Below the pieces are notes generated by a model. That model searched no databases and was not told the origin of the DNA. It worked only from the letters and a program-made list of their open reading frames with translations. The position numbers and the translations under genes are program-made. Positions 1-64,000 of a stretch of 64,000 nt of DNA are shown one piece after another. Source of the DNA: Gemmatimonadota bacterium (lineage in GTDB: Bacteria; Gemmatimonadota; Gemmatimonadetes; Longimicrobiales; Gaopeijiaceae); the NCBI GenBank assembly GCA_029262115.1, contig JAJCZZ010000016.1, positions 1 through 64,000 of the forward strand, read 5' to 3'. Positions within the stretch are counted from its first letter, which is position 1. Every line of letters begins with the position of its first letter.

Positions 1-1
1 G

Positions 2-433
2 CGCAGAACGCGAACCATTCCGCCCGCGCTCCGGCGTGCGCTCGAGGTCCGCGACCGGGGCTGCCGCTTCCCGGGCTGCGGCCTCCGCTTCACCGACGCG
101 CACCACGTCCGCCACTGGGCCGACGGAGGCGAGACCTCGCTCGCTAATTGCCTCTTGTTATGCCGCCCCCATCATCGGCTCGTGCACGAGGGCGGATGGC
201 GGGTCGAGTGGTGGGGCGAGGGACGACCGGCGTTCCACGATGTCCGAGGCGGCGTCCATTTCGAGGGGCGCTGGCAGCCGCCCCAACTCGACGAGTCCGC
301 CGTCCACGCCCTCCTCGAGCAGAACCGACGCCAGGGCGTCGATCCCGACGCGAGAACAGCCGGCGCCCGTTGGAAGCGCGAGTCCGACATCCCCGACGAC
401 GTCTACTTCGGAGCGCTCGAAGCCATGGGCTGA
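2..433 (+). CDS. HNH endonuclease domain protein, C-terminal part (cut by window start)
   Basis: The frame is open from the first bases of the window to a TGA at 431-433, so the start and N-terminal part lie outside. The visible 143 residues begin with a Cys-containing stretch (RGCRFPGCG), followed by [13 protein letters not shown] and [14 protein letters not shown]. These are the zinc-binding cysteines and the HNH catalytic core as found at the C-terminus of DUF222/13E12-type HNH proteins, a family of presumed nucleases often linked to mobile DNA. The roughly 80 residues after the core are charged and carry no motif I recognise. Substrate and partner are unknown. The HNH assignment is secure; the full architecture cannot be seen. 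Confidence 0.85.
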
Positions 434-445
434 AGGGCGGGTGAC

Positions 446-967
446 TCAGCCGACCTCAACCTCGTGCCGCTCCAGCCATCCCTTTCGCTCTTGATCGTCC
501 GAAGGAGGTCGCGCACGAGCGCCCAAAACGCCGCCGAATGATCGCGATGCCGAAGGCGACAGATCTCGTGGACGACGACGTACTCGAAGACGGGTCGCAG
601 GACCCGGGACAGCTTTCGGTCCAGGCGTATCACTCGGTCTCGACCGCAACTGCCCCACACGGTCTTCTGGTCCTGCACGACGACGGTTTGAGGGACGAGT
701 TCCTGGGCCGATCCGTGGTGCCGGATGATCGAGTACGCGTCCTCGAGATCGGGTGACTTCGGAGTCCTGGGTCCCCGCGGGAACGATCACTACGACGCCG
801 GCCGGAGTTGCCTCGAAGCGTTGCCGCGATGCGCGGGTGCTCTCCCGGACTTCGTAGGGAACGCGCCGCCAACCGATCCCCAGTACGGGTATCAGCCGGT
901 CCGCACGTAGTGCTTGATCGCGTAGTCTCCAACGCGGTCCGGAAGCTCCTTCAGGACTTAGGTCCAA
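446..967 (-). pseudogene. Frameshifted DUF45 (YgjP/SprT-like) metallopeptidase
   Basis: Three blocks of one DUF45 protein lie in two frames. The N-terminal block (GWRRVPYEVRES to VPAGTQDSEV) is in one frame. From about 750 downward the similarity continues one base out of phase (DLEDAYSIIRHH, then WGSCGRDRVIRLD, VVVHEICRLRHRDHS and FWALVRDLL). Near 499-504 it returns to the first frame (DDQERKGWLERHE). The family zinc site HExxH is HEICR here, a CAC to CGC type change that removes the second zinc histidine. Two frameshifts plus a lost ligand indicate a decayed gene rather than one sequencing error. The true start is uncertain because no clear ribosome site was found. Confidence 0.7.
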
Positions 968-1102
968 AAGCCGGCTTGATACGACTCACGCGTCAGCTAT
1001 TGATTTGCGGACCTGTGGCAGGAGGGTGAGGCAGTGAGACCGTGGCTCGGACGAGGCGGGCACCCGGTTCCGTGCCACGGCAACCGAGGCGTGCGCGGGC
1101 TC

Positions 1103-2563
1103 TCAGCCGCCGCCGCGCGACAGCACGTAGTGTGACCCTACCCCGTCGACATGCAACGCCGTCGGCACGCCGTCCACCGACGTGAACGTGTAGCGGGACG
1201 GTCCCCGCCCCCAGACGCCATCTCCCAAATAGGTGAGGGTCTGCGCCTCACCGGCCGCACCTGCCGGGCGCACAGCCAGCGCACCGTTGACGACACTGAC
1301 TTCGAGCGTCAGCGGACGACCGCGCGCAGGGCCCGTGTACGTCCCCGCGTACCGGGCCGCGTCTTCCGTGAAGCGCTCGGGCCTCGGAGGAGACTCGGGG
1401 CCGAGGACCGCTTCCACGATCTTCGCGGACAAGCCGCCTGGCCCGACGGGCCCGACGCTATTCTGCAGGACCACCACGAGAAGGTCGTCGTCCGGGAAGT
1501 ACTGGGCGTCCGAGAGGAAGCCGTTGATCCCACCGCCGTGCGCGATGACCCGAGACTCACCCCGGAGCCGGACTCCGAGCCCCATGGCGTAGCGGGTGGC
1601 GGAACCATCCACGAGAGGCATCGGCGTCGTCATTATCGCGTAGGCTGCGTCTGGTAACACCCGGCCTCCGTGGAGGGCCTGATTCCAGCGCACGAGGTCG
1701 CCCACCGTCGAACAGAGCGAACCGGCCGCATAGGGCCAGCGGTGGTCCAGGTAGTCCTTGACGCGGAGACCCTGCGGTGTGGCATGGTACCCGTGCGCGC
1801 GACGCTCGATGACGGTACTCGGATCGCAGTACGATGAGCGTGCCATTCCCTGCGCTTCGAACAGGTGCTGCTGAACGTACTCCTCGTACGGCATGCCGCT
1901 GACCGCTTCGACGATGCGCCCAACGATGAAGTACGCGGAGTTGTTGTAGATCAGCGCTGTGCCAGGCTCGAAGTCGAACGGCTCCGCGGCGATCAGGCTC
2001 AGGAGCGAATCCCGGGGTAGAGCCTGCACGGACAGGGCTCCGAATCCGGGCATCTCCGTATATCCCTTGATTCCCGACGTGTGGTCGAGAAGCCGCCGCA
2101 GCGGAATCTCCCGTCCGCCGGTGTTGTAGTCCGGAAGGTAGTCGGTGAAGGGGGCATCGAGATCCAGTAGCCCCTGGTCGACGAGTTGGAGGACCGCCGC
2201 AGCTGTGAACTGCTTCGTCACGGACCCGATTTCATACACGGCGTCACCGTCCGCCGGGGTCGGCACATCCCACTCGACATCTGCGTACCCGTATCCCTCC
2301 ATGAGGAGCGTGTCCCCACGGTGGACAACCGCGACGGAGACGCCGGGAACAGCCTCACTCGCCACGTGGGCTTCCGCCAGAGAGTCGAGGACCGACCGGA
2401 GGTGGGCGGGCGCCATCTGGCTGACCGCATCCCCCGGCTGAGTCAGGACGAGGGCGCTGAGCGCCAACGCCCACAACGGGAGCGCGCGCGACGGCGCGAC
2501 GGACGCGAAGCAGCGCCGCGGCACCTCGTACGGTGCAGAAGACACTCCCATCGATCGACCCAT
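1103..2563 (-). CDS. Secreted serine hydrolase, beta-lactamase/penicillin-binding family (class C fold)
   Basis: A 486-residue protein. I start it at the second of two adjacent ATGs because AGGAGG (2571-2576) lies 7 bases upstream; longer starts have no such site. Residues 20-50 hold a basic stretch, a hydrophobic segment and AVSQM, consistent with export. The active-site serine motif SVTK is at about 114-117, YNN at about 206-208, and HGGG at about 342, replacing KTG. This is the usual pattern of esterase/DD-peptidase members of the family. A C-terminal domain of about 100 residues resembles the beta-barrel extension of such hydrolases. The natural substrate cannot be told. It diverges from a PadR regulator and probably shares its control region. 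Confidence 0.88.
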   Translation of the reverse strand: MGRSMGVSSAPYEVPRRCFASVAPSRALPLWALALSALVLTQPGDAVSQMAPAHLRSVLDSLAEAHVASEAVPGVSVAVVHRGDTLLMEGYGYADVEWDVPTPADGDAVYEIGSVTKQFTAAAVLQLVDQGLLDLDAPFTDYLPDYNTGGREIPLRRLLDHTSGIKGYTEMPGFGALSVQALPRDSLLSLIAAEPFDFEPGTALIYNNSAYFIVGRIVEAVSGMPYEEYVQQHLFEAQGMARSSYCDPSTVIERRAHGYHATPQGLRVKDYLDHRWPYAAGSLCSTVGDLVRWNQALHGGRVLPDAAYAIMTTPMPLVDGSATRYAMGLGVRLRGESRVIAHGGGINGFLSDAQYFPDDDLLVVVLQNSVGPVGPGGLSAKIVEAVLGPESPPRPERFTEDAARYAGTYTGPARGRPLTLEVSVVNGALAVRPAGAAGEAQTLTYLGDGVWGRGPSRYTFTSVDGVPTALHVDGVGSHYVLSRGGG

Positions 2564-2684
2564 CATCCGGCCTCCTCTGGCCCTGACCACCCATACGCGC
2601 CTCGACTCGTCGTATAGAGTTCGCTCGCAAGCCTCTCGGGTCAACCACGGTTGCGCGTCTTTTTCCCGGCCACAGCGAAACAAC

Positions 2685-2740
2685 TCTCCTCGACAGTTCA
2701 GGAGAGCCCATCTAGCCTATCTCCTAAGATGACCAGGAGA
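2685..2740. promoter_or_regulatory. Twin palindromic operator between serine hydrolase and padR
   Basis: Two copies of the same inverted repeat, TCTCCT-N9-AGGAGA, occur at 2685-2705 and 2720-2740, exactly 35 bases apart. The spacers differ in sequence but both are 9 bases. The right arm of the second copy also serves as the ribosome-binding site of the padR gene (start 2745). PadR proteins are dimeric winged-helix repressors that bind palindromes and commonly repress their own gene, so autoregulation, and possibly control of the divergent hydrolase, is the simplest reading. Binding is inferred. Confidence 0.6.
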
Positions 2741-2744
2741 GCGG

Positions 2745-3086
2745 ATGTCAGAACAGGCCGATTTGTTGCTGGGTACGTTGGACCTCCTGATTCTCAAGGC
2801 CGTGTCCCCGGGGAGTGTCCACGGGTACGGGGTCCTGCTTCGCATCGAGGAGATCTCCGGCGGTAAACTTCAGATTCAGCAGGGCGCGCTGTATCCCGCG
2901 CTCTACCGACTCGAGCACCAGGGTCTCATCGAGAGCGAATGGGGCCGATCTGACAACAACCGTCGAGCCAAGTTCTACCACCTGACCGGGGCTGGCCAGA
3001 CCAGGTTCGGTGAGGATGAGGCGGGATGGCATCGGCTGATTGGTGCCATGTCGTCCGCGCTATCCGCAGCGTCCGGAGGGTCGTGA
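2745..3086 (+). CDS. PadR family transcriptional regulator
   Basis: A 113-residue protein beginning MSEQADLLLGTLDLLILKAV and continuing with HGYGVLLRIEEIS, GALYPALYRLEHQGLI and a wing segment ending in YHLTGAGQ. This is the complete PadR winged helix-turn-helix with the short C-terminal dimerisation helix of the small subfamily. The start follows AGGAGA by 4 bases. The ligand is unknown. In this type of genome such PadR genes often sit beside ABC-type permeases; here the neighbour is instead a divergent secreted serine hydrolase, and two identical palindromes precede the start. It probably represses itself. Confidence 0.92.
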   Translation: MSEQADLLLGTLDLLILKAVSPGSVHGYGVLLRIEEISGGKLQIQQGALYPALYRLEHQGLIESEWGRSDNNRRAKFYHLTGAGQTRFGEDEAGWHRLIGAMSSALSAASGGS

Positions 3087-3096
3087 TGGCGCCGCC

Positions 3097-3462
3097 CTAC
3101 CCCCTCCCCGCCAACAACTCCCCAAGCTCCCGCTCCAGGATCGGCTTCGATACCAGGCCGGTGAGCTGGAAGAGCGGCTCACCGTCGCGGAAGAAGATGA
3201 GCGTCGGAATCGAGCGGATCTCGAAACGCCCGGCCGTCTCCGGGGCCTGATCCGTATCGACCTTGGCCACCGTCACGCCGCGGTCCTCGAAGTCGATGGC
3301 GATCTCGTTCAGGATCGGCTCCATCATCCGACACGGGCCGCACCAAGGGGCCCAAAAATCGACCACCGTCACACCGTCGGCACCCAGTACGCGATCGTCG
3401 AAGTCATCGTCACCGAGGTGAACGATCGGGGCTGCGACCGCTGGCTTCTTTCGGAAGAACAT
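3097..3462 (-). CDS. Thioredoxin family protein
   Basis: A 121-residue thioredoxin. The fold is complete: VTVVDFWAPWCGPCRMM with the redox pair Cys41/Cys44, and the cis-proline in SIPT near residue 86. The ATG at 3462 is preceded by GGAGAG; a longer reading upstream has no ribosome site and no family similarity. There is no signal peptide, so it is cytoplasmic. About 20 residues precede the core (FFRKKPAVAAPIVHL), slightly more than in a minimal thioredoxin. The role would be disulfide reduction of cytoplasmic proteins; whether it is the main thioredoxin cannot be told. It converges on padR. Confidence 0.93.
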   Translation of the reverse strand: MFFRKKPAVAAPIVHLGDDDFDDRVLGADGVTVVDFWAPWCGPCRMMEPILNEIAIDFEDRGVTVAKVDTDQAPETAGRFEIRSIPTLIFFRDGEPLFQLTGLVSKPILERELGELLAGRG

Positions 3463-3571
3463 GGCTCTCCGTCCATCGTGGGATGGTTCTGCAACCGCCG
3501 AACGCACGCGGGAGTTCCCCACGAGCACCATGCCCGCCGGTCATCTGGTGGGCCGACCGGCACAGCAGTGC

Positions 3572-3880
3572 TCAACTGTGGTCGTTCAGTTGAAATACCG
3601 GAAGGTTGGATGGACTCGGGATGCGTCGGTCGTTCGTGAGAAGCGAGCCACACCGCATCCGCAGACCAGCGGCCACCTGGAGCGCATCGGGCGGCTTGAT
3701 CCCATGGGACGCGCGAAGCCGTGCGGCCGCCCGCAGGAGTGATCGGTCGAGGTCCACGAGCGTGAGCCCACGACTGCGTGTCAGAAGCGCCTCGTACCGG
3801 TCCGCGAGCGCCCGGTCCCCGTGGCGATAAGGCACGACCAGGACCTCGAGGAGGGTGATACCTTCGGCGCCTTCGTCTCT
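3572..3880 (-). pseudogene. N-terminally deleted PIN-domain (VapC-like) toxin remnant
   Basis: Immediately after the antitoxin stop codon, in the same frame, comes the C-terminal two thirds of a PIN ribonuclease: EGITLLEVLVVPYRHGDRA, then LTLVDLDRSLLRAAARLR, IKPPDALQVAAG and LLTNDRR. PIN toxins begin with a DxxxL/V segment carrying the first catalytic aspartate, about 50-60 residues before ITLLEV; that part is absent. Only a GTG near 3835 could start translation, giving 87 residues without the first acidic residues. I read this as a deletion of about 150-180 bases that disarmed the toxin while keeping the antitoxin. Confidence 0.65.
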
Positions 3881-4063
3881 TCAGGTCAGAGCTCCTGACC
3901 AAGGCCTTCGAGGTCCAATATGGACAACGGGCTCGGGTTCTTCCAGGATCTGCTCGAGCAGGTGCGTTACCTGCTGCGCCATTGACCGATGCTCCCGCCG
4001 GGCACGCTCCTTGAGCCTCCGGAGCAGCGGTTCAGGAAAGTTCTTGATGTTCAGCGTCGCCAT
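3881..4063 (-). CDS. Ribbon-helix-helix antitoxin (VapB/FitA-like)
   Basis: A 60-residue protein starting MATLNIKNFPEPLLRRLKER, the typical beta-strand plus helix of FitA-type ribbon-helix-helix antitoxins, with SMAQQVTHLLEQIL forming the second helix. The ATG is preceded by AGGAGGAG. The protein ends in RRPWSGALT, directly before the toxin remnant, so the last residues may be altered by the deletion that removed the toxin front. The DNA-binding half looks intact, and a perfect palindrome lies just upstream of the start. It would normally neutralise a PIN toxin and repress its own operon; with the partner broken, only the repressor role can remain. Confidence 0.75.
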   Translation of the reverse strand: MATLNIKNFPEPLLRRLKERARREHRSMAQQVTHLLEQILEEPEPVVHIGPRRPWSGALT

Positions 4064-4070
4064 GGCTCCT

Positions 4071-4090
4071 CCTATTTGGAGGCAAATAGG
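4071..4090. promoter_or_regulatory. Perfect palindrome, probable antitoxin operator
   Basis: CCTATTTG and CAAATAGG form an uninterrupted 8-base inverted repeat around a 4-base centre. It lies 7 bases upstream of the antitoxin ATG on the minus strand and is AT-rich in a GC-rich region. Position, symmetry and the ribbon-helix-helix protein downstream make it the likely autoregulatory site. Confidence 0.6.
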
Positions 4091-4323
4091 TGACGCCCGA
4101 GGAAGGGCGCGAGGCAGCCGCCGCACAGACGGTGGCGATCTCCGGCCGTCGCCGGTGCCACGACGACACACACGACTCGAATGCGGTGCGATGGGAATCA
4201 TACGCCCGAGCCACCGAATGAAAAGGCATGGAAGATCCCCTCTGTGTGCGACATTGCTAGGGATCTCTATCTTCAAGGCACCGCGGCGGCGACACCGCGG
4301 ACTCACCCAGCTGAGCGTATCCC

Positions 4324-4968
4324 TTGACCGTTCGTCCGCTTCGCGTCTGCATCTCCCTGGCGGTAGCCGCCGTGCTCCCCGCCGCCTTCGGGCCCGCCAA
4401 TGCCGAGGCCCAGGAGGAAGTCGATGACACGGCGTCCATCGAGGTGGGCGCGGGCTTCCAGGCAACTTCGATTCGGGGAGATCTCGCCTGGTTGGGTGGT
4501 GGGACCTTGCTCTTCCGTATCGGCGATTTCCTCCAGGTGGGTGGCGGGGGATGGCTGCTCCTCAGAGACCACGCACTCAGCCGGGAGTCGGCAGACGGGG
4601 GCCTCAAACTGAGGATGTCATACGGGGGCCTCGTGGCAGGAGGATCCCTCGTCGATGCCGGGAGAATGCGATTCGACGTACGCGCGCTGGTCGGCGCCGG
4701 CACTGCCCGGATCAAAGTACGGGTCGAATCGGCCGACGGGGCCAAAGTACCGGTCGAGTTGGCCGAACGGGCCGCGGACAACTTCTTCGTGGTAGAACCG
4801 CAGCTCGGGCTCACGATGCCGATCGACGAGCGCTGGCGGGCACGGCTGACCGTGGGGTACCGAAAGGCCTACGGCGTCGAGGACGTCTTCAATGTGACGG
4901 CCGGACAGGTGAGTGGCGGCTCCGCGGGGGTCGTGGTCGTCTTCGACGGCTTCGGCCAGCGGAGGTAG
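4324..4968 (+). CDS. Small secreted outer-membrane beta-barrel-like protein
   Basis: A 214-residue protein with an N-terminal signal peptide (hydrophobic ISLAVAAVLPAAFG, then NAEAQ). The rest alternates polar and hydrophobic residues with many glycines and ends in GGSAGVVVVFDGF, which fits an outer-membrane beta-barrel of about 8 strands. I recognise no named family. An in-frame stop at 4312-4314 leaves TTG at 4324 as the first usable start, and no convincing ribosome site precedes it, so the start is weak. It converges on the glutamate dehydrogenase gene, 7 bases away. Function unknown. Confidence 0.65.
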   Translation: MTVRPLRVCISLAVAAVLPAAFGPANAEAQEEVDDTASIEVGAGFQATSIRGDLAWLGGGTLLFRIGDFLQVGGGGWLLLRDHALSRESADGGLKLRMSYGGLVAGGSLVDAGRMRFDVRALVGAGTARIKVRVESADGAKVPVELAERAADNFFVVEPQLGLTMPIDERWRARLTVGYRKAYGVEDVFNVTAGQVSGGSAGVVVVFDGFGQRR

Positions 4969-4975
4969 CCGCCTC

Positions 4976-7900
4976 TCACCGTCGGTGGAAGCGTTCGGAC
5001 AACGCCGACAACTCCCGGACTGCGACGGTCGCCGCCGCAAGACTCTCCTCACCCTCCGCTTTGATCTCCTCGACGACCGCTGAGAAGCGCTCCACGGCGG
5101 CAGCGTGACTCTCCAGTACGGTCCGGGTCACGCCGCGAGGATCAGTCACCGCCCCGTCCTCACGCAGGACCTTCAGGACCAACCGCCGGTGCGCTCCGGA
5201 CAGATCCTCCGTGAGGAGTTGCGCCGCCCGCTGCTGCCATGAGTCGTCCCCGGCGGCAGCGAAGGCGACGCGCCGGAGCCACGGCAAGTTGAAGAGTCCC
5301 GATACGGCATAGAACGCCTTCCCGGTCGCGACCTCTTCGGTCTCCGCCTCGCGCGCGATGTTCGCGATCTCGAGAAGCTGGTCGAGGAAGCGAAGGGTGA
5401 TGAGCCGTCGCGAGAACCCTTCCTCCGCGCCCAATGCCTGGATCTCTTTCACCCGTGCCTCGAAGAGCGAGCGCTCCTCGCCGTCGACGATGGCCGCGAA
5501 GTCTTCGCGTAGACTGGCCAGCGCGCGTGCGTTCTCCTTCACCAGACTTCCCGGAGGGGTGCCCGGGTCCGTGTTCTGCAGTACCCACCGGGTGGTGCGG
5601 TCGAGGACGCGCGTCAACCCGAGAAGCCACCGGTACGTCACCCGCGAGTTCAGCGCACTCTGCTGCTTGGCCATCTCTTTGAGGAGCGTCCGATGCTCCG
5701 CGAGCCGTGAGGCGACCAACCACGCCCGCGCGACTTCCTCCGCGCTACGCCCGGTGTCCCGGATGACTCGTCCCACGAAGCCCGCGCCCATCAGATCCAC
5801 GAGGTCGTTCGTGATCTGACTCACGACGATCTCCCGCCTGAGGCGGTGGTCCCAGAGAACCTCGTGCCCGGCGGCCGCCACGGCTTTGGCCGGGAAGTAC
5901 GCGGTGAGGTAGTCCTCCCCCACAGCGTCGTCCGCGAGCCCCCCCCTCAGGAGCCGCGTCTTGAGCGCCAACTTCGAGTACGCGAGGAGCACGCAGAGTT
6001 CGGGGCGCACGAGCGTCCGGCCACGATCCCGCCGCTCGACCAGCACGTCCAGCGTGGGTAGAGATTCCGACATCCGGTCCAGTTCGCCCGTCTTCTCCAA
6101 CGCGAACATCAGGTCCCGAAGGTCGTCGGCCGACTCCTTCACCCGGAGTTCATCCAGCGAGATGGCCAGGCTCTGCGACCGATTGTCGTCGAGCACCAAT
6201 TGCGCCACGGACTCGGTCAGCTCTTCCAGAAGCTCGTTACGCTCGGACTCGGTCATGCCCCCCGACGCCACGACAGGCGCGAGGAGGATCTTGAGGTTCA
6301 CCTCATGATCGGACATGTCCACGCCGCCCGAATTGTCCAGCGCATCCGTATTGATGCGGCCCCCGTTCAGCGCAAACTGGATCCGGGCGCGCTGGGTCAG
6401 CCCGAGGTTACCCCCTTCGCCGACGACTTCGCACCTCAGCTCCGGAGCGTCGATCCGCACCGCGTCGTTCGCTGGATCACCCGCGTCCGTGTCGGTCTCC
6501 GTAGTCGCCTTCACGTACGTCCCGATCCCGCCGTTCCAGAGCAGTTCGACCGGGGCCTTCAACACGGCCCGAACGAGCGTCTCACCGTCCATCACGGAGC
6601 CTTCCTCGTCGGGAATCCCCAGCGCTTTCCGCGCCTCGGGTGACAGTTCGACCTCCTTCGAGGTTCTCGGGACAATCATCCCTCCTTCGCTGAGGAGCGA
6701 CTGATCGTACGCGTCCCAACTCGACCGGCCCAGCGCGAACATTCGCGCGCGTTCCGCGAAGCCGGTCGCCTCGTCCGGAGTCGGATCGATGAAGACGTGC
6801 CGGTGATCGAACGCCGCAATGAGCCGAATCTTCTCGGACAGGAGCATTCCGTTCCCGAAGACATCACCACTCATGTCTCCGATGCCGACAACCGTGAACG
6901 GCTCCGACTGGATATCCTTGTCCTTTTCGCGGAAATGACGCTTCACGCACTCCCAAGCGCCCCGCGCCGTGATGCCCACTTCCTTGTGGTCGTACCCGTT
7001 GCTCCCCCCGGACGCGAAGGCATCGTCCAGCCAGAAGTCGTATTCGGCTGACACCGCGTTGGCGGTATCCGAGAACGTGGCGGTGCCCTTGTCGGCAGCG
7101 ACGACCAGATATGGGTCCGGCTGGTCGTAGGCGACGACCGCCTCCGGCGGCACCGTTCCGCCCTGACCATCGTAGTCGTCCGTCAGGTCGAGAAGACCAC
7201 GCACGAGCGTCTGGTACTGCGCCCTCGCTTCCTCGAACCGTTCCTCGGGATCCTCACTCTCCCAGCGGGTGACGAAGCCACCCTTTGACCCACCTGGCAC
7301 GATGACCGCGTTCTTCACGACCTGGGTCCTTACGAGCCCCATGATCTCGGTGCGGAAGTCATCCGGTCGATCGCTCCACCGGATGCCTCCCCGAGCCACA
7401 CGTGACCCCCGGAGGTGGACACCTTCCATCCGCGCGGAGTGCACCCAGACCTCGTACATCAGGGCGGTGCGGGAGAGGAAGTCCAGGTCGCGGCACGAGA
7501 ACTTGAAAGAGATGTACGGAACGCCACCCGATCGGAACGTCGCCGCCGCCCCTCCGTGCCGGTAGAAGTTGGTGCGTACCGTCGCGTGGATGAGCTGCTG
7601 AAGCCGCCTGAGGGCGCGGTCATCCGCCAGGGACGCGACGCTCTGTAGCGATGTGTGGAACGATGTACGGAGGTCTTCCACAGCGATGAGGCGGTGAGCG
7701 AGCGCGGCAAAGGCTTGCGGCTGGAAGCACGTGCGGAAGAGCTCGAACAAATCCCGGGCGATCCCAGGATGCTTCACGAGAGCGGCCGGAAGCGACAGCC
7801 GCGACGGCACGGCCCCGATCTGGAAGGCGTAGCCCGTATACGCCCGAAGCACGTCGACCTCACGCCAATGCAGCCCTGCCGCGACCACCAGACGGTTCAA

Positions 7901-9895
7901 CGAATCGCTGATCGCGTCGCCGGCCCGCACGGCGAGGATCGTCTCCGCCAGAAGGTCGCCGCGGGCCTCGATGTCCAGGGGGCGGCGGGTTGCGTCCTGC
8001 ACCGCAAACACGTAGAGCCTCGCCCGCCCGACCCCGTCCCCGGCCACTTCGAACGGATTGACCGCCACCACCCGAAGACCGGTGTTTTCCAGAATCGGGA
8101 GGAAGTCCGACAGGATCAGGCGTTGGTCGCGCAGATACACCTTCAGTTCGGTGGCTTCTTCGGAGTCGGCTCCGGGGGTCATGCCGCGATTGGCGAACGC
8201 GATCGAGATGTCACGGTCCTCGGCCACCATCGCCTCGAGTTCCAGAATGTCGCCGACGGCGATCTCCGGGTCCGTGGCGGCCTGGTACTCGGCGCTGAAC
8301 GCGACTCCGTAGCTGCCGGACAAGCGACGTGCCTCGTCCGCCGGCCGGACCAACTCCAGGCCGCTGCGAACATGATCGGACCACGAACGTGTCAGTTCCC
8401 TGACTTCCTGCTCCAACGCATCCGTGGAACCCAAATCGAGCCGCACGGACGGAGTGGCAAGGTGGAAGTGGAGGCGCGCCTGGTCTCCTTCGCCGAGGGC
8501 CAGGTGATAATTGAGGACCTGCGCGTCCAGCCGCTCCACGAGGGCCGCCTCGATGCCCATCCGCACGGCACCGGAGAACTTGTCCTTGGGCAGGATGACC
8601 ATCACGGCCACGCCGCGCTTCAACGCGTCTTCCCGAATCGACACGCGAACGTCCGCCGTATGGTAGGACGTCAGGACAGTGCGGATATCCTCCCCGACTT
8701 CCCCGGCCGAGGTGAGGAAGATCTCCTCCTTCGGCAGGGTATTGAAGATCGTGATGATCTCCTTGTAGTCGTGCGATCCTTCACGAACGCCGGATTCGTC
8801 GAGAATCTCACCGAGCTTCTGACGGAGGATCGGAATGCTCTCCGCGTCCTCGGCATACGCCTTGGAAGTGAAGAGCCCGAGGAAGCGGTGCTCTCCGGTG
8901 ATGGTGCCGTCGGGCGCGAGTTTCTTGATGCCGATGTAGTCCATCCTCGCCCGGCGATGGATCGTCGACTCAGCGTTGGTCTTGCTGACCATCAGGAGGG
9001 GGCCCCGCTCCACGATCTGTCGCATGCCTTCGTCGAGAGACGAGACGGCTACGGGGGCGGCGAACGTCGATTCGGCCTCGTTCCTGAGGACACCCAGACC
9101 CGAGCCCGCCTCGACGATGATGTGGCGGTCGTCGTCCTCGTCGGAACCGACGAGGTCGTACGCACGGTACCCGAGAAAGACGAAGCCGCCATCGCGGAGC
9201 CAGCGCAGGAACGCCTGGATCTCCCGGATCTCACTCCCCAGCTCCGGAACACCGGCGGCGCGCTCCTCGAGCTCCGTGACAACGTCGTTGACGCGGTCCA
9301 ACATGACGGGAAAGTCGTCCGTGGCTCGGACCACATCCTGGAGTCGAGACTCGACCTCTCGTTGAAGGAACGAGCGCGTCTCGGAATCGCTGACCTGATC
9401 GACCTCGCAGTGGACCAACGACTCGCGCGCCTGCCCGTCGCGAGACGGTCTCACCGCCACCGGCGCCCCCGACTCGTCACGCTCGACGTGGAGGACGGGG
9501 TACACGATGTGTTCGATCGCCAGATCCTGTGAATGCAGAAACTCCCGCACCGTATCCACGACGAAGGGCCGCTCGGTGATGTTCGTCCGCACCACGGTCA
9601 CCGGAGCGAACCAGCCTTCGGAGTCCTCGTCCGGATTGATGACCTGAACGTCCACCCGTCCAAGGCGACTGCCCTTCAGGAACGTGAAGGCGCCGAGAAC
9701 CGCGGCGCTCAGATCCTGCTCGCTCCGCTCGGAGATGAAGTCGGGTGGCGCCTTCGACAGAAAGATCTCCGCGAACGCCACGGCGAAGTCAGCGTCGGAA
9801 GGGTCGACCGCATCGCGTAGGCGCGCGCACACGACGTCGACGATCGGGGAGTCCTCGCGGAGGCGACGAACGGCCGTTTCGGTGGTATCGCTCAT
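4976..9895 (-). CDS. NAD-specific glutamate dehydrogenase, large (about 180 kDa) class
   Basis: A 1639-residue protein matching the long bacterial NAD-GDH family (Bac_GDH), usually about 1600 residues. It converts glutamate plus NAD to 2-oxoglutarate, ammonium and NADH, and so works mainly in amino-acid catabolism in the cytoplasm. The N-terminal half carries the regulatory ACT-like segments. The catalytic domain shows VIVPGGSKGGFV with the substrate lysine near residue 865, ADKGTATFSDTAN, and the nucleotide-binding GDMSGDVFGNGML near 1005. The frame stays open about 690 bases further upstream, but that part lies opposite the YhaO-like gene and lacks similarity, so I start at MSDTTETAV. No strong ribosome site is visible. 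Confidence 0.94.
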   Translation of the reverse strand: MSDTTETAVRRLREDSPIVDVVCARLRDAVDPSDADFAVAFAEIFLSKAPPDFISERSEQDLSAAVLGAFTFLKGSRLGRVDVQVINPDEDSEGWFAPVTVVRTNITERPFVVDTVREFLHSQDLAIEHIVYPVLHVERDESGAPVAVRPSRDGQARESLVHCEVDQVSDSETRSFLQREVESRLQDVVRATDDFPVMLDRVNDVVTELEERAAGVPELGSEIREIQAFLRWLRDGGFVFLGYRAYDLVGSDEDDDRHIIVEAGSGLGVLRNEAESTFAAPVAVSSLDEGMRQIVERGPLLMVSKTNAESTIHRRARMDYIGIKKLAPDGTITGEHRFLGLFTSKAYAEDAESIPILRQKLGEILDESGVREGSHDYKEIITIFNTLPKEEIFLTSAGEVGEDIRTVLTSYHTADVRVSIREDALKRGVAVMVILPKDKFSGAVRMGIEAALVERLDAQVLNYHLALGEGDQARLHFHLATPSVRLDLGSTDALEQEVRELTRSWSDHVRSGLELVRPADEARRLSGSYGVAFSAEYQAATDPEIAVGDILELEAMVAEDRDISIAFANRGMTPGADSEEATELKVYLRDQRLILSDFLPILENTGLRVVAVNPFEVAGDGVGRARLYVFAVQDATRRPLDIEARGDLLAETILAVRAGDAISDSLNRLVVAAGLHWREVDVLRAYTGYAFQIGAVPSRLSLPAALVKHPGIARDLFELFRTCFQPQAFAALAHRLIAVEDLRTSFHTSLQSVASLADDRALRRLQQLIHATVRTNFYRHGGAAATFRSGGVPYISFKFSCRDLDFLSRTALMYEVWVHSARMEGVHLRGSRVARGGIRWSDRPDDFRTEIMGLVRTQVVKNAVIVPGGSKGGFVTRWESEDPEERFEEARAQYQTLVRGLLDLTDDYDGQGGTVPPEAVVAYDQPDPYLVVAADKGTATFSDTANAVSAEYDFWLDDAFASGGSNGYDHKEVGITARGAWECVKRHFREKDKDIQSEPFTVVGIGDMSGDVFGNGMLLSEKIRLIAAFDHRHVFIDPTPDEATGFAERARMFALGRSSWDAYDQSLLSEGGMIVPRTSKEVELSPEARKALGIPDEEGSVMDGETLVRAVLKAPVELLWNGGIGTYVKATTETDTDAGDPANDAVRIDAPELRCEVVGEGGNLGLTQRARIQFALNGGRINTDALDNSGGVDMSDHEVNLKILLAPVVASGGMTESERNELLEELTESVAQLVLDDNRSQSLAISLDELRVKESADDLRDLMFALEKTGELDRMSESLPTLDVLVERRDRGRTLVRPELCVLLAYSKLALKTRLLRGGLADDAVGEDYLTAYFPAKAVAAAGHEVLWDHRLRREIVVSQITNDLVDLMGAGFVGRVIRDTGRSAEEVARAWLVASRLAEHRTLLKEMAKQQSALNSRVTYRWLLGLTRVLDRTTRWVLQNTDPGTPPGSLVKENARALASLREDFAAIVDGEERSLFEARVKEIQALGAEEGFSRRLITLRFLDQLLEIANIAREAETEEVATGKAFYAVSGLFNLPWLRRVAFAAAGDDSWQQRAAQLLTEDLSGAHRRLVLKVLREDGAVTDPRGVTRTVLESHAAAVERFSAVVEEIKAEGEESLAAATVAVRELSALSERFHRR

Positions 9896-10109
9896 GAGGG
9901 GGGAACGCCTCGGTCGTGAGCGTTCTGATTGGGGAGCGGTAACGGGCTGAGGTTCAGCGCCCGAAAGATACGGATTCTCGGGGGTCCGTGAAGCATTTCG
10001 CGGTCCCGCCGGCCGATTCCCCTCGCTGGCCGTTGTAGATGGTCTCAGGACGGCATCGCTCGCCTCGTGTGCGTTCGCGCCCATTCGCGACCTCTCATTA
10101 CGTTGCCCC

Positions 10110-11375
10110 ATGCGATTCCTGCACCTGGCCGACGTCCACCTCGACACCGCATTCGCTGGGCGCTCCGAGTCTGTGCGCCGCCGCCTGCGCGACGCCTCGC
10201 GCATCGCGTTCGGAAGGGCTGTCGACCTGGCGCTCCGGGAGCGCGTGCACGCCGTTCTCGTTGCAGGAGATCTCTTCGACGGAGACCGCCTCTCGTTCCA
10301 GACCGAGCGGTACCTGATGGAGCAGACCGAACGACTCCAACAGCAAAGAATCACCGTTGTGTACGCCACCGGAAACCATGACCCCGGGGCGCTGGGAGGT
10401 CCTCGCCCGATCGCCTGGCCGTCCAACGTCCACCTCATTGGTGACCGTACGCCCCAACGAGTCACGATCGTCGACGAGGCTGGCACGCCGGTCGGGTACG
10501 TTACAGCCATCGGCCACGACACCACGCGTGTCAAGGACGACCTCTCGCGCCTCATTCCGTCTCCAGCGCCGACCGCGGGTGCCACGCTCCCGGAGGTCGG
10601 GCTTCTCCATACGCAGGTTCGCGCCTCCTTCGGCTCCGAGGCCCACGGTTCCTACGCTCCCTCGGAGTTGAGCTTCTTGCAGCGGTCGGGCTTCGACTAC
10701 TGGGCCCTGGGGCACGTCCACATCCCCCAGCACCTCTCCGAGGACCCGCCGGTCGTGTACGCCGGAATCCTCCAGGGTCGAACCCACGCCGACCAAGGGG
10801 CGCGCGGTGGCATGCTCGTGGACCTGGCAAGTCGGAGCGCGCCCGTCGTCATGTTTCGTGAGTTCGCGCCCGTCCGCTGGGAAACGGTGCGAGTGGGTGC
10901 GCTCGAAGAGTCCTCATCGTTCGACGCCCTGTCACGTCGCGTCGAGTCGGTGTGGCGCCAGAACCGGGCGGACGATCCCGGCGAACACGATACGGAGTGG
11001 ATGGTCCGGATCGTCCTCGAAGGGCCCTGCCCGCTCTGGCGCGAACTGCGTGACGACGAGGACCGCCGATCTTTGGCCAAGGAGATCCGCGGAGCGGTGG
11101 GTGCGCTGGACGTCGACGTTCTGGCCGACCGTGTGCACCCCCTCGTCCCGGTCGACGTGCACCGGGGTCGGGTCGACGGACTCGGCGAGGCTCTCCGGCT
11201 TCTCGAGGAGGTGCGGCATTCCACCGCTCGGTTGGAGGGCGTGACGGCAGCCGACCTCGCCGGCGCTCCAGGCGAAGATTCCGCCATCGTCGACGCCTAC
11301 GTGCGGAACCTCCTCCAGGAGGTCGACGGTGAGTTGGTCGCGCGGTTCATGGGTCTGGACGGGCCGTCACGATGA
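10110..11375 (+). CDS. YhaO-like DNA repair exonuclease (SbcD/Mre11-type metallophosphoesterase)
   Basis: A 421-residue protein with the full calcineurin-like phosphoesterase signature: LHLADVHLD (Asp8, His10), AGDLFDGDR (Asp54), GNHD (88-91), and LGHVHIPQ with metal histidines. This is the Mre11/SbcD nuclease core, and the C-terminal 150 residues match the YhaO-type capping region. It would act with the SMC-like ATPase encoded next, trimming or opening DNA ends. The two genes overlap by 4 bases (ATGA), indicating translational coupling. It diverges from the glutamate dehydrogenase gene; about 200 bases separate them. The start lacks a clear ribosome site. Confidence 0.9.
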   Translation: MRFLHLADVHLDTAFAGRSESVRRRLRDASRIAFGRAVDLALRERVHAVLVAGDLFDGDRLSFQTERYLMEQTERLQQQRITVVYATGNHDPGALGGPRPIAWPSNVHLIGDRTPQRVTIVDEAGTPVGYVTAIGHDTTRVKDDLSRLIPSPAPTAGATLPEVGLLHTQVRASFGSEAHGSYAPSELSFLQRSGFDYWALGHVHIPQHLSEDPPVVYAGILQGRTHADQGARGGMLVDLASRSAPVVMFREFAPVRWETVRVGALEESSSFDALSRRVESVWRQNRADDPGEHDTEWMVRIVLEGPCPLWRELRDDEDRRSLAKEIRGAVGALDVDVLADRVHPLVPVDVHRGRVDGLGEALRLLEEVRHSTARLEGVTAADLAGAPGEDSAIVDAYVRNLLQEVDGELVARFMGLDGPSR

Positions 11376-14080
11376 AATTCGAACGAGTCCATGTCGGTGC
11401 GTTCGGCGGCATCCGCGATCTCGATACCGGTCCTGGGGGGCTTCCCGGTCTCGTCGTCGCCTTCGGTCCGAACGAAGCCGGGAAGTCGACGCTATTCACC
11501 TTTCTTACGACGATGCTCTACGGGTTCTACCCCGCTTCGCGGGAGCGAAACCCCTACAGCCCGTGGGACGGGACGCCGGCCTCCGGGTCAGCGACTCTGC
11601 GGCTGGACGCCGGGGGCTGCATCGAGGTCGAGCGGCGACTGCGGTCGCAGCCAGGCGGGATGATACGGTTCGGGGGTCGTGAAGAGGACGCCAGAAACCG
11701 GCAACTCCCAGGCACGGAGCACGTCCCGATCGAGGTCTACAAACAGGTGTTCGCCATCGGCCTGTCCGACCTGCCCAGCCTGGAAGGCGATACATGGTCC
11801 GCCCTGCAGGAACGGCTGATCGGGACCATGGGGGCCGCAGATATCCGGTCCGGCCGTGCCGTTGCCGACGAGTTGGAGGAGGAGGCCGGCCGGCTGTGGC
11901 GCCCTTCGAGACGCGGAAATCAGATCGTGCGAGATATCAAGAGAAAGGAGATTGGGCTCCGCGAGCGACGCTCCGCCGCGCTGGAATCTGATCGGGCGCT
12001 CCGGCGTGCGGCCGAGGAGCGAGACGCCGTCCGAGCCCGGCTCGTCGAGGCGCGGGAGGAGCGTGAACGACTCCGGCTCGATCTGGAACGGGTGGAGGAG
12101 CTACTGCCCATCCGAAGGCAGCTTCGGCGCATCCGCGAACTCGAAGACGAGGCGGGTGATCCTACCGCCTGGGCGGCAGTGCCCACCGACCCCCACGCGG
12201 CCCTTCGACACCTCGTCGAGAATGTGCAGGAGGCTTCTCGCCGCCTGGCCGACGCCGAAGATGCGTTGGCCTCACCACGGGCGGTGGTGGCGGATGGCCA
12301 CCGTGACGGCGACGAGCCGCTCCTTCGCCACCGCGGCGAGATCCTCGACCTGGTGACGCGGAGTCGAGCGGTCCTCCCGGATCGGACCCGGGTGGCGTCC
12401 CTCGTCCGCGAACTGGACGACCTCGACCGGCGGCTTACGACCTCCTCGGACGGCCTGCTGAGCGCGCCGTGGGAGGACGTTCCATCCGGCGTTCTTCATT
12501 CGCTCCCGGTGGCCGAGTTCCGCGAGCGGCTCAGGCGCTTGGGGCAAGCCCGGGAGGCGCGCCGGATCGCCGAAGCGGTGAAGGCCAAGGCCACGCCGGT
12601 GGTGGTGCAGCCCGCCCGCTTCCCTTGGGCCGCCACACTCGCGCTGGCTCTGTCCGTCGTGGTGGGAGCGGTGGCCGTGACGCTCCGGTCCAACCCGCTG
12701 GGCTGGGTGAGTGTGCTTGCGCTGGCCACTGGGGCCGCGCTCCTCCTCCGACGGGCGCAGGACCGTCCCGACGGCTCCTCCGTCCCCGACTCGTCGGCGA
12801 GCGATCTACCGAACGCCCGCGCGGCCGAGGGAGCGCTCCACCGCGAGGTGGTGGCCATGCTGAGAGACCTCCCGATCACGGAGAGTCTGCTGGAGGATCC
12901 CGACGAGGCCCTGGCGGCGCGCCTCGAGCGACTGAAAGAGCTTGTGCGAGACCGCCGGGATCGGGAACGCGCCCTGGACGAGCTTCGGCAGCGCGTGGCG
13001 GTCGTGGACCGCGACGCGCGCATGCTGGCCGCACGTCTCGGGGCGGACCCCAACATGGACGCCGAGAGCGTCGCCCAGGTCCTCGCAGCCGACCTCGCGG
13101 ATCTCGAGGGGCGAGCCCGCGCGGCTGAAGCGGCTGCGCAGGAGGTCCAACGGCTGGAGCGCGCCGTGGCGCGTTCGACGGACGAGAAGGAGAACGCGGA
13201 AGGGGCCAGAGACGATCTCCTCGGGTTACTCGAAGCGCTCGGGGACGGCGAAGCGCAGGAGGGAGCAGACGTCGCGATTCGACGTCGTCGTGCCGCCGAG
13301 CGGGCCACGGCCATCCACGACGACCTCCAGCGCGCCCACCCTGACCTCGACGACTTGGTCCAGCGGATCGAACGCGTCGACTCCGACGGCGCCGAGTGGA
13401 GTGTGGACGACGAGCAGCGGGTACGGCTGCGAACCCGCTTGGAGGCCCTCACCGAGGAGGTCGAGCGACTCGCGAGTCGCGCCGAGGCGCTCCACCGTGA
13501 CGTGGCTCACCTGGGAGAAGGCGAAACCGTCGACGCAATCGACGGCGCGGTCGAGGCGCTCAACGAGCAGGAGACCCGGCTGTTGATCGAACGTGACCGG
13601 AAGTGGGTCTTGGCCAAGCTCATCCGCGCCGCAGACCGTCGCTTCAAGGAGGAGCACCAGCCGGACGTGATGCGTCGCGCCGGAAACCACCTCTCGCATC
13701 TCACCGGAGGCCGGTACGATCGGCTCTTGGCACCCGAAGACGACGCGACCTCATTCCTGGTGTCGGGCCCCGGGCTCGCCGCCCCGGTCCGCCTCACCAC
13801 ACCCCTTTCCACCGGTACGCTGGAGCAGGCGTATCTCGCCCTCCGGCTCGCGATTGTCGACCACCTGGATCAAGGGCAGGAACGCCTGCCTCTCGTCCTC
13901 GACGAGACGTTCGTGAACTGGGATCGTGAGCGGCGCGAGCGCGGCCTCGACACGATCGCTGCCATCTCCCAGGGCCGGCAGGTGATCGTCTTCACGTGCC
14001 ACAGAAACGTTGCGGACTGGTTGGCTCAGCGCGGAGCGCGCCTCGTTGAGATCGGTGGCAAGGAGACTCTGGGTAGGTGA
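11372..14080 (+). CDS. YhaN-like SMC/Rad50-type ATPase with internal membrane segments
   Basis: A 902-residue AAA/ABC ATPase. Walker A GPNEAGKST is at 32-40. Long coiled coils rich in Arg, Glu and Ala run on both sides of the middle. Near the C-terminus come HLTGGRYDRL, a signature-like segment (LSTGTLEQAYLALRLA) and Walker B LPLVLDETF near 840. Around residues 410-457, between the coils, lie two hydrophobic segments (WAATLALALSVVVGAVAV and WVSVLALATGAALLL) that look like a membrane hairpin where Rad50 has its zinc hook. It is the partner of the preceding nuclease and overlaps the next gene by 4 bases (GTGA). Confidence 0.88.
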   Translation: MKFERVHVGAFGGIRDLDTGPGGLPGLVVAFGPNEAGKSTLFTFLTTMLYGFYPASRERNPYSPWDGTPASGSATLRLDAGGCIEVERRLRSQPGGMIRFGGREEDARNRQLPGTEHVPIEVYKQVFAIGLSDLPSLEGDTWSALQERLIGTMGAADIRSGRAVADELEEEAGRLWRPSRRGNQIVRDIKRKEIGLRERRSAALESDRALRRAAEERDAVRARLVEAREERERLRLDLERVEELLPIRRQLRRIRELEDEAGDPTAWAAVPTDPHAALRHLVENVQEASRRLADAEDALASPRAVVADGHRDGDEPLLRHRGEILDLVTRSRAVLPDRTRVASLVRELDDLDRRLTTSSDGLLSAPWEDVPSGVLHSLPVAEFRERLRRLGQAREARRIAEAVKAKATPVVVQPARFPWAATLALALSVVVGAVAVTLRSNPLGWVSVLALATGAALLLRRAQDRPDGSSVPDSSASDLPNARAAEGALHREVVAMLRDLPITESLLEDPDEALAARLERLKELVRDRRDRERALDELRQRVAVVDRDARMLAARLGADPNMDAESVAQVLAADLADLEGRARAAEAAAQEVQRLERAVARSTDEKENAEGARDDLLGLLEALGDGEAQEGADVAIRRRRAAERATAIHDDLQRAHPDLDDLVQRIERVDSDGAEWSVDDEQRVRLRTRLEALTEEVERLASRAEALHRDVAHLGEGETVDAIDGAVEALNEQETRLLIERDRKWVLAKLIRAADRRFKEEHQPDVMRRAGNHLSHLTGGRYDRLLAPEDDATSFLVSGPGLAAPVRLTTPLSTGTLEQAYLALRLAIVDHLDQGQERLPLVLDETFVNWDRERRERGLDTIAAISQGRQVIVFTCHRNVADWLAQRGARLVEIGGKETLGR

Positions 14081-14937
14081 GTCCCACCCTGCACCTCCAT
14101 GTGGAAGTCGTCGGCCGGGAGCCCGGTCCGGACGTCCCGACGTTCGTACTTCTCCACGGGTTCGGTGGCTCGCTGTTCTCGTGGCGGACATGGGTGCCGG
14201 AGCTGAGCCGGCGTGGGCACGTCGTGCTGGTGGACCTCAAGGGCTTCGGCAAAGCGGATCGGCCCGAGGACGACGCGTACGGTCCGGAGGACCAGGCGGC
14301 GTTGGTCTCCGAGATGATTTACGAGCGAGGTTTAGAGCACGTTACGCTCGTAGGCCACTCCCTCGGCGGCGGGGTGGCGCTCATCACGGCCATCACCATA
14401 CGGCAACGAGAGCCCGGACGAATCGAGCGGCTCGTCGTGGTGGCCGGGGCGGCCTATCGACAGCGCCTGCCGCCCTTCACCGTGGCCGCACGCTGGCCAG
14501 GGCTGAGCGGAGCGGTGGTGCGTGTGCTCACCACGCGCAGGATCGTTCGCTGGGTTCTGCGCTCGATCGTATACGACCGGTCGACCGTCACGCCGGAGCA
14601 GGTCGGCGGCTACTCCGATCCCATCGACTCACCCAACGCCCGACGGGCACTGTGGAGGGCGGCGCGCTCCATCGTCCCACCGGAGTTGGAGAATTGGTGC
14701 GCGCGCTACCCTGAACTGGACGTTCCGGCGCTGCTCCTCTGGGGCGACCACGACCGGGTGATCCCGCTTTGGGTCGGTCAACGCTTGCAGGCCGACCTAC
14801 CCCGGGGTCATCTCCACGTGTTGGAGGCTTGCGGCCACCTTCCAGCCGAGGAGTGCCCCCAGCGCTCCGTGCGCGTGCTCCTCGACTTCCTGGACCACAC
14901 GGACGTCACCGAGCCACGATGTCCGCCGTCCAGGTGA
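14077..14937 (+). CDS. Alpha/beta hydrolase
   Basis: A 286-residue alpha/beta hydrolase: oxyanion segment FVLLHGFGGS, nucleophile elbow VGHSLGGG, the acid in LLLWGDHDRVIP and the histidine in ACGHLPAEE complete the catalytic triad. It starts with GTG inside the stop of the YhaN-like gene (GTGA), so it belongs to that operon by position. Whether it has any link to DNA metabolism is unknown; an esterase or lipase-like role is the default. Its last 32 bases overlap, convergently, the 3' end of the OsmC-like gene on the other strand. Confidence 0.9.
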   Translation: MSPTLHLHVEVVGREPGPDVPTFVLLHGFGGSLFSWRTWVPELSRRGHVVLVDLKGFGKADRPEDDAYGPEDQAALVSEMIYERGLEHVTLVGHSLGGGVALITAITIRQREPGRIERLVVVAGAAYRQRLPPFTVAARWPGLSGAVVRVLTTRRIVRWVLRSIVYDRSTVTPEQVGGYSDPIDSPNARRALWRAARSIVPPELENWCARYPELDVPALLLWGDHDRVIPLWVGQRLQADLPRGHLHVLEACGHLPAEECPQRSVRVLLDFLDHTDVTEPRCPPSR

Positions 14938-15370
14938 TCTTGACCGCGTCCTTGATGCTCTGGGCCGTCGGACACTTGCCTATATGGGTCTCGAGCGCCC
15001 GGTCGACCTTGGCCGTATCGGTTTCAGGGGGCAGGTGCATCGTATAGTGGACGTGGATCTCCTTGAGAAGAACGATCCCGTCTTCGATCTCGTTTCGTCC
15101 CTCGACCCGGCAACTGATGTCATCGTCGGGAATGCGGACCTTACGCACCTCCAGTGCGCCATTGAGTGTACCGAGTAGTCAGGCAGCGGCGGCGGCCACC
15201 AAGTAGTCCACCGGGAGGGGCAGGTTCGGCTGGCTGTCCAAGCCGTAGTGCGCTTTGATCGGGCCGTGGACTCCGAACTCGAGCGTGGTGCCGTCCTCGA
15301 GGGTGGCACGCCGGTGGATTCCGCCCACCCTGGCCACCGATGCTTTTGCGATGTAAAAGGCGTCGCTCAT
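14906..15370 (-). CDS. OsmC-like peroxiredoxin read through an in-frame UGA (probable selenoprotein)
   Basis: From ATG at 15370 (GAGGAG 5 bases upstream) the frame runs 63 codons (start MSDAFYIAKASVARV) to a UGA at 15181-15179, then stays open 90 more codons in the same frame to a TGA at 14908-14906. The product is 154 residues, the usual OsmC length. Both parts are OsmC. The UGA falls in LVAAAAA-U-LLGTL, where OsmC proteins have the peroxidatic cysteine (E. coli AAHAACFSM). The second redox cysteine is present (GKCPTAQS, Cys133). A hairpin suited to a SECIS lies just downstream. OsmC reduces organic hydroperoxides, and OsmC-like selenoproteins have been reported from metagenomes. The alternative is a nonsense mutation of TGC. 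It is last in an operon with pgeF. Confidence 0.75.
15143..15159 (-). promoter_or_regulatory. Candidate bacterial SECIS hairpin downstream of the OsmC-like UGA
   Basis: In mRNA sense, CGCAC pairs with GTGCG around the loop TGGAG, with one further G-U pair at the base. The loop begins 26 bases after the UGA and has G as its second base. The rules I recall for bacterial SECIS elements are an apical loop 16-37 bases from the UGA with a G among its first two bases; this fits. The hairpin is short and sits in coding sequence, so support is moderate. Confidence 0.5.
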
Positions 15371-15582
15371 CCGAACTCCTCTTCGTAGGGATCCAATCCG
15401 CCCGGCTCGTACCCCGCACATCGGAGAACCGGCAGGGGCGGGTACTTCGGGTAGCAAGGGTCGTTCCGAGAACGCTCGCACATGTAGAATCGGGAGCCCC
15501 TCCGATTTCCCGTAACTCGATGATGAGCGCACGTCCCGCACAGCCCGGCGAGGTGAGACACGATCCGGGGTCCCTCCGTCAC
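15367..15582 (-). CDS. Small Cys-rich protein (putative zinc-binding), unknown function
   Basis: A 71-residue protein with cysteines in LCGTCAHHR, FYMCERSRNDPC and VLRCAGYEP, spaced like a small zinc- or iron-binding knuckle. The core (CGTC, YMCERS, YPKYPPLPVLRC) resembles short hypothetical proteins found in several bacterial phyla; no function is known to me. It starts with GTG inside the pgeF stop (GTGA) and ends inside the OsmC-like ATG (ATGA), so translation of the three genes is coupled. No signal peptide or membrane segment. A metal-site or redox role next to an OsmC peroxidase is possible but only inferred. Confidence 0.75.
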   Translation of the reverse strand: MTEGPRIVSHLAGLCGTCAHHRVTGNRRGSRFYMCERSRNDPCYPKYPPLPVLRCAGYEPGGLDPYEEEFG

Positions 15583-16334
15583 CTGCGGATACCGATGTAG
15601 CCCACCTGCCGCTCCGCGTCACCACCTCGGTGGGAGAAGTGGCCGGTCCCGCACCGGGTGCAGCGGCTGGAGACCGACACGTCGCCGGGAGTCACACCGG
15701 CGGCCAGGACCCGATCTGAGAGCGCCGCGCGAAGGTCCAGATGCGTCGGCCCTGCGGGAGCCGGAAGCCCCAGCCCTTCGAAGACTTCAGGACCGACCTC
15801 GTAGCAGTCCGCACAGATCGCGGGCCCCAGGTGGACCACGAGATCCTCGACCCTCGATCCGAAGCGATCACGGAGAAGCCCCGCGCTGCTCTCGAAGACC
15901 CCCGCCGCCACCCCACGCCAACCGGCATGCACGATCGCGACAGCCCTCTGAACGGGGTCCACGAGAAACGCCGGAACGCAGTCGGCGACCGTCACTGTGA
16001 GAAGGACGCCGGGGCTCCGTGTCGCGTGGCCATCGCACGGCTCCGCCACGAACAGACCGGGGGGGCCATCGCCATGGGCCCTGACCACAGCCCCGTGCAC
16101 CTGGTGTGCATGAACAGCCCTCGGCAGGCCGACCTGCGACCGCAACCGGGACCACGCCGACATGGCGTCCGCCGACCGTGCCCGGGCGCCGAACAACGCC
16201 AGGTCGAAGGGCTGATCCGGCGCCCCCCGACCGGTCGTCCCCTGAGCGAGCCATGGAAACCGTTCGACCCACCCCGAGTGCGTCACGCCGTCCGGGTGTT
16301 CGGTGGGTGATTCTTCGGCGATACTATTAGCCAT
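15579..16334 (-). CDS. pgeF: YfiH/PgeF family multicopper-oxidase-like purine nucleoside phosphorylase
   Basis: A 251-residue member of the laccase-domain family (YfiH, LACC1). The zinc-site motifs are present: VHAHQVHG, VTVADCVPAF, IVHAGWRG and GPAICADCYEVG. Members phosphorolyse or hydrolyse purine nucleosides, and in E. coli the protein also edits misincorporated L-serine in peptidoglycan precursors. The ATG at 16334 is preceded by GGGGAG; longer readings lack a ribosome site. It is the first gene of a coupled trio with the small Cys-rich protein and the OsmC-like gene, and diverges from sucA 43 bases away, so the two promoters must be close or overlapping. Confidence 0.9.
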   Translation of the reverse strand: MANSIAEESPTEHPDGVTHSGWVERFPWLAQGTTGRGAPDQPFDLALFGARARSADAMSAWSRLRSQVGLPRAVHAHQVHGAVVRAHGDGPPGLFVAEPCDGHATRSPGVLLTVTVADCVPAFLVDPVQRAVAIVHAGWRGVAAGVFESSAGLLRDRFGSRVEDLVVHLGPAICADCYEVGPEVFEGLGLPAPAGPTHLDLRAALSDRVLAAGVTPGDVSVSSRCTRCGTGHFSHRGGDAERQVGYIGIRR

Positions 16335-16377
16335 CACGCTCCCCGATGGGAGGGAGCCGAGACCCCCATGTCGCTTC

Positions 16378-19278
16378 ATGGACGAACCCCTCTTCGACAG
16401 TCTGAACGCCGCTTACGCCCAGGCGATGTTCGAACAGTACGCCCGGAACCCTGAATCCGTGCCGGATGGTTGGCAACGGTACTTCGGTGACGGCGGGTCC
16501 CGTGCGGAATCCGACGGGCTGATCGTACCGGAGCAGCTCAACGGACACCGGCAGTCCGTGACGGCCGTGGTCGCGCCTCCCCAGGCCGCAACCGCCCCGG
16601 TCGCTCCCACCGCTCCCACGCCCACCATTGCGGCCACTCCGGCCACCAGGGTGAGCGACGAAGGTTCTCCGGACGTGAACGAAAGCCTGCGTCGTGCGCT
16701 TCCGGTCGTGTCCAGGGCGGCAGCTCTCCTCCAGGCATTCCGTGACCACGGCCACCGTCTGGCGCGGATCGACCCGCTCGGCAGCGAGCCTCCCGGACAT
16801 CCCCAACTCACGCCGTCGTTCTTCGGAACGACGATGGAGGAGCTCGACGAGCTCCCGGCGTCTTTGGTGGTGGAAAATGGACGGTCCGGATCGGTCAGCG
16901 ACGCCCTGAACGAATTGAGGGAGGTCTACGCAGGATCGGTCGGCTACGAGTTCGAGCACCTCGACGACCATGTGCGGGTGGACTGGCTCTGGGAGCAAGT
17001 GGCCCAAGGCACGCACCGTGCCGAGCTCTCCAAGGAGGAGCGTATCGAGCTCCTGGAGGGGCTGACTTCGACCGAAGGGCTCGAGCAGTTCCTCGGACGT
17101 GCCTATCTCGGCCAGAAGCGTTTCAGCGTCGAGGGGAACGACATCCTCGTTCCCATGCTCCGCAGGGCGCTCCGTGAGGCGCTGAAGGATGGTGCGCGCG
17201 AGGTCGTCCTGGGGATGGCGCATCGCGGGCGCCTGAACGTTCTGACGCACATCCTGGGCGTCAGCTACTCCGAACTGTTGGCAGAATTCGAGGGACCGAG
17301 CATGAAGGGCGGTGCGCTCGACGTGCCCGGCACAGGCGACGTGAAGTACCACCACGGAGCCCGCGGGACCATGGAGTTCGACAGCCTGGGCTCCATCAGG
17401 GTCGACCTCATGCCGAACCCGAGCCACCTGGAGTTCGTGAACCCTGTGGTGGACGGCGTGGCTCGTGCCCGCCAGTTCTCCGGGCCCAGCCGAGGCGACG
17501 AACCCGACCCCAGATGCGTGGTCCCGGTGCTGATGCACGGTGACGCCGCGTTCGCCGCCGAGGGCGTCGTTGCGGAATCGCTCAACATGGCTCGTCTCCA
17601 CGGCTACGACGTGGGCGGGACCATTCACATCATCGTGAACAACCAGGTCGGCTTCACGACCGACCCCCAGGAAGGACGCTCCACCGCCTACTCCAGCGAT
17701 CTGGCGAAGGGATACGGCATTCCCGTTGTGCATGTGAACGCAGACGACCCCGAGGCTTGCATGGCGGCCGTGCGTCTGGCCATGGCGTACCGAGCCGAGT
17801 TTCTCGACGACTTCGTCATCGACCTCGTCGGGTACCGCAGGCACGGTCACAACGAGGGCGACGAGCCGAGTTACACGCAGCCGATCCTGTACAAGAAGAT
17901 CAAGGACCACCCGACCGTCCGGACGTTGTACGCCGAGGAGTTGGTCGAGCGGGGTGTCCTGAGTGGCGAAGAGGCCGAAGCTATGGTCGAGCGCGTGGCA
18001 GACACGCTGCGCTCCGCCCAGGACCACGTTCGCAGTCTCGACGAGAGCGATCTCCCCAGCGGGGACGTGGTCGTCGATGCGGAGTACGAAACGCCCGTCG
18101 TACCGGAGACCACCGGAGTGGCGTTTGAGGACCTCAGCGCGGTCAACGACGCGCTATTGACGCTCCCGGAGGGTTTCTCGCCGCACCCCAAATTGTGGCG
18201 TCAGCTCTCTCGACGGGGCGACGAGTGGGGCCCCGACAAGTCATTGGACTGGGGACACGCAGAGGCCCTCGCTTTCGGCTCCCTGCTTTTGGACGGTATA
18301 CCTGTTCGCCTCACGGGTCAGGACTCACAACGGGGTACGTTCAGTCACCGCCACCTCGTGCTCCACGACGTCGACAACGGAGTGGAGTTGATGCCGCTCC
18401 GGCAGGTGGCCGACACTCGAATCGAAGTCTACAACTCGCCGCTTACCGAGACGGCTACCATCGGGTTCGAGTACGGATACTCTGTGGGCGCGGACCGGGA
18501 CCTCGTTCTGTGGGAGGCGCAATTCGGGGACTTCGTCAACGTCGCTCAGGTCATGATCGACCAGTTCCTCTCGTCCGGGTTCACCAAGTGGGGTCAGTAT
18601 TCCCGCTTGGTGCTTCTTCTTCCGCACGGACACGAGGGACAGGGACCGGAGCACTCCAGCGCCCGCCTGGAGCGGTTCCTCCAACTATGCGCGGAGGGCA
18701 ACATGCGCATCACGTACCCGACCACTCCCGCCCAGTACTTCCACATGCTGCGTCGCCAGGCGCTTCGTCGGCCGGAACGCCCCCTGGTGGTGATGACGCC
18801 CAAGAGCCTCCTCCGCCATCCGTCGGCCACGTCGCCGGTGTCGGACCTGACCGAGGGGAATTTCCTCCACGTGATCGCCGATCCCACCGTCGAGGACGCC
18901 TCCTCCGTCCGCCGTCTGGTGCTCTGCTCCGGAAAGGTGTACTACGACATCCAGGGACACGACCGGCGCGGCGCGGCGACCGCCGCCGCCGTTGCGCGTA
19001 TGGAACTTTTGTATCCATTCCCAATGGATGCGCTGCAGACGCTCCTCTCGCAGTACCCCAACCTCAAGGAAGTCGTCTGGGCACAGGAGGAGCCTCGCAA
19101 CATGGGCGCTCTGACGTTCGTCGGGCCACGTCTTCGGGCGGTCGTGCCCCGCACCATTCCGATGTCGCACGTCGCGCGGCCCGATCGGGCCAGTCCCGCC
19201 GAAGGGAAGGCGCGTAAGCATGCCCAGCACCAGGAGGAGGTCGTCCTCGATGCTCTCGGCCTCAGCGCCAGTGACTGA
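16378..19278 (+). CDS. sucA: 2-oxoglutarate dehydrogenase E1 component
   Basis: A 966-residue thiamine-diphosphate enzyme of the TCA cycle that decarboxylates 2-oxoglutarate and passes the succinyl group to the E2 subunit. The N-terminus (LFDSLNAAYAQAMFEQYARN) is the E2-binding peptide of this family. The dehydrogenase core has VLGMAHRGRLNVL, GDAAFAAEGVV and VNNQVGFTT around 385-427 for TPP and Mg. The C-terminal part has FGDFVNVAQVMIDQF and LPHGHEGQGPEHSS. An alanine/proline-rich linker of about 50 residues follows the first 60. The start is set by the family N-terminus; the ribosome site is weak. No E2 (sucB) or lipoamide dehydrogenase gene is adjacent. Confidence 0.96.
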   Translation: MDEPLFDSLNAAYAQAMFEQYARNPESVPDGWQRYFGDGGSRAESDGLIVPEQLNGHRQSVTAVVAPPQAATAPVAPTAPTPTIAATPATRVSDEGSPDVNESLRRALPVVSRAAALLQAFRDHGHRLARIDPLGSEPPGHPQLTPSFFGTTMEELDELPASLVVENGRSGSVSDALNELREVYAGSVGYEFEHLDDHVRVDWLWEQVAQGTHRAELSKEERIELLEGLTSTEGLEQFLGRAYLGQKRFSVEGNDILVPMLRRALREALKDGAREVVLGMAHRGRLNVLTHILGVSYSELLAEFEGPSMKGGALDVPGTGDVKYHHGARGTMEFDSLGSIRVDLMPNPSHLEFVNPVVDGVARARQFSGPSRGDEPDPRCVVPVLMHGDAAFAAEGVVAESLNMARLHGYDVGGTIHIIVNNQVGFTTDPQEGRSTAYSSDLAKGYGIPVVHVNADDPEACMAAVRLAMAYRAEFLDDFVIDLVGYRRHGHNEGDEPSYTQPILYKKIKDHPTVRTLYAEELVERGVLSGEEAEAMVERVADTLRSAQDHVRSLDESDLPSGDVVVDAEYETPVVPETTGVAFEDLSAVNDALLTLPEGFSPHPKLWRQLSRRGDEWGPDKSLDWGHAEALAFGSLLLDGIPVRLTGQDSQRGTFSHRHLVLHDVDNGVELMPLRQVADTRIEVYNSPLTETATIGFEYGYSVGADRDLVLWEAQFGDFVNVAQVMIDQFLSSGFTKWGQYSRLVLLLPHGHEGQGPEHSSARLERFLQLCAEGNMRITYPTTPAQYFHMLRRQALRRPERPLVVMTPKSLLRHPSATSPVSDLTEGNFLHVIADPTVEDASSVRRLVLCSGKVYYDIQGHDRRGAATAAAVARMELLYPFPMDALQTLLSQYPNLKEVVWAQEEPRNMGALTFVGPRLRAVVPRTIPMSHVARPDRASPAEGKARKHAQHQEEVVLDALGLSASD

Positions 19279-19299
19279 CCGCGGCACGGAGCGGGGCGG

Positions 19300-20181
19300 T
19301 TGAACGAGTTCGTCCTCGGCATTCTCGACCGGCTCGCCGTCATCTTCGACCCGGCTACGCTGGGCGCATCCGCGGCGACGCTCTTGGCCAATTTGCTGAT
19401 AGCTACGGCGACCTTCGCGGCGTACTACTTCGCGTGGAAGATCCTGTCGAGGGTGGTCGACCTCGTGGCCGAGCGGGCTGGCATGGATCAGACCGCACGT
19501 GGGTTCACCCGCACGATCTTGCAGTTCGTCGTTCTTGCGCTGGGTGCCGTCGCTGCCCTGAGCGCGATCGGTGTGAATACCGGCTCCCTGCTCGCGTCGC
19601 TGGGAATCGCGGGTCTGACCATCGGCTTCGCCGCCCGCGACGCCCTGTCGAACATGATTTCGGGGATCCTCATCTTCTGGGACCGACCCTTCGTGATCGG
19701 GGACCTGGTCGAGGTCGGAAAGTCGTACGGCCGTGTCGAGCGCATTACGCTCAGATCGACCCGGATCGTGACGCCCGACGGGCGGATGCTCGCTGTGCCC
19801 AACACCGAGATCATCAACTCGACCGTGGCGTCGTACACGAACTTCCCCCACCTACGCGTGGACATCCGAGTCGGCATCGGGGTCGGCGAGGATATCGAGC
19901 ACGCGCGCCGCGTCCTGCTCGATCTGGTGGTCGGGGATGAGCGCTTCATGGACAAGCCGCCCCCCTCGGTCACGGTTGTGGAACTCGGTGACTACTTCGT
20001 GACGCTCGAGCTCGGAGTGTGGCTCTACGACGAGCGCCGCCACATCAACGTGAAGTCGAATCTACGCGAGGCCATCTTCAACGCCTTCAACCGGGAGGGT
20101 ATTGATATGCCCTTCGAAACGCTCCGGCTCGAGCGGAACCCGAGGCCGAGGAAATCGGGCGCCTCCCGACCGTCCACCTGA
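19300..20181 (+). CDS. Small-conductance mechanosensitive channel, MscS family
   Basis: A 293-residue inner-membrane protein with three hydrophobic segments (about 28-48, 70-90, 95-125). The pore helix and beta domain give the MscS signature: LGIAGLTIGFAARDALSN, then SGILIFWDRPFVIGDLVEV and VPNTEIINSTVASYTNF. It would open under membrane tension to release solutes after osmotic downshock. Translation seems to start at TTG 19300 after a G-rich stretch, 21 bases past the sucA stop, so it may be cotranscribed with sucA. The family assignment is firm; which paralogue it is cannot be said. Confidence 0.93.
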   Translation: MNEFVLGILDRLAVIFDPATLGASAATLLANLLIATATFAAYYFAWKILSRVVDLVAERAGMDQTARGFTRTILQFVVLALGAVAALSAIGVNTGSLLASLGIAGLTIGFAARDALSNMISGILIFWDRPFVIGDLVEVGKSYGRVERITLRSTRIVTPDGRMLAVPNTEIINSTVASYTNFPHLRVDIRVGIGVGEDIEHARRVLLDLVVGDERFMDKPPPSVTVVELGDYFVTLELGVWLYDERRHINVKSNLREAIFNAFNREGIDMPFETLRLERNPRPRKSGASRPST

Positions 20182-20276
20182 GCGGGCGGCCGTACCGCCG
20201 CCGACCGCCTTGACTGCCCAGCCTCAACGCGCCTAACCGCCCTGCCCGCTCGACCTTCACGCCCAACTCTCCAGAC

Positions 20277-21647
20277 CTACCGAGGCAGCGTTCTCGACGG
20301 GAATACGACCACGCTCTCATTCCCGTCGCGCCCCACCGCCGCCACGCCGAAGAGGTAGTTGTCGATGACCACGTCCTCGAGAGTGAATCGGGCCACGTCC
20401 CCGACGAAGCGTGAATACTGCCACTGGGGCGCCGTCGTGTCGCGCCAGTAGATCTTGTAGCCGGCAAGAGACGGGTCGGCTATCGCATCCCACGCGAGGG
20501 TCGTCGACGGCCGCACGGCACCCCCGATCTGGACGTTCTTCGGCTCAGGCGGCGCCCAGGCCAGAGACGCGAGCACCGAAGCGTTGAGGGCCGTCAGCTT
20601 GGCTGCGAAGGGGAAGTTCACCCCCTCGACAACGTCGCCGTACTCGACCCCGTCTTCCGTACGCAGATTCTGGTGCTGCCGCTCGTACTGCTCGTTGGTT
20701 TCCATGATGCGGACGCCCGCGAAGCCGGCGTCATTGAACGGGCGATGGTGCCCCCCGCGCCCGAAGCGATCGAGCCGGTAGATCATGATGGCGTCGAGAT
20801 TCGGGAAGTAGTCGTCCGCAATCCGGTCGACATAACGCGCCAGTTGGCGGGACGGCCCATCCACCTCACCTCCGCGGGTGCGGTAGCTCCGGAGCTCCTG
20901 CTCGGTGGCCGTGCGCGGATACGGCTCTGAGAACACCCGGAACGTGTTGTTCTCGATCACGCCGTTGATGCCCTCGATGTTGCCGATCATGTCATTGTTG
21001 AGCACGCCGACGATGTCCCATCCGTCCTCCAGCGCACGGCGGGCCATGATCTGCCCGCCCCACAGCCCCTGCTCCTCACCGGACAGCCCGACGAGGATCA
21101 CGCTCGTCGGAAAGCGATACTGCGTCAGGATGCGCGCAGCCTCGAGCACGCCGGCCATGCCCGACGCGTTGTCGTTGGCCCCGGGCGCATCGGTCGTCCC
21201 GTCGCTCCCGTCGGAGGCTCGCGAGTCGATGTCGCCGCTCATGATCACGTAGCGGTTCGGATGCACGGTTCCGCGGATCACGCCGACGACGTTCACGACG
21301 TTGACGGGATCGGGAATCCGTGTGCCCTCGCCACCGACGACATCCCCCTGGAAATAGACGTCCATGCATCCCCCGCACGCAGCGGAGATACGGTCCATTT
21401 CGTCTTTGATCCAGCGGCGGGCGGCTCCGATCCCGCGAGTCGTCGAAAGGGTATCGGACAGCGTGTTTCGGGTTCCGAATCCGGCCAACCGCCGAACGTC
21501 GGCCTCGACACGTGCGGCTGACGCGGCCTCGATGATCTCATAGATCCGGAGATCGGACGCAGGCGGTACGGCCTGCGCCGCAGTGGGCGTGCCCACTCCA
21601 AACGTCAGAGCGGTCACGGCGAAGAGGGTGGGGACGGGACGGGTCAC
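20277..21647 (-). CDS. Secreted M28 family metallopeptidase with C-terminal fibronectin-type domain
   Basis: A 456-residue exported peptidase. I start it at GTG 21647, which follows AAGGAA and leads into a signal peptide (VPTLFAVTALTFGVG, then TAAQA). The M28 zinc site is mostly intact: PGANDNASG, LSGEEQGLWGG, LNNDMIGN and GRGGHHRPFNDAGF. The first ligand, normally His in a GHxDS motif, is Asp here (SGDIDSR, near residue 137). After about 365 residues comes a fibronectin-III-like domain (PEPKNVQIGG, LAWDAIADPSLAGYKIYWR). M28 members are di-zinc aminopeptidases, so this one probably acts on peptides outside the cytoplasm. The His-to-Asp change could alter metal use. Confidence 0.88.
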   Translation of the reverse strand: MTRPVPTLFAVTALTFGVGTPTAAQAVPPASDLRIYEIIEAASAARVEADVRRLAGFGTRNTLSDTLSTTRGIGAARRWIKDEMDRISAACGGCMDVYFQGDVVGGEGTRIPDPVNVVNVVGVIRGTVHPNRYVIMSGDIDSRASDGSDGTTDAPGANDNASGMAGVLEAARILTQYRFPTSVILVGLSGEEQGLWGGQIMARRALEDGWDIVGVLNNDMIGNIEGINGVIENNTFRVFSEPYPRTATEQELRSYRTRGGEVDGPSRQLARYVDRIADDYFPNLDAIMIYRLDRFGRGGHHRPFNDAGFAGVRIMETNEQYERQHQNLRTEDGVEYGDVVEGVNFPFAAKLTALNASVLASLAWAPPEPKNVQIGGAVRPSTTLAWDAIADPSLAGYKIYWRDTTAPQWQYSRFVGDVARFTLEDVVIDNYLFGVAAVGRDGNESVVVFPSRTLPR

Positions 21648-21721
21648 GTATCGGATTCCTTCGTTGTTTGTATTTATGGGAAGATGCCAAGGTCGGTAGC
21701 CCAGCGTCGTGACGCCAGCGC

Positions 21722-22720
21722 TCAACCATCGCTCCACCGCAAGAGAATCTTGCCGAATGTCTCGTTCGCCTCGATCGCCCGGTGGGCGTCGCCGGCCTCG
21801 GCCGCCGGCACGACCCGGTCCACGACGGGCCGCACCGATCCATCGTTCAGGAACGGAACTACTTGATCCTGGAAGGCGCACACCAGCTCGGTCTTCTCTT
21901 CGAGGGGGCGGGCGCGAAGAACCGTGCCGCGGATCGACCCACGGCGCCCCATCAAAGCCCGGAGGTCGACCGGAGCGGACGATCCGCCCGACACACCCAC
22001 CACAATGTGGCGGCCGCGACGAGCAAGCACTCGCTGATTGCCCGAAAGGTACGGTCCGCCGACCAGATCCAGGATCACGTCCGCCCCCCGCCCTTCCGTC
22101 AGTTCGAGAACCCGGTCCGGCCAGGCATCGCCCCCGACGACGGCCTCGTCGAGCCCGAGCGCCTTCGCCCTCTCCAGCTTATCCGGCGTGCGGGAGGTCC
22201 CGATCGAGCGAGCGCCGAACGCTCGCGCGAGTTGGAGCGCCGCGGTGCCCACGCCGCTTCCCACCGCATGGATGAGGAGTGTCTCGCCGGCGGTCAGTCC
22301 CTCCTGAACCACGACCGCGTCAAACGCGGTGATGAACACCTCCGGAACCGCACCCGCCTCGACCGTGTCGAGACGCTCCGGGATCCTCAGCACTATGGGC
22401 GCTGGCGCTACCAGGTACTCGGCGTAGGCGCCGCCCCCCGTGATTCCCATGACGCGATCGCCGGGACGGAAGCCGTCCACACCCGCGCCGACCTCCTCGA
22501 CCACGCCCGAGTACTCCAGCCCGAGGATGTCCTCCGGATACCCGTCGGGAACCGGATAGCGGCCCATCCGCTGGAGGAGGTCCGCCCGGTTCACGCCCGA
22601 CGTGACCACCCGGACGAGGATGTCGGTAGGACCGGGAGTTGGCTTCGGGACCGTGCACACCTCCAGGACGTCCGGGTCGCCTGGACGGGTGATCACGACG
22701 GCGCGCATGGTCGACTGCAT
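21722..22720 (-). CDS. NAD(P)H quinone oxidoreductase (zinc-free MDR family, PIG3/Qor-like)
   Basis: A 332-residue medium-chain reductase. The N-terminal catalytic domain has MRAVVITRPGDPDVLEV, SGVNRADLLQRMGRYP and LGLEYSGVVEEVGAGV. The Rossmann part has LLIHAVGSGVGTAALQLAR and ADVILDLVGGPYL. No zinc-ligand cysteines are present, as in quinone oxidoreductases of the PIG3 type. It would reduce quinones or enones with NADPH in the cytoplasm. The ATG at 22720 follows GGAG by 6 bases. It lies downstream of no obvious partner; the next gene on the other strand starts 142 bases away. Confidence 0.92.
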   Translation of the reverse strand: MQSTMRAVVITRPGDPDVLEVCTVPKPTPGPTDILVRVVTSGVNRADLLQRMGRYPVPDGYPEDILGLEYSGVVEEVGAGVDGFRPGDRVMGITGGGAYAEYLVAPAPIVLRIPERLDTVEAGAVPEVFITAFDAVVVQEGLTAGETLLIHAVGSGVGTAALQLARAFGARSIGTSRTPDKLERAKALGLDEAVVGGDAWPDRVLELTEGRGADVILDLVGGPYLSGNQRVLARRGRHIVVGVSGGSSAPVDLRALMGRRGSIRGTVLRARPLEEKTELVCAFQDQVVPFLNDGSVRPVVDRVVPAAEAGDAHRAIEANETFGKILLRWSDG

Positions 22721-22861
22721 GGCTGACTCCGCTTCAGGATGGACGCGCTACAGGGGAGAGTGTCACCCTCGGGGCGTGGCGGGAAGTCGGGAGGCGTCAC
22801 CCAGGATCGCGCCACCTCCGCCAGAACCCTATCTTGCCCGTCCCCCAAAAACCGGACGGCC

Positions 22862-23689
22862 ATGGAGTTACCCTTTGCACTGGAGCGTCCGCTCGTCTTC
22901 TTCGATCTGGAGACGACCGGCCTTCATCTCAAGAACGATCGCATCGTCGAGCTCGCCCTGATCAAGCTGACCCCCCAGGGCGACGTCCTCGAAAAGGTGC
23001 GCCGGTTCAATCCTGGCATCCCCATACCAGCGGAAGCGACCGCGGTCCACGGGATCTCCGACGAGGACATCGCCGGCGAGGCGCCGTTCAGCGCCCGCGC
23101 TCGGAGTCTCCTGGCCATGCTCGACGGCTGTGACCTGGCGGGCTTCAACGTCCGACGCTTCGACATCGGTATGTTGATTGAGGAGTTCAAACGGTGCAGC
23201 CTGACCTTCGACCTGGAGGGTCGGCGGGTCATCGACGTGCAGAACATCTTCCACAAAGAAGAACCACGCGATCTATCCGCAGCCGCGCGCTTCTATCTGG
23301 CACGCGAACACGAAGAGGCGCACACCGCGCTGGGCGACATTCGCACGTCCGCTGCCGTACTGGGAGCCCAGTTGGCGCGGTACCCTGACCTCCCGAAGGA
23401 CCTGGATGGTCTTCATGCCTATTGCGACACGTACTTCCCGATGCGTTCCGAACTGGACCGCTGGTTCAGCAGCGAGGAGGACGGTCGTGTCTTCCGCAGG
23501 GGCAAACACCGTGGGCGATCGCTCGGGGAAGTCGCCCGGGCCGAGCCGGACTACCTGAACTGGATGATGGGCGCCGACGACATGGACGAGGAAGTCCTCG
23601 CCCTCGTTCGGGCGGCCTTGTCGAACGCCGGAGGCGACGCTCTTCCGCCCCTTTTCGAACCCCCACCCGACCCTGAGGGACCCGCATGA
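22862..23689 (+). CDS. DnaQ-like 3'-5' exonuclease (DEDDh)
   Basis: A 275-residue protein with an N-terminal exonuclease domain: FFDLETTGL (Asp15, Glu17), VHGISDEDI, a Phe-Asn/Asp segment GFNVRRFDIGML, and the histidine motif AHTALGDIRTS near residue 155. All DEDDh acids are present. The C-terminal 90 residues include GKHRGRSLGEVARAEPDYLNWM, a short motif also found at the end of other bacterial DnaQ-like proteins. It probably degrades or proofreads single-stranded DNA or RNA; it is not necessarily the polymerase III epsilon subunit. Its stop overlaps the start of the next gene by 4 bases (ATGA). The ribosome site is weak. Confidence 0.9.
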   Translation: MELPFALERPLVFFDLETTGLHLKNDRIVELALIKLTPQGDVLEKVRRFNPGIPIPAEATAVHGISDEDIAGEAPFSARARSLLAMLDGCDLAGFNVRRFDIGMLIEEFKRCSLTFDLEGRRVIDVQNIFHKEEPRDLSAAARFYLAREHEEAHTALGDIRTSAAVLGAQLARYPDLPKDLDGLHAYCDTYFPMRSELDRWFSSEEDGRVFRRGKHRGRSLGEVARAEPDYLNWMMGADDMDEEVLALVRAALSNAGGDALPPLFEPPPDPEGPA

Positions 23690-26664
23690 CCGAGTCGCTT
23701 CGCACACGCTTCTTCCGCACCGCCGCTGTGGCCGCCGTCGCCGCCGTCGCGCTCATTCCCGCCGGCCTCCACGCGCAGACGCTGACCACGGCCGACATGG
23801 CCGAGTTGCGTCCCAGGAGCATCGGACCGGCCGTCACGGGCGGTCGCGTCCACGACGTCGAAGCCGTGCCCTCCGACCCCTCGATCATGTACGTGGCCGC
23901 CGCGTCCGGGGGACTGTGGAAGAGCACGAATCGCGGACACACGTGGACCAACCTCACCGACACGATGGCAGTCAGTACGTTCGGCGACGTGGCGCTCGCC
24001 CCGAGCGACCCGAACATCGTCTACGCGGGCACCGGCGAGCAGCAAAATCGGCAGAGCTCGTCCTACGGGAACGGCGTGTACCGCTCCGACGACGGTGGTG
24101 CGACCTGGCGGCACCTGGGGCTCGAGAATACGCGCCACATCGGCAGGATCCGCGTGCATCCGACCAACCCGGACATCGCGTACGTCGCGGCACTCGGCAA
24201 TCTGTGGGCCGGAAGCGCGGACCGCGGCGTGTACCGAACTCGCGACGGCGGCCGCAGTTGGGACAAGGTCCTCTATGTCGACCAATTCACCGGGGCGGTG
24301 GACCTCGTCATGGACGCGCGTAATCCCGACATCCTCTACGCGGCCACGTATCAGCGCCTCCGCCGCGCGTGGGGCTTCAACGGAGGCGGTCCCGGCAGCG
24401 GCATCCACAAGACGACCGACGGCGGTCAGACGTGGACGGAGCTGACGAACGGGATTCCCGGCGCCGACAAAGGTCGCATCGGGCTGGCCATCTCCCGGTC
24501 GAACCCACGGGTGTTGAACGCTCTCATCGAGTTCGCCGACCGCGACCAGACCGGCACCTACCGTTCGGAAGACGGGGGCGGATCCTGGGAGCGCGTGAAC
24601 GAGATGGACATCCGCCCCATGTACTACTCGCACATCTTCATCGACCCCAACGACGAGGACGTGGTCTACACGCTGGCCACCCGCTCCTTCGTGAGCGAGG
24701 ACGGGGGACGCACCTTCGAGGCGATCGCGCCCGCGCCGACCTACGACGTCGGTGTACACGCCGACCACCACACGCTGTGGATCGACCCGAACGACTCGAA
24801 CCACCTGTTCCTGGCCGGTGACGCCGGACTTCACGAGACGTACGATCGCGGCCGGAACTTCCGGAAGATCAACAACTTCCCGATCGCCCAGATGTACGCC
24901 ATCGGCGTCGACATGCGTGAACCGTACAACGTCTTCGTCGGCCTTCAGGACAACCACTCGTTCATGGGACCGAGCCAGACGCGCCGGTGGATCGGCATCG
25001 TCAACGACGACTGGAAGCAGAACGGCTTCGGCGACGGCATGCACTGGCAGGCCGACCCGCGGCCCGGCGCCCGGTACACCTACGGCAGTTCGAACGGTGG
25101 GAACTACTTCCGGTACGACTTCTACACCGGTGACATGATGGACATCAGCCCCGAACCGATGCCGGGAGAGGAGGGTTACCGGTTCGATTGGACGTCGCCG
25201 ATGCTCCTGTCCGAGCACGATCCGGACGTTCTGTACGTGGCGGGCAACCGCTTCCTCATCTCCCCGGACAACGGTGAGAGCTGGACGGCGTCCGACGACT
25301 TGAGCCGGCAGGTCGACCGGGATCTCCTGGAGATAATGGGCGTCCGTGGCTCAGACATCACGGTCTCCAGAAACGACGGCACCAGCAGCTTCGGCGAAGC
25401 CGTAACCATCGACGAGTCGTCGCTCGACGCACGGGTACTCTGGGTCGGTTTCGACGACGGCAACCTTCAGGTGACGCGAGACCGCGGCCGGACGTGGACC
25501 GAGGTGTCCCGCAATGTCCGGGGGATCGCAGACGGCACGTATGTGAGCCGGATCACCGCCTCCCTCAGTGCTGTGGGCACCGCGTACGCCGCCTTCGATG
25601 GCCACCGCGACGGCGACTTCCGCCCGTTCCTGTTCCGCACCGAGGACTTCGGACGCACCTGGACACCCCTTCACGCCGGGCTGCCCGCCATGGGTGTGGT
25701 CAACGACGTCATCGAGCACCCCGACAACCCGGACATCCTGTTCGTCGGAACCGAGCACCACGTGTTCGCGAGCAGCGACCGGGGCCGCACGTGGGCCAAG
25801 GCGCCGGGACTGCCGACCACGCACTACGACGACATACTGATCCATCCCCGGGAAAAGGATCTCGTGCTCGGAACGCACGGCCGAGGCGTATGGATCATCG
25901 ACGACGTCGGCCCCCTCGCAGAGTGGCCCCGAGCCGTCGGCTCCGCGCACCTGTTCAGCATCGCGCCCGCCACAATGATGATCTACCGGAAGGACACCTC
26001 GTACCGAGGCCAGTCGGAGTTCCACGGACAGAACCCGCCGGACGGAGCGCTGATCACCTACAAGCTCGGCGCCGGCACCGGCCCGGCCACCCTGCGGATC
26101 ACCGCACCGAACGGTCAGGTGGTGCGCACCATGACCGTGCCGTCCTCACCCGGCACACACCGGATCAACTGGGACCTCCGCCACCCCATGAATCCGGATT
26201 CGGACGAATGGGTTCTGTGGGACAACCCAGAGTTGGCGCGCCCCACGACCACGCGCGGGCCATGGGTGTCACCTGGTGCGTACACCGTAACCCTCCAAGC
26301 GCGCGGCGCGTCGTCTACCAAGACGGTCCGCGTTCAGGGCGACCCGGAAATGCCCATCTCGGTGGCGCAGTATCAGGCTCGGGAGCGCTTCATGCTCGAC
26401 CTGATGGATCTCCAGGCGGAGATCCGCGCCCAGATGGAAGCACGGGGAATCAGTGGAGGCGGCGGCGGCTTCTTCGGAGGAGGCTCCCCCGACCTGTCGA
26501 CCGTGGAAGGCAAGCTCCAGACGGCAAGTCGCACGGCCGGCAGCGTCTTTTCGTCCATGAGCGGCGGTGGCGTTCGCGGCGGCACCCTCCTGCCTCCGAC
26601 CCAAACCATGCGGGACCGCGTAGCCGCGGCCCGAGCGCTCCTGCGCGAGGTCATGGAGATGTAG
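23686..26664 (+). CDS. Very long secreted BNR/VPS10-type beta-propeller protein
   Basis: A 992-residue exported protein: basic start, hydrophobic AAVAAVAAVALIPAGLHA, cleavage near HAQ. The bulk is a string of propeller blades with repeated Asp-box motifs (STNRGHTW, SDDGGATW, TRDGGRSW, TTDGGQTW, SEDGGGSW, SRDRGRTW-like), as in sialidase/sortilin (VPS10) propellers. Around residues 785-880 an immunoglobulin-like fold appears (RITAPNGQVVRTM, INWDLRHP), then a glycine-rich stretch (GGGGGFFGGG). Proteins of this type are often annotated glycosyl hydrolase, but no catalytic residues are evident; a surface or periplasmic binding or folding role is as likely. It overlaps the exonuclease gene by 4 bases. 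Confidence 0.88.
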   Translation: MTESLRTRFFRTAAVAAVAAVALIPAGLHAQTLTTADMAELRPRSIGPAVTGGRVHDVEAVPSDPSIMYVAAASGGLWKSTNRGHTWTNLTDTMAVSTFGDVALAPSDPNIVYAGTGEQQNRQSSSYGNGVYRSDDGGATWRHLGLENTRHIGRIRVHPTNPDIAYVAALGNLWAGSADRGVYRTRDGGRSWDKVLYVDQFTGAVDLVMDARNPDILYAATYQRLRRAWGFNGGGPGSGIHKTTDGGQTWTELTNGIPGADKGRIGLAISRSNPRVLNALIEFADRDQTGTYRSEDGGGSWERVNEMDIRPMYYSHIFIDPNDEDVVYTLATRSFVSEDGGRTFEAIAPAPTYDVGVHADHHTLWIDPNDSNHLFLAGDAGLHETYDRGRNFRKINNFPIAQMYAIGVDMREPYNVFVGLQDNHSFMGPSQTRRWIGIVNDDWKQNGFGDGMHWQADPRPGARYTYGSSNGGNYFRYDFYTGDMMDISPEPMPGEEGYRFDWTSPMLLSEHDPDVLYVAGNRFLISPDNGESWTASDDLSRQVDRDLLEIMGVRGSDITVSRNDGTSSFGEAVTIDESSLDARVLWVGFDDGNLQVTRDRGRTWTEVSRNVRGIADGTYVSRITASLSAVGTAYAAFDGHRDGDFRPFLFRTEDFGRTWTPLHAGLPAMGVVNDVIEHPDNPDILFVGTEHHVFASSDRGRTWAKAPGLPTTHYDDILIHPREKDLVLGTHGRGVWIIDDVGPLAEWPRAVGSAHLFSIAPATMMIYRKDTSYRGQSEFHGQNPPDGALITYKLGAGTGPATLRITAPNGQVVRTMTVPSSPGTHRINWDLRHPMNPDSDEWVLWDNPELARPTTTRGPWVSPGAYTVTLQARGASSTKTVRVQGDPEMPISVAQYQARERFMLDLMDLQAEIRAQMEARGISGGGGGFFGGGSPDLSTVEGKLQTASRTAGSVFSSMSGGGVRGGTLLPPTQTMRDRVAAARALLREVMEM

Positions 26665-26697
26665 CCCTTACGCGCCTCCGCACGACTCGGTAACTGA

Positions 26698-26723
26698 GCG
26701 GCCGGCGCTAACCCGCCGGCCGT
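26698..26723 (+). terminator. Strong GC hairpin after the BNR-repeat gene
   Basis: CGGCCGGCG (26699-26707) pairs perfectly with CGCCGGCCG (26714-26722) around a 6-base loop, 34 bases past the stop codon. Only a short TTC follows rather than a T run, so it may terminate weakly or protect the mRNA end. Confidence 0.5.
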
Positions 26724-26802
26724 TCAGCGTTCAGTCTCCATCATGGTGGTGATCCACCAGCTGAAAGAGAAACGCGGACCGGCATCACCGTCCTCCCGGC
26801 CA

Positions 26803-26840
26803 TTGTACTCGGCACATAATGTACACTATAGTTGTACAAC
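26803..26840 (+). promoter_or_regulatory. Promoter and twin TGTACA operator of yefM-yoeB
   Basis: A -35-like TTGTAC (26803-26808) and a -10-like TATAGT (26827-26832) are 18 bases apart. Two TGTACA hexamers lie at 26820-26825 and 26833-26838, the second inside the perfect 10-base palindrome GTTGTACAAC. They are 13 bases centre to centre and overlap the -10 and start site. In E. coli the YefM-YoeB complex binds adjacent palindromes with TGTACA cores, so the same arrangement here marks autoregulation. Confidence 0.75.
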
Positions 26841-26857
26841 TACATCAGGAGAACTCA

Positions 26858-27136
26858 ATGTCTGAGCAAGTCTCATATAGCTACGCCCGACAGAATCTCG
26901 CTCGAATCTTGACGGTTGCCGAAGAGAGGCAGGAACCGGTGATCATCACTCGGCGGGGCCATGAGGACATGGCGTTGATTCCGGCGGACGAACTGCGCGG
27001 CCTCGAGGAGTCAGCCCACCTGATGCGGTCCCCCAAGAACGCGCAACGGCTTCTTCATGCGCTGCAGAGTGCGCTCGAGAACGAAGGAGTTGCCGAATCT
27101 CCCGCGTCACTGAGGAGAGTACTCGGTCTTGAGTAG
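26858..27136 (+). CDS. yefM: YefM (Phd/YefM family) antitoxin
   Basis: A 92-residue antitoxin beginning MSEQVSYSYARQNLARILT, with VIITRRGHEDMALIPADEL, the Phd/YefM DNA-binding and dimerisation fold. The flexible C-terminal part (SPKNAQRLLHALQSALENE) is the toxin-wrapping segment. The start follows AGGAG by 7 bases; an upstream in-frame ATG lies inside the operator and is unlikely. It neutralises YoeB and represses the operon by binding TGTACA palindromes. The toxin gene overlaps its end by 8 bases. Confidence 0.93.
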   Translation: MSEQVSYSYARQNLARILTVAEERQEPVIITRRGHEDMALIPADELRGLEESAHLMRSPKNAQRLLHALQSALENEGVAESPASLRRVLGLE

Positions 27137-27407
27137 GAAGACCCCTCCAGAGCGAGGTGTCTTCTTTCAGGACGAATTCCGGGAGGACCTTCGCTTCTGG
27201 ATCGACACCAATAGGCGGGTTGCTCTAAGAGTCATGGATCTCGTCGACGCCGTCACGCGCGATCCCTTTAACGGAATCGGCAAGCCTGAACGCCTGAGAC
27301 ATCTGGCGCCCAGCATGTGGTCGCGGCGAATCACCCAGGAGCACCGACTCGTGTACTTGGTTCGAAACGACCGCATAGATTTCCTTCAATGCCGATACCA
27401 CTACTAG
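27129..27407 (+). CDS. yoeB: YoeB toxin (Txe/YoeB family mRNA interferase)
   Basis: A 92-residue RelE-fold toxin. The family core is complete: NGIGKPERLRH, MWSRRITQEHRLVY and the C-terminal CRYHY, holding the arginine, histidine and tyrosine used for ribosome-dependent mRNA cleavage. The N-terminus (SRKTPPERGVFFQDEFRED) is somewhat longer than in E. coli YoeB. Translation appears to start at TTG 27129 inside the antitoxin gene, an 8-base overlap that would keep toxin output below antitoxin. No downstream gene joins the operon. Confidence 0.93.
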   Translation: MSRKTPPERGVFFQDEFREDLRFWIDTNRRVALRVMDLVDAVTRDPFNGIGKPERLRHLAPSMWSRRITQEHRLVYLVRNDRIDFLQCRYHY

Positions 27408-28023
27408 CAATACCGCTTGTCCGCTTGCTCGCGGGTGTCGACGCTCTGGTGCTGCCGGCGTGACCCCGGCAAAGTACCGTTCAGGGCCACGACCAGCTTG
27501 CCGCGAACACATTCGTTCACCGCCGTCGACCGAATCAGGCGCCTCAACCCACCAGCCGCTCCCCGACGGCCAGCGCAGCGCCGCCGTCGACCCAACCCGC
27601 CCCCCAAACCCACAGGCCCCAAGGCCGGACGGATCGGCGGCCCGCTCGCAGGCTCCAGCGGGGGACCCCCGTTGAAGGAGGGAACCCGGCGCGTGGATTT
27701 GGTCGGCCGCGCGCCGTGTAGCGCAGCCTCCGCCCGCTAGGACCTCCAAACACGCCCCCAGGCGGAGCGATCCCGACCCCACGGGGGTCCGCCGCCGGAG
27801 CCCAACCCAAAACGCCCACCCTACCTACGAATCCGCTCCGGCCGCCTCATCACGATTCTCCACCCCCGGCTGATCGACTACCCCCACGCCCCCTCCCCTT
27901 GCCGAAGCACCTTCTCGTGATCTTGATTGTTTCACATCGATTCTATATCGACATCGACTCTCCCCCGTGCCGTTTCGATTGCACATCGGTGCCCCTTCTC
28001 CCTCTCGGACCTCGCTCGGAGCC
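27408..28023. other. Gene-free interval after the toxin-antitoxin module
   Basis: I see no supported gene in these 616 bases on either strand; the open frames are proline/arginine/alanine-rich shadows with no motif. The stretch is C-rich on the plus strand, with a 12-base direct repeat CCGCCGTCGACC at 27520-27531 and 27581-27592. The last 100 bases turn AT-richer (27918-27960) and probably carry the promoter of the next gene. It may be a relic of the insertion that brought the toxin-antitoxin pair. Confidence 0.5.
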
Positions 28024-28413
28024 ATGCTCTTCTACGCCCATTCCGGCATCCGCTACCTGGTGTTCCTATCCGGTGTGATCACGCTCGGATACGCTCTTTT
28101 CGGACTGGTCGCCCGGCGCGATCATGACAAAGGAATGCGCATTGCCGCCGCGATCTTCGCCGGTTCGCTTGACCTCAACATCTTGGTCGGCGCTGGCCTG
28201 CTGTTCTCTGGACGCTTCTTCCCCGGAGTCGGCGTCCACCTCGTCTTCATGCTGGCGGCCACCGTGGTCGCCCACCTCGTGCCTGGCGTGATGAAGCGCA
28301 CGAGTGTCGAGAAACGAACGTACGCTCCCTATGTCATCGGTACGGCCGTATCTCTAGCACTCGTAGTGACGGGAATCACGATGCTGGGACGCCCGCTTTT
28401 GGGAAGCGGATGA
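28024..28413 (+). CDS. Small integral membrane protein, four segments
   Basis: A 130-residue protein with four hydrophobic helices: about 8-26 (YLVFLSGVITLGYALFG), 37-59, 68-85 (VHLVFMLAATVVAHLV) and 101-123. Charged loops (ARRDHDKGM, KRTSVEKRT) separate them. I recognise no named family with certainty; it resembles small cytochrome-oxidase- or phage-infection-associated membrane proteins of GC-rich bacteria. The ATG at 28024 lies just after GGAG, closer than ideal; a start 19 codons upstream is possible but would add a polar tail. It stands alone between the toxin-antitoxin region and the patatin gene. Confidence 0.7.
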   Translation: MLFYAHSGIRYLVFLSGVITLGYALFGLVARRDHDKGMRIAAAIFAGSLDLNILVGAGLLFSGRFFPGVGVHLVFMLAATVVAHLVPGVMKRTSVEKRTYAPYVIGTAVSLALVVTGITMLGRPLLGSG

Positions 28414-28615
28414 TCGGAATCGACTGAACCGGCTGACGCGCTACGCGACGCCATGATTCGGAACGCCAAGACCCTCGCCGGTCGACTCGGGGTGTCCCCG
28501 CGGTTTCTTTGTGAATTCGCCATTGGAGAAGCTCCTCCGGCTTGCGGTTCACACGATCTGGAACGACAGCGAAACTTAAGGCTATGAGTGCGTCCAGCCA
28601 CACTTAAGGGTTTTC

Positions 28616-29806
28616 ATGCCGCCATCGCTGCCCCCACTCGAAGCCCACGCCGACGCGAGCGATACCCGGGGACCGCGCGATCTGGGTCTCGTCATGGGTG
28701 GGGGTGGCGCGAGAGCCGCCTACCAGGTCGGCTTCCTGCGGCACCTCGCGCGCCGATTCCCGAATCTCGAAATCCCGTACATCACGGGTGTCTCCGCAGG
28801 GGCCATCAACGCGGCCCATCTGGCGTCGCACCACGGGACGTTCCTCCAGGCGGCCGACGAACTCTCTTGCCTATGGGGCGACCTCACCGTCGAGGATGTC
28901 TTCCGGGTCGACGGCCGCGCGCTCGCCCTCAATGCTCTTCGGTGGCTCGCACAGTTGATCTTCGGTGGCTTTCGGGGGACGTCCGGTGTTCGGGGCCTGG
29001 TGGACACGCAGCCACTGCGTGAATACCTGACGGAAGCGCTCCACGCCGTCGACGGGGAGTTGACGGGAGTCCACCAAAACCTTCGCGCGGGGGGCCTGCG
29101 GGCCGTCGCGATCAGCACGTCGAGCTACAGCACAGGCCAATCCGTCACGTGGGTCGAGGGTGAGGACATCCGTGAGTGGGAGCGTCCCCAACGACGCGCG
29201 GTCAACACCTGCTTGACGGTCGAGCACATCATGGCGTCCGCCGCTCTGCCCTTGCTCTTTCCCTCCGTCGAGCTCGAGGGTGCATGGTACGGAGATGGTG
29301 GTATCAGACTAACCGCTCCGATGTCGCCCGCTCTACACCTCGGTGCCCGCCGTGTCATGGCCATTTCGACCCGGTACGCGAGGAGTCAGGCCGAAGCGGA
29401 CGAGCCCACCGTCTTCGGCTACCCACCACCGGCTCAGGTGGCCGGTGTGCTCATGAACTCGATTTTCCTTGACCTGCTCGACCACGACGCGCTTCGTCTC
29501 GAGAGGCTCAACCAACTGCTGACCGAGTTGCCCGAGGAGAAGCGGTTGGGCCTTCGCCCGGTGAAGCTTCTCATCCACCGTCCCTCTACCGACCTCGGCA
29601 GACTGGCCACACAGTACGAAGTGCAGCTACCTCGGTTCTTCCGATTCCTGACCCGCTCCCTCGGAACTCGTGAAACACAGAGCCCCGACTTCTTGAGTTT
29701 GGTGATGTTTCAACCCGACTACCTCAGAGCCTTGATGGAGATCGGCGAGGCCGACGCCGACGCGAACGCCGACGAAGTCCTCGAGTTCTTCACCGGCGAT
29801 CTCTAG
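28616..29806 (+). CDS. Patatin-like phospholipase
   Basis: A 396-residue patatin-family lipase. The oxyanion glycines GLVMGGGGARAAYQVGFL, the nucleophile motif GVSAGAINAAH, and the catalytic aspartate in WYGDGGIRLTAPMSPALHLGA form the Ser-Asp dyad. There is no signal peptide, so the N-terminus is probably cytoplasmic or membrane-peripheral. Patatins hydrolyse acyl chains from phospholipids or other lipids. The acyl-CoA dehydrogenase gene begins 18 bases after its stop, so the pair may form a lipid-release and beta-oxidation unit. AAGGG precedes the ATG at a moderate distance. Confidence 0.92.
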   Translation: MPPSLPPLEAHADASDTRGPRDLGLVMGGGGARAAYQVGFLRHLARRFPNLEIPYITGVSAGAINAAHLASHHGTFLQAADELSCLWGDLTVEDVFRVDGRALALNALRWLAQLIFGGFRGTSGVRGLVDTQPLREYLTEALHAVDGELTGVHQNLRAGGLRAVAISTSSYSTGQSVTWVEGEDIREWERPQRRAVNTCLTVEHIMASAALPLLFPSVELEGAWYGDGGIRLTAPMSPALHLGARRVMAISTRYARSQAEADEPTVFGYPPPAQVAGVLMNSIFLDLLDHDALRLERLNQLLTELPEEKRLGLRPVKLLIHRPSTDLGRLATQYEVQLPRFFRFLTRSLGTRETQSPDFLSLVMFQPDYLRALMEIGEADADANADEVLEFFTGDL

Positions 29807-29824
29807 ACCAGAGCGAACAAGACC

Positions 29825-31795
29825 ATGTCCAACGCCGCCAACGTTACGAACCACGCCTCCGAGCAGGAGGCTCGTGAGGTCGCCGAAGCTGCCCGGGAGA
29901 AAGACTGGGAGAAGAGGAGCTTCGCCCGCGCTCTCTTCGAGGGTCGCTTCAACCTGGACCTCGTCTATCCCCACCCACGGCCCGACGCCGCCGAAGAGAC
30001 CAGGGCCGAGGAATTCCTTTCCCGTCTGAAGGCGTTCGCCCGGGACCACATCGACGGCGATGCGATCGACCGGGAGGGGTGGGTGCCCCAGGAAGTCCTG
30101 GACGGGCTAGCCGAGGTGGGCGCGTTCGGCATGAAGATCCCGCGGGAGTATGGGGGGCTCGGCCTCTCGCAGACTTCCTACAACAAGGCGCTGGCCATCG
30201 TTGCGTCCCGGTGTGGAGCGACAGGCGCCTTCCTGTCAGCCCACCAGTCGATCGGGGTCCCCGGCCCGATCATCAAGTTCGGGACGCAGCAGCAGAAGGA
30301 CGAATACCTCCCCCGTCTGGCTCGGGGTGAGCTCTCGGCATTCGCGCTGACGGAGCCTGACGTCGGCTCGGACCCGGCCAACATGAGCACGGTGGCCGAG
30401 CTGTCCGAGGACGGGAGCCACTACCTCCTGAACGGCGAGAAGCTCTGGTGCACCAACGGTCCACGTGCGGACATTATCATCGTCATGGCACGCACGATGG
30501 CGCGCGACGGATCGAACAAGCGGCGTACGAGCGCCTTCGTCGTCGAGATGAAGTGGGAGGGCGTGGAGGTAGCCCAGACGTGCAGCTTCATGGGTCTCCG
30601 CGGGCTGTCGAACGGCGTCATCAAGTTCCACGACGTGAAGGTGCCCGCGGAGAGCCTGCTCTGGGGTGAGGGCAAAGGACTCAAGCTGGCGCTCATCACC
30701 TTGAACACCGGCCGCCTCGCTCTGCCGGCCTTCTGCGCCGCCGCAGGCAAGGGCGCTCTGGAGATGTGTCGGGACTGGGCCAACGCCCGTGTCCAGTGGG
30801 GTCTCCCGGTGGGGCGACACGATGCGGTCGCTCAGAAGTTGGGTAAGATGGCCGCGGACACCTTCGCGATGGACGCCGTGGTTGGACTCACCTCGGCTAT
30901 GGCCGATTCCGGCACGTTCGATATCCGGCTCGAAGCAGCGATCGCTAAGCTGTGGGCCACGGAGGTCGGCTGGGAGCTGGTCAACGACGCGCTTCAGGTT
31001 CGCGGCGGGCGCGGATACGAGACGCACGACTCGCTCCTGGCCCGGGGGGAGACGCCCTACCCTATCGAGCGTTGGCTGCGCGACATGCGCATCAACACCA
31101 TTTTCGAGGGTTCGTCCGAGATCATGCGCCTCTTCATCGCTCGTGAAGCGGTAGATCAACACCTGAGCGTTGCGGGCGACATCATCGACCCGAAAGCGTC
31201 AGTGGGTCAGAAGCTCACGGCGTTGGTCCAGGCAGGCCTGTTTTACGCCTGGTGGTATCCGACGCGATTCCTCGGCTGGAGCTTCTGGCCGCGCTACGCC
31301 GAGTTCGGCTCGTTGGCACGTCACATGCGCTTCGTGGCGCGGACGTCCCGGAAGCTCGCGCGGTCGACCTTCCACGCAATGATCCGCTTCGGTCCGAAGC
31401 TCGAGCGGCGGCAGGCCGTGCTCGGCCGGATTGTGGACGTCGGTACGGAGCTACTCGTCATGACCGCAGTTTGCGTCCGTGCCCAGATGCTGCTTACGGA
31501 CGACGCTTCGGACGTCACCCCACGAACGCTTGCGGATCTTTATTGCCGGCACGCACGCCGCCGGATCGACTCCAGCTTCGACCGCCTCTTCGACAACGAT
31601 GACGTGGCGACGTATCAGGTCGCTCGGGAGATGCTCGACGGGAAGTACACCTGGCTCGAAGAGGGCATCGTTTCGCTCGATACGTACCGCGAGCAGGTCG
31701 AAAAGGCACTCTCGGCGGAGGCGTCGACGGTGACCACCCCTTCAACGGCATCCCCGGGAAAAGGTTCGCTCGCTACAGCCACCCCTTCCGCCTGA
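29825..31795 (+). CDS. Acyl-CoA dehydrogenase, long form with C-terminal extension
   Basis: A 656-residue flavoprotein. The standard core runs to about residue 440: [44 protein letters not shown], and the catalytic glutamate region [19 protein letters not shown]. About 210 further residues form a helical extension ([18 protein letters not shown], later [16 protein letters not shown]) like that of VLCAD/ACAD9-type enzymes, which bind membranes through this part. It would oxidise long-chain acyl-CoA in beta-oxidation using FAD and an electron-transfer flavoprotein. It follows the patatin gene closely and overlaps the corA 3' end convergently by 23 bases. Confidence 0.93.
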
Positions 31796-32846
31796 AAAAC
31801 GCGACCATTCCGCTTCCGATCACCACCATGAACAGGAGCAACGCGGGGTAGGCCCAGCGAACGGCCAGCTCCGGCATGAACTCGAAATTCATTCCGTAGA
31901 TCCCCGCGAAAAACGTGAGCGGAATGAAGATGCTGGCCATGATGGTCAGCACCTTCATGATCTCATTGGCGCGAAAGCTGACCATCGAAAGGTAGAGGTC
32001 CACCATTCCGGAGACGACGTCACGGAGGGACTCGATCGTATCGAGCGCCTGAACCGTGTGATCCTGGACGTCCCTCATGAAGACTTTGGTGGAGTCATCG
32101 AAGAGGTGGGTCTCACTTCTCAGGATCGAGTTGAGCATCTCGCGAACGGGCCACATTGCACGGCGCAGGGTGATCAACTCGCGTTTCAGTGCGTGTAGGA
32201 CCTGCATCGTGTCCTGACTCGAGTCGGCGAGCACCCGTTCGTCCAGGACCTCCGTGAACTCACCGATCTCCTCGATGACGGTGAAGTAGTGGTCGACCAC
32301 GGCGTCGATCAGGGCGTAGGCCAGGTAGTCGGACCCTCGCGAGCGGATCCTCGTCCGACCGGCACGGATCCGCTCCCGCACGCCGTTGAAGACGTCGCCG
32401 TACCTTTCCTGGAATGAGAACACGTAGTTCTCTCCCACGACCAGCGACAGCTGCTCCTCGATCACTTCCTTTCGCTCGACATTCCAGGTGAGCATGGGCA
32501 GGGTCACGAATGTGTGTCCCTCGTACTCTTCGATCTTGGCGCGCTGACCCGGGGAAGCGATGTCTTCCTGGACCAGCGGGTGCCACTCGAAGCGCTCGCC
32601 GACACGACCGATCAGTTCCACCTCGTGGAGGCCGTCGATATTGATCCAGCTCACCGTCGGCAGCTTCTTCAGCTTGAGGCATTCATCGATGCTCGCCTCC
32701 TCGTTGTCATTGAGTTGCTTCTCGTCGTAGTCGAGGAAGCGCACGCGAACACGTTCGACCTTCTGCGGGCCGGACGATACCAGCGTGCCGGGCGCCGATC
32801 CGGGCTTCTTGGCTCGGCGTCGTACGAGGCGGCCCATGACCTTCAT
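31773..32846 (-). CDS. corA: CorA family magnesium/cobalt transporter
   Basis: A CorA channel of about 357 residues. The cytoplasmic domain has the family pattern [43 protein letters not shown] and [19 protein letters not shown]. Two C-terminal helices flank the selectivity motif [10 protein letters not shown], and the tail FFRRKGWL is typical. It forms a homopentamer for Mg uptake across the inner membrane. The frame is open further upstream to 33047, crossing the ctaA start. Comparison with the Thermotoga protein (KKG..PGTLV near the start) favours MKVMGRL at 32846; ribosome sites are poor at every candidate, so the start is uncertain. Confidence 0.9.
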
Positions 32847-33028
32847 CTGGCGAGCCGGGTTGAGGGCCTCGACAATCGACGTCCGTTCGTGTTCGCGGTA
32901 GTGCGCCATGAAGAGCCTGTCACCGTAGGAGGTCGCTACGAATCCAACGTTGCCCCGAACAATGTTGTCGGAGGAGCGGAGCGTCGAGGGCAGGAGAACC
33001 CGGCCCCGGATCGGGGGTACCCGGCGCC

Positions 33029-33949
33029 ATGTCACTCCAGCACCCACGCGCGTTCACGATAGCGGTCGTGTGGACCCTCGGCCTCCTGTACCTCGGCAGC
33101 GTCGTCCACGCCACTGAATCGAGCCTGGCCTGCCCCGACTGGCCCACCTGTTTCGGGACGATGGTTCCGGAGATGACGGGTGGTGTCTTCTGGGAGCACC
33201 TCCATCGGCTGGTGGCTGGTGGGCTTCTCTTGTTGTGGGGTCTTGGAACCTGGTTCGCCTTCCGTGAGCCCACCGTACGCCCTTGGATCGCGCGGGCGTC
33301 ACTGGCGGGCGTGGGCCTCCTTCTCGTGCAGTCGGTCTTCGGTGGATTGACGGTCATCTTCGGACTTCCCGACCTGATCTCGACCACTCACCTCGGCCTC
33401 GCCTTCGCGTTCCTTATCCTGGCGACGGTGCTGGCGTCGACGACATCGTGGTCGGAGACGTCGACGACCCCGGCGCCCGGCGCCCGAGGCGCGCGGGCGT
33501 GGGCCGTCGGTGCCACGGCCACCGTGTTTGTCCAGTCGATCATCGGCGGCCTGGTGCGACACGCCGACGCCGGCATGGCGTGCCCGGACGTGCCGCTCTG
33601 CCTCGGCCAGGTAGTCCCGCCCCTCGAGGTGGGGCTGGTAGCCCTACACTTTGCCCATCGCGTGCTCGGGCTGGTAGCGGCGGTCACGGTAGTCGTGTTC
33701 GCCGTCCGCGCTCGGAACGCCGCACCCGATTCGTCTCTTCGCTCCATCGGGACGGCGGCCGTGATCGTTGTCGTTCTCCAGGTGGGCCTGGGCTTCCTGT
33801 CCGTGCTCACGGGCCTGGCCGTGGTGCCGGTGTCGCTGCACACCCTCGTGGCCGCGTCGCTCCTGGTTCTTCTGACGCACGGCGCCGTTCTCGCACACGT
33901 GGCGGCCCGCTCTCCGGCCTCCACACAGGAGCCAGCGGGTGCCCTCTGA
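33029..33949 (+). CDS. ctaA: Heme A synthase (CtaA/Cox15)
   Basis: A 306-residue membrane protein with eight predicted helices in two similar halves. Each half carries the heme histidine motifs: WEHLHRLVAGGLLL and TTHLGLAFAFL in the first, ALHFAHRVLGLVA and SLHTLVAASLLV in the second. Cysteine loops (LACPDWPTCFG and MACPDVPLCLG) lie outside, as in CtaA. It oxidises the heme O methyl group to make heme A for aa3-type cytochrome oxidase, which tells that this organism respires oxygen. Followed after 15 bases by a DUF420 gene, also linked to oxidase assembly. Confidence 0.95.
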   Translation: MSLQHPRAFTIAVVWTLGLLYLGSVVHATESSLACPDWPTCFGTMVPEMTGGVFWEHLHRLVAGGLLLLWGLGTWFAFREPTVRPWIARASLAGVGLLLVQSVFGGLTVIFGLPDLISTTHLGLAFAFLILATVLASTTSWSETSTTPAPGARGARAWAVGATATVFVQSIIGGLVRHADAGMACPDVPLCLGQVVPPLEVGLVALHFAHRVLGLVAAVTVVVFAVRARNAAPDSSLRSIGTAAVIVVVLQVGLGFLSVLTGLAVVPVSLHTLVAASLLVLLTHGAVLAHVAARSPASTQEPAGAL

Positions 33950-33964
33950 GAAGAGCGTTCTCAC

Positions 33965-34402
33965 GTGAGTCGAGGAGAGATCGGGGATCTGCTTGCGCTC
34001 GTGAACGCGACCCTCAACGCCACGAGCGCCGTGGCGCTGTTGCTCGGTTGGATCGCGATCCGCCGGCGTGACACGCATCGCCACCGCATGTTCATGGTCA
34101 TGGCGCTCACGGCCTCTGCGGTGTTTCTCGTCTTCTACCTCACGAGGGTGTTCTTCACGGGTACACACGTTTTCGCCGGGGAGGGACCGGCTCGCGTGGT
34201 GTATCTGAGCATTCTTTTCAGCCACATCGTCCTGGCCATCGTGATCGTCCCGCTGGTACTGAGACTCGTCTGGCTCGTGCGCGCCCGCCGCTTTCGCGAG
34301 CACGCGCGCATGGCCCGGTGGACCATCCCCATTTGGGGCTACGTGTCCGTTACGGGGTTGGTGGTCTACCTGATGTTGTATCAGGTCTACGGATACAGGT
34401 GA
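33965..34402 (+). CDS. DUF420 membrane protein (CtaM/YozB-like oxidase accessory)
   Basis: A 145-residue protein with four hydrophobic helices and conserved histidines at helix ends (RDTHRHRMFMVMAL, LFSHIVLAIVIVPLV, FREHARMARWTIPIWGYVSVTG). This pattern is PF04238 (DUF420); the family includes CtaM, needed for heme-A-type terminal oxidase activity in Staphylococcus. Its place directly after ctaA supports the same role here. The start is GTG 33965. Its stop overlaps the next gene by 4 bases (GTGA). Confidence 0.88.
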   Translation: MSRGEIGDLLALVNATLNATSAVALLLGWIAIRRRDTHRHRMFMVMALTASAVFLVFYLTRVFFTGTHVFAGEGPARVVYLSILFSHIVLAIVIVPLVLRLVWLVRARRFREHARMARWTIPIWGYVSVTGLVVYLMLYQVYGYR

Positions 34403-35346
34403 GCGATCGACCAGGTGCATCGCCTGGGAATGGAGCGCTCGCTTCCAACAGCACGAGAGGGATCGTCGAGGCGCTGGCCGCGGCCTCGCTGTGGGGGTCG
34501 TCGGGCATCTTCAGCGTCCACCTCTTCCGAGCCGGGATCTCCCCGGGAGGCGTCGCCCTCCTCCGACCTGTGCTCGCTCTTGGCATCCTGGTGGCCGGGG
34601 CCCTCGCCCTCAGCCCACGGTCGCTCCGAGTCGATCGGTCAGCGCTTCCCTTTCTCGTTCTGGTGGGTGGTGCCACGGTGAGCCTCTTCCAGGTCAGCTA
34701 CCAGCTATCCATCGACGCAGTGGGGGTCCCCAGCACGGTTGCTATGGTGTTCCTCGCCCCTTCGTTGGTGGTTGCCTCCGCCGGCCCGCTTCTGGGAGAA
34801 TGGCCGACGCCGCGGCGGATTGGCCTGGCGCTCCTGACCGCCGCCGGAGTCTGGCTGTCCGTGCTCGGCGCCGAGGCCACCGAAGCCTCGTTCGGCACCA
34901 GCGGACTGATGTGGGGCTTCCTCGCGGCCGTCGGATACGCCGGCTATACGCTCGTCGGCCGGTATGCGGGCTCGCGGTGGGACGTGATTCCCACGGTGGT
35001 CTACACGACGGCGGGCGCCTGCGTCATGCTCGCCCTGATCGTGCCGTGGGCAGCGGCACCTGTGGTGATGCCGACCAACGAGAGTGGCTGGCTACTACTC
35101 GGGATGTATGCGTTGGTCACGATCGCCGTGGCCCAGATGCTCTTCTACGACGCGCTCCGACACGCGGAGGCCAGCCGCGTCAGTATCGCGGCCGCCGCGG
35201 AGCCCGTGGTGGCGGCGGTCCTGGCCACGTTCCTCCTCTCCCAAGGGCTGGACCCCACGGGCTGGATCGGGCTCCTGATGGTCGTTGCTGGCGTCGTGGG
35301 CGTCTCGTTGGATCGTGGCCGTCGCGGCCAAGGAGCCTCTGCGTAG
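34399..35346 (+). CDS. EamA/DMT superfamily transporter
   Basis: A 315-residue, ten-helix drug/metabolite transporter made of two EamA repeats. The first has EALAAASLWGSSGIFSVHLF and PSTVAMVFLAPSLVV; the second has GFLAAVGYAGYTLVGRYAG and SIAAAAEPVVAAVLATFLL with the typical glutamate. It starts at GTG 34399, overlapping the DUF420 gene stop, so it is probably cotranscribed with ctaA. The substrate is unknown; many family members export amino acids or other small metabolites. Nothing in the sequence links it to oxidase assembly beyond position. Confidence 0.92.
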   Translation: MSDRPGASPGNGALASNSTRGIVEALAAASLWGSSGIFSVHLFRAGISPGGVALLRPVLALGILVAGALALSPRSLRVDRSALPFLVLVGGATVSLFQVSYQLSIDAVGVPSTVAMVFLAPSLVVASAGPLLGEWPTPRRIGLALLTAAGVWLSVLGAEATEASFGTSGLMWGFLAAVGYAGYTLVGRYAGSRWDVIPTVVYTTAGACVMLALIVPWAAAPVVMPTNESGWLLLGMYALVTIAVAQMLFYDALRHAEASRVSIAAAAEPVVAAVLATFLLSQGLDPTGWIGLLMVVAGVVGVSLDRGRRGQGASA

Positions 35347-35365
35347 GCGAGGCTCCTCAGACCAC

Positions 35366-36223
35366 TCACGTTGCCGGAAACGAGACTTCGACCTTCGCGC
35401 CGCCGTCGGCCGCATTGCTGAGTTCGATACGCCCGCCCATTGCCTCGAAGGATCTGCGCGCGTGGGGAAGCCCAAGGCCCAGCCCGTCATCCGCGGTCGA
35501 GTAGAACGGGTCGAACGCCCGTTTGAACGCCTCTTCGGAGAATCCTTCCCCGCGATCACGAACCTCCAGATGGGCGCGACCGTCCCGCTTCGTGACGGTG
35601 ACGTCGACGGTGTCGTCGCCGCCGAAGCGGGTGGCGTTGTGCAGGAGCAAGTAGGTCGCGTCCATGAACGACTGTCGGTCCAGGTCCGCCCGGACCGGAC
35701 CTTCCGTGCGTAGCCGCACGGTCACACCCTGGTCCTGCGTGAACTCGTGTGTCACCTCCTGGACGAGTTTGGACAGATCCAGTCCCTGGACGTCGGTGCC
35801 AGGCTCTCCCAGGAAGAACTCGAGGTCCTCCAGGCTGCCAAGTGCCCGCCCGATGCGCTCCCGTAGCTCTGCCGCTCCCGCCGTTGCTGACACGTCCGCC
35901 AACGGCTCTTTGACGGAGCGGTCGAGGAAGCCTCCAATACGGGAGAGGGCCTCCCTCAACGCCCGCTGGTGCTCGACCCCACGAGGCGTCCACCCCGCTT
36001 CCAGAGCACGGAGTATATCGGACTCGGGGGTTCCCGGGTCGGCAGGGGGCGGCAGCGCGCCCCGGGCGACAGCGGAAGCGAACTCGCGCATACGTTTCAT
36101 CAGAGCCGCCTCGGCGTCCGAGCGGGCGAGCGTCACCGCGCTTCCCATGCCCGATCGTCCGACCGAGTAACCGATTACGCCTGCGAGTACGGCCGCCACC
36201 GCGGCCGCAAGTGCGATCTCCAT
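35366..36223 (-). CDS. Membrane-anchored HATPase sensor protein, no clear phospho-acceptor box
   Basis: A 285-residue protein. One N-terminal membrane helix (IALAAAVAAVLAGVIGYSV) is followed by a helical region, then a GHKL ATPase domain: N box LLLHNATRFGG, G1 DRGEGFSEEAF, F box, and G2 TADDGLGLGLPHARRSFEAMGG. These match histidine kinases, but the helices before the domain show no H-box; the only nearby candidate is GVEHQRALREAL around residue 117. It may phosphorylate atypically or act as a regulator. ATG 36223 follows GAGG by 6 bases. No response regulator gene is adjacent. Confidence 0.8.
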   Translation of the reverse strand: MEIALAAAVAAVLAGVIGYSVGRSGMGSAVTLARSDAEAALMKRMREFASAVARGALPPPADPGTPESDILRALEAGWTPRGVEHQRALREALSRIGGFLDRSVKEPLADVSATAGAAELRERIGRALGSLEDLEFFLGEPGTDVQGLDLSKLVQEVTHEFTQDQGVTVRLRTEGPVRADLDRQSFMDATYLLLHNATRFGGDDTVDVTVTKRDGRAHLEVRDRGEGFSEEAFKRAFDPFYSTADDGLGLGLPHARRSFEAMGGRIELSNAADGGAKVEVSFPAT

Positions 36224-36321
36224 CCAGATCCTCGTTGATTGGGCCGTCCTGGCCCAGGATGTTCGCACCGGCGGCCTACCCCGGCAACAGCGTTCGGCGG
36301 CGCCTCGTTGCTGATGGCGGG

Positions 36322-36981
36322 CTACTCGCCCCGTGCGTCGACGGCCGGATCGAGAAGGTTCCCCTCCCAGCGGCACAGGTCATCTCCGCGCGACTGGCAG
36401 AGGACGTGAGCCACCTTGGCGGGCCGCCCAGTGGCGTGCTCCAGCATCTCCCGAATAAAGCCGTTGAGAAAACAGCACGCGTCGCCGCCCGGGTCGGCTT
36501 CGATGAACAGAAGCGACCGTCCCTCGACCGTGAACGAGCCCCGACCGAAGCCGCCCACTCGACGCCCGAACAGCTTCTTGAGTTTCCTGCGTACGGCAGA
36601 GCGGGCCGCAGCCAGCGCGATGGTCCTGGGTAGGGCGCGGCGCCAGCCGGGAGGGCGGCGTGGGCCTGCCAGCACCTGGCCCACGCGCAGAAAAACCTCT
36701 TCGGAGTCCGGGCGGCGAATCACCAGACGGAAGAGGTCGGAGATCTCCGCGTCGGTCAGGAGTACACCCTTCTTCACATCTTCGCGGTAGGTGCGGATCT
36801 GTCGCTCGACAACGTCGCTCAGCCCCAGCCGTCGAGGCATGGTCACGGCCGGATCTTCCGACTCCATGACCTCCATCGGATGGTCCTGGTCGCGGATGAC
36901 CTCGAGAAGTCGAAGCGCGACCACGGCCCGCACCCTTCGATTTTCGGAGTCCGCTGTGGGCAGGAAGGGTGCGTCGGTCAC
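36322..36981 (-). CDS. V4R (4-vinyl reductase) domain-like protein
   Basis: About 219 residues if started at GTG 36981; an ATG at 36876 with AGGA 7 bases upstream is an alternative. The N-terminal part is helical (VRAVVALRLLEVIRD, MPRRLGLSDVVERQIRTY), with VGQVLAGPRRPPGW in the middle. The C-terminal part ends in the V4R pattern VLCQSRGDDLCRWEGNLL, whose two cysteines and Gly-Asp are characteristic of this small-molecule-binding fold. V4R domains occur in bacteriochlorophyll enzymes and in signalling proteins. The ligand here is unknown. It lies 98 bases upstream of the HATPase sensor in the same direction, which suggests a shared transcript. Confidence 0.65.
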   Translation of the reverse strand: MTDAPFLPTADSENRRVRAVVALRLLEVIRDQDHPMEVMESEDPAVTMPRRLGLSDVVERQIRTYREDVKKGVLLTDAEISDLFRLVIRRPDSEEVFLRVGQVLAGPRRPPGWRRALPRTIALAAARSAVRRKLKKLFGRRVGGFGRGSFTVEGRSLLFIEADPGGDACCFLNGFIREMLEHATGRPAKVAHVLCQSRGDDLCRWEGNLLDPAVDARGE

Positions 36982-37345
36982 GAGCTGCCGGGGTCGAGGG
37001 CGGTGTCGGCGGGGGGACCGGACAATGTCGCCACCCTCCGTACGACGAGCAACGGAAGGGACCGATCCTAAGGGTGGGAATAGCCCACGTACCGAATTGA
37101 GAGTGACAGGACCGAGGCCTGGATGTATATAGAGAGTGTCGGAACGGCTCACGCTTTTTCGGCTCTTGAAGCGGGGCGAGTGTGAAGGAGTGTTTCTCGT
37201 GGCCCACCCTGGGGGGGCTGGTTCTTCGTGCCACTGAGATCCTTCGCCTCCCCCGCTTCTTTTCTCCATTGTGCGCAGCTTGACCGCTCCAATCCACGTC
37301 CCAGTGGGCCTTCCGATCGGGGTCCGCCCCCACGTACCTTTTGGG
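36982..37345. other. Divergent intergenic region without a gene
   Basis: This region separates the minus-strand V4R gene from the plus-strand E1-alpha gene. A TATATA sits at 37126-37131 and could be a -10 element, but I found no matching -35 at normal spacing on either strand. No RNA gene, long palindrome or short coding frame could be supported. Confidence 0.5.
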
Positions 37346-38464
37346 ATGAAGCGATACGCCGCGTTCGACCCGCCCGAGTACCTCGAATGGTCCCCTGATC
37401 CGGACCTGATCCGTGAATTCCGAAACCGGGTTCACGACGACCCCGACCGCGCGTGGGTGGTCGAGGCGCTGGAGCGGGACGACCTGCTCGCCATGTACCG
37501 AGACCTTCTGCGCACGCGCATCCACGACATCGGCTTGAAGCGTTGGGTGCGTACCGGCGTGATCTCCAAGGCGTGGCTGGGAACCGGAGAGGAAGCTGTG
37601 ACGGTCGGTTCCGTCTTCGCGCTGGATCGCGATCGGGACGTAGTGAGCCCGATGATTCGGAATGCAGGGGCGTTGCACATGATGGGGATGCCGCTCGCGG
37701 ACATGTTTCGCGGCTACCTGGCTACCTCCGACTCGCCGAGCGGCGGGCGGGACCTCCATGTGGGCGACGCGGAGGCGGGCATCATTCAGCCGATCAGCCA
37801 TATGGGCACCAGCGTCACGATCGTCGCTGGCGCGGCGCTGGCGTTCCGCAACGCAGGCGAGGATCGGGTGGCCATGACGTGGATCGGAGACGGTGCCACG
37901 CGTACGGCCGCCTGTCACGAGGGCCTCAACCTGGCCGCCGTACAGGATCTCCCAGCGGTCTTCGTCCTGCAGAACAATCAGGTGGCCCTCGGCACGCGCG
38001 CGGCGCAGCACTCCGCGGGTGACCTGAGGCGGTGGCCGGACGTATACGGCATTCCGAGCTGGACCTGTGACGGTAACAACATCCTCGACGTGTACGCGGC
38101 CACCCGTCTGGCAGCCGACCGGTGCCGAGCCGGGCAGGGCCCCGCGATGGTGGTCGCCGACACGTTCAGGATGGGCGGGCACGCGACCCACGATGAGCGG
38201 GAGGCGCGCGACACCTTCGCCCCGGAGCTCTTCGGGGCCTGGGGCCGGCGGGATCCGGTGGGGCAGTATGAGCAATACCTGCTCGATTCGGACGTCTCTG
38301 CGGAGGAGCTCGAGCAGGTCGAGGCCGAGGTCACAAAGGAAATGGATCGAGCCGCGGACGACGCTCTCGGCTCCCGAGACCGGGTACCGGCCCCGGAGGC
38401 GGCTCTCTTCGAAGGGTTCTCCGAAGGCGATGTACTGGTAGGTTTGAAGCACCGACCGGTCTGA
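37346..38464 (+). CDS. Thiamine-diphosphate dehydrogenase E1 component, alpha subunit
   Basis: A 372-residue alpha subunit of the pyruvate/branched-chain 2-oxoacid dehydrogenase family. It has RIHDIGLKRWVRTG, the TPP/Mg motif WIGDGATRTAACHEGLN continuing to FVLQNNQVALGT, and the phosphorylation-loop equivalent DTFRMGGHATHDEREAR. The N-terminal lead (FDPPEYLEWSPDPDLIREF) is longer than in many relatives and is set by the ATG at 37346. It needs a beta subunit and an E2/E3 core, none of which is adjacent. Substrate choice between pyruvate and branched-chain oxoacids cannot be settled from motifs alone. A promoter for the next gene lies right after its stop. Confidence 0.9.
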   Translation: MKRYAAFDPPEYLEWSPDPDLIREFRNRVHDDPDRAWVVEALERDDLLAMYRDLLRTRIHDIGLKRWVRTGVISKAWLGTGEEAVTVGSVFALDRDRDVVSPMIRNAGALHMMGMPLADMFRGYLATSDSPSGGRDLHVGDAEAGIIQPISHMGTSVTIVAGAALAFRNAGEDRVAMTWIGDGATRTAACHEGLNLAAVQDLPAVFVLQNNQVALGTRAAQHSAGDLRRWPDVYGIPSWTCDGNNILDVYAATRLAADRCRAGQGPAMVVADTFRMGGHATHDEREARDTFAPELFGAWGRRDPVGQYEQYLLDSDVSAEELEQVEAEVTKEMDRAADDALGSRDRVPAPEAALFEGFSEGDVLVGLKHRPV

Positions 38465-38472
38465 GCGGTCAC

Positions 38473-38512
38473 TTGAACCGGCTATGGGTCTCCGTATATT
38501 TCAATCTGAAAT
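38473..38512 (+). promoter_or_regulatory. Sigma-70-type promoter with overlapping palindrome, upstream of ECF sigma gene
   Basis: TTGAAC (38473-38478) and TATATT (38495-38500) are 16 bases apart, a good housekeeping promoter. A perfect inverted repeat ATTTCA-ATC-TGAAAT (38498-38512) covers the end of the -10 element and the expected transcription start, an ideal position for a repressor. No binding protein can be named. Confidence 0.6.
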
Positions 38513-38555
38513 CGAGAATCATTCCAGATTGGAGTCCAACGGTCTCCACGGCCCC

Positions 38556-38581
38556 GGGGTCCCCTGTTCGGGAACCCCTTT
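38556..38581 (+). terminator. Hairpin with short T run in the leader of the ECF sigma gene
   Basis: GGGGT pairs with ACCCC and CCC with GGG, with one C-A mismatch and the loop TGTTC; TTT follows. It could end the E1-alpha transcript 90 bases upstream. It lies about 50 bases downstream of the promoter above, so it could also attenuate the sigma factor mRNA. Confidence 0.5.
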
Positions 38582-38621
38582 CGTGTCCCTTAGGCCTCGA
38601 CGACCCCTGAACGGAAGCGAC

Positions 38622-39251
38622 ATGGTCGAAACCAACCCGGAGAAGGTTCGCCGGCTTCTTCATTCGCAGCCCCTGGCGGATCTGACAGACGAGGAGCTGG
38701 TGACGGCGCACCTGGACGGGCGTCCGGGCGCGTTCCAGGACCTCTATGATCGGTACCGCGATCGGCTCGTGCACTTCATCACGCGAAAGACCGGCGACTC
38801 CGATCGGGCGCAGGATCTCGTGCAGGAAGCCTTCATTCGCGTCACCCGGCACCTGCATCGCTTCGACACCAGCAAGAAGTTTTCAACGTGGGTGTACACG
38901 ATCGCGAGCAACCTTTCGAAGAACGAACTGCGCAACCGCTCGCGCAGCCCGCTCGTCCTCTTCCAGAAGCTCACGAACAACTGGGAAGATGACCATCGTC
39001 CGCTCCAGTTCGAGGACTTCTCGATGCGGCCGGACGATCTGTACCGCAAGCGCTTCCTCCGGTCGCTCGTCGAAGACATGGTGAAGGAGCTTCCGGAGCA
39101 CCATCGCCTGGTCTTCCGACTTCGCGAACTCGAGGGCAAGAGCTACGAAGAGATCGCAGAGATTACCGGCGTGAACCTGGGAACCGTCAAGAGTCGCCTC
39201 CATCGCGCCCGCAACTCATTCGCCCAGCGGATCGAGCCCTTCCTCAACTAA
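38622..39251 (+). CDS. ECF-type RNA polymerase sigma factor
   Basis: A 209-residue sigma factor with regions 2 and 4 only. Region 2 has DLYDRYRDRLVHFITRKTGD, AQDLVQEAFIRVTRHLHRFD and FSTWVYTIASNLSKNELR. Region 4 has LPEHHRLVFRLRELEGKSYEEIAE followed by TGVNLGTVKSRLHRAR, the -35-binding helix-turn-helix. The ATG at 38622 follows GGAAGCG. No anti-sigma factor is adjacent; instead a PspA-like coiled-coil gene follows 44 bases later. It is transcribed from its own sigma-70 type promoter through a 110-base leader with a hairpin. Target genes are unknown; an envelope-stress role is suggested by the neighbour only. Confidence 0.93.
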   Translation: MVETNPEKVRRLLHSQPLADLTDEELVTAHLDGRPGAFQDLYDRYRDRLVHFITRKTGDSDRAQDLVQEAFIRVTRHLHRFDTSKKFSTWVYTIASNLSKNELRNRSRSPLVLFQKLTNNWEDDHRPLQFEDFSMRPDDLYRKRFLRSLVEDMVKELPEHHRLVFRLRELEGKSYEEIAEITGVNLGTVKSRLHRARNSFAQRIEPFLN

Positions 39252-39295
39252 GGGAGCCTCGCCCAAGCGGCGCAGGTGGCGCCAGGCGCACACCC

Positions 39296-39967
39296 ATGTT
39301 CGATCAACTGCGACACGCGTTCAAAGAAGCGCTCGACAACTTCCAGAAGGAACTCGACCGGGACCAGGTGCCCGAGAACGTCGACAAACTCCTCAAGGGG
39401 ATGATCGACGAAGCGGCGGACTCCAAGGTGCGCTTGAAGGAGCTCGAGGAAGAGGTCGCCCGCGCCAGCCGCGAGGCCTCCGTGGAAAAAAAGCAGGCCG
39501 AGATCGCGCTTCGGCGTGGCGAGATGGCCGAGAAGATCAACGACGCGGAAACGGTGGCCATCGCGAAGAAGTTCGCCGAGAAACATGTGAGGCGGCAGTT
39601 GGTTCTGGAGCAGAAAGGTCAGGCCCTTCGCGAGGAAGTCGAGATCCGCACGGCCGAGATCGCCGAGATGATGCGGTCGATCAAGAAGGCGCGGGCGCAG
39701 CGGGAGTCGCTCGCGGCCACCAGCGGCCGGACGGGCGCTCGCGAGTCACTGGGCGCGGCCGACGATCTGTTCAGCGAACTCGATCGAATGGCCGACCGAA
39801 TCGATGGCCAGGAAGCCGCCGCGGACGCGGCTCGCGAGATCGACGACCTCGACCTGGGCTCGAGCGACGACGGCCTGCACGTCGACTTCGACGAGCCCGC
39901 TCGACCCGCTGAAATCGACGTGGATTCAAGGCTGGAGGAGTTGAAGCGCCGCATGGGGCGCGACTGA
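39296..39967 (+). CDS. Coiled-coil protein, PspA/IM30-like in its first half
   Basis: A 223-residue, almost wholly helical protein. It begins MFDQLRHAFKEALDNFQKEL, continues with charged heptads (LKELEEEVARASREA, KKQAEIALRRGEMAEKIN) and ends in an acidic tail (DDLDLGSSDDGLHVDFDE) and LEELKRRMGRD. Length and pattern recall PspA/IM30 membrane-maintenance proteins, but the similarity is not strong enough for a firm name. There is no signal peptide or membrane helix. It follows the ECF sigma gene by 44 bases in the same direction and is probably cotranscribed. Confidence 0.75.
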   Translation: MFDQLRHAFKEALDNFQKELDRDQVPENVDKLLKGMIDEAADSKVRLKELEEEVARASREASVEKKQAEIALRRGEMAEKINDAETVAIAKKFAEKHVRRQLVLEQKGQALREEVEIRTAEIAEMMRSIKKARAQRESLAATSGRTGARESLGAADDLFSELDRMADRIDGQEAAADAAREIDDLDLGSSDDGLHVDFDEPARPAEIDVDSRLEELKRRMGRD

Positions 39968-40009
39968 GGAGTTCCGCGAACGCGGCCGGCGGCTCACCGC
40001 GACATCCGC

Positions 40010-40501
40010 CTACTCGTCATCCACTTCGTCCGCGAAGTCCCGAAGGAACAGCAGCCCTGCGCACTCTCCCGAGAGGAACAGGATGTCCTCCCGGTCCCGT
40101 GAGGTAAGCGGCTCCCGAACCGTCCCCGACTCGACCATCAGGAACCACTCGCGGCTGCTGTGGGCCCCGAGAAAGACCACCACCGAGTGGTCGGACTCCA
40201 CGATCGCCGGCGCCGACTGCGTGGGCACGCCTTCGAGCGGTGCATCGGCGAAGTCACACCGAGGCGGATCCTGCTCCAGATCGAGCGCGACGAACGGTGA
40301 GAGCGGACCTGCCGGAAACCGCCACACGATGGCTCCTCTGCCCCCTCCCGCGAGGAAGAGGGTGCGCCAGAGCGGCAGCGCGAACCGCGACCGCTCGCCA
40401 TCCGCTCCCCAGAGAGCGAACGCACCTCGGGTGGGTTGGTCCTCCCCGTCATCGTCACGATGTCGGAGGTACGCGGTCAGATCGATAATGCCGTCGCTCA
40501 C
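40010..40501 (-). CDS. Conserved-looking hypothetical protein
   Basis: A 163-residue protein that I do not recognise. It is a mixed beta/alpha sequence without signal peptide or membrane helix: LTAYLRHRDDDGEDQ, ALPLWRTLFLAGGGRGAIVWRF, CDFADAPLEGVPT, VVFLGAHSSREWFLMV, and an acidic end LRDFADEVDDE. The start is taken as GTG 40501, which follows GAAGG by 9 bases; a TTG 12 codons upstream is possible. Codon use matches neighbouring genes, so the frame is likely real. It converges on the PspA-like gene and is divergent from the small membrane protein gene. Confidence 0.65.
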   Translation of the reverse strand: MSDGIIDLTAYLRHRDDDGEDQPTRGAFALWGADGERSRFALPLWRTLFLAGGGRGAIVWRFPAGPLSPFVALDLEQDPPRCDFADAPLEGVPTQSAPAIVESDHSVVVFLGAHSSREWFLMVESGTVREPLTSRDREDILFLSGECAGLLFLRDFADEVDDE

Positions 40502-40627
40502 ATCGGTAAACCTTCGATTCCGAAGGCCGCGAGTCAATGTCGGGGGGTGGTCAGTGCTTCCGAAAACCGATTAGATTGCGGCGCTGTGGGACGGCACGAT
40601 GACAACAAGCACAAGGTCACGCGACGA

Positions 40628-40906
40628 ATGCAGAACTGGATCGGGATCGGCATCTGGATCATCATGGGCGCCGCCATCGGCCTCATCATGAAAGTGGTCA
40701 TCAGCCGACCGGAGGAGACGCCGGGACACACCCCGGTCCTGCTCGCGCTGGGGTCCTTCGGTGCCGTCATCGGCGGGATGCTCGGGGTTGGGCTCTTCCA
40801 CCTGTACGAACCGCTCGCTCTCAGCCTCGGCGGCATGGGGGCGGCCTTCGCCTTCGCCGTTCTGTGCACGTTTCTCTACCGGTGGGGCGTCCGCAGCATG
40901 ATCTGA
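40628..40906 (+). CDS. Small membrane protein, GlsB/YeaQ-like
   Basis: A 92-residue protein with three hydrophobic stretches: WIGIGIWIIMGAAIGLIMKVV, LLALGSFGAVIGGMLGVGLF and LGGMGAAFAFAVLCTFLY. The glycine pattern in the first two recalls GlsB/YeaQ/YmgE stress membrane proteins (transglycosylase-associated family), though that family is usually shorter at the C-terminus. No strong ribosome site precedes the ATG; longer in-frame readings lack coding character. It sits 49 bases ahead of the M20 peptidase gene. Function unknown, probably envelope stress. Confidence 0.65.
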   Translation: MQNWIGIGIWIIMGAAIGLIMKVVISRPEETPGHTPVLLALGSFGAVIGGMLGVGLFHLYEPLALSLGGMGAAFAFAVLCTFLYRWGVRSMI

Positions 40907-40955
40907 CGCGGCGACCCCCGCTCCCGTCAGGGTCTTCGCTTCGAGAGTCATTGCC

Positions 40956-42320
40956 ATGTCCGACGCACTCGACTTCGTAGAGTCCAACCTCCCGCGCTTT
41001 CGCGCCGAGCTCTACGACTTTCTCCGTATCCCCTCGATCTCAGCGAAGTCTGAGCACGAGGGCGACATGCGGCGCGCCGCCGACTGGTTGGCGGATAAGC
41101 TCGACGCCGCCGGCCTGGAGGCTCGGGTCGACGACACCCCTGGCCACCCCATCGTCCTCGGACGCTGGCACGACGCCGGGCCCGATGCTCCGACCGTGCT
41201 GATCTACGGGCACTACGACGTCCAGCCCCCCGAACCGCTGGAGGAATGGGAGTCACCTCCGTTCGAGCCAACCGAACGAGACGGGAGGGTCTACGCCCGG
41301 GGATCCGCGGACGACAAAGGGCAGCTCTACATGCACGTGAAGGCGCTGGAGGCGCTCCTCGCGGTGGACGGTTCGCTCCCCATCAACGTGGTCGTCCTGG
41401 CGGAGGGCGAGGAGGAGGTCGGCTCGGACCACCTCGTGCCGTACGTCGCCGAGCACGCCGACGAGCTGGCGTGCGACTACGTCGTGATCTCCGACTCGAA
41501 CATGTTCGCCGAAGGAATTCCCTCCATCCTGTTCTCTCTCCGGGGATTGGCCTATCTGGAGGTGCACGTCACGGGCGCCCGATCGGATCTCCACTCGGGA
41601 CAGTTTGGGGGCACCGTCATGAACCCTGCCAACGCACTGGCCGGCATCATCGCCGGCCTCCACGACTCGGAAGGTCGGGTGGCCGTGGACGGCTTCTACG
41701 ACGACGTAGCCGAATGGGACGAGGAGACCCGCCAGGGAATCCGCTCGCTACCGTTCGACGAGGACGAGTACCGGCGGGAGTTGAACCTCCCCGCGCTCGT
41801 CGGCGAGGCGGGTTGGTCCACGCTGGAACGCCTCTGGCTGCGTCCTACGTGCGACGTCAACGGCCTGCTCTCCGGATACACGGGGGAGGGAGCGAAGACC
41901 GTCCTGCCCAACCGCGCCATGGCGAAGGTGAGCTTCAGGCTCGTTCCCGATCAGGAGCCCAGCCGCGTCGCGCGGCTCGTCCGGGCCCATGTCGAGCGGG
42001 TCGCCCCGGAGGGAGTGCGTGTGGAGGTGCGCGAGCTTCACGGCGGACGCCCATGGAGAGCCAAGCTCGATGGACGGCTCGTCGACGCGGCCTCGTCGGC
42101 CCTGGAGGAAGCGTTCGGAAGGCGGCCGGTTCTGCAAGGCGAGGGGGGATCGATTCCCATCGTGGTCGACTTCGAGGAACAGCTCGACGCCTCCGCGCTC
42201 CTGGTGGGGTTCGCGCTGCCCGGCTGCAACCTCCACGCGCCGAACGAGTGGTTCCCGCTCGACGCGTTCGACCGCGGTATCGGCGCCCTCGTTCGGCTGT
42301 ACGGGCGACTCGGCAAGTAG
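40956..42320 (+). CDS. M20 family metallopeptidase (carnosinase/CNDP-like dipeptidase)
   Basis: A 454-residue di-zinc peptidase. The metal ligands appear in order: VLIYGHYDVQPPEP, YARGSADDKGQLYMHV, LAEGEEEVGSDHL with the catalytic glutamate, VISDSN, and a C-terminal histidine in NLHAPNEW. The lid domain lies between about residues 205 and 310 (VTGARSDLHSGQFGG). This matches cytosolic dipeptidases of the M20 family that split small peptides or N-acyl amino acids. There is no signal peptide. It converges on trpE with a 13-base gap. Confidence 0.94.
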   Translation: MSDALDFVESNLPRFRAELYDFLRIPSISAKSEHEGDMRRAADWLADKLDAAGLEARVDDTPGHPIVLGRWHDAGPDAPTVLIYGHYDVQPPEPLEEWESPPFEPTERDGRVYARGSADDKGQLYMHVKALEALLAVDGSLPINVVVLAEGEEEVGSDHLVPYVAEHADELACDYVVISDSNMFAEGIPSILFSLRGLAYLEVHVTGARSDLHSGQFGGTVMNPANALAGIIAGLHDSEGRVAVDGFYDDVAEWDEETRQGIRSLPFDEDEYRRELNLPALVGEAGWSTLERLWLRPTCDVNGLLSGYTGEGAKTVLPNRAMAKVSFRLVPDQEPSRVARLVRAHVERVAPEGVRVEVRELHGGRPWRAKLDGRLVDAASSALEEAFGRRPVLQGEGGSIPIVVDFEEQLDASALLVGFALPGCNLHAPNEWFPLDAFDRGIGALVRLYGRLGK

Positions 42321-42333
42321 GGGTCCGCCCTCA

Positions 42334-43836
42334 TCAGTCGGCGGCCGGGAGCACCATCGTGGTGGCCCTCAGCAGCGCCCGGGCCTTGTTCAAGGTCTCC
42401 TCGTACTCGGTGGCCGGGTCCGAGTCGGCGACGATCCCCGCCCCCGCCTGCACGTAGGCCTGGCCGTCCTTGATGAGGACGGTCCGTATGGTGATGGCCG
42501 TGTCCATCGTCCGGCCACCGAAGCCGAAGTGCCCCACGGCCCCCGCATAGGTGCCACGTCGGACCGGCTCGAGTTCGTCGATGATCTCCATGGCCCGGAT
42601 CTTCGGCGCGCCGGACACCGTTCCAGCGGGAAAGCAGGCGGAAAACACGTCGACGGCCGACAGCTCCTTACGCGCGCGGCCCTCGACCTGACTCACGACG
42701 TGCATCACGTGTGAGTAGCGCTCCACCCCCATGAGCTCGGGCACGCGCACCGTGCCGTAATCGGAGACCCGACCCACGTCGTTTCGTCCGAGATCGACCA
42801 GCATGCGGTGCTCGGCCAACTCCTTCTCATCCGCCAGTAGCTCGGCAGCCATCGCCTCGTCCTCGGCAGGCGTCGAACCCCGCGGCCGCGTGCCCGCGAT
42901 CGGTCGGACGGTCACCGTGCCGTCCTCCATCCGGACGAGGACCTCCGGGGAACTCCCCACGAGCGTGACGCCGTCCATCTCCAGGAAATAGAGGTAGGGA
43001 GATGGGTTGATCGAGCGGACGGCACGGTAGAGGTCGAACGGCGTGCTTTCCAGCCGCACGGCCAAACGCTGGCTCAGGACGACCTGAAAGGCGTCCCCCG
43101 CCCGGATGTACTCCCGGATGCGCTCGACCCCGTCCTCGTATTCCTCGCGCGTGGTCGTGCTCCGGAAGTCAGGGTCGGCGTCGGGCTCGTCGTCCAGGTC
43201 GAGCACGGGGGGCGGCGGCGAATCGGCGAGGAGACGGACGATCTCCCCGATCCTGCTCTCCGCAGCGGCATATCGGTCCTCGAGTTCGGCCTCGTCGCAG
43301 CCTGCATGGACGTCGACCGCGGCGATGATCTTCGCCCGACCCTTGAGGTTGTCGATGGCCACCACGAGGTCCGTGAACAGGAGCATGCCGTCGGGCACGT
43401 TGAGGTCGTTCGTCGCCCGATCAGGAAGCTCCTCGACCTGACGAACCACATCGTAGGAGAAGTACCCGACGGCGCCCCCCCAGAACCTCGGCAACCCCGG
43501 CACGGGAGCCGGGGTTCGCTCACGGAGTCGCCGATCCAGATCCCTCAAAGGGTCGGTGCAGTCCACGGGCGCCCACCCTTCCGCCGGCGTCCACCACGAC
43601 ACCTGCCCATCCGTGAGACGCCAGGCGCCGCTCGGGCGGGTTCCCAGGAACGTGTACCGGGCCCATTGTTCGCCTCCAACTACGGATTCCAGCAGAAAGC
43701 CGAAGGGGCCATGGGCGAGCTTGGCGTACGCCGTGACCGCGGTGTCCACATCGAAGAGGATCTCCCGCCATACGGGCACGACAGTCGCCCCGGCCGCGTG
43801 GGCCTTGAAAGCCTCCAAAGAGGGGGACAAGCGCAT
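42334..43836 (-). CDS. trpE: Anthranilate synthase component I
   Basis: A 500-residue chorismate-using enzyme and first step of tryptophan synthesis. The N-terminal domain has VVPVWREILFD and FGFLLESV, where LLES is the tryptophan feedback site. The catalytic domain has AGDAFQVVLSQRL, IAGTRPRGSTPAEDE, ELAEHRMLVDLGRNDVGRV, and CFPAGTVSGAPKIRAMEIID. It needs the glutaminase TrpG for ammonia; no trpG is adjacent. The ATG at 43836 gives the expected N-terminus but has no ribosome site. This ATG and the ATG of the divergent hyuA share the tetranucleotide CATG at 43834-43837. Confidence 0.94.
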   Translation of the reverse strand: MRLSPSLEAFKAHAAGATVVPVWREILFDVDTAVTAYAKLAHGPFGFLLESVVGGEQWARYTFLGTRPSGAWRLTDGQVSWWTPAEGWAPVDCTDPLRDLDRRLRERTPAPVPGLPRFWGGAVGYFSYDVVRQVEELPDRATNDLNVPDGMLLFTDLVVAIDNLKGRAKIIAAVDVHAGCDEAELEDRYAAAESRIGEIVRLLADSPPPPVLDLDDEPDADPDFRSTTTREEYEDGVERIREYIRAGDAFQVVLSQRLAVRLESTPFDLYRAVRSINPSPYLYFLEMDGVTLVGSSPEVLVRMEDGTVTVRPIAGTRPRGSTPAEDEAMAAELLADEKELAEHRMLVDLGRNDVGRVSDYGTVRVPELMGVERYSHVMHVVSQVEGRARKELSAVDVFSACFPAGTVSGAPKIRAMEIIDELEPVRRGTYAGAVGHFGFGGRTMDTAITIRTVLIKDGQAYVQAGAGIVADSDPATEYEETLNKARALLRATTMVLPAAD

Positions 43837-45877
43837 GGAGGGTGACGAAAACCGGGCAGAGGGAGCGGCGGACGAGGCCCCAACATCCCCTGCGCCGCGG
43901 GACGCGTCAACGCCGGTCCTGGCGGTCGACACCGGTGGCACGTTCACGGATCTGGTTCTGATGTCCGGGGAATCGGTTCGCACGCTCAAGGTGCCGTCGA
44001 CTCCGTCCGACCCGGCGGAGGCCGTGCTGGACGGGATCCGCTCGATGCTCCCAAACGGGGCTGCCTTCGTTCTCCTCCACGGTTCGACCGTGGCAACCAA
44101 TGCGCTCCTCGAGCGAAAGGGAGCACGGGTCGCTCTGATCACGAATCAGGGCTTCGAGGACGTCATCGAGATCGGTCGCCAGAACAGGCCCCAGCTCTAC
44201 GCCCTGGTCGGGCACCGAGCGCCCCCGCTGGTGGCCCGGAAAGACCGGATCGGTGTCCGTGGCCGACTCGACGCCCAGGGCCAAGAGGTCGAACCGCTCG
44301 ACCCGGTGGAGCTGGAGCGGTTGGCCCGGACCATCCAAAGCCTCGGCGCCGAGGCCGTGGCTGTCTGCCTCCTTCACTCCTACGCGAACGTGGATCACGA
44401 GCGGGAGGTCCGTCGGCACCTGGAGGCGCTGGACGTACCCATTTCGATTTCATCCCAACTGATTCCCGAGTTCCGAGAATACGAACGGACGTCGACCACG
44501 GTCGTGAACGCGTACGTCGCGCCCAAGATGTCGGCGTATCTGGGGCGTCTGTCAGCCGAGGGAGGGGCGCGTCGGGTGTCGATCATGGGGTCAAGCGGAG
44601 GAACCCTTCCTGTCGAACGGGCGCGGCGTGAGCCGGTGCACACGGTCCTGTCCGGCCCGGCCGGCGGCGTCATGGGCGCCCTCACGTGGGCTCGCCGCGC
44701 GGGGCTCGATCAGGTCGTTTCCTTCGACATGGGTGGTACGTCGACGGACGTCTCCCTGTGTCCGGGACGCCCCCTGCATACCCGCGAATTCACGATCGAC
44801 GGGCAGCCCGTGGCGGTCCCGGTCATCGATATCCACACCGTCGGCGCGGGCGGCGGGTCCCTGGCTCGCCTGGACGCGGGCGGCGCCCTGCGGGTCGGTC
44901 CACAGAGCGCCGGGTCACGGCCAGGACCGATCTGCTACGGGCAGGGTGGCACGGGCGTCACGGTGACCGACGCCCACGTGTGGCTCGGACGGCTGCCCGA
45001 GGGACTGTTTCTGGGGGGCGATCACCGACTCGATCGGGCCGCGATCGAGGGCCCCCTCGAGCGAGTCGCGGAGGGCCTGGGATCGACGCTGGACGGGGCG
45101 GCGGAAGGCATCCTGGCGGTGGCCGACACGGCCATGGAGCGGGCGCTTCGGGTCATCTCGGTGGAGCGGGGCTACGACCCCGCGGGCTTCGCGATCGTAG
45201 CGTTCGGCGGGGCCGGCGCGCTTCATGTCGCCGAACTCGCGCAACGGATCGGTGCCGCTTCCGCCCTGGTGCCACCCGACCCGGGCCTCCTGTCCGCCTA
45301 TGGCATGCTGGCCTCTCCCGTTACGCGGGAGGTGGCGCGTACGGTTCTGATGGACGGGAACGACGAGGGAGCCACAGCGGCGATGTCCGGCGTCTTCGAC
45401 GCACTGGAGTCCTCCGCTCGCGGCGAACTGGAGGCGGAGGGAGTGGACGGAACGACCCTCGTCGTTGAGCGGTGGGTCGACGCTCGCTACCGCGGTCAGA
45501 GCTTCGAACTGAGAGTGCCGTCGGACGATTGGACGGAGCGCTTCCACGCCCACCACGAGACGCAGTACGGATATCGTAGAGACACGACGGTCGAGGCAGT
45601 AACGCTTCGAGTCTCGGTCAGCGCACCGGCGAGCGAGCCTGACGTCCCGGAACTGCGCCCCGCCGACGAACCGCTCGAGCCCGAGACGACGGCCGTCGTC
45701 TTCGGCGGCCGTCGGCTCGACGCCCAGCTGGTCCGGCGAGACGTGCTCCGACCCGGTCACGTCCTGGAGGGCCCCGCGATCGTGCACGAGTACAGCGCGA
45801 CCACCTGGGTGCCTCCACGCTGGCGCGTGGACGTGGATCGGTGGGGATGCCTCCACATGCGGTCCGACGTGCCCTGA
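43835..45877 (+). CDS. Hydantoinase/oxoprolinase family protein, HyuA-type
   Basis: A 680-residue ATP-dependent amidohydrolase subunit. The actin-like ATPase motifs are clear: LAVDTGGTFTDLVL, LLHGSTVATNALLERKG, IMGSSGGTLP, VLSGPAGGVMGAL, SFDMGGTSTDVSL and VAFGGAGALHVAEL. Family members open hydantoins, 5-oxoproline or N-methylhydantoin, or carboxylate acetone, usually with a HyuB partner; no hyuB lies next to it, so the complex or substrate is open. The start follows a purine-rich site (GGGGGA) by 7 bases. It is divergent from trpE with overlapping start codons. Confidence 0.9.
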   Translation: MEGDENRAEGAADEAPTSPAPRDASTPVLAVDTGGTFTDLVLMSGESVRTLKVPSTPSDPAEAVLDGIRSMLPNGAAFVLLHGSTVATNALLERKGARVALITNQGFEDVIEIGRQNRPQLYALVGHRAPPLVARKDRIGVRGRLDAQGQEVEPLDPVELERLARTIQSLGAEAVAVCLLHSYANVDHEREVRRHLEALDVPISISSQLIPEFREYERTSTTVVNAYVAPKMSAYLGRLSAEGGARRVSIMGSSGGTLPVERARREPVHTVLSGPAGGVMGALTWARRAGLDQVVSFDMGGTSTDVSLCPGRPLHTREFTIDGQPVAVPVIDIHTVGAGGGSLARLDAGGALRVGPQSAGSRPGPICYGQGGTGVTVTDAHVWLGRLPEGLFLGGDHRLDRAAIEGPLERVAEGLGSTLDGAAEGILAVADTAMERALRVISVERGYDPAGFAIVAFGGAGALHVAELAQRIGAASALVPPDPGLLSAYGMLASPVTREVARTVLMDGNDEGATAAMSGVFDALESSARGELEAEGVDGTTLVVERWVDARYRGQSFELRVPSDDWTERFHAHHETQYGYRRDTTVEAVTLRVSVSAPASEPDVPELRPADEPLEPETTAVVFGGRRLDAQLVRRDVLRPGHVLEGPAIVHEYSATTWVPPRWRVDVDRWGCLHMRSDVP

Positions 45878-46015
45878 TCGCGGCACTCGCAGCCGCGGTC
45901 CGAATTCGTGGGGGCCCGACAAACCGGCGTTCGGTTGTATCTTCCGCCTGGCAATTGTCGCCACGGCGCGGTCCGCGTGGCTGTTTCCACGGCGCTGGGC
46001 TTCCTTGGGACGAGC

Positions 46016-48325
46016 ATGAACACGGACGTAGAACGAACGCCTCCGAGTGATCCAACGGCCGCGCGGGACGCGGCCGAGTTGCGACCACCCTACGGTGCCG
46101 CCGCGCTTGCGGGGCTCCTGGTTTTCGCCCTGTACGCGCTGACGCTGGCCCGGACAACCGCGTTCTGGGACACCAGCGAGTACATCGCGACCGGGCACAT
46201 CATGGGGATTCCGCATCCTCCGGGGAACCCACTCTTCGTGGTGCTGGCCAAAGCATGGTCGCTGGTCCTGGCCCCGCTCGGACTTTCCGTGGCGGTTCGG
46301 ATCAACCTGTTCAGCGCGTTCATGAGCGCGGCCTCGCACGGTCTGTGGTTCCTCCTCGTGCACCACATCCTCCGGTACTTCTCGAGCGACCGGGTCTTCC
46401 GTCTGGCCGGGGCGTCCGCGGCGGTGCTGGTCAGCGCGACGGCGTTCACCGTATGGAGTCAGTCGAACGTCAACGAGAAGGTCTATACGGTCTCGTTGCT
46501 GACGATCGCGCTCCTTTCCTGGCTCGCGTTCCGGTGGCAGGAGAACCTGGGCAAGGGCAAGGACGACAACGTCCTCGTGTTGATGGTGTTCATCCTGGCG
46601 CTGTCGATCGGGAACCACCTGATGGCCTTCCTGGCGGCACCCGCCATCGTGTTGTTCATCCTCCTGATTCGGCCCCAGACGTTCCTGAACTGGCGCTTGT
46701 ATCCGGCGGCCGTGGCCGCAGCCATCCTCGGGGTGAGTATCCACCTCTTCCTTCCCCTCCGATCCGGGCTGGGCCCCGTGATCAACGAGGCCGCGCCGAC
46801 CTGTCCCGATATCGGTTCGGCCATCGCCGCGGTCGTCACGTATGGGAAGGCAGGGTGCACCGCCTTGGTCGAGGCTCTCAACCGGACGCAGTACGACAAG
46901 CCTCCCGTGTTCGAGCGTCAGGCCTCGATGGCAAGCCAGATGGCGAACTATCTCCAGTACTTCGACTGGCAATGGGCTCGTTCGGTCGACGGCGCGCAGA
47001 CGGTATTCGCGACGCTCCGGCTCCCCTTCACGATGCTGTTCACCGGACTCGGCGTGTGGGGTGCCATCGAGCACTTCCGCCGCGACAAGGCCAGCTTCTG
47101 GTACGTGGCCGCGCTGTTCGGAACGCTCTCCCTTGCGCTCATCTACTACTTGAACTTCCGATACGGCTTCTCGATCGGTGCACCCGAGGGGGCGGCGCGC
47201 GAGGTCAGAGAGCGGGACTACTTCTTCATCGTGTCGTTTTCGGTATGGGGCCTCTGGGCAGGAATCGGCATCGCCACGCTGTGGCAGGAGGCGGCGCACG
47301 AGCTCAGGGTGGGGCTCGCAAAGGCCAGCCCGATCCTCGGCCTGGCGCTGATTCCCCTCGTCATGAATTGGGGATGGGCCAACCGCGCCCATGACTACGC
47401 TGCGCGCGATTGGGCGTACAACCTGCTCATGAGCGTGGAGCCGTACGGGGTGCTCTTCACGAACGGAGACAACGATACGTTCCCGCTCTGGTACATCCAG
47501 GAGGTCGAGGGTATCCGCAAGGACGTGACCGTGATCGTCACCTCCTACCTGAACACCGACTGGTACACGAAGCAGTTGAAGGGACTGACTGCCCCCTGCC
47601 CGGACGGAGTGGAGGCGGCTGACGACCCGACCCTTATCCTGTGTCAGCGGCCATACAACGCTGAGAACACGGGTGCGGCCTACGTCACCGCCGCGTCCGA
47701 GGCGGGCGAGAAGACCGCCCTGATCGTGCCCGAACCCATCCGCGTCCCGACCCGCTCGATCATGCCGCTCGATGACGCCACCATCGACCGCGTCTCTCAG
47801 ACGTATACGCCGGTCGATCAGGCTCAGGTGCTACAGATCGGCAATGTCGCGGCCCGCCTGCAGGCGGGCATGATCCTCTATCCTTGGCACCAGTATGCGC
47901 TGACGATCATCAACAACAGCATCGACGATCGGCCGATCTACTTCGCCTCCAGTGGCAACGCCGCAACCGAGTTGGGCCTGAACATGCATCTCGTCCGACA
48001 GGGACTCGCGTTCCGTCTGGTGAACGGGGAGCCTGAGACGCTCTCGGCGGGTATCATGGCCATGCAGCCCTCTCCGTACGCCCGGGTCGTCGGAGACTGG
48101 GTCGATGTCCCGAGGACCACGACCCTTCTCGAGGAGGTCTTCGTCCACGGCGAAGGGATGCCTGACGGCTGGACCCATTGGCCCGACGAAGCGACGATCG
48201 GAATCCCGAACTACTACTCATGGGCATACCTCGCGCTCACGCAAGCCGCGCTACAGGCGGGGGACAACGAGTCGGCGGCGCACTTCCAGGAACGGACGGA
48301 AACGTGGCAGCTTCTGGGAACCTAG
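46016..48325 (+). CDS. DUF2723 membrane glycosyltransferase (protein O-mannosyltransferase-like)
   Basis: A 769-residue protein with about ten membrane helices in its first 480 residues and a soluble C-terminal part. The first outside loop has TTAFWDTSEYIATGHIMG followed by IPHPPGNPLF, the catalytic-acid loop of this GT-C family (PF11028). The human relative TMEM260 is a protein O-mannosyltransferase, and bacterial members are abundant in Bacteroidota and Gemmatimonadota. A later motif GVLFTNGDNDTFPLWYIQE is also typical. It likely transfers sugars from a lipid carrier to exported proteins. The start at MNTDVERTPP follows GGGA; 138 gene-free bases separate it from hyuA. Confidence 0.88.
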   Translation: MNTDVERTPPSDPTAARDAAELRPPYGAAALAGLLVFALYALTLARTTAFWDTSEYIATGHIMGIPHPPGNPLFVVLAKAWSLVLAPLGLSVAVRINLFSAFMSAASHGLWFLLVHHILRYFSSDRVFRLAGASAAVLVSATAFTVWSQSNVNEKVYTVSLLTIALLSWLAFRWQENLGKGKDDNVLVLMVFILALSIGNHLMAFLAAPAIVLFILLIRPQTFLNWRLYPAAVAAAILGVSIHLFLPLRSGLGPVINEAAPTCPDIGSAIAAVVTYGKAGCTALVEALNRTQYDKPPVFERQASMASQMANYLQYFDWQWARSVDGAQTVFATLRLPFTMLFTGLGVWGAIEHFRRDKASFWYVAALFGTLSLALIYYLNFRYGFSIGAPEGAAREVRERDYFFIVSFSVWGLWAGIGIATLWQEAAHELRVGLAKASPILGLALIPLVMNWGWANRAHDYAARDWAYNLLMSVEPYGVLFTNGDNDTFPLWYIQEVEGIRKDVTVIVTSYLNTDWYTKQLKGLTAPCPDGVEAADDPTLILCQRPYNAENTGAAYVTAASEAGEKTALIVPEPIRVPTRSIMPLDDATIDRVSQTYTPVDQAQVLQIGNVAARLQAGMILYPWHQYALTIINNSIDDRPIYFASSGNAATELGLNMHLVRQGLAFRLVNGEPETLSAGIMAMQPSPYARVVGDWVDVPRTTTLLEEVFVHGEGMPDGWTHWPDEATIGIPNYYSWAYLALTQAALQAGDNESAAHFQERTETWQLLGT

Positions 48326-48374
48326 CCGTCAGGGCGACATCGCACTGAACAGGAAACCGAACAGGGAGACGTCC

Positions 48375-48626
48375 GTGAGTGAGGGGCCGCGCTGGGAGAA
48401 GCTGGCGGTGTTCGCCGCGTCCTACGCCGCCGAACTCGCGCGGCAGCGTCTGGAAGCCGAGGGCATTCCCGTGGCCGTCCTCAACGATCAGACGGGAATC
48501 TTCGGGCCTGGCTTCATGGGCACCTCGGCCATCGGCGTGACCGTCCTCGTTCCGGCCGGCCGTACGGAGGAGGCCATGGAACTGGTTGAGGATCTGCTCG
48601 AGACCTTCGGCGGTGGAGCTGCTTGA
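48375..48626 (+). CDS. DUF2007 domain protein (putative signal-transducing protein)
   Basis: An 83-residue protein beginning with GTG 48375 after GGGAGA. The fold (WEKLAVFAASYAAELARQRLEAEGI, VAVLNDQTG, GVTVLVPAGRTEEAMELVEDLL) is PF09413, a ferredoxin-like domain of about 65 residues found alone or before zinc ribbons. Nothing is known of its action; it resembles PII-like signalling folds only in shape. It lies 49 bases after the DUF2723 gene and may share its transcript. Confidence 0.85.
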   Translation: MSEGPRWEKLAVFAASYAAELARQRLEAEGIPVAVLNDQTGIFGPGFMGTSAIGVTVLVPAGRTEEAMELVEDLLETFGGGAA

Positions 48627-48656
48627 CGCAGCGGTAGGGCTGCCTGAACGCCCGCT

Positions 48657-49625
48657 CTAGAGCGAGAAAACCGTCCCGAGTCCGCGTGCTTCGGCCACCT
48701 CCAGGATGCGATCGGCCACCGAGACATCCTGTACCGCGTTTCCGACCGACTTGAAATAGGTCACGTCGTCGGCGCCCGTCCGACCCTGGATCGCACCACC
48801 CACCAGCTGTCCGATCTCGCCGAGAATCGCGCTCACGTCCAGGGTGCCCTCCGCAATGGGGCCGGCCAGATCCCCCGCCTCGGCCAACGCGGCGTCGCGC
48901 TGGTCGACGAAGATGCGGGCCCGTTGAAGAAGGTCGAGATCCACCTCGCGCATCTCTGGGGTGAAGGACCCAACCGACGTAACGTGCGTGCCGGGCTCGA
49001 CGAGCGTCCCGGAGAACACCGGTTTCGGGCTCGAGGTTGCCGTGATCACGATGTCCGCGCCCTTGAGGGCGGCGGCGGCGTCCTCGACGACGCGTGCCTC
49101 GATGTCCTCCAGTTCGTCGGCCAGCGCCTTGGCTGATCCGGTCGTGCGGGAAGTGATGCGGACCTCGTCGATCTCGCGCACGACCCGCACCGCCTCCAAC
49201 TGCGTCCGCGCCTGGGTGCCGGCGCCGAACAGCGCCACCACCGTCGCGTCGGTCCGCGCCAGGAGATCCGCGGCCAACCCCCCCACCGCCCCCGTCCGTA
49301 GCGCCGTAATCCACGTCCCATCCATCAGAGCCCGGGTCTGTCCCGTCTGCGCGTCCATGACCAGAACGGCCGCGTTGATCGACGGTAGGCCTTGCTGGAA
49401 ATTTCCAGGATTGACCGAAACGACCTTGACCCCGAGGGCGTTCGACGGCCGGATGTATGCCGGCATGACCAGGTGAATTCCCTGCGGGGACTCCAACGAG
49501 AGGCGTACCGGGGCCTCGGCGAGGCCGGTCGAAAGGGCGGAGAACGCCTCGCGCATGACGTCGATGGCCCCCGCCATGTCGATGGCGGAGTGAACGTCGT
49601 CTCGAGAGAGAATTCGGATGTCCAT
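48657..49625 (-). CDS. Ornithine cyclodeaminase/mu-crystallin family protein
   Basis: A 322-residue enzyme with the family pattern: HLVMPAYI, LGVKVVSVNPGN, LMDGTWITALRTGAVGGLAADLLAR, nucleotide-binding LFGAGTQARTQLEAV, and VTSVGSFTPEMREVD. The ornithine cyclodeaminase lysine and aspartate positions are occupied. The family includes ornithine/lysine cyclodeaminases, alanine dehydrogenase and ketimine reductases, so the substrate is open. All use NAD(P) and pass through imine intermediates. The ATG follows AGGA by 5 bases. It diverges from a RidA gene 88 bases away. Confidence 0.9.
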   Translation of the reverse strand: MDIRILSRDDVHSAIDMAGAIDVMREAFSALSTGLAEAPVRLSLESPQGIHLVMPAYIRPSNALGVKVVSVNPGNFQQGLPSINAAVLVMDAQTGQTRALMDGTWITALRTGAVGGLAADLLARTDATVVALFGAGTQARTQLEAVRVVREIDEVRITSRTTGSAKALADELEDIEARVVEDAAAALKGADIVITATSSPKPVFSGTLVEPGTHVTSVGSFTPEMREVDLDLLQRARIFVDQRDAALAEAGDLAGPIAEGTLDVSAILGEIGQLVGGAIQGRTGADDVTYFKSVGNAVQDVSVADRILEVAEARGLGTVFSL

Positions 49626-49713
49626 GCAGGTCCTGGGAGATCAGACTTGCTTGTGACGGCAGGTCCGGGTGAAGGTATTCGACCGAAGATCGACCACAAC
49701 GCCGGGATGCAAC

Positions 49714-50094
49714 ATGGAGTCCATTGAGACGAGCAACGCGCCGAAGCCGGGTGGACACTACAGTCAGGCGATGGTGCACCAGGGTACCGTGTACGTGGCT
49801 GGGCAACTGCCGTTCAATCCGCATGACCCGGACGCCACGCCCGGTGACGCATATGCTCAGACCACGCAGGCCCTCGCCAACGTCGGGGCAATCCTCGCGG
49901 CCGCCGGGAGCGGCCTGGACCATGCGCTCCAGATGACGATCTATGTCGCGGGCATCGAGTACTGGCCGGAGGTGAACCGCGCGTACGGGGAGGTCATGGG
50001 GAGCCACAAACCAGCCCGAGCGGTCGTGCCGGTTGGAGACCTCCATTACGGCTTCGTCGTCGAGATCCAGGCCATCGCCGCCGTGCGAGGCTGA
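49714..50094 (+). CDS. RidA family imine/enamine deaminase
   Basis: A 126-residue RidA (YjgF/YER057c/UK114) protein. The conserved features are present: HYSQAMVHQGTVYVAGQLPF, the substrate-binding arginine in KPARAVVPVGDL, and the C-terminal glutamate in VVEIQAIA. RidA trimers hydrolyse reactive enamine/imine intermediates made by PLP enzymes and amino-acid oxidases, which would otherwise damage other enzymes. It diverges from an ornithine cyclodeaminase family gene whose chemistry runs through imines, a sensible pairing. The start ATG is set by family length. Confidence 0.93.
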   Translation: MESIETSNAPKPGGHYSQAMVHQGTVYVAGQLPFNPHDPDATPGDAYAQTTQALANVGAILAAAGSGLDHALQMTIYVAGIEYWPEVNRAYGEVMGSHKPARAVVPVGDLHYGFVVEIQAIAAVRG

Positions 50095-50118
50095 TTGCGC
50101 TGGGTCGAGCCGGTCAGG

Positions 50119-50436
50119 TCATCCCAACCGCGGGATCGTCATGTTGTCGAGGAAGAGGCGATCCTTGGAGGACAGCACCTTGATGCCGTCCTCGTCCACA
50201 ACGTCGAGGAGCCGCTCGACCTCGTCGCGATTCAGCGGGTGGAGAATCCGCAGATTGATGGAACCCCACCGCTCACGGTCCTCCTGATTGCGGACGCCGG
50301 AGGACGAGTAATGCGAGTTCGGGCTCTCGACGCGGCGCCGCGCCGCGATCCGCCTACGACGCCAATGGCGGTACCACACTCGCGCAAGCAGGGCCCCGAT
50401 GAATCCGGCGATGATGGATGTGATCCAGGTTGTCAT
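50119..50436 (-). CDS. Small single-span membrane protein
   Basis: A 105-residue protein. One N-terminal membrane helix (WITSIIAGFIGALLARVWY) is followed by a strongly basic stretch (RHWRRRRIAARRR), placing the rest in the cytoplasm. The C-terminal 50 residues (GSINLRILHPLNRDEVERLLDVVDEDGIKVLSSKDRLFLDNM) look folded, but I recognise no family. It converges on the ridA gene. Function unknown. Confidence 0.65.
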   Translation of the reverse strand: MTTWITSIIAGFIGALLARVWYRHWRRRRIAARRRVESPNSHYSSSGVRNQEDRERWGSINLRILHPLNRDEVERLLDVVDEDGIKVLSSKDRLFLDNMTIPRLG

Positions 50437-50547
50437 GTCTTCGTACCGACGCGCTTTTCCACACGAAAGGCGACCTCGCCCGATCGCCTCGCTTCCTTCC
50501 TATAGACGTGGCCACCCTGAGAAAAGTTGCAGGGCAGCCGCCAGCGT

Positions 50548-53067
50548 TCAAGCCCGATGCACGGCAGATCGCCCTTCTCGCGTGGGCCAGTTCGGTACCT
50601 CTTTCAGGCAGATTCGCCCGGCCCCCGATAGCACGGCTTTGAGGGCCGCGGGACCACTCCCCGGGTCATCCCGTATCTCGAGCACCGCGTCGAAGAGTTC
50701 GGGGGTCGCATCCACCGCATCGCCACGGCAGACCAGGACGATCCGCGGGATCGCGCTGAGGAGCTTCCGCATCAGGCGGAGGACACGCACGCGGACTTCT
50801 TCGTCCAACCGGTCGAACGGCTCCTCGACGACCAGCGAGGCCAGCACTCGTCCGCCACCGGCTACGAGAGACGCCCCTGCAAGGCGTACCGCGAGGCGGC
50901 CGGCCGCGAGGTCATCCTCGGACGCTGGGGTAAGATCCGACGCGTCTCCATGGAGATGGGCGCATCCGTCGGACCAGGTGACGGCAAGAATTCGCCCCCC
51001 CGAAATCCGTCCCACGAATCTCGAGGCTCGTGCGAGGAGGACATCACGAGCGCGCACGAGGCGAGCCTCACGGACGCGGCGCAGCGCCTGCACCAGGACC
51101 ATGTTCCGCTCGTCCAGTGGTTCGGTGGGTGGAGCGTTCTGCACTGCGGTATCGCCGAGTCGAACGCGGAGAATCTCCACCCGCTCGGCCCCCGCCTCGA
51201 CCGACGCGTGCAGCCGCACACTCGTCCCCTCCAGGCCCCGAAGGTGCGCCGGCTTGAGTTCGAGTTGCTCCCACCGCTGTTTCCACCAACTCCCGTCCTG
51301 CACCACGGCCTCCCACTCGTCTTGGAGTTCCGCCACGACGTCGGCGTAGTGGGCGGCGAGCGGCCGGTCACAGGTCGGGCAGTGGGCGGTCTCACCCGCT
51401 GACTCGATCTGGCGGAGTCGCCCCTTCAGCTCGCGGGCTCGATCCCGATACGCGTGCAGGGTGGTCTCGGCGTCCTGCCGTTCGCGGTGCCAATCCATGA
51501 TGGCCACCTGCAGGTCACCCGCCACCTCGGCCGCATCCGCGCGTGCGCTCCGGAGCTCCCGCTCCGCGACTTCCAGATCTGCCCGGAGCGCCTCTACGTC
51601 CCGATCCGAGGACGTGGTCGCCGAGCCTGGCGGGCCCGAACGTGCCACTCCGGTCGGTCCGTCGTCGTTGGAACCGATAAGCCGACGGAGGACGTCGTCG
51701 ATAACCCTGAGCCCGCGAACCTCGACCAGGGCCGCCAGCGCCTGATTGATGGAACCGTCCAGGGTTTCCGCGCGGTGACCGGCCCAAAGCGCCACGAGCG
51801 GGTCACCGACCCGACCGTCGGACCCGTTCTCGACGAGAAGATCCACGACGCTTCGACGAGAGCGGCCCGCGCCTCCGATCACGGCTGTGAGACCTTCCGG
51901 CAACGAAGTGCTGACCCGCCCGACGCCGTGAACCTGCCCGTCCACGCTTGCCAGATCGCCGAGAGGCGGGCGCTCGGGCGGTGGCCACGGCACGTCCAGA
52001 ATGCCCTCGAGCGCGGCCTCCATGTCTCCGGCGGGCATGCCGTCCCGTTCGAGTTCCTCCGCGAGCGAAGCACGCAGTACGGCAGGAGCGTCGGCCGGGG
52101 GCCACGCATCGGGGGGAGGCCGGAGCTCTTTCCCCGCTTCAACCGCCAGGTGGAGCGCCCGCGACCGCAGTTCCCCCAGTGGGTCGCCTTGAAGGGCCAG
52201 GAGCTCCTCTGGCTCGATCCCGTCAAGACGGAGCCTCACAATCTTTCCGGTAATGCCTCCGGGGACTTCCCGCATGACCTCGGCGACCCTCCGCCGGATC
52301 CGATCCGCGTCGCCCGAGAGGACGCGAATCGGAGCCAGGGCCGCCACCGCACGGCCGGCGATCGGATGGAAGCGAGTAGCGCCCGAGGACAGATCGACGA
52401 CGAGAAAGCCCTTCTCGTCCGCCGCCTCCGACCAGGGGTCCAACGCGACTCGCTCCAGGGCACCCGAGTACTCGACTCCAGGAGATACCTGCCGTCGCCG
52501 ATGCTCGCCCCCGAGGGCGATGTAGTCCCAGTCGTGCGGGTCGACGAAGACGCCAGTGCCCTGCGCCCCACCCGTGCGGCCGTGCATGACCAGGAGATTC
52601 CAGCGCGCTCTCGGATCAGGCTCGATGGCCGGTGGCGGATCGCGGAGCGTCGCGCGATACGGCACCAGCGTGACATGCAGGTCGAGCTTTTCCATGAGGA
52701 TCGACCGCGTCAGGCCAGTGGCGGCCTCGACGTTCGGGAACGTGTCCAGCACAGCCAGGGCGCCCGGATCGCCGGGTCTGCGCGGCGTGTCACGAGGGCC
52801 CGAGACCATCAGGACGGGGGTCTCGGGAAGGGACGACCGAAGAAGCTCGAGTGCGCGGGCAAGCACAACGACCGCGCCCGCCGGCGGATCCGGCCGGTCG
52901 AACACGTCGCCCGCGACGACGATCACACCCGGCGCCAGCGTTACGACTTCCTGAATCGCGCGCTCGAACGCGACCGCGACGTCGCGCTCCCGGACATCCA
53001 CACCCTGCTCGCTGCGACCGTAGGCCCGAAAGCCGAGGTGGAGGTCCGAGAGGTGCGCGACGATCAT
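50548..53067 (-). CDS. Fused SbcD-like/SbcC-like protein with degenerate catalytic motifs
   Basis: An 839-residue polypeptide. Residues 1-340 are an SbcD/Mre11-type phosphoesterase: HLSDLHLGF (Asp8, His10), AGDVFDRPD (Asp54). The GNHD motif has become GPRD (90-93), and the GHxH motif GGEH (186-189), losing metal ligands. Residues 380-830 resemble a small SbcC/Rad50: Walker A position GGAGRSRRS (398-406) lacks the lysine. A coiled coil carries a zinc-hook CPTC (563-566), then FVGRISGGRI and a Walker-B-like LVVEEPFDRLD (745-755). Normally these are two proteins. It may be a structural or regulatory DNA-end protein, or use altered chemistry. The gene ends a three-gene operon; ATGA overlaps the gene before it. 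Confidence 0.8.
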   Translation of the reverse strand: MIVAHLSDLHLGFRAYGRSEQGVDVRERDVAVAFERAIQEVVTLAPGVIVVAGDVFDRPDPPAGAVVVLARALELLRSSLPETPVLMVSGPRDTPRRPGDPGALAVLDTFPNVEAATGLTRSILMEKLDLHVTLVPYRATLRDPPPAIEPDPRARWNLLVMHGRTGGAQGTGVFVDPHDWDYIALGGEHRRRQVSPGVEYSGALERVALDPWSEAADEKGFLVVDLSSGATRFHPIAGRAVAALAPIRVLSGDADRIRRRVAEVMREVPGGITGKIVRLRLDGIEPEELLALQGDPLGELRSRALHLAVEAGKELRPPPDAWPPADAPAVLRASLAEELERDGMPAGDMEAALEGILDVPWPPPERPPLGDLASVDGQVHGVGRVSTSLPEGLTAVIGGAGRSRRSVVDLLVENGSDGRVGDPLVALWAGHRAETLDGSINQALAALVEVRGLRVIDDVLRRLIGSNDDGPTGVARSGPPGSATTSSDRDVEALRADLEVAERELRSARADAAEVAGDLQVAIMDWHRERQDAETTLHAYRDRARELKGRLRQIESAGETAHCPTCDRPLAAHYADVVAELQDEWEAVVQDGSWWKQRWEQLELKPAHLRGLEGTSVRLHASVEAGAERVEILRVRLGDTAVQNAPPTEPLDERNMVLVQALRRVREARLVRARDVLLARASRFVGRISGGRILAVTWSDGCAHLHGDASDLTPASEDDLAAGRLAVRLAGASLVAGGGRVLASLVVEEPFDRLDEEVRVRVLRLMRKLLSAIPRIVLVCRGDAVDATPELFDAVLEIRDDPGSGPAALKAVLSGAGRICLKEVPNWPTREGRSAVHRA

Positions 53068-54443
53068 CCGAAGCTGGTGAAAGCGCCGGCCACCTCCGGC
53101 TTCACCGGATCGGGTTCGTCCTCACGACTGAAGCCGATCGGCGCGGGAATCGGCTCCTCTCCGGGACTGGGCGTTGCGAGGACCACGGCTTCCTCGGGCC
53201 ACGCCCCGCCCGCCCGGCGATCGCCCAGGCCCTGAAGGGCGGCAGGCAACTCACGACGAAACGTCCCCGCTCTCCAGCCCGTCGGCGTGGGGACCGCCTC
53301 GAAGTCCGGGGCGAGAGGACCGAGCGCCAGGATCCCCCGCGGTTTGACCGCTCGCGCCAGCGTACTCAAGCCAAACCGCGTCATCGAAGACACCCCGCCG
53401 ACGGGGCACAGGGCCGCGCTGTCGACGAGAACCAGGTCGTATGCCTCCTGCCCGGCGGCGACCAGGTCCTCGGGGTTCCCCAGGGTAAGCGAGATCCGGC
53501 CGCCCGCGTCGATGCCGGGGCTCGTACTCAGATACTCGTTCGCCAATTCCACCACAGCCGAACTCCGTTCCACCACGTCCACAACGACCCGCGGATGCGC
53601 GTGGACGGCGATCTTGGGCAGGGAGGAGGCCCCACCGCCGACCATCAGGATACGCGGTCGTCCCTGGTCCTCAGTGAAGAGAGCTTCGAATACGGCCACG
53701 TCCCAGGGGGTCGCGACCCCGCTGTCGAGGGCCATCCACCTACGCAGACATCGGCCCTCGAAAAGAAAGCGGGCTCCCTGATCCTTCATCGGCAGATGAC
53801 GATCTTCCACACGCACGTCGCCTAGTGGAGATGGGCGCCGACCCCGAACGTAGATGCGGAGGCGCGCGTCCAGAACCGACCCGTAGACCAGTCCGCCGGC
53901 GGAGAGGATCACCAGGCATACGAGAAGAAGTGATGCCGGGGTCAGAACCTGTGGAAGCGACACGCCCGTGGCAACGAAGCCCAGGGCGGCGCCCATTGAG
54001 GCCGGCGCCCCCACATTCGACCGATACCCTGTGGGCTCCGTGGCGGCTGCGGTGCTCATCGCCCCCAGCACGTTTCCGCAGGCATACAGCGGGAAAGCGC
54101 CGAGCAGGGCCAAGCCGAAGCCCTGGGACAGCCCCGACGACCCGACATCCTGGAACAGGCTCCACGATGCGCTGAAGAGCGTCGCTCCAAGGAACGTGAC
54201 CATGCACAACAGCCAACGTCTGCGGAGAGACGCGACGATGTCCCGCCTCTCACCAGGCCTTTCCCACAGACCCAAGCCGAACGCGCCCGCTTCCACGGTG
54301 AGGATGACCGTGAGCGACCGCATGAGCGCGGGACCGGAGTACAGGAGAAGGGTCGCCGCGATTTCCGCTGCGGCTGCGGCCGCGATTCCCACCATGAATG
54401 GAGGGATCCAACGCATGGGGTGGAGGCTGCGAACACGCGTCAT
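53064..54443 (-). CDS. Membrane-anchored spermidine-synthase-like protein
   Basis: A 459-residue protein. Five or six membrane helices (PFMVGIAAAAAAEIAATLLL, WLLCMVTFLGATLFSASW, GLALLGAFPLYACGNVLGA, LLLVCLVILSAGGLVYG) fill the first 200 residues. The C-terminal half is a Rossmann methyltransferase-like domain of the polyamine aminopropyltransferase type: RFLFEGRCLRRWMALDSG, PRILMVGGGASSLPKIAV, VDVVERSSAVVELANEYL and YDLVLVDSA. Such membrane forms are common, but their substrates are not known; aminopropyl or methyl transfer are both possible. Start and stop overlap the flanking genes by 4 bases each, so translation is coupled with flavin reductase and the SbcD-SbcC fusion. Confidence 0.8.
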   Translation of the reverse strand: MTRVRSLHPMRWIPPFMVGIAAAAAAEIAATLLLYSGPALMRSLTVILTVEAGAFGLGLWERPGERRDIVASLRRRWLLCMVTFLGATLFSASWSLFQDVGSSGLSQGFGLALLGAFPLYACGNVLGAMSTAAATEPTGYRSNVGAPASMGAALGFVATGVSLPQVLTPASLLLVCLVILSAGGLVYGSVLDARLRIYVRGRRPSPLGDVRVEDRHLPMKDQGARFLFEGRCLRRWMALDSGVATPWDVAVFEALFTEDQGRPRILMVGGGASSLPKIAVHAHPRVVVDVVERSSAVVELANEYLSTSPGIDAGGRISLTLGNPEDLVAAGQEAYDLVLVDSAALCPVGGVSSMTRFGLSTLARAVKPRGILALGPLAPDFEAVPTPTGWRAGTFRRELPAALQGLGDRRAGGAWPEEAVVLATPSPGEEPIPAPIGFSREDEPDPVKPEVAGAFTSFG

Positions 54444-54916
54444 CGAGCGAACACTCCGTATGCGCCTCGATGAAAGACCAGCGCCTCGCGGTCGAAGGCA
54501 CCGACGCCGAGGACACGTCCCACGAGAATGCTGTGATCACCCGCCCGATGTCGACTGTCGAGCTCGCACTCGAGCCATGCGGCAACCCCCAGCAACCGGG
54601 GGACTCCGTCGTCCCCCATCTCCCACTCCACCCCATCGAATCGGCGATCCGCGGCGGTTGTGGCGAATCTGAGAGCCAACGCGGTCTGATCGTCGGACAG
54701 CACGTTCACCGTGTACCGGCTGGACGCCACGAGGTCGGCGTGCGTGCTCGCGCCCTCGTCGACGCACACGAGAACCAGGGGGGGAACGAGCGAGACGGAA
54801 GCGAACGAGTTGACCGTGAGGCCGACCGGAGCGCCCCCGGGGCCACAGGCCGTGACAACGGTGACACCGGTCGGGAATCGACCCATGGCCAACCGGAATG
54901 TCCGGGCATCAACCAA
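54440..54916 (-). CDS. Flavin reductase-like protein (FMN-binding split barrel)
   Basis: A 158-residue protein of the HpaC/flavin reductase family. It has MGRFPTGVTVVTACG, GLTVNSFASVSLVPPLVLVCVD, YTVNVLSDDQTALALRFA and the end HRAGDHSILVGRVLG with the conserved histidines. It reduces FMN/FAD with NAD(P)H for a flavin-dependent oxygenase, or binds flavin itself. I start at TTG 54916, 9 bases after GGAGGT; longer readings have no family similarity. It is the first gene of the operon with the spermidine-synthase-like and SbcD-SbcC fusion genes. No oxygenase partner is adjacent. Confidence 0.85.
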   Translation of the reverse strand: MVDARTFRLAMGRFPTGVTVVTACGPGGAPVGLTVNSFASVSLVPPLVLVCVDEGASTHADLVASSRYTVNVLSDDQTALALRFATTAADRRFDGVEWEMGDDGVPRLLGVAAWLECELDSRHRAGDHSILVGRVLGVGAFDREALVFHRGAYGVFAR

Positions 54917-55083
54917 TTTCAGCTCACCTCCGCGGGACGTGGTCGGGTCGGGTCGGCCCGTGACGTTTCGATTCTGCCCACGGGGTATCGCAGCCGAATG
55001 GTGTTGCCCCGTCCCGGCGCTACGATAGGTTTCAAGGTCCGGTCCCACGCAGGGGCCGAAACCCTTTGGCGGACGGACGCTCA

Positions 55084-56109
55084 ATGGTACGGCGCTGCCT
55101 CTCGTTGGCTGTCATTGTAACCGGGCTCTCTGCCTGCGACAACGTGGAATGGGGGGGATCCGAAGTCAGTCTCTTGCCACCTCCTCCCGTTCTGGATGCC
55201 GACGGAAACGACCCTCGTGCGGAGGACGGGGATGCCCCGCTCCCGGCGCTCCCCGAAGGCCCTCTTCTGCTCGTCGGCAACCGAGACTCCACAACCGCGA
55301 CGCTGGCCGTCGTCGGAGAGATCCGGGGCGATATCGTCGTGCCGTTGGCCACCGAGGAGGACGCCCCCGGCTACATCGAGTACCTCTCGAACGAGTTACT
55401 CACGCCCGGGACCGAGTTCATGCTCTTCGCCGCGGGCGCGCGCGTCGGCCGGATGATCGCGCTGGAAACCGGCGTCGATAATCGGTACTGCCAGTCCCGG
55501 CCCACCGTGACCGGCGTGGTAGAGATGTTGCCGTCCGCGCTCGCGGCCGACCGCTTTCTGGCCCTGCCCATCAGCAGAGCCGGCGCGCGTGGATACTCGC
55601 CGTACGTGACGTACGGGGACACCTACGAAGAGCGCCAGGCTTCGATCGAAATGGCCTCGAACACCGTCGACGAAGTAGGCGCCCGACGACCTCCCGCGCT
55701 CGTACCCGCACGGGCCGACCTCCGGCCCATCGAGTTGGCCGGGGTGCCCGGACGGTCGATCGCCACGACGTTCCTGTTCAACGACCAGCTCAGGATCGGC
55801 GCGCCATCCCGAAACGGTTGGTCGATGTTCATACTCGGCGTCGAGCGTGACGGTGCGATCCGGCGTGCCTTCTCGTGGTATCGCTCGGTCGAGGAGAGCG
55901 GAAAGGGCGCGCCACGTCTCTTGGACCACCTCGATTGGGACAACGACGGAGTCGCCGAGCTCCTGCTCGAGGTGTTCGGCACCGACACGCGGTGGTTCGC
56001 GACGGTGGACCGCAGCGCCGTCGAGGTCGCGGACGACCGCGAGAGGGACTGGTCCATCAGCTTCGAGGACGCGTGCGGGGTGGCCAGTTCCGCTCCGGCC
56101 GAGGGTTGA
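55084..56109 (+). CDS. Hypothetical lipoprotein
   Basis: A 341-residue protein with a lipoprotein signal: RRCLSLAVIVTGLSAC, the cysteine being the lipidation site. The mature part begins acidic and proline-rich and continues as a beta-rich domain (LLLVGNRDSTTATLAVVGEIRG, TEFMLFAAGARVGRM), with a later segment LDWDNDGVAELLLEVFG that resembles a calcium-binding or FG-GAP-like loop. I recognise no family. Its stop TGA shares one base with the start of the BtuF-like gene (TGATG), so it leads the ABC importer operon and is perhaps an outer-envelope accessory. No riboswitch-like sequence was seen upstream. Confidence 0.75.
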   Translation: MVRRCLSLAVIVTGLSACDNVEWGGSEVSLLPPPPVLDADGNDPRAEDGDAPLPALPEGPLLLVGNRDSTTATLAVVGEIRGDIVVPLATEEDAPGYIEYLSNELLTPGTEFMLFAAGARVGRMIALETGVDNRYCQSRPTVTGVVEMLPSALAADRFLALPISRAGARGYSPYVTYGDTYEERQASIEMASNTVDEVGARRPPALVPARADLRPIELAGVPGRSIATTFLFNDQLRIGAPSRNGWSMFILGVERDGAIRRAFSWYRSVEESGKGAPRLLDHLDWDNDGVAELLLEVFGTDTRWFATVDRSAVEVADDRERDWSISFEDACGVASSAPAEG

Positions 56110-56984
56110 TGCGAGGGCCTGTCGCGCAGGCCATACTCTTCTGCTCGCTGGCCCTTTCGCTGGCGGTATGCTCGTCGCCTGAGGGGTCGGGCGTCGACTC
56201 GGACGCCCGTTCAGCGATCGACCTGGTTGACGGAACAGGACGCTCGGTGGCGTTGCCTGGAGCGGCCACGCGGATCGTGTCTCTCGTTCCGTCCGCCACC
56301 CAGACTCTGGACGCGCTCGGTGCGCGGGCAGCCGTCGTCGGACGGACCGACTACGACACCCTCACCTGGGCGGCGGACCTGCCCTCCGTGGGAGGGGGGA
56401 TCCGCCCGAGCATGGAGGCCCTGATCTCGCTGGAGCCGGATCTGGTGGTGTTGTTCGGTGGCGAGCAGGACTTCGATACCCCGGCCCGGCTCGATGAGTT
56501 GGGTATTCCCTGGGTCGGGGTCCGGCCAGACCGTATCGACGATGTATTGAACATGATCCGAGTCTTGGGACAGGCGACCGGACAGCCTGAGCAGGCTGGG
56601 AAGCTGATCGACGAGATCCGCCGCGGACTCGACCGCATCGGACGCGACCGGCGTCAGCGCCCGTCGCCGCGAGTCGCCTATGTCATGGGTGGGACGCCGC
56701 CATGGGTCGCCGGCCCGAACACGTTCATCGACGAGCTCATCGAACTCGCCGGCGGAACGAACGCGTTCGGCGACCTCGACGCCCTGTATTCGGCCGTGAA
56801 TCCCGAGGAGCTGATCGCCCGGGACATCGACGTGGTCCTCGTGTCCGACCGATCCGCGTTCGAACACCGTTTCGCTCCGGGGGCGCGTGTCGAGATGGTC
56901 GACGGCGACATCCAGCTGCCTGGCCCAGGAGTCGTCCGGGTCGCGCGAGACGTCGCGGAGGCCATCCAGGGACGGAGGAGATGA
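56109..56984 (+). CDS. Substrate-binding protein of a BtuFCD-like ABC importer
   Basis: A 291-residue lipoprotein-type binding protein: signal AILFCSLALSLAVCSS with a lipobox cysteine. The two-lobed cobalamin/siderophore binding fold has RIVSLVPSATQTLDALGA, VGRTDYDTLTWAADLPSVGG, LEPDLVVLFGG and VAYVMGGTPPWVAGPNTFIDELI. The first motifs resemble BtuF (vitamin B12) more than FecB or HmuT, but ligand choice cannot be proved. It delivers substrate to the permease encoded next, with which it overlaps by 4 bases (ATGA). Confidence 0.88.
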   Translation: MRGPVAQAILFCSLALSLAVCSSPEGSGVDSDARSAIDLVDGTGRSVALPGAATRIVSLVPSATQTLDALGARAAVVGRTDYDTLTWAADLPSVGGGIRPSMEALISLEPDLVVLFGGEQDFDTPARLDELGIPWVGVRPDRIDDVLNMIRVLGQATGQPEQAGKLIDEIRRGLDRIGRDRRQRPSPRVAYVMGGTPPWVAGPNTFIDELIELAGGTNAFGDLDALYSAVNPEELIARDIDVVLVSDRSAFEHRFAPGARVEMVDGDIQLPGPGVVRVARDVAEAIQGRRR

Positions 56985-57976
56985 CCGTACGAGCGCCCGT
57001 TGCCGCGGGCGGCCTCCTCGTTCTGCTCGTCGCCTCCGTGTGGTTGGGGGTCAGGTTCGGCTCGGTCGACCTGTCCACCGCTCAGGTACTCGGAGCCTTC
57101 GTCGGGGAGGGAGATGAGATTCCCCGCACCATCGTTCTCCACTTTCGCCTCCCTCGGGTTTTCCTCGCCATGATCGTGGGCGGGGGCCTGGCTCTGGCCG
57201 GCGCGACGTTTCAGGCGGTCCTACGAAACCCGTTGGCCGAGCCCTACATCCTGGGCATCTCCGGGGGCGCTTCGGTCGGAGCGGTGGCCGTGCTCGCCAC
57301 TGGTCTCGCGGCCGCATCGTCGTGGACCCTACCTCTGGCGGCCTTCGCTGGAGCTCTCCTGGCCATCGGCATCGTGTTTCGCGTGGCCACGGCGACCGGT
57401 AGGGCCATGGACGTGCGCGTGCTGCTCCTGGCCGGGGTCGTGGTCGGTGCGTTCTTCAGTGCCTGCATCGCGTTCATCCTCTCGATCTCCGACGCGCTCG
57501 TCGTTCAGAGCGCCGTCCTCTGGATCATGGGAAGCGTCGCGGTTGCGAACTGGCACGATGTAGCCATCGCGGCCGTCTACACCCTTCCCGCGGGAGTCCT
57601 TCTCCTGACGATGGCACGTCCACTCAACGCCATGGCCATCGGTGAAGAGACGGCTCAGTACCTCGGGACCGACGTGGAGCGAGTCAAACGGCTGAGCCTG
57701 GGAGTTGCCGCGCTGTTGACGGCCGCCGGCGTTGCCGTGGCGGGGGTCATCGGCTTCGTCGGCCTCGTCGTTCCTCACGCCGTTCGGCTGGTGGTCGGTC
57801 CGGACCACCGGACGCTCCTGCCCCTCTCCTTTCTGGCGGGCGCGGCCTTCCTGACGCTCGCCGACGTCGCGGCGCGAATGGTGCTGGCACCGACAGAGGT
57901 GCCGATTGGTGTGATCACCGCGTTCGTTGGGGTACCGCTCTTTCTCCTGTTGCTCCGTCGGAGCCTGACGGAATGA
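56981..57976 (+). CDS. FecCD/BtuC family ABC permease
   Basis: A 331-residue permease with about ten helices. The family motifs are LRLPRVFLAMIVGGGLALAG-like (HFRLPRVFLAMIVGGGLAL), FQAVLRNPLAEPYILGISGG, LWIMGSVAVANW, and the ATPase-contact loop AQYLGTDVERVKRL, then GFVGLVVPHAVRLVVGPDHR. It forms the membrane channel for cobalamin, heme or siderophore import. GGAGGAG precedes the ATG. It overlaps both flanking genes by 4 bases, so the importer is translated as a unit. Confidence 0.95.
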   Translation: MTVRAPVAAGGLLVLLVASVWLGVRFGSVDLSTAQVLGAFVGEGDEIPRTIVLHFRLPRVFLAMIVGGGLALAGATFQAVLRNPLAEPYILGISGGASVGAVAVLATGLAAASSWTLPLAAFAGALLAIGIVFRVATATGRAMDVRVLLLAGVVVGAFFSACIAFILSISDALVVQSAVLWIMGSVAVANWHDVAIAAVYTLPAGVLLLTMARPLNAMAIGEETAQYLGTDVERVKRLSLGVAALLTAAGVAVAGVIGFVGLVVPHAVRLVVGPDHRTLLPLSFLAGAAFLTLADVAARMVLAPTEVPIGVITAFVGVPLFLLLLRRSLTE

Positions 57977-58785
57977 GGTTCTCCACGGAGGGACTGAGCC
58001 TCCGTTATCCGGGAGTGGATGGCTGGGCGCTCGACCAAGTCTCCATTTCCGTCCCTGACGGCAGTTTGTACGCGGTCCTGGGCCCGAACGGATCCGGAAA
58101 GTCGACCCTGATGAAGACGCTTCTCGGGGTGCTCTCGCCCGAGCGTGGACGGGCCGTGGTGGACGACACTCCCGTGCTCGACTGGACCCGCCGAGAGTTG
58201 GCACGTGTCGTCGGCGTCGTGTCGCAGGCGGAGACCATCGCCTTCCCCCTCACGGTGCGCGAGCTGGTGGCAATGGGCCGCTACCCGCATATGGGTGCGT
58301 TACGGGGAGAGTCTTCCCACGACAAAGGCGCGATCGCACATGCGCTCGATCAGTGCGACGCGGGCCACCTGACCAAGCGGGACGTGACCACCCTATCCGG
58401 CGGGGAGTTGCAGCGCGTTCGGATCGCCCGCGCACTCGCACAGGAGCCGCGCGCGCTCGTCCTGGACGAGCCCACGGCGAGCCTGGATATTCGCCACGAG
58501 ATGGCCATCCTCGAATCGCTGCGTGCGTGGGCGGACGACGGCATGACGGTCGTCGTGGTCACGCACGGGCTCGATCAAGCAGCCCGCTTCGCGGACCGCA
58601 TGCTCCTGTTGTCCCGTGGTCGAGTCGCGGCGGAGGGTCGTCCGGAGGAAGTGCTTCGGGCCGAGACGCTGGAGGAGGTGTACGGATGGCCGATCGCGGT
58701 CGAACACGACTCGATTACCGAGTCGATGCGGGTTACGCCGCTTCGTTCACGGGACGGAGCGACCCAGGCGCCTCCGCGCAGGTGA
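57973..58785 (+). CDS. ABC transporter ATPase (BtuD/FecE-like)
   Basis: A 270-residue ATPase. Walker A is GPNGSGKST (near 35-43), the Q-loop VSQAETIAFPLT, the signature TLSGGELQRVRIARAL, Walker B LVLDEPTASLD, and the H-loop VVTHGLDQAAR. It powers the permease encoded immediately upstream (4-base overlap). The C-terminal 50 residues (LRAETLEEVYGWPIAVEHD) are typical of cobalamin/iron importer ATPases. It is the last gene of the four-gene operon; rsgA lies convergently downstream. Confidence 0.95.
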   Translation: MRFSTEGLSLRYPGVDGWALDQVSISVPDGSLYAVLGPNGSGKSTLMKTLLGVLSPERGRAVVDDTPVLDWTRRELARVVGVVSQAETIAFPLTVRELVAMGRYPHMGALRGESSHDKGAIAHALDQCDAGHLTKRDVTTLSGGELQRVRIARALAQEPRALVLDEPTASLDIRHEMAILESLRAWADDGMTVVVVTHGLDQAARFADRMLLLSRGRVAAEGRPEEVLRAETLEEVYGWPIAVEHDSITESMRVTPLRSRDGATQAPPRR

Positions 58786-58877
58786 GGCGGGCGTCGCTGC
58801 CACGGATTGCGGCCCTGCCGCCTATTCCCGGCGCCTATTCCCACTCGTCGCCCCACGCGGTGACAGCGGAGTGCCCG

Positions 58878-59888
58878 TTACTGCGACCGACGTGCGAGGG
58901 CGCTCTCCACGGCCTCCGCGCGAATGCGCAGATAACTCCGGTAGCGAGTCGGCGCGACCTGTCCGTCGGCAACGGCGGCCTTCACCGCGCACTCGGGCTC
59001 GTGCTCGTGCGCACAGCCACGGAAGCGACACGCGTCGGCGAGCCTCTGGATCTCCGGGAAGCAGGCGGCGACGTTTTCCGGTTCGGCGCCCCACAGGCCA
59101 ACGTCGCTGAAGCCCGGTGTATCCGCGACCAGACCCCCGCAGGACAGTCGGATGAGACGCGAGCTGACCGTGGTGTGGCGACCCCTTCCCGTCTTTCTCG
59201 ACAGTTCCCCCACGCGGAGGCCGAGAGCCGGGTCGACAGCGTTCAGAAGAGTCGACTTCCCGGCGCCGGACGGCCCGATAAAGGCGGACGTCCCGCCGCA
59301 GATCTGCTCGGCCAGCGCAGCCACACCGAGTCCTGTCGCGGCACTGACGGGAAGGACGTCATACCCGATGGGCTCGTAGATGGCGGCCAGGTCGGCGGCG
59401 ATGGTCGGCGCCCCCTCCAGATCTGCCTTGTTTATTACGACCGTGGCGCGAATTCCCGCTGCTTCGGCCACCACCAGAAGCCGGTCCACCAGCTCCATGT
59501 GGACGTCCGGATCACGTGCCGCGACCACGACGAACACGTGGCGTAGGTTGGCCGCGACCACCTTTGGCTTCCGCCCGCCCGGGCCGCGACGCACCATCTC
59601 CGTGACTCGATCCTCCACCTCGTTGATCGTCCATGCTCCCCCGTCCGGGGCGACCTGGACACGATCACCGATCACGACTCGCTCTCCCAGCCGCTCCTGT
59701 CGCTTCACCCGACCACGGAGCGAGGCCTCGACCATCGGCCCGTGGTCAGTGAGAACAGTGTATACGCCGCCCAGGGACCCATGGACCACACCCCACGCAA
59801 CGAACCCCTCGCCGGTCCCCGAAGGGTCCGACGAGGGGCCGTGGCTCCTCTCCGTGTTCCGGCCATCGCTGGCCGGCAAGTTCGTCAC
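58878..59888 (-). CDS. rsgA: Ribosome small-subunit biogenesis GTPase RsgA
   Basis: A 336-residue circularly permuted GTPase. An N-terminal OB domain (GVVHGSLGGVYTVLTD, IGDRVQVAPDGG) is followed by the permuted G motifs: VVINKADL (G4), VSAATGLGV (G5), AFIGPSGAGKSTLLNAV (G1), then ADTPGFSDVGLW (G3). The C-terminal zinc finger has CRFRGCAHEHEPEC. It checks late 30S assembly. The GTG start overlaps the stop of the upstream sigma factor gene by 4 bases (GTGA), so expression of the two is coupled. Confidence 0.96.
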   Translation of the reverse strand: MTNLPASDGRNTERSHGPSSDPSGTGEGFVAWGVVHGSLGGVYTVLTDHGPMVEASLRGRVKRQERLGERVVIGDRVQVAPDGGAWTINEVEDRVTEMVRRGPGGRKPKVVAANLRHVFVVVAARDPDVHMELVDRLLVVAEAAGIRATVVINKADLEGAPTIAADLAAIYEPIGYDVLPVSAATGLGVAALAEQICGGTSAFIGPSGAGKSTLLNAVDPALGLRVGELSRKTGRGRHTTVSSRLIRLSCGGLVADTPGFSDVGLWGAEPENVAACFPEIQRLADACRFRGCAHEHEPECAVKAAVADGQVAPTRYRSYLRIRAEAVESALARRSQ

Positions 59889-60880
59889 GCCGCGAACGAC
59901 TCCAGCGCACCGCCTCGCTCACCCTCCCGCAGCCTACGAAGGGCTCGGTCGCGCAGCTGACGGATCCGCTCACGAGTAACACCCAGCATGTTGCCGATTT
60001 CCTCGAGGGTGTGCTCACGCTCACCTTCGAGGCCGAAGTACAGTCGCAGCACCTTGGCGTCGCGTGCCTCGAGCGTCGACAACGCCTCGGTGATGGCCTC
60101 GGTCAAGAGCCGGCTCTCCACCTCGACCTCGGGCTCGGCGGCTTCCTCCGTGATGAACCGCTCGACCAGTTGAGAATCCTCCGAGTCACCGATAGGCGCA
60201 TCGAGACGGATCTCCGCGGCGTTCAACGTCTGGAGCGACTCCACCAACTCTGGCGTCAAATCCGTGGCCTTTGCCAACTCTTCCGTCGTCGGTTCCCGAC
60301 CCTTCTCCTGCTTGAGTCGCTCCTTCTCGCGGAAGATGCGCGCAAGATCGGACGCCCGGTTGAGCGGGACACGGACCGCACGGCCGTGGTTGGCCAGCGA
60401 GGCCAGAATGGCCTGTCGGATCCACCACACGGCGTACGAAATGAACTTCACACCCTGCTCGGGATCGAACTTCCGGGCAGCCGTGACCAGGCCGACGTTC
60501 CCTTCCTGGATGAGGTCGGTCAGAGATACGCCACGATTCTGGTACTTCTTGGCGACGCTGATGACGAAGCGCAGGTTGGCACGAGCCAACTCCTGGACGG
60601 CGTCTTCATCACCATTTTGAGCACGAGCTCCGAGTTCCTTCTCACGCTCGGGCGTGATGAGCTCGTGGCGGCTCACGTCACGAAGGTACTGGTCGAGAGC
60701 ACTCTGCTCCTCCACACTCGCGTCGAAGCCGGTGAGGACGTTCTTGCCCTTCCGCTTCCGGCGCTTGGTGGCAGGCTTGGCAGCGCTGGCGGCCTTCGCC
60801 TTGCTAGCGGCCTTCGCCTTGCTGGCGGGCTTCGCCTTCCGAGCGGCCTTTGCCTTGGTGGCAGGCTTCGCAGTGGCCAT
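59885..60880 (-). CDS. RpoD-type sigma-70 factor with histone-H1-like N-terminal tail
   Basis: A 331-residue sigma factor with regions 1.2 (QYLRDVSRHELITPEREKEL), 2 (NLRFVISVAKKYQNRGVSL, DLIQEGNVGLVTAARKFD, FISYAVWWIRQAI), 3 and 4.2 (HTLEEIGNMLGVTRERIRQL). Region 1.1 is absent, as in group 2 or short primary sigmas. The first 45 residues are instead a repetitive Ala/Lys/Pro tail (KAKAARKAKPASKAKAASK) ending in KRRKRKGK, like histone H1 tails. AAAGGAG lies 12 bases before the ATG. The 330-base leader region has a candidate promoter and a strong hairpin. rsgA is coupled downstream. Confidence 0.92.
   Translation of the reverse strand: MATAKPATKAKAARKAKPASKAKAASKAKAASAAKPATKRRKRKGKNVLTGFDASVEEQSALDQYLRDVSRHELITPEREKELGARAQNGDEDAVQELARANLRFVISVAKKYQNRGVSLTDLIQEGNVGLVTAARKFDPEQGVKFISYAVWWIRQAILASLANHGRAVRVPLNRASDLARIFREKERLKQEKGREPTTEELAKATDLTPELVESLQTLNAAEIRLDAPIGDSEDSQLVERFITEEAAEPEVEVESRLLTEAITEALSTLEARDAKVLRLYFGLEGEREHTLEEIGNMLGVTRERIRQLRDRALRRLREGERGGALESFAA
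60771..60878 (-). repeat. Six near-tandem 18-base repeats encoding the sigma factor tail
   Basis: Six 18-base units run without gaps (units start at 60771, 60789, 60807, 60825, 60843 and 60861). The best-conserved plus-strand form begins GCGGCCTTCGCCTTG. Each encodes about six residues of the A-K-A-x-x-K type. Such repeats can gain or lose units by slippage without breaking the frame. Confidence 0.8.
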
Positions 60881-61228
60881 GACGATCTATCACTCCTTTG
60901 AGACCGGCCGAACCGGTCGGAATCCCTTCTATGGTGTCGAACTGAAAGATCCTTCAAGCGCGAAGGATCTGCAGCCGTGTAAAATGGGCCAGTGCATCCG
61001 GTGTGTCAAGAAACGCCAGCCAAGGATGGATACGCCAACGCGGAGCCCGAGTTCCCACTCCCCTCGGCACACGGCGACTCCCGTCCCGACCTCCCATCCT
61101 GCGGGGATCTACGTCCCCCGGCAAGTAACCCACCCTGGCGGGTGAGTTCCTAGACGCGACGACCCTCGGAACCGTTGCCCCGGAGGAGCGATTGAAGCAC
61201 TTTCGCGGCCACCCAAACCCCGACGCCG
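60881..61228. promoter_or_regulatory. Divergent control region: sigma factor promoter candidate and leader hairpin
   Basis: No gene is supported here. On the minus strand TTGACA (61009-61004) is followed after 17 bases by CATTTT (60986-60981), a possible promoter for the sigma factor gene with a perfect -35 but weak -10. Just downstream in the leader, AGATCCTTC and GAAGGATCT form a perfect 9-base inverted repeat around 6 bases (60947-60970), able to fold as RNA or bind a protein. Upstream of the PP2C gene I saw no clear promoter. Confidence 0.45.
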
Positions 61229-62002
61229 TTGTCCTACTCTTTCACAATTTCGGGGCTGTCCCACGTCGGACGGGTTCGCCGCCGCAACGAGGACAGCCTG
61301 TCGATCGAGCCTGAACTCGCCATCGCGTTCGTCACGGACGGAATGGGTGGACATCCCGGCGGCGATGTCGCGAGCCGCATTGCCGCCCTCCATGCGTGTC
61401 GCACGCTGACCGAACTGGTCCAGGAGCCCCGACGTTCGGTCCATGACCGTGACAATACCGCCCGGTTCCTGGCCGACGCGATGGAGAGATCGGTCGCAGT
61501 GGCACACGCCGCTGTCCGGCAGCGTAGTGAGACGGAGCCGCATCTCAAGGGGATGGGCACGACGCTGGTCGGGTGGGTCGGGGATCCCTCGACCGGTGCC
61601 TACGCCATGGGCCACGTAGGAGACTCGCGAGGCTACCGTCTGCGGGCCGGGAACTTCGAGAGCCTCACCCGGGATGACACGTGGGTCCAGGACCGGTTGG
61701 ATCACGACCTCATTTCGGTCGAAGAGGCCCGCAGGCATCGCTATGGGCACATGCTCACTCAGTGCATCGGGCTGGAGGAGCCACCGAAGATCCATGTGGT
61801 AGAGGGGCACACGGCCCCTGGGGACCGCTTTCTGCTGTGCACCGACGGCCTCATCGGGATGATGAAGGACTGGGAAATCCGGACTACGCTCCTGGAGCAC
61901 GACGACGACGACGAGGCGCTCCGCGTGCTGATCGACCGTGCCAACGAGGAAGGCGGCAAGGACAATATCACGGCCGTATTGGCGCGCGTGGGAGAGGAGT
62001 AG
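61229..62002 (+). CDS. PP2C-family serine/threonine phosphatase
   Basis: A 257-residue phosphatase. The metal-binding motifs appear in order: VRRRNEDSLSI, FVTDGMGGHPGGDVAS, GMGTTLVGWV, MGHVGDSRGYRLRAG, LLCTDGLIGM, and GGKDNITAVLARV at the end. It matches the PppA/Stp-type bacterial PP2C that reverses Hanks-type kinase phosphorylation, a role inferred from family. No kinase gene is adjacent. The only start that preserves the family N-terminus is TTG 61229, with no clear ribosome site. It converges on the HD hydrolase gene with a 5-base gap. Confidence 0.94.
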   Translation: MSYSFTISGLSHVGRVRRRNEDSLSIEPELAIAFVTDGMGGHPGGDVASRIAALHACRTLTELVQEPRRSVHDRDNTARFLADAMERSVAVAHAAVRQRSETEPHLKGMGTTLVGWVGDPSTGAYAMGHVGDSRGYRLRAGNFESLTRDDTWVQDRLDHDLISVEEARRHRYGHMLTQCIGLEEPPKIHVVEGHTAPGDRFLLCTDGLIGMMKDWEIRTTLLEHDDDDEALRVLIDRANEEGGKDNITAVLARVGEE

Positions 62003-62007
62003 GGCGG

Positions 62008-63300
62008 TCAGCCCATCTCGACGGGACGGGTAATCTTCTCCAGTACGACGGAAGCATCCAACTCGCGGCGCTCGAACGTGAACACACGGAGCACACGCGC
62101 GGACGTGTATAGCTCACGGGTTACCTGTGGGAGATCGAGAACGCCCGGCAGGCCACCCTGCCCGAGTCTCTCCACCGCACCGTCCCGGCGCTCGACCAGG
62201 ACATCGAGCTGGAACATCGCCGCCTTGGCAGGGAAGTCGATCATCACTTCACCCGGCTCGAGACCGAGATCCGACGCCAGTTCGTTCTCCACGGCCCGCT
62301 TCCACGGCGAGTCCGCCGCGGCCCAGTCCTCGACCGCGCGACCACGTAAGTCGGCCGCGGTCAACTCCACTGCCCGCTTCGGAAGGCGTCGCTGACGAAG
62401 CGCTGGTAACCAACGGGTGGCTAATCGTTCGGACACCTCGGAGTCGTCCTCCGCGGCCCGACGGCCGATTTCGTAGAGGAGTTCCTCATCCGTCGGACCG
62501 ACGAGCTCCTCGGCGTCGATCAGACCCGAGCGCAAGGCCTCCTCCACAATCCGCTTGTACAACACCGTGGCGCCCCGGACCGCATGGTGCCAGTAAACGT
62601 TTCGAAACATCTGGTACTTCGCGAAGAGAAGGGACTCGAGCGCCGCCACGGCTTTCTCGTGGACGCCCACCTCGTACAGACCCGTCTCCGGGGCCGGTAG
62701 CAGCACGAGCCCCTGCAGCAGCCGGTCGACGTCCACTTCACCGTACGGGACGCCGCAGAAGCGAGCATCGCGCCGGAGGTACTCCATCTTGTCCAGATCG
62801 AGGCTGCCGCTCACGAGCCCTCGCAGAGGCAGGGCCGACCGGCCCCGGATGATCTCGTGGATATCCTCCGAGGCGGTCAGGCCCAGGGGAGCGAGGGCGT
62901 CCCGAAGCATCGGTGATGCGAAGAACTGGCTGCTCGCCTCTTCGTGATCGGTCGGAACCTGCTCCGGCTCGAGTTCCTCGAGGGCGTGGGAAAACGCGTA
63001 GTGACCGATGTCGTGCAACAGCGCGGCATAGGGGATCAGCTCTTCGCCACGCCAGACCTCCGGGGGGACGCCGCCTCGCTCGCGAAGGTGTCGAAGCGCC
63101 GTCTTCGTGAGGTGGTACACCCCGAGCGCGTGGTCGAATCGCGTGTGTGTCGCTCCGGGATAGACCAGGTGCGCGAGGCCGAGTTGGCGGATGTACCGGA
63201 GCCGTTGGAATGCCGCCGTGTCGACGATGCGGGCGGCGGTCGCATCGAGGCGAATCGTGTTCCAGAGCGGATCGCGAACCAGCTTGAACGGCGAGGTCAT
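62008..63300 (-). CDS. HD-domain phosphohydrolase (dNTPase/YwfO-like)
   Basis: A 430-residue HD-superfamily enzyme. The metal motif is complete: HTRFDHALGVYHL, LLHDIGHYAFSHALE and LVSGSLDLDKMEYLRRDARFCG. The start MTSPFKLVRDPLWNTIRLDAT with FQRLRYIRQLGLAHLVYPGA is the standard N-terminus of dGTP triphosphohydrolase-related proteins such as YwfO. It would hydrolyse nucleoside triphosphates to nucleosides, affecting dNTP pools. The C-terminal 150 residues (VLVERRDGAVERLG) are a family accessory domain. It follows the DUF4287/DUF5655 gene by 14 bases in the same direction. Confidence 0.92.
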   Translation of the reverse strand: MTSPFKLVRDPLWNTIRLDATAARIVDTAAFQRLRYIRQLGLAHLVYPGATHTRFDHALGVYHLTKTALRHLRERGGVPPEVWRGEELIPYAALLHDIGHYAFSHALEELEPEQVPTDHEEASSQFFASPMLRDALAPLGLTASEDIHEIIRGRSALPLRGLVSGSLDLDKMEYLRRDARFCGVPYGEVDVDRLLQGLVLLPAPETGLYEVGVHEKAVAALESLLFAKYQMFRNVYWHHAVRGATVLYKRIVEEALRSGLIDAEELVGPTDEELLYEIGRRAAEDDSEVSERLATRWLPALRQRRLPKRAVELTAADLRGRAVEDWAAADSPWKRAVENELASDLGLEPGEVMIDFPAKAAMFQLDVLVERRDGAVERLGQGGLPGVLDLPQVTRELYTSARVLRVFTFERRELDASVVLEKITRPVEMG

Positions 63301-63314
63301 AGGAGAGTCGGGCC

Positions 63315-63857
63315 TCACGCCCGCTCGTACGCGTCCCGGAGCCACTCGATTAATTCGTCGTCGACCTCGCCGACGTCCTCGACGCGGACCCGATGGCTGA
63401 CCATGGAGTTGAAACTCCCGGACTCTTCGAGTCGGTCGCCTGGCCGAGCATCCCCCAGATTCAACCCGACATCGATTCGACTCTTCGTCGACGGTTGGAC
63501 GAGTCCGAACTGCTTGGACCGGCGTAGGCTCACGTAAGTCTTTTTGGGAGCGATCTCGACGTCGTCGCCGAAGCCCTCGACCGCGGTGACGATCGCGCCG
63601 TAGATGGTCCGGAGCGGCTCCTTCCCGGCGTATTGCTGGCGGAGAAGGTCGGTGTCGTCGCTGCCTTCCGCACGGCTCCGGAACTCGTGCGCCACCAGGT
63701 TGGCGTATCCGTGCGTGAACCCATGCTCGGTCTTGAGGTGCTTGATCAATTGGCCGTGTTTCTGAAGGCCGCTCCGCTGGAGCACTCCGCACCATTCGTC
63801 GAGGCTCCGACCTGTTTGGACCTCCATATTGGCGATCATCGTCTCAACCTGCGACAC
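63315..63857 (-). CDS. DUF4287/DUF5655 two-domain protein
   Basis: A 180-residue protein. The first 75 residues (TGRSLDEWCGVLQRSGLQKHGQLIKHLKTEHGF then THGYANLVAHEF) are DUF4287. The rest (IYGAIVTAVEGFGDDVEIAPKKTYVSLRRSKQFGLVQPS) is DUF5655, a domain of transport- or DNA-related but unproven function. The GTG start at 63857 follows AGGAGGAG. It is transcribed toward the HD hydrolase gene 14 bases downstream. No signal peptide or membrane segment. The combination is common in bacteria, yet no activity is established to my knowledge. Confidence 0.88.
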   Translation of the reverse strand: MSQVETMIANMEVQTGRSLDEWCGVLQRSGLQKHGQLIKHLKTEHGFTHGYANLVAHEFRSRAEGSDDTDLLRQQYAGKEPLRTIYGAIVTAVEGFGDDVEIAPKKTYVSLRRSKQFGLVQPSTKSRIDVGLNLGDARPGDRLEESGSFNSMVSHRVRVEDVGEVDDELIEWLRDAYERA

Positions 63858-64000
63858 GGATCTCCTCCTGGCTCGTGTTCTCTGATTCCGGATGGGCCTC
63901 GCGGAATTAGCGGATGGCCCGGCCCGATTCTATGTTACCGAACAAATAGCGAAACCTCCGCCCCCGCACCAACCGTCCGTCACCTTCGTGCCCGCCAACC

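What the first reader, a model, noticed from the sequence alone, without database searches (positions are those of the whole stretch)
14906..15370. Probable selenoprotein: OsmC-like peroxidase with UGA at the catalytic cysteine
The reading frame continues without shift on both sides of a single UGA (15181-15179), and both sides are OsmC. The UGA sits exactly at the peroxidatic cysteine (LVAAAAA-U-LLGTL), while the second redox cysteine (GKCPTAQS) is kept. A random nonsense mutation could fall on any of about 150 codons; falling on the one residue known to be replaced by Sec in related enzymes is telling. The gene is last in a coupled operon with a normal ribosome site. Standard annotation would call two fragments or a pseudogene. 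OsmC-like selenoproteins have been reported in metagenome surveys.
Basis: partly seen in the sequence, partly recalled or inferred. Interest (0 to 1): 0.88.

Follow-up and report, generated by a model that had tools for sequence, protein, structure and literature searches.

The report
Selenocysteine OsmC-like redox protein
A bacterial gene that looks broken by a stop codon almost certainly encodes an OsmC-fold redox protein with selenocysteine at its active site; it belongs to a conserved but apparently uncatalogued branch of this enzyme family in Gemmatimonadota and neighbouring phyla.

Summary
The observation and the selenoprotein reading hold. The minus-strand frame 15370-14906 is an OsmC-fold protein (PF02566) interrupted by one UGA (15181-15179) at the reactive-cysteine column; the second Cys (Cys133) is kept. 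The genome, a Gemmatimonadota MAG judging by its nearest named relatives, carries tRNA-Sec(UCA), SelA, SelB and a SelD that itself needs an in-frame UGA. Homologues occur in 44 of 98 related genomes and 115 of 395 genomes of the phylum, and every full match listed has exactly one in-frame TGA. In 76 of 76 independently fetched loci the codon at this column is TGA; no Cys form was seen. A 6-bp hairpin with loop UGGAG, 25 nt after the UGA, pairs in all 76 loci, shows compensatory changes, freezes synonymous positions and meets the published bacterial SECIS model. UGA is not a general sense codon: the gene also ends in UGA. OsmC-like selenoproteins are known (UxxT, NF041052), but this group (UxxGT) and its paralogue score far below that model's cut-off, so it is best called a new subfamily of a known kind. 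The peroxidase function is only inferred: the Glu of the Ohr/OsmC catalytic triad is not at its usual position.

The parts
14906..15370 (-). Selenoprotein gene, OsmC fold, 154 aa with Sec at residue 64 and Cys at residue 133; terminates with its own UGA at 14906-14908
15179..15181 (-). In-frame UGA read as selenocysteine (codon 64), at the reactive-Cys column
15143..15159 (-). SECIS hairpin: GCGCAC / UGGAG loop / GUGCGU, 6 bp (G-U at the base), loop starts 25 nt after the UGA
14972..14974 (-). Cys133 codon (TGT) of KCPTAQS, the second redox residue (the resolving Cys of OsmC)
   Evidence: (invariant column)
15367..15582 (-). 71-aa Cys-rich ORF upstream, overlapping the ATG of the selenoprotein gene (ATGA); conserved at the same spot in many relatives; no Pfam match
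15579..16379 (-). Cu-oxidase_4 / YfiH (PgeF)-type gene, first gene of the apparent three-gene operon

Best explanation
It is a functional selenoprotein gene. When the ribosome meets the UGA at codon 64, SelB bound to the hairpin just downstream delivers Sec-tRNA(Sec), made by SelA with selenophosphate from SelD, so a 154-aa OsmC-fold protein is made. The Sec selenolate, on the long central helix where OsmC/Ohr proteins carry the peroxidatic Cys, probably attacks an oxidised substrate (most likely an organic or lipid hydroperoxide). The selenenic acid would then be resolved by Cys133 as a selenenyl-sulfide, which a dithiol such as a lipoylated protein or thioredoxin reduces. Shown by computation: reading frame, column, machinery, SECIS covariation, conservation, fold. 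Inferred: Sec incorporation in vivo, substrate, Cys133 as resolving residue, reductant.
For: One in-frame UGA at the catalytic column, with OsmC similarity across it. tRNA-Sec with UCA anticodon, RF01852 65.9 bits against a cut-off of 47; SelB 302.7 bits, SelA 527 bits, SelD 382.5 bits, itself with an in-frame TGA in GAG-U-ACKLG. 76/76 public loci TGA at this column; 44/98 relatives and 115/395 phylum genomes, all full matches listed with one TGA. Gene presence tracks selA: 42 of 44 with the gene against 19 of 54 without, Fisher p 1.8e-10. SECIS: 100% of 360 cells paired in 60 distinct sequences, 3 of 6 pairs with double changes, 0/500 shuffles reach it, slid controls fail; MFE -8.7 kcal/mol; third codon positions nearly frozen at codons +7 to +13, e.g. 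Ala GCA 70/75 against 6/77 at codon -5. It meets the bSECIS model quoted in PMC13188914. The gene also ends with UGA, so no genome-wide reassignment. AlphaFold pLDDT 95.3; best solved folds YhfA, Ohr, OsmC.
Against: No protein or selenium data. Folded in a 60-nt context the hairpin is not the predicted minimum-energy structure. The Glu of the Ohr/OsmC catalytic triad (Glu51 in XfOhr, 10 residues before Cp, PMC5962072) is Val54 here, with invariant Asp55 one residue later, so hydroperoxide reductase activity is not assured. Two genomes with the gene showed no selA at the threshold used, G003 (88% complete) and G066 (95% complete but 440 contigs).
Confidence: 0.97

Rival explanations
1. A pseudogene or sequencing error: an ordinary OsmC gene whose Cys codon TGC/TGT became TGA.
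For: Standard gene calling would give two fragments (148-aa and 80-aa ORFs).
Against: The same TGA is in all 76 independently fetched loci and in all full matches listed in the genome scans, with intact frames on both sides down to about 45% identity; the downstream hairpin is under selection.
Confidence: 0.01
2. UGA is read as another amino acid (Trp or Gly) through a variant genetic code.
For: Such codes exist in some bacterial lineages (background knowledge).
Against: The same gene, and the upstream 71-aa ORF, end in UGA; only this single column holds UGA; a tRNA-Sec with UCA anticodon and full Sec machinery are present.
Confidence: 0.005
3. Selenoprotein, but not a hydroperoxide reductase: the Sec/Cys pair serves another redox reaction (for example on a persulfide, disulfide or electrophile), as may be the case for the functionally unknown YhfA branch of the superfamily.
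For: The triad Glu is absent from its usual position, while R20, H35, K39 and D55 are invariant; the best solved fold match is YhfA 1ml8 (identity of the entry from background knowledge), whose activity is described as unknown (PMC5962072).
Against: The catalytic Cys/Cys arrangement of OsmC/Ohr is kept in sequence; the fold match to Ohr/OsmC is nearly as good; in OsmC proteins the catalytic Arg lies elsewhere than in Ohr, so an alternative constellation is possible (PMC5962072).
Confidence: 0.35

Closest known systems
OsmC-like selenoprotein of the Sargasso Sea survey (UxxT; also in the 2022 and 2026 reviews) / NCBIfam NF041052 OsmC_like_Se
   Same: OsmC-type protein with Sec at the reactive-Cys position followed by a bacterial SECIS.
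   Different: Motif here is U-x-x-G-T, not UxxT; score 35.6 bits against the NF041052 cut-off of 95; the one phylum member above the cut-off has CxxT (C-Y-M-T), a Cys, and forms a separate group in the tree. The 2026 review lists one OsmC-like family only.
OsmC / Ohr Cys-based peroxidases (PF02566; TIGR03562, TIGR03561)
   Same: Fold, position of the reactive residue, second Cys in a C-P motif; the genome also has an ordinary Cys OsmC (L054).
   Different: Sec instead of Cys; triad Glu replaced; scores below the subfamily cut-offs.
Paralogous group B of the same genomes (alignment A3)
   Same: UGA at the same column, same GCGCGC-UGGAG-GCGCGC-type hairpin, UxxGT.
   Different: About 30-41% identical, LTGTFGGALEAR and CPVYRT in place of LLGTLNGALEVR and CPTAQS; not found in the window's genome.
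E. coli YhfA (1ml8)
   Same: Best solved fold match (E 1.2e-9, TM 0.67/0.77).
   Different: 22% identity, Cys protein, activity unknown.

Membership tests
Bacterial selenoprotein | In-frame UGA flanked by homologous coding sequence and aligned with Cys of homologues | tested here: met
Bacterial selenoprotein | SECIS: 3-9 nt loop, 4-16 bp stem, G in the first two loop positions, 16-37 nt from UGA, MFE at most -7.5 (PMC13188914) | tested here: met
   5-nt loop UGGAG, 6 bp, loop starts 25 nt after UGA, -8.7 kcal/mol; covariation
Bacterial selenoprotein | Sec machinery in the same genome (tRNA-Sec, SelA, SelB, SelD) | tested here: met
Bacterial selenoprotein | Selenium actually incorporated into the protein | not testable with these tools
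   needs expression and mass spectrometry or 75Se labelling
PF02566 OsmC superfamily | Profile score above gathering cut-off and OsmC fold | tested here: met
   56.5 bits against 27.5; 25/25 members match; fold match to OsmC/Ohr/YhfA
NF041052 OsmC_like_Se | Score above curated cut-off of 95 bits | tested here: not met
   35.6 bits
OsmC-like selenoprotein with UxxT motif (literature) | Thr at U+3 | tested here: not met
   Gly at U+3, Thr at U+4, both invariant in A1
Ohr/OsmC hydroperoxide reductase | Reactive residue and resolving Cys | tested here: met
   U64 and C133 invariant
Ohr/OsmC hydroperoxide reductase | Catalytic Glu 10 residues before Cp | tested here: not met
   Val54; invariant Asp55 at -9
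Ohr/OsmC hydroperoxide reductase | Thiol-dependent peroxidase activity | not testable with these tools
   enzyme assay needed

The most novel reading that the evidence does not exclude
An obligate-selenocysteine OsmC subfamily without any Cys form, whose catalytic constellation (Sec plus invariant Arg20, His35, Lys39, Asp55) differs from the Arg-Glu-Cys triad and carries out a different redox reaction, duplicated into two Sec paralogues and widespread across Gemmatimonadota and neighbouring phyla but missed by annotation.
Probability: 0.35. Interest if true: 0.7.

Novelty: new variant of a known kind. Interest (0 to 1): 0.55.

Why it matters
It adds a large, apparently strictly Sec-containing OsmC subfamily, and a second one beside it, to the bacterial selenoproteome in lineages for which the searched literature shows almost no selenoprotein work. 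The absence of a Cys form is unusual and makes it testable whether Sec is chemically required. The curated models do not recognise it, so such genes are likely to be called fragments or pseudogenes.

Tried and rejected
Rfam SECIS_1 (RF00031) gave nothing, also in its controls: it is a eukaryotic model and uninformative. Rfam scan of 15050-15250: nothing. A single-sequence fold of 60 nt from the UGA does not show the hairpin as optimum and is no better than shuffles; comparative evidence replaced it. A loose SECIS-like scan of the window gives 14 other chance hits, so the hairpin alone proves nothing; the best of these (UGA at 23175/23179, loop TGGAG) lies inside an exonuclease-like ORF in another frame. 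Looking for a Cys form: weak phylum matches were contig-edge pieces with TGA, or a B-type gene split between contigs at the codon. The tree did not resolve whether A is one clade against the Cys types because of long branches. The three genus-7 matches to NF041052 are Cys or non-Cys forms, not selenoproteins.

Full report
WHAT IS THERE. On the minus strand, ATG 15370 to TGA 14906 is one reading frame interrupted by a single TGA at 15181-15179, codon 64. Read through, it is an OsmC-family protein: PF02566 E 3.9e-15 with the match running across the UGA, all 25 aligned relatives match too, the AlphaFold model has mean pLDDT 95.3, and the best solved structures are YhfA, Ohr and OsmC. In alignment with T. 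thermophilus OsmC, E. coli OsmC and the genome's own Cys-type OsmC, the UGA falls at the reactive Cys (LVAAAAA-U-LLGTL against LIAAAHAG-C-FSMAL) and KCPTAQS at the second Cys.

MACHINERY. The genome (5.45 Mb, 110 contigs, 95.7% complete) has tRNA-Sec with UCA anticodon, SelB, SelA and SelD, the last with its own in-frame TGA at the known Sec position (GAG-U-ACKLG). So the organism has everything needed to decode UGA as Sec and appears to depend on it for SelD as well. UGA is otherwise a stop here: both this gene and the upstream ORF end in UGA.

CONSERVATION. In 98 related genomes, 44 carry a homologue, every full match with one in-frame TGA (one also shows a TAG at its end). In 395 genomes of the phylum, 115 do, again one TGA in every match listed; the list is cut, so absence of a Cys form is not proven. 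An independent scan of public species genomes gave 76 loci, 76 with TGA at the column. Record titles name Gemmatimonadetes/Longimicrobiales for most, and some Acidobacteria and Eisenbacteria MAGs. Presence of the gene follows selA: 42/44 with, 19/54 without (p 1.8e-10; relatedness not corrected for).

SECIS. Twenty-five nucleotides after the UGA comes the loop of the hairpin GCGCAC-UGGAG-GUGCG(C/U). All six pairs form in all 60 distinct aligned sequences; C-G becomes U-A and A-U becomes G-C in several lineages, with both sides changed; no shuffle reaches the observed covariation and slid registers fail. All 76 loci pair at all six positions. Third codon positions are nearly frozen in codons +7 to +13 and variable before that: alanine is GCA in 70 of 75 cases inside the stem, but GCA in only 6 of 77 at codon -5. 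The hairpin meets the published bacterial model (PMC13188914) with -8.7 kcal/mol. In a longer single-sequence fold it is not the optimum, which is the only contrary sign.

FAMILY PLACEMENT. OsmC-like selenoproteins have been known since the Sargasso Sea survey, with a UxxT motif (PMC1088965), and reviews of 2022 and 2026 list one such family. NCBI's model NF041052 gives 35.6 bits here against a cut-off of 95. In the phylum sample only one gene passes that cut-off; it has Cys in a CxxT motif and lies apart in the tree. The present group has UxxGT. A second group (B) in many of the same genomes, 30-41% identical, also carries UGA and the same hairpin and also misses the model. So the protein is a member of the OsmC superfamily and, on all computational tests, a selenoprotein, and it works like the known OsmC-like selenoprotein, but it is not a member of that defined family. 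I could search only open-access papers and the libraries at hand, so an existing annotation elsewhere is not excluded.

FUNCTION. By position, Sec64 replaces the peroxidatic Cys and Cys133 the resolving Cys, so a peroxide-reducing cycle is the simplest model. But the Glu of the Arg-Glu-Cys triad (Glu51, ten residues before Cys61 in XfOhr; PMC5962072) is Val here; Asp55, one residue later, is invariant, as are Arg20, His35 and Lys39. The substrate is therefore open.

NEIGHBOURHOOD. The gene is third in an apparent operon: a YfiH/PgeF-type gene, a 71-aa Cys-rich ORF, then the selenoprotein, with short overlaps. The 71-aa ORF and PgeF are next to it in 19 and 18 of 58 loci with enough flank, always on the same strand; a divergent 2-oxoglutarate dehydrogenase E1 gene lies beyond in 19 of 58. 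Ohr proteins are known to accept electrons from lipoylated proteins (background knowledge; PDB 6ebg is Ohr with dihydrolipoamide), so the closeness to this lipoyl-dependent complex is suggestive but no more.

Noticed in passing
G000 contig C17, locus L018 (minus strand): selD of the same genome is itself a UGA-containing gene (GAG-U-ACKLG), followed by strong predicted hairpins; normal annotation would truncate it.
   Followed up: partly
L132-L145, L148-L151: Second OsmC-like selenoprotein group (B) with UGA and the same SECIS in many Gemmatimonadota; absent from the window's genome and below the NF041052 cut-off.
   Followed up: partly
window 15367-15582, minus strand: 71-aa Cys-rich ORF without Pfam match, conserved directly upstream of the selenoprotein gene in a third of loci; possibly a small metal-binding or redox partner.
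   Followed up: partly
window 16303-19278, plus strand: 2-oxoglutarate dehydrogenase E1 divergent from the operon in 19 of 58 loci; lipoylated E2 proteins are a known type of electron donor for Ohr.
   Followed up: no
L159-L161: Two tandem OsmC-domain genes related to NF041052 beside an AMP-ligase-like gene in genus g7; one copy (L161) lacks the Cys at the reactive column.
   Followed up: no
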